NCBI GenBank assembly: GCA_001873285.1
Contig: MNYV01000097.1
Location: forward strand, 1-6,727
Reading direction: 5' to 3'
From: Nitrospirae bacterium CG2_30_53_67
Lineage (GTDB): Bacteria; CG2-30-53-67
DNA: 6,727 nt
In this document: piece after piece, positions 1-6,727 of the stretch
How positions within the stretch are numbered: position 1 is the first letter of the stretch
Layout: every line of letters starts with the position of its first letter
Notes under the pieces: model-generated
What the model was told of the DNA's origin: nothing
Database searches by the model: none
Seen by the model: the letters and a program-made list of their open reading frames with translations, nothing else
Translations under genes and position numbers: made by a program

Positions 1-104
1 AGTGTTTTTCTCTGGAGATTTTGCTTGCATTTCAGTATTTCACTTGAATCCTTGATCCCTTTGACCCTTGAACCCTTTTTACCCACTAAATGGGAGAAGA
101 ACCT
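1..104. repeat. Dispersed direct repeat, copy 1 (with short TTGACCC-type units)
   Basis: This block recurs in the same orientation at 4502-4606. The first 47 bases match with only two differences. The middle part (about 42-90) is made of variable units such as CTTGAATC, CTTGATCC, TTGACCC and CTTGAACCC. The last 22 bases (CACTAAATGGGAGAAGAACCT and neighbours) are again nearly identical to copy 2. It begins at the window edge, so its true left end is not visible. It lies 112 bases upstream of the nitroreductase gene. The nature of the repeat is unknown; it does not code. Confidence 0.85.
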
Positions 105-181
105 AAAATTCCAGGTGTCGAGGCATCCTGTCAGAGCGGTTAAATCGGAATGCCCGAAGAAGAAGCAACATAAACCATGAG

Positions 182-197
182 GCGTCAGGGATGACGC
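182..197 (+). other. Small hairpin just upstream of the nitroreductase ribosome binding site
   Basis: GCGTCA and TGACGC form a perfect 6-bp stem around the loop GGGA. The stem ends 4 bases before the AGGAGGA ribosome binding site (202-208). It could affect translation or mRNA stability of the gene that follows, but it may be chance. The rest of 105-216 shows no gene or clear promoter. Confidence 0.35.
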
Positions 198-216
198 GGT
201 CAGGAGGAGATCACCC

Positions 217-786
217 ATGCTGAGAGATCTGGTTATTAAAAACAGGAGTTACCGCCGGTTTTATGAAAAAGAGAAGATTAGTCTTCGGACCTTGAAGGAT
301 CTTGTCGATCTGGCGAGGCACTCGGCTGCCGCGGCCAATCTCCAGCCCTTGAAATATCTCCTCTCCTCGGATAAAAAAAAGAATGATCTGATCTTTCCTC
401 ACCTGGCTTGGGCCGGATATCTCAGAGACTGGCCCGGGCCCAAGCCGGGGGAGCGGCCTTCGGCCTATATTCTGGTCCTGGGCGACACAGAGATTGCCAA
501 GAACTTCGGTTGCGATCACGGGATCGCGGCCCAGAGCATCCTCCTGGGGGCCGTGGAAAAAGGGCTGGGGGGGTGTATCATCGGTTCCATCCAACGGGAA
601 AAACTGCGCAAGGCGCTGAAGATTCCGGACAGGTACAAGATTCTTCTGGCCATCGCCCTGGGCAGACCCAAAGAGACTGTGGTGATCGAAACCGTGGGGC
701 CGGATGGGAACATCAAATACTGGCGGGATGAGAACGGGATCCATCATGTGCCCAAAAGATCTCTCAAGGAAATCATAATAAGATAG
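217..786 (+). CDS. Nitroreductase-family FMN-dependent oxidoreductase
   Basis: A 189-residue soluble protein of the nitroreductase fold, a family of homodimeric flavoproteins that reduce nitro compounds, quinones, enones or flavins with NAD(P)H. Visible hallmarks are the N-terminal FMN-phosphate motif (R10-S11, R13-R14 in KNRSYRRF), the AAAANLQPLKY segment (residues 38-47) expected near the flavin, the central helix GIAAQSILLGAVEKGLG, the GGCIIGS segment, and the C-terminal ILLAIALGRPKE strand typical of the family. Length is normal for the short subgroup. The ATG at 217 is preceded by a strong AGGAGGA at 202-208. The substrate cannot be told from sequence. The gene is separated from the sulfur cluster by a broken gene and about 360 bases without genes, so a shared role is not supported. 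Family assignment is firm; any named enzyme would be a guess. Confidence 0.9.
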   Translation: MLRDLVIKNRSYRRFYEKEKISLRTLKDLVDLARHSAAAANLQPLKYLLSSDKKKNDLIFPHLAWAGYLRDWPGPKPGERPSAYILVLGDTEIAKNFGCDHGIAAQSILLGAVEKGLGGCIIGSIQREKLRKALKIPDRYKILLAIALGRPKETVVIETVGPDGNIKYWRDENGIHHVPKRSLKEIIIR

Positions 787-856
787 AATATTTCCATACA
801 AAAGTCCGCCTGTCCGTAAATAGTATTGCATTCCTATTTATTCTCTGATATGGTAG

Positions 857-1623
857 GATCGTATTCCTATCACCGACAAGGCCCTCTACATTCAGGCAGA
901 CCATTTCCTGCTCGGTGACCGCAGTCTCTACGAAATCGCGGAAGAATTCCAGCATCTGGGCGGTGAACGGATCTGCCTCGACGAAATCCACAAGTACCCC
1001 AACTGGGCCGCTGAACTCAAAAGCATCAACGATACATTCCCCAAGCTCAGGATCATCGCCTCCGGAAGCTCGGCCCTTGAGATCCATCGGGGAAGCCATG
1101 ATCTCAGCAGGAGGGCCGTCATGTATCGAATGAACGGCATGTCGTTTCGGGAATTCATCGAGGTGACGCAGGACGTCGCCCTCCGGAGCTTCAAGCTCGA
1201 CGAGATTCTCAGCTCGACGTGGGAGACGAACGAACGCTCAAAACCTATCTGAAATACCTGGAAGATGCGGGGATCATTCTCACCGTTTCCAAAAGCGGCA
1301 GGGGGCTCCGGGAGCTTGAGAAGCCGGAAAAGATCTACCTGAACAATCCGAACCTGAGTCATGCCATTGCCGGCCATGCGCCTGCCGAGAAAGGGAATAT
1401 ACGGGAAACGTTCTTCATCAACATGACCCATACCCTGCACAAGGTCACGGCTCATGAACAGGGGGATTTTTTCCTGGATGGGAAATATGCATTCGAGATC
1501 GGCGGAAATAACAAGGGCACCGCACAGATCAGAGAAGTCAAGAATGCATTCCTGGCAGTGGACAATATCGAAATCGGCGTAGGAAACAGGATCCCTCTCT
1601 GGCTGTTCGGGTTCTTGTATTGA
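857..1623 (+). pseudogene. Decayed AAA-family ATPase with DUF4143 C-terminus
   Basis: Remnant of a stand-alone ATPase of the AAA_14/DUF4143 family, usually about 400 residues. One frame (857-1252) gives the middle of the ATPase domain: a Walker B ICLDEIHKYPNW near 971, a sensor-1-like IIASGSSALEI near 1052, and LSRRAV followed by SFREFIE. It then runs out of family similarity and stops at 1250-1252. A second frame (from about 1207, GTG at 1219, to 1623) gives the C-terminal part: RTLKTYLKYLEDAGII, IYLNNPNLSHAI, and a nuclease-like FFLDGKYAFEIGGNNKG. The Walker A part is missing upstream because the frame opens only after a TAG at 854-856. About 100 residues normally between the two halves are absent, and the frame changes at the junction. 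Two AGCTCGACG copies (1194-1202, 1211-1219) lie there. It cannot make a working ATPase. Such genes are commonly mobile or accessory. Confidence 0.85.
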
Positions 1624-1655
1624 CAGGCAAGAAAGCAAAAGGTTATTTTTCACTC

Positions 1656-1706
1656 AATTTCAAAAGCACAACAAGTGAAATCAAACCACACGGCGCTTTT
1701 GAAATT
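1656..1706. repeat. 12-bp inverted repeat downstream of the ATPase remnant
   Basis: AATTTCAAAAGC (1656-1667) and GCTTTTGAAATT (1695-1706) are perfect complements, separated by 27 bases. The right arm ends 3 bases before the larger palindrome at 1710. It may be a transcription-end hairpin or a relic of the same mobile element. No strong T-run follows, so a terminator is not claimed. Confidence 0.5.
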
Positions 1707-1709
1707 ACT

Positions 1710-1803
1710 AAAGGGGACAGATTTATTTTCTTGCCCCCTTTGCGCCGCGCGGTGCGGATGAACTCCCATTTCCCCTCCGCAAGAAAATAAATCTGTTCCC
1801 TTT
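1710..1803. mobile_element. REP/MITE-like palindromic element
   Basis: The arms at 1710-1734 and 1779-1803 are reverse complements at 24 of 25 positions (AAAGGGGACAGATTTATTTT at the outer end). They enclose 44 GC-rich bases containing GCGCCGCGCGG. No open reading frame of note is inside. Small palindromes with GGGGACAGA-TTATTTT arms are familiar next to IS200/REP-associated (Y1) transposases in proteobacterial genomes; this assignment rests on memory and cannot be tested here. With the 12-bp inverted repeat just before it, it fills most of the gene-free stretch 1624-1900. The rest of that stretch (about 1804-1900) holds nothing I can name. Confidence 0.6.
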
Positions 1804-1903
1804 ATCCTGCCAGTAAAAACGTTATTTATCATAGGATTAGGTCGTACTTATCCCAAACCTTCCGGTTAAACCAATCTTTTAATAGCAGGGTGTTAAAAAA
1901 GAC

Positions 1904-1932
1904 TTGACATTAGTTGCTGACTCGGTTAAAGT
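1904..1932 (+). promoter_or_regulatory. Sigma-70-type promoter of the Rrf2-sulfur operon
   Basis: A perfect -35 box TTGACA (1904-1909) is followed after 17 bases by TAAAGT (1927-1932), which matches four of six -10 positions. The expected transcription start falls near 1939-1942, inside the palindrome at 1932-1958. It is the only good promoter I see upstream of the regulator gene, and it probably drives at least the genes from 1986 to 4282. Confidence 0.65.
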
Positions 1933-1958
1933 AATTCCTACTTAACAGATAGGAATTA
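1932..1958. promoter_or_regulatory. Probable Rrf2-family operator (perfect 9-9-9 palindrome)
   Basis: TAATTCCTA (1932-1940) and TAGGAATTA (1950-1958) are perfect inverted repeats with a 9-base spacer. They overlap the -10 box and the predicted transcription start and sit 27 bases before the regulator's start codon. The ATTCCTA...TAGGAAT form resembles known CymR/IscR-class operators of the Rrf2 family. A third half-site, CAATTCCT, occurs at 1967-1974. Binding here would block RNA polymerase, so negative autoregulation of the whole operon is the simplest reading. Confidence 0.7.
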
Positions 1959-1985
1959 TAAGAAAACAATTCCTGAAGGTATTTT

Positions 1986-2429
1986 ATGAGGCTTTCTACC
2001 AGAGGGAGATACGGAGTAAGGTTCATGATGGATCTTGCCATCCATTTCGGCAACGGTCCGATTCTTTTAAGAGAGGTATCGGAAAGGCAGGGGATCTCCA
2101 CAAAATATCTGGAACAGTTGATCCGCTCCCTGAAAACAGCGGGACTGGTGAAAAGCACACGAGGGCCTCATGGCGGATATCATCTGACCAAGCCTTCTTC
2201 GGAGATCACGCTGTACGACGTGGTCCGGACATTGGAAGGTCCTATCGCCATGGCGGAATGTGTTGAAGACCCCGGTTCATGTCCCCGATCGGATGCATGT
2301 GCCGCCCGTGAATGCTGGGCCGAGGTGAGCGGAAAGATTGTGGAGATATTAAGTGCGATGACTCTGAAGGAGATTGCGGAGCGCCAGCGGGAACTCGATA
2401 GAGTTCACGCCGTGATGTATCATATATAA
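1986..2429 (+). CDS. Rrf2-family transcriptional regulator (IscR-like cysteine set)
   Basis: A 147-residue DNA-binding protein of the Rrf2 family, which includes IscR (Fe-S), CymR (cysteine), NsrR (NO) and RirA (iron). The N-terminal winged helix-turn-helix is plain: MRLSTRGRYGVRFMMDLA, then ISTKYLEQLIRSLKTAGLVKSTRGPHGGY (residues 37-65). Past the dimer helix lie cysteines 92, 99, 105 and 110 (CVEDPGSC, DAC, REC). The first three nearly match the spacing of the IscR cluster ligands, so an iron-sulfur or redox/sulfur-sensing state is likely; CymR lacks these cysteines. ATG 1986 follows GAAGG (1975-1979). It is the first gene of the cluster, 51 bases ahead of the PLP enzyme, and has a matching palindrome in its own promoter. 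It probably represses this sulfur operon according to Fe-S or sulfur status. Family call is firm; the sensed signal is inferred. Confidence 0.92.
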   Translation: MRLSTRGRYGVRFMMDLAIHFGNGPILLREVSERQGISTKYLEQLIRSLKTAGLVKSTRGPHGGYHLTKPSSEITLYDVVRTLEGPIAMAECVEDPGSCPRSDACAARECWAEVSGKIVEILSAMTLKEIAERQRELDRVHAVMYHI

Positions 2430-2480
2430 TTTGTATGCCTATGCATAGAGTAATAAATAAATTAAAAGAAGGGAAAGATT

Positions 2481-3731
2481 ATGGGATATGTAAAAGGTCT
2501 GAAGTGCAGGGAATGCGGAAGGGAATATCCCAAGGGACCGGCGAATATCTGTGAATTCTGTTTCGGCCCGCTGGAGGTGACCTACCAGTACGATGAGATC
2601 CGGAAGGTCCTCTCACGTGAGGTGATTGCCTCCCGCCCCCCGAATATGTGGCGCTATGCCGAACTCATGCCGCTGGACAACGCGCCTACGGTAGGTTTTG
2701 ATGTGGGTTTCACCCCCCTGGTTCGGGCGCACAATCTGGGCCGTGCCTTGGGGGTTTCGGAACTTTACCTGAAAAATGATGCCGTAAACCATCCCACCCT
2801 TTCCTTCAAGGATCGTGTGGTTGCGGTTGCGGTTTCCAAGGCCAGGGAATTCGGCTTCGATACCGTGGCCTGCGCATCCACCGGGAACCTGGCCAATGCC
2901 GTGGCCGCCTCCGCCGCTTCTGCCGGCCTGAACAGCTATATCTTCATCCCCTCGGATCTGGAGCAGGGGAAGATCATCGGCACCCAGGTCTTCGGCACCC
3001 ATCTGGTCGGTGTGCTGGGGAGTTATGATGACGTCAACCGTTTGTGCACGGAGATTGCGGACCGGTACCGCTGGGCCTTTGTGAACATCAACATCAGACC
3101 CTTCTACGCCGAAGGGTCCAAGACCTTCGGGTACGAGATCATGGAGCAGATGGGGTGGCGGGTCCCGAAACACATTGTGGTTCCCATGGCCGGCGGGTCC
3201 TTGATCACCAAGATCCGTAAGTCCTTCAAAGAGTTTAAGGAGATCGGCTTGGTTGAACCTGAATCATGCGGCACCCGGTTTTATGGCGCCCAGGCCGCCG
3301 GATGCTCTCCGATTGTGACGGCGGTCAAGAACGGGACCGATCTTTTCAAGCCCGTGAAGCCGCACACCATTGCAAAATCCCTGGCCATCGGGAATCCGGC
3401 GGATGGTTTCTACGCCATCCATGCCATCAAAGAGTCGGGGGGATGGGCTGAGGAGGTCACAGATGAGGAGATCGTCCAAGGGATCAAACTGCTGGCTGAA
3501 ACCGAGGGGGTTTTCACGGAAACGGCCGGCGGGGTGACCGTGGGCGTGGCCAAGAAGCTGATTGAGCAGGGACGGATCCCGAAAGATGAGTCCATCGTGA
3601 TCTCCATCACGGGAAACGGGCTCAAGACCCAGGAGGCCTTGATCGGGAAGGTCAAGGCGCATCAGGTGATTGATTCGAAATTGTCGTCCTTCGAGGCCCT
3701 TTTACTGGAAAAAGAAGCGAAGGTATGGTAA
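2481..3731 (+). CDS. thrC: Threonine-synthase-family PLP enzyme, possibly a carrier-dependent sulfhydrylase
   Basis: A 416-residue cytoplasmic fold-type II PLP enzyme. Threonine synthase converts O-phosphohomoserine to threonine. Residues 9-27 form a zinc ribbon (C9-x2-C12...C24-x2-C27), seen in many bacterial and archaeal relatives. The PLP lysine is K110 in HPTLSFKDR. The substrate loop is ASTGNLANAVAA (132-143), the glycine-rich phosphate-binding loop lies near PMAGGS (235-240), and TGNGLK (377-382) is the C-terminal family motif. Length is normal and nothing is broken. ATG 2481 follows GAAGGGA (2468-2474). The next gene, 37 bases on, is a CysO-like sulfur carrier, in the place where mycobacteria pair CysO with the PLP sulfhydrylase CysM. 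I infer it may transfer carrier-bound sulfur onto O-phosphohomoserine (giving homocysteine) or O-phosphoserine (giving cysteine). A plain threonine synthase remains possible. Confidence 0.9.
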   Translation: MGYVKGLKCRECGREYPKGPANICEFCFGPLEVTYQYDEIRKVLSREVIASRPPNMWRYAELMPLDNAPTVGFDVGFTPLVRAHNLGRALGVSELYLKNDAVNHPTLSFKDRVVAVAVSKAREFGFDTVACASTGNLANAVAASAASAGLNSYIFIPSDLEQGKIIGTQVFGTHLVGVLGSYDDVNRLCTEIADRYRWAFVNINIRPFYAEGSKTFGYEIMEQMGWRVPKHIVVPMAGGSLITKIRKSFKEFKEIGLVEPESCGTRFYGAQAAGCSPIVTAVKNGTDLFKPVKPHTIAKSLAIGNPADGFYAIHAIKESGGWAEEVTDEEIVQGIKLLAETEGVFTETAGGVTVGVAKKLIEQGRIPKDESIVISITGNGLKTQEALIGKVKAHQVIDSKLSSFEALLLEKEAKVW

Positions 3732-3756
3732 AAGAAACAAAACAACACGACTTGTT

Positions 3757-3764
3757 GAGGAGGA
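3757..3764 (+). promoter_or_regulatory. Ribosome binding site fixing the sulfur-carrier start
   Basis: GAGGAGGA ends 4 bases before ATG 3769. The reading frame is open back to an ATG at 3670 inside the PLP-enzyme gene, but that start has no such site and would add 33 residues absent from the family. The site decides for 3769. Confidence 0.8.
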
Positions 3765-3768
3765 AAGG

Positions 3769-4044
3769 ATGAAGGTGAATGTGAGGATTCCGACGCCATT
3801 GAGGTCATTGACCCATGGCCAGGCAGAGGTTCCCATTGAAGGAAAGACCGTCCAGGAACTCGTAGAAAATCTGGAGAAGGCCTATCCGGGGATCAAGGAG
3901 AGGATCTGTGATGAACAGGGGAACCTGAGACGTTTTGTCAACCTTTACCTGAATGATGAGGACGTCCGTTTTCTGAAGAATCTTTCGACCGAGGTTCGTG
4001 ACGGGGACGGGCTTTCCATTGTTCCGGCCATTGCTGGAGGTTAA
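3769..4044 (+). CDS. CysO/MoaD/ThiS-type ubiquitin-fold sulfur carrier protein
   Basis: A 91-residue beta-grasp protein whose C-terminus is AIAGG. In this family the last glycine is adenylated by an E1-like enzyme and converted to a thiocarboxylate that donates sulfur. The sequence resembles mycobacterial CysO more than MoaD or ThiS. It shares an IPTPLR-type first strand, a THGQ turn, the segment RRFVNLYLNDEDVRFLKNL (residues 56-74), and DGDGLSIVPAIAGG at the end; CysO ends AVAGG. It follows the PLP enzyme by 37 bases and is followed by the NIL gene after one base. The probable E1 partner (4881-5687) and a JAMM protease able to release the product (5687-6196) lie in the same cluster. I infer a role in cysteine or homocysteine synthesis rather than molybdopterin or thiamine, as no genes of those pathways are present. 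Confidence 0.92.
   Translation: MKVNVRIPTPLRSLTHGQAEVPIEGKTVQELVENLEKAYPGIKERICDEQGNLRRFVNLYLNDEDVRFLKNLSTEVRDGDGLSIVPAIAGG
4036..4040 (+). promoter_or_regulatory. Ribosome binding site of NIL gene 1, overlapping the carrier's Gly-Gly codons
   Basis: GGAGG lies over the two glycine codons GGA GGT that end the sulfur carrier, 5 bases before ATG 4046. The same bases specify the functional tail of one protein and start translation of the next, giving close coupling. Confidence 0.75.
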
Positions 4045-4045
4045 G

Positions 4046-4282
4046 ATGAGAAGAAAGGTCTATTTGACCTTCCCAAGGCATTTGATACAGAAGTCTCTGA
4101 TATACCAAGTGGGTCATCAATTCGAGGTGGTGACCAATATCCGGTGTGCCAGTGTGACCGAAGATCTCGGGCTGGTCGGCCTGGAGTTCGAAGGGGAGCC
4201 GTCGGAGATCAAAGCGGCCCTGAATTTTTTAGAGGCCGAAGGGGTCAAGGTTGAACCGGTGGTTATGGATGTGGTGGAGTAA
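4046..4282 (+). CDS. Stand-alone NIL-domain protein 1
   Basis: A 78-residue protein that is one NIL domain (a ferredoxin-like beta-alpha-beta fold), first known as the C-terminal substrate-sensing domain of MetN methionine ABC transporters. Features are KVYLTFPRHLIQKSLIYQVG at the N-terminus, the VVTNIRCASV strand and the closing EIKAALNFLEAEGVKVE helix-strand. In archaea and anaerobic bacteria, NIL domains fused to ferredoxins act with COG1900/DUF39 proteins in homocysteine formation from aspartate semialdehyde. This copy has no ferredoxin part and a single cysteine in NIRCAS. Its start is one base after the carrier's stop and is set by the GGAGG overlapping the Gly-Gly codons. Its job is unknown. 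Reasonable guesses are binding a sulfur amino acid or serving as a scaffold or sulfur-handling partner of the carrier. Confidence 0.9.
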   Translation: MRRKVYLTFPRHLIQKSLIYQVGHQFEVVTNIRCASVTEDLGLVGLEFEGEPSEIKAALNFLEAEGVKVEPVVMDVVE

Positions 4283-4501
4283 ATTTTAATAAAAACATCA
4301 GGGGTCAAGGGGTCAAGGATTCGAGGGGTCAAGTGAAGTAGTAAAAACATAAGGAGCCGAGGGTCCTATGGTTACGCTTCGCGTGCACCGCTTTTCTATA
4401 TTTTTGTCGTTAGATCCCGGCATCTCCTTGAATTTATTTTTGCCGGGCCGGGACCGTCTGTGACGGCTACTAGACTAAGACGTCTTGGGGGCAAGGGTTC
4501 C

Positions 4502-4606
4502 AGTGTTTTTCTCTGGAGATTTTGTTTGCGTTTCAGTATTTCACTTGACCTCTTGAACCCTGGAATCCTTGAACCCTTTTTTATCTACTAAACGGGAGAA
4601 GAACCT
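4502..4606. repeat. Dispersed direct repeat, copy 2
   Basis: Same-orientation copy of the block at 1-104. The opening 47 bases differ at two positions, the short-unit middle is rearranged, and the closing part ACTAAACGGGAGAAGAACCT is nearly the same. It ends 23 bases before the second NIL gene. Its middle section (4541-4580) is also in inverted relation to 4301-4336. Confidence 0.85.
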
Positions 4607-4616
4607 GTTTTTATAT

Positions 4617-4621
4617 GAGGA
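4617..4621 (+). promoter_or_regulatory. Ribosome binding site fixing the start of NIL gene 2
   Basis: GAGGA is 8 bases before ATG 4630. The in-frame ATG at 4615 overlaps this site and has no site of its own, so 4630 is preferred. The protein then begins MSKKTVHLTFP, matching the start of its paralogue. Confidence 0.65.
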
Positions 4622-4629
4622 ATTGCAAC

Positions 4630-4854
4630 ATGTCTAAAAAGACCGTCCACCTGACCTTTCCCGAAGAACTTATTCAGGAGCCGGTCATCTACCGGATCGG
4701 GCATGAGTTCAGGGTCGTGACCAGCATCTTCCTTGCGTCTGTGGGTGAGAAAGAGGGGTGGATCGACCTCGGCCTGGAAGGGGATGACCAAGAGATACAA
4801 AAATCCATTGAGTATATGAAAAGCATGGGTATACGCGTTGCGGAGAAGGCATAA
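4630..4854 (+). CDS. Stand-alone NIL-domain protein 2 (paralogue of the first)
   Basis: A 74-residue single NIL domain clearly related to the protein at 4046-4282. Both share an LTFP-x2-LIQ opening, IY-x-x-GH-x-F-x-VVT-x-I, ASV, an acidic EG turn and a final amphipathic helix ending in G-(V/I)-(K/R)-V. It has no cysteine in the mature region, whereas the first copy has one in the central strand, so the two may differ in function. It lies 26 bases before the E1-like gene. It is probably a duplicate retained with a distinct partner or ligand. If translation began at 4615 it would gain MRNCN with one cysteine. No transport genes are nearby, so a methionine-transporter role is unlikely. Confidence 0.9.
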   Translation: MSKKTVHLTFPEELIQEPVIYRIGHEFRVVTSIFLASVGEKEGWIDLGLEGDDQEIQKSIEYMKSMGIRVAEKA

Positions 4855-4880
4855 AAAAGGGTTTTGCGAAAGGGTCTGAG

Positions 4881-5687
4881 ATGTTCGATTTCAACGAGGA
4901 GGAAATCAGGCGCTACAGCCGGCATATCCTCCTTCCTGAGGTAGGCGGGAAAGGGCAGAAAAAAATCAATGGAGCGAGGGTCCTCCTGATCGGCGCCGGG
5001 GGGCTGGGCGCCCCGGTGGGATATTATCTCGCTGCGGCGGGCGTGGGAAAGATCGGGATCATGGACGGGGATCAGGTGGAACTCAGTAATCTGCAGCGGC
5101 AGATCGTTCACAGCACCGAAGACCTGGGAAAGAACAAGGCTGTTTCAGCCCAGGAGACGCTCCTTGCCCTGAATCCATGCATCGAGGTCCTGACCTACCA
5201 GGAACGGGCCGCCTCGGAGAATATACTCGACATCATGGCGGATTACGATATCGTCGTGGATGGGAGCGACAATTTCCCGACCCGGTATCTGGTCAATGAT
5301 GCCTGTGTGCTGACACGAAAGCCCCTTTCCCACGGGGCGGTTTTTCGGTTTCACGGCCAGGCCATGACCATTGTTCCGGGTGAAGGGCCTTGTTACCGCT
5401 GCCTGTTCCGCGAGCCTCCTCCGCCGGGCATGGTGGCCTCCTGTCAGGAGGCTGGTGTCCTCGGCGTTCTCCCCGGGCTGATCGGTCTGGTCCAGGCCAC
5501 GGAGGTTTTGAAGCTGATTCTCGGTGTCGGCAGCGTGCTCAAGGGGCGTCTTCTGATCTATGAGGCCCTGGAGATGGAGTTTAAAAACATGAAGGTCAAG
5601 AGAGACCCGGACTGCCCGGTGTGCGGTGACCATCCGACCATCCGGTCGTTAATGGATTATGAGGAATTCTGCCGGGTGAACTTTTAA
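4881..5687 (+). CDS. MoeB/ThiF/HesA-family E1-like adenylyltransferase
   Basis: A 268-residue enzyme that activates the C-terminal glycine of a ubiquitin-fold sulfur carrier with ATP. Visible features are the N-terminal RYSRHILLPEVGGKGQKKI typical of MoeB, the nucleotide-binding GAGGLG (38-43), D62 and the SNLQRQ motif with N70 and R73, K86, and D130 in DGSDNFPTRY. C188 in VASCQEAGVLG sits at the position of the thiol cysteine of ThiF and MoeB. Two zinc pairs are C171-x2-C174 and C245-x2-C248. It has no C-terminal rhodanese domain (unlike MOCS3/Uba4), so sulfur must come from another protein. The DsrE protein two genes on is a candidate. An AAAGGG-type site precedes ATG 4881. The stop TAA shares its last base with the next ATG. 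The carrier at 3769-4044 is the natural substrate in this cluster. Confidence 0.95.
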   Translation: MFDFNEEEIRRYSRHILLPEVGGKGQKKINGARVLLIGAGGLGAPVGYYLAAAGVGKIGIMDGDQVELSNLQRQIVHSTEDLGKNKAVSAQETLLALNPCIEVLTYQERAASENILDIMADYDIVVDGSDNFPTRYLVNDACVLTRKPLSHGAVFRFHGQAMTIVPGEGPCYRCLFREPPPPGMVASCQEAGVLGVLPGLIGLVQATEVLKLILGVGSVLKGRLLIYEALEMEFKNMKVKRDPDCPVCGDHPTIRSLMDYEEFCRVNF

Positions 5688-6196
5688 TGATTTCCCCCGC
5701 TGGGACAGGATATAGGGCAGAGCCTTCCCGAGTTTTCGGTCTCCCTTCCATGATTGAGATTCCTCACCGTCTGATCGAGAAGATCCTCATGCATGCAGGA
5801 GAGCGTCATCCTGATGAATGCTGCGGGATCCTCATCGGGCGGGTACAGGGAGCGGAAGGAGTGAAAAGAGCGGAGGAAGTCCGGAGGACCGAGAACGCAG
5901 AAATCCACGGGCGGGATTCCTATCTGATCCATGGGCGGGAATTCCTAAGCGCAGACCGGGCCGCCCGAAGCCGGGGCCTGGAAATCATCGGGTTTTATCA
6001 CTCCCATCCCGGGTGCCCCTCAATTCCGTCGGAGAGGGACCATGCCCGGGCATGGCAGGGATACAGCTATCTGATCGTCTCTCTCAGGGAAAATGGAATG
6101 CCGGAATGCCGTTCCTGGGCCCTGGATGCGGATGGACGGCGGTTGAGAGAAGAAGAGATACGGGAAATTTTTGAAGACGGTTCAGGCGGCAAATGA
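5687..6196 (+). CDS. JAMM/MPN (M67-family) metallopeptidase, Mec-like
   Basis: A zinc peptidase of the JAB1/MPN fold, 169 residues from this start. The full JAMM signature is present: E44 in DECCGILIG, H105-S-H107 in YHSHPG, then S115 and D118 with the exact H-x7-S-x2-D spacing. Mycobacterial Mec removes newly made cysteine from the C-terminus of CysO, and HcyD does the same for homocysteine in Wolinella; this protein fits that role. ATG 5687 overlaps the stop of the E1-like gene by one base and has GGGTGA upstream. It adds about 21 residues (SPAGTGYRAEP...) not typical of the family. The ATG at 5750 (MIEIPHRLIEKIL) gives the usual family start but has a weak ribosome site. Which is used is unsettled. 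Its stop overlaps the DsrE start by four bases. Confidence 0.93.
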   Translation: MISPAGTGYRAEPSRVFGLPSMIEIPHRLIEKILMHAGERHPDECCGILIGRVQGAEGVKRAEEVRRTENAEIHGRDSYLIHGREFLSADRAARSRGLEIIGFYHSHPGCPSIPSERDHARAWQGYSYLIVSLRENGMPECRSWALDADGRRLREEEIREIFEDGSGGK

Positions 6197-6519
6197 GCGA
6201 GAAAAAACAAGACAGGTCCAGGATCTGTATCCTGGTGGCCAGCAGCCCGGAAAGCGAGAATACCCGCACGCTCTTCAAGATCACCGAAGCGGCGGTTGCC
6301 ATGGGGCATCAGGTGGAAATCTTCCTGATGAGCGACGGCGTTTATCATATTCTTCATCATAATTTTTCGAATCTCATTGCGAAAGGGGCGGAAGTGGCCC
6401 TGTGTGCCTATGATGCCATGGAAAGAGGTCTCGATAAAAAAACCGGAATCCACTTCGGCAGCTACTATGATCTGGCCGTGATGGTTGCAAAGGCCGATGG
6501 TTTTCTGGCCCTGACCTGA
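6193..6519 (+). CDS. DsrE-family sulfur-relay protein
   Basis: A 108-residue protein of the DsrE/TusD-like fold, small proteins that pass persulfide sulfur between partners in the cytoplasm. It has the first strand ICILVASSPES, the helix TLFKITEAAVAMGHQVEIFLMSDGVY, and C71 in VALCAYDAMERG, the place of the active cysteine in DsrE and TusD. It ends in AKADGFLALT, a normal family end, so it is not truncated by the palindrome that starts 7 bases later. ATG 6193 overlaps the protease stop as ATGA, indicating translational coupling. The adenylating enzyme has no rhodanese domain and no other sulfurtransferase is in view, so I infer it may deliver sulfur to the carrier. A role in a separate Dsr/Tus-type relay with the next gene is also possible. 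Confidence 0.88.
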   Translation: MSEKKQDRSRICILVASSPESENTRTLFKITEAAVAMGHQVEIFLMSDGVYHILHHNFSNLIAKGAEVALCAYDAMERGLDKKTGIHFGSYYDLAVMVAKADGFLALT

Positions 6520-6525
6520 CTAAGC

Positions 6526-6683
6526 GGCCCTATTCGTAAATACGGTGGCATTCGAGTGCCGCAGGGCGGCCTTCTCTCCGTTCCGCTCCTTGCGGTGTAC
6601 CAGAGGGGTACGCCTCAGTCGCGCGCGGGGATGAGACCGCCCTGCGACCCTCTCGGTACGTCACCATATTTACGAACAGGGCC
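6526..6683. mobile_element. 158-bp MITE-like nested palindrome
   Basis: The outer arms 6526-6547 and 6662-6683 are reverse complements at 20 of 22 positions (GGCCCTATTCGTAAATACGG at the left). Inside them CGCAGGGCGG (6560-6569) pairs perfectly with 6637-6646. At the centre GGTGTACC (6594-6601) pairs with GGTACGCC (6607-6614) around a five-base loop. No gene is inside and I see no clear target-site duplication. The layout suggests a non-autonomous mobile element or a strongly folding intergenic RNA that could damp transcription into the next gene. Confidence 0.7.
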
Positions 6684-6698
6684 ACCAAGGGGGATAAT

Positions 6699-6727
6699 GT
6701 GAAGAAAGTGACCACTGTGATCAGGCG
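6699..6727 (+). CDS. Start of a further gene, cut by the window edge
   Basis: GTG 6699 opens a frame reading VKKVTTVIR (initiator read as Met) to the window end. A good ribosome site, AAGGGGG (6687-6693), lies 5 bases before it, just after the palindrome. A charged start running into a hydrophobic first strand is common in DsrE/DsrF/TusC-like proteins, which would fit the neighbour, but nine codons are too few to name it. Confidence 0.45.

Follow-up and report, generated by a model that had tools for sequence, protein, structure and literature searches.

A threonine synthase-like enzyme encoded beside a ubiquitin-like sulfur carrier as a candidate homocysteine synthase of uncultured bacteria

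Which amino acid is made by an enzyme that resembles a threonine synthase and is encoded among the genes of a ubiquitin-like sulfur carrier and its partners? The question is raised by positions 2481-6519 of a 6,727 nt stretch of DNA from Nitrospirae bacterium CG2_30_53_67 (contig MNYV01000097.1, forward strand), which is referred to below as the window. In the initial annotation a carrier-linked route to homocysteine was proposed, with a ThrC relative filling the slot of the PLP enzyme. At the pathway level this proposal is strongly supported by the distribution of the enzyme, which is complementary to that of the known homocysteine enzymes, by SAM riboswitches upstream, by the lack of MetX and MetA from the genomes that depend on it and by a lost threonine synthase motif. 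The cluster is probably a homocysteine (methionine) biosynthesis operon that uses the ThrC-derived enzyme, a carrier thiocarboxylate and O-phosphohomoserine, for which we infer the catalytic steps, the substrate, the sulfur donor and the roles of the JAMM, DsrE and NIL proteins.

Composition of the gene cluster

All parts that had been named for the cluster were found, on the + strand, as family-level matches. The first gene (2481..3731; Pfam PALP, 2.5e-69) codes for the ThrC-like fold-type II PLP enzyme, the proposed homocysteine synthase; TL is used here as the short name of this enzyme and its relatives. It is followed by a CysO/SAMP1-like ubiquitin-fold sulfur carrier with the terminus PAIAGG (3769..4044; ThiS, 3.1e-17) and by two NIL-domain proteins (4046..4282 and 4630..4854; Pfam NIL, 3.6e-10 and 4.1e-14, respectively); the profile of the first of these matched the NIL domain of MetN. 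The next gene (4881..5687; ThiF, 8.6e-84) encodes an E1-like ThiF/MoeB adenylyltransferase, whose structural relatives are ThiF, MoeB and Uba4 structures. The ThiF match covers residues 12-247 of 268 and no other domain is present, hence this E1 is without a rhodanese domain. The JAMM/Prok-JAB metalloprotease (5687..6196; Prok-JAB, 2.8e-24) carries a HSHPGCPSIPSERD motif (HSHP...S..D). Its homology to 2kcq and 2kks begins near residue 22, therefore the true start is probably the ATG at 5750. The product of the last gene (6193..6519; DsrE, 4.8e-10) belongs to the DsrE family and has a cysteine within VALCAYDAMERG. This protein is likely a sulfur relay standing in for rhodanese; in relatives it is replaced or accompanied by TusA.

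No protein of the window matched PF01053 (MetY family), and DUF39 (PF01837) was not found in the window. The best solved matches of the carrier were the CysO-like 4n6e_B and Mycobacterium tuberculosis CysO 3dwg_C (E 1.2e-22). Because the carrier is nearest to CysO-like proteins and molybdopterin or thiamine partner genes were not found among the window's proteins, a molybdopterin/thiamine carrier set was rejected.

The threonine synthase-like enzyme

Family models place TL with the threonine synthases: it scored 284 bits with the NCBI equivalog TIGR00260 (threonine synthase; cut-off 167), which counts against the homocysteine reading, and only 45 bits with cysteine synthase A. With PRK08197 the score was 301 bits, just under the cut-off of 303. 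The protein has an N-terminal zinc ribbon (C9/C12/C24/C27), and its predicted model (pLDDT 87) matched the fold of threonine synthase 2c2b best (Z 41.8). Sequence identity to the solved enzymes that matched best was 27-37%.

TL shares with ThrC the fold and the PLP lysine (K110, invariant in TL members), whereas R160, N157, S155, Q164, GNAGN and P288 of threonine synthase are replaced in TL members. The motif residues were replaced in 81/81 members. Instead of the canonical NS-x-NP-x-R-x-EGQ and GNAGN motifs the window TL has NINIRPFYAEGS and AGGSL, and it has Tyr in place of R160, Arg in place of N157, Leu in place of T88 and Thr in place of P288. R206 and Y209 are present in all 81 TL members, and R160 is kept in 19 of 23 comparison proteins. 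For the residues of Thermus threonine synthase, a search of the open-access literature found no paper that deals with their roles as ligands, which we take to be as commonly assigned. A second ThrC was present besides TL in 46 of 50 TL genomes; that of the window's genome retains the canonical motifs.

TL could be a genuine threonine synthase whose gene has drifted into an operon for sulfur metabolism, as might be argued from the fold matches, from the TIGR00260 score above cut-off and from the four genomes out of 50 in which no second ThrC was seen. Such an origin is very improbable in view of the second ThrC in the other genomes, the motif rewritten in all TL members, and the SAM riboswitch control and complementarity with homocysteine enzymes described below. 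A plain threonine operon was rejected on the basis of the second, canonical ThrC, the altered TL motif and the SAM riboswitch.

Conservation of the gene neighbourhood

Among the 75 loci with enough sequence, which come from several phyla, the carrier gene lies not more than 2.5 kb downstream of TL in 72, hence the TL-carrier arrangement is not due to chance. The minimal unit consists of TL and the carrier (loci L033 and L041). The gene-neighbourhood survey suggested in the initial annotation showed that the set recurs in many genomes that are without metX/metY/metZ and COG1900. In one Omnitrophota clade the TL neighbourhood contains neither an E1 nor a JAMM gene, an observation that counts against the preferred explanation.

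In 62 of the 69 loci with enough context the cluster also includes CysK/CysM-like genes. The carrier might therefore take part in the synthesis of cysteine, and this also has to be set against the preferred explanation. TL could then make homocysteine from O-phosphohomoserine and free sulfide, with the carrier, E1 and JAMM proteins serving the neighbouring CysM/CysO/Mec-like cysteine synthase. In the family to which the window belongs, the cluster is followed by a CysM-like gene and TusA, and the sulfite reductase genes present in the loci of relatives could supply the sulfide. We nevertheless regard this division of labour as unlikely, because the carrier tracks TL even in loci that have no CysK/CysM nearby (L033, L041 and L122), and in 12 loci CysK bears a separate, fused ThiS domain of its own.

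SAM-I riboswitches were found 27 times in the scanned loci: 26 lie 69-237 nt directly before TL, the remaining one heads a CysK-like/TL operon, and none occurs elsewhere in these loci. In the window no SAM riboswitch was found, which counts against the homocysteine reading. SAM riboswitches also control cysteine genes in some bacteria, and taken alone the riboswitch could be compatible with cysteine or general sulfur assimilation. This use of the riboswitch, and the closeness of the carrier to CysO, would fit a TL that, in the manner of CysM/CysO, converts O-phosphoserine into carrier-bound cysteine (or into a different beta-substituted amino acid). That possibility appears quite improbable, since most loci already hold CysK/CysM genes, TL takes the place of homocysteine enzymes in its distribution, and the transsulfuration of cysteine to homocysteine depends on PF01053 enzymes, none of which is present in the TL-only genomes.

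Distribution relative to known homocysteine routes

In 146 Omnitrophota genomes TL was present in 26 of the 31 without DUF39 and MetY/MetZ/MetB, and in 7 of the 115 having one of these. TL and the known homocysteine enzymes are therefore near-exclusive (P about 1e-17, in a test that is based on MAGs and makes no correction for phylogeny). Where Omnitrophota genomes carried MetH and no known homocysteine route, TL was found in 13/14. In a second set, comprising 50 TL genomes of several phyla, 28 were without either route and 19 of these 28 had MetH. Partial, weak matches to PF01053 in other PLP proteins (E about 1e-8) were left uncounted. The complementary distribution, the linkage to SAM-I riboswitches and the lost motif in the presence of a separate canonical ThrC indicate homocysteine rather than threonine.

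MetX was found in none of the 26 TL genomes without DUF39/MetY/Z/B and MetA in none of the 146 Omnitrophota genomes; MetX was present in 66 of the 69 MetY/Z/B genomes. With both missing from the 26 TL genomes, O-phosphohomoserine is left as the familiar activated homoserine, and as the putative substrate of TL it is supported by elimination and by ancestry.

The expected lack of the COG1900 route did not hold for the window's own genome, which has a complete DUF39 (COG1900) operon with NIL-ferredoxin on a separate contig (G000:C51). TL is therefore not needed for homocysteine in this genome, where it would be a second homocysteine route, and this too counts against the preferred explanation. 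A strict restriction of the set to genomes without COG1900 was rejected for the same reason.

The carrier tail

The PAIAGG tail of the carrier is kept in relatives, but it is followed by extra residues or by a fused NIL or E1 domain in 77 of 93 carriers, whereas the window's carrier stops at GG. A JAMM gene was nearby for 18 of 25 masked carriers and for 2 of 8 unmasked ones. Since most carriers have residues or domains after the Gly-Gly, maturation of the carrier is probably a further task of the JAMM protease, a predicted role that is equally or better supported than homocysteine release. The masked tails, with their NIL or E1 fusions, would be a bacterial parallel to the ubiquitin precursors that require a protease.

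Proposed pathway

In the envisaged pathway the E1 would adenylate the C-terminal Gly-Gly of the carrier, and the DsrE or TusA protein would provide the sulfur to yield the carrier thiocarboxylate. TL would bind O-phosphohomoserine on PLP and eliminate the phosphate as threonine synthase does. Where threonine synthase adds water to the beta carbon, however, TL would take up the thiocarboxylate sulfur at the gamma carbon. This would give homocysteine, which is probably bound to the carrier at first. Masked Gly-Gly tails of carriers would be exposed by the JAMM protease, which may in addition set the bound homocysteine free. The NIL proteins are related to the NIL domain of MetN, a methionine importer, and their probable role is the sensing or binding of methionine or homocysteine.

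It seems rather likely, with somewhat less confidence than for the operon as a whole, that TL is a previously undescribed fold-type II homocysteine synthase derived from threonine synthase, with O-phosphohomoserine as the source of the carbon skeleton and the thiocarboxylate of a ubiquitin-like carrier as that of the sulfur, and that many uncultured lineages (Omnitrophota, Nitrospinota and others) have no other route to homocysteine. Annotation of the enzyme in these lineages would read threonine synthase.

Comparison with known systems

The CysM-CysO-Mec system of M. tuberculosis resembles the TL cluster in having a carrier (CysO being among the closest solved), a JAMM protease and a fold-type II PLP enzyme. 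CysM is a cysteine synthase, whereas TL is a ThrC-family enzyme whose distribution is complementary to that of the homocysteine enzymes. CysO ends at Gly-Gly; most carriers of TL clusters do not, although the window's does.

The protein-thiocarboxylate pathway of Wolinella succinogenes (MetY-HcyS-HcyD-HcyF) also brings together a ubiquitin-like carrier, an E1 and a JAMM protein; it yields homocysteine, the product proposed here, and has a carrier tail that needs trimming, as is predicted for most relatives of the TL cluster. It differs in that MetY is a fold-type I enzyme (PF01053), whereas TL is fold-type II and ThrC-like, and in that NIL proteins are present in the TL cluster. Unlike the MetY system, the TL-only genomes have no MetX/MetA, and without MetX the activated homoserine is probably a phosphate ester. 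A protein thiocarboxylate pathway is mentioned in Price et al. 2018 (PMC5764234).

Iyer et al. 2006 (PMC1779556) predicted operons with a ThiS/MoaD-like protein, E1, JAB and cysteine synthase (4c) and with a rhodanese-less E1, SirA and O-acetylhomoserine sulfhydrylase (4e), but the text of that paper mentions neither threonine synthase nor NIL. The route of DUF39 (COG1900), NIL/ferredoxin and COG2122 in Desulfovibrio and methanogens shares with the TL cluster the NIL domain and homocysteine, but its known proteins include neither a PLP enzyme nor a carrier, it does not pass through homoserine (PMC5764234), and it is missing from most TL genomes. O-phosphohomoserine is used for homocysteine by plant cystathionine gamma-synthase and by the possible phosphohomoserine sulfhydrylase TK1449 of Thermococcus (PMC5120207), which, unlike TL, belong to the CGS/CBL family (PF01053) and have fold type I.

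A search confined to open-access papers found no description of the exact gene set. At least one further homocysteine pathway was considered still undiscovered by Price et al. 2018 (PMC5764234), and the TL cluster is a concrete candidate for it in many lineages that resemble methionine auxotrophs by annotation. If this is true, a likely widespread 'threonine synthase' label would be corrected, a second PLP fold class would have been recruited to gamma-sulfhydrylation, and bacteria would have a parallel to the plant branch point at which threonine and methionine compete for O-phosphohomoserine.

The upstream regulator

An Rrf2-family regulator gene (1986..2429, + strand; Pfam Rrf2, 6.6e-39), omitted from the cluster in the initial annotation, lies 51 nt upstream of TL and belongs to the same conserved set, preceding TL in relatives of the family. 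The protein is CymR/IscR-like but scored below both equivalog cut-offs (NCBIfam CymR: 133 bits against 195). It is preceded on the + strand by a probable promoter (TTGACA at 1904-1909, a spacing of 17 nt, and TAAAGT at 1927-1932) and by the perfect palindrome AATTCCTA-N9-TAGGAATT at 1933-1957, a likely, predicted Rrf2 operator, for which 0 of 200 shuffles yielded a match. The half-site GATAGGRATAATAAG is retained upstream of the Rrf2 gene in the relatives L107, L108 and L109.

Sequence features of the ThrC-like enzyme

The window (contig C97 of a 2.36 Mb genome, 95% complete) carries on its plus strand, by sequence-family matches, a cluster of genes (1986-6519) for Rrf2 (1986-2429), a ThrC-family PLP enzyme (TL, 2481-3731), a carrier (3769-4044), two NIL proteins (NIL1, 4046-4282; NIL2, 4630-4854), E1, JAMM and DsrE. 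The E1 is of the ThiF/MoeB type without rhodanese. For the NIL part, the match is to the NIL domain of MetN, the methionine importer. The carrier is CysO/SAMP1-like with a C-terminal PAIAGG, its nearest solved relatives being 4n6e_B and M. tuberculosis CysO. For the JAMM gene, annotated at 5687-6196, ATG 5750 is a more probable start than 5687, because homology starts near residue 22.

Threonine synthases are the nearest solved relatives of TL, and its structure model, which is good (pLDDT 87), has plant threonine synthase as top fold match (Z 41.8). When 81 TL proteins were aligned with 23 other proteins related to ThrC (Thermus numbering), the PLP lysine K110 was retained in TL, and all 81 members had the replacements N157 to Arg, R160 to Tyr, S155 to Asn, Q164 to Ser, T88 to Leu and P288 to Thr. 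The GNAGN of ThrC is AGGSL in TL, with one or two of these positions conserved in >90% rather than 100%. In threonine synthase, some of the residues replaced here bind the phosphate of the substrate. Judged by these motifs, TL is not a threonine synthase. A separate ThrC with canonical motifs (L002, 353 residues) is encoded in the window's genome, and a second ThrC homologue was present in 46 of 50 TL genomes. In the tree, TL proteins formed one group of their own, distinct from the comparison set (moderate support, 77/89).

Distribution and SAM-I riboswitches

The initial annotation had proposed that TL makes homocysteine from O-phosphohomoserine. Of the 50 TL genomes, 17 (the window's among them) had DUF39 (COG1900) and 10 had full MetY/MetZ/MetB-family proteins; 28 had neither of these known homocysteine routes, and 19 of the 28 had MetH. 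In a second sample of 146 Omnitrophota genomes, selected without regard to TL, 33 had TL, 49 DUF39 and 69 MetY/Z/B. TL occurred in 7 of 115 genomes that have a known route versus 26 of 31 that have none (Fisher P 1.2e-17, shared ancestry ignored). Of the 113 genomes that lack TL, just 5 were devoid of any route, which gives the background for missing genes. DUF39 was also present in 5 of the 33 TL-bearing genomes. DUF39 and MetY/Z/B are likewise mutually exclusive (both in 3 Omnitrophota genomes), and thus the distribution of TL resembles that of a third, alternative homocysteine enzyme.

Scanning 77 sources with Rfam yielded 27 SAM-I riboswitches, of which 26 end 69-237 nt before TL on the same strand, whereas the remaining one (L061) heads an operon with a CysK-like first gene and TL as second; none was found elsewhere in these sources. 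The window has no SAM riboswitch in the Rfam scan, and the Rrf2 gene occupies that place. Because cysteine genes can also be under SAM riboswitches, the riboswitches taken alone favour a role in sulfur amino acids in general over one in threonine. Riboswitches and distribution together fit methionine best.

MetX was detected in 66 of 69 MetY/Z/B genomes versus 0 of the 26 TL genomes that lack a known route, and MetA in 0 of 146 Omnitrophota genomes. With these enzymes absent where TL is found and no known route is present, O-phosphohomoserine, the substrate of TL's ancestral family, would by elimination be the sole familiar activated homoserine left for TL.

Carrier-dependent sulfur amino acid synthesis is known from CysM-CysO-Mec and from MetY with HcyS/HcyD/HcyF. 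Operons with carrier, E1, JAB and cysteine synthase or O-acetylhomoserine sulfhydrylase were listed by Iyer et al. 2006 (PMC1779556), in a text without threonine synthase or NIL. Homocysteine synthesis that draws on O-phosphohomoserine has been described in plants and proposed for an archaeal enzyme of the CGS/CBL family (PMC5120207); a ThrC-derived homocysteine synthase was not found in the literature searched.

A second operon, Rrf2-DUF39-CysK-NIL/ferredoxin (L130, G000:C51 970-6018), lies on another contig of the window's genome. DUF39-NIL/ferredoxin is a homocysteine route (Price et al. 2018, PMC5764234), therefore TL would be a second one in this organism, perhaps used at another sulfide level. 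The L130 operon adjoins DNA cytosine methyltransferase and very-short-patch-repair-like genes.

Conservation of the neighbourhood

With one genome scanned per species, matches of 64-95% identity to TL were found at 80 loci, whose records carried the labels Deltaproteobacteria, Omnitrophota, Nitrospinota, Planctomycetota, Dadabacteria and Armatimonadota, among others. Further loci brought the total to 103. At loci with enough sequence, TL was followed by a carrier within 2.5 kb in 72 of 75; NIL lay within 3 kb in 55 of 72 and E1 within 7 kb in 60 of 64; JAMM (37/52) and a CysK/CysM-like enzyme (62/69) were also near. One Omnitrophota clade had no E1 or JAMM near TL, and L033 and L041 had TL and carrier with no CysK, E1, NIL or JAMM nearby. 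The order in the window's own family is Rrf2-TL-carrier-NIL-(NIL)-E1-JAMM or DsrE, with TusA and a CysM-like gene coming next in L132 and L133. Among the other neighbours in relatives, identified by sequence, are siroheme sulfite reductase, TusA, PAPS reductase and siroheme/heme genes. In three Omnitrophota loci (L111, L112, L121) TL-carrier-NIL is followed by apparent biotin genes (bioB, fabG/fabF-like, bioF, bioA), and in another Omnitrophota genome a Thi4-like thiazole synthase gene (L078 11181-12625) lies close to the cluster.

Carrier tail and partner enzymes

The PAIAGG motif is kept, and something follows it in 77 of 93 carriers: a short tail (58), a fused NIL domain (16) or a fused E1 (3). 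The next residue is most commonly Ala, then Ser. In L039, L066 and L068, carrier-E1 fusions, PAIAGG is internal. Carriers masked in this way should not be adenylated at Gly-Gly before cutting, so that a protease would be needed. When one carrier-NIL fusion was modelled (pLDDT 88, pTM 0.51), it showed two domains, and the Gly-Gly stretch fell in a linker that was unstructured and of lower confidence, as expected of a cleavage site. JAMM was near 18 of 25 masked versus 2 of 8 unmasked carriers at full-context loci (P 0.035), a weak association.

At 12 loci (L036, L038, L039, L040, L044, L048, L050, L052, L062, L066, L079, L082) CysK is a fusion of carrier and enzyme, with its own N-terminal ThiS-like domain ending in MGGG; the two PLP enzymes there would therefore have separate carriers, the PAIAGG carrier pairing with TL.

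Upstream DNA and repeats

The Rrf2 gene is preceded by a promoter-like pair and a perfect 25-nt palindrome, half of which is retained in relatives. A nitroreductase-family gene lies at 217-786; since nitroreductase C-terminal coding sequence is apparently directly 5' of Rrf2 in L107 and L108, it may be part of the conserved neighbourhood. Between it and Rrf2 is a likely remnant of an ATPase/DUF4143 gene with broken frames (840-1623).

An intergenic repeat is present in two copies, 88% identical (1-104 and 4502-4606), the second inside an element with inverted arms (4285-4346 / 4531-4592) that parts NIL1 from NIL2; the NIL genes are close together in L131 and L132. A 22-nt inverted repeat (91%; 6526-6683) follows DsrE directly, close to the end of the contig.
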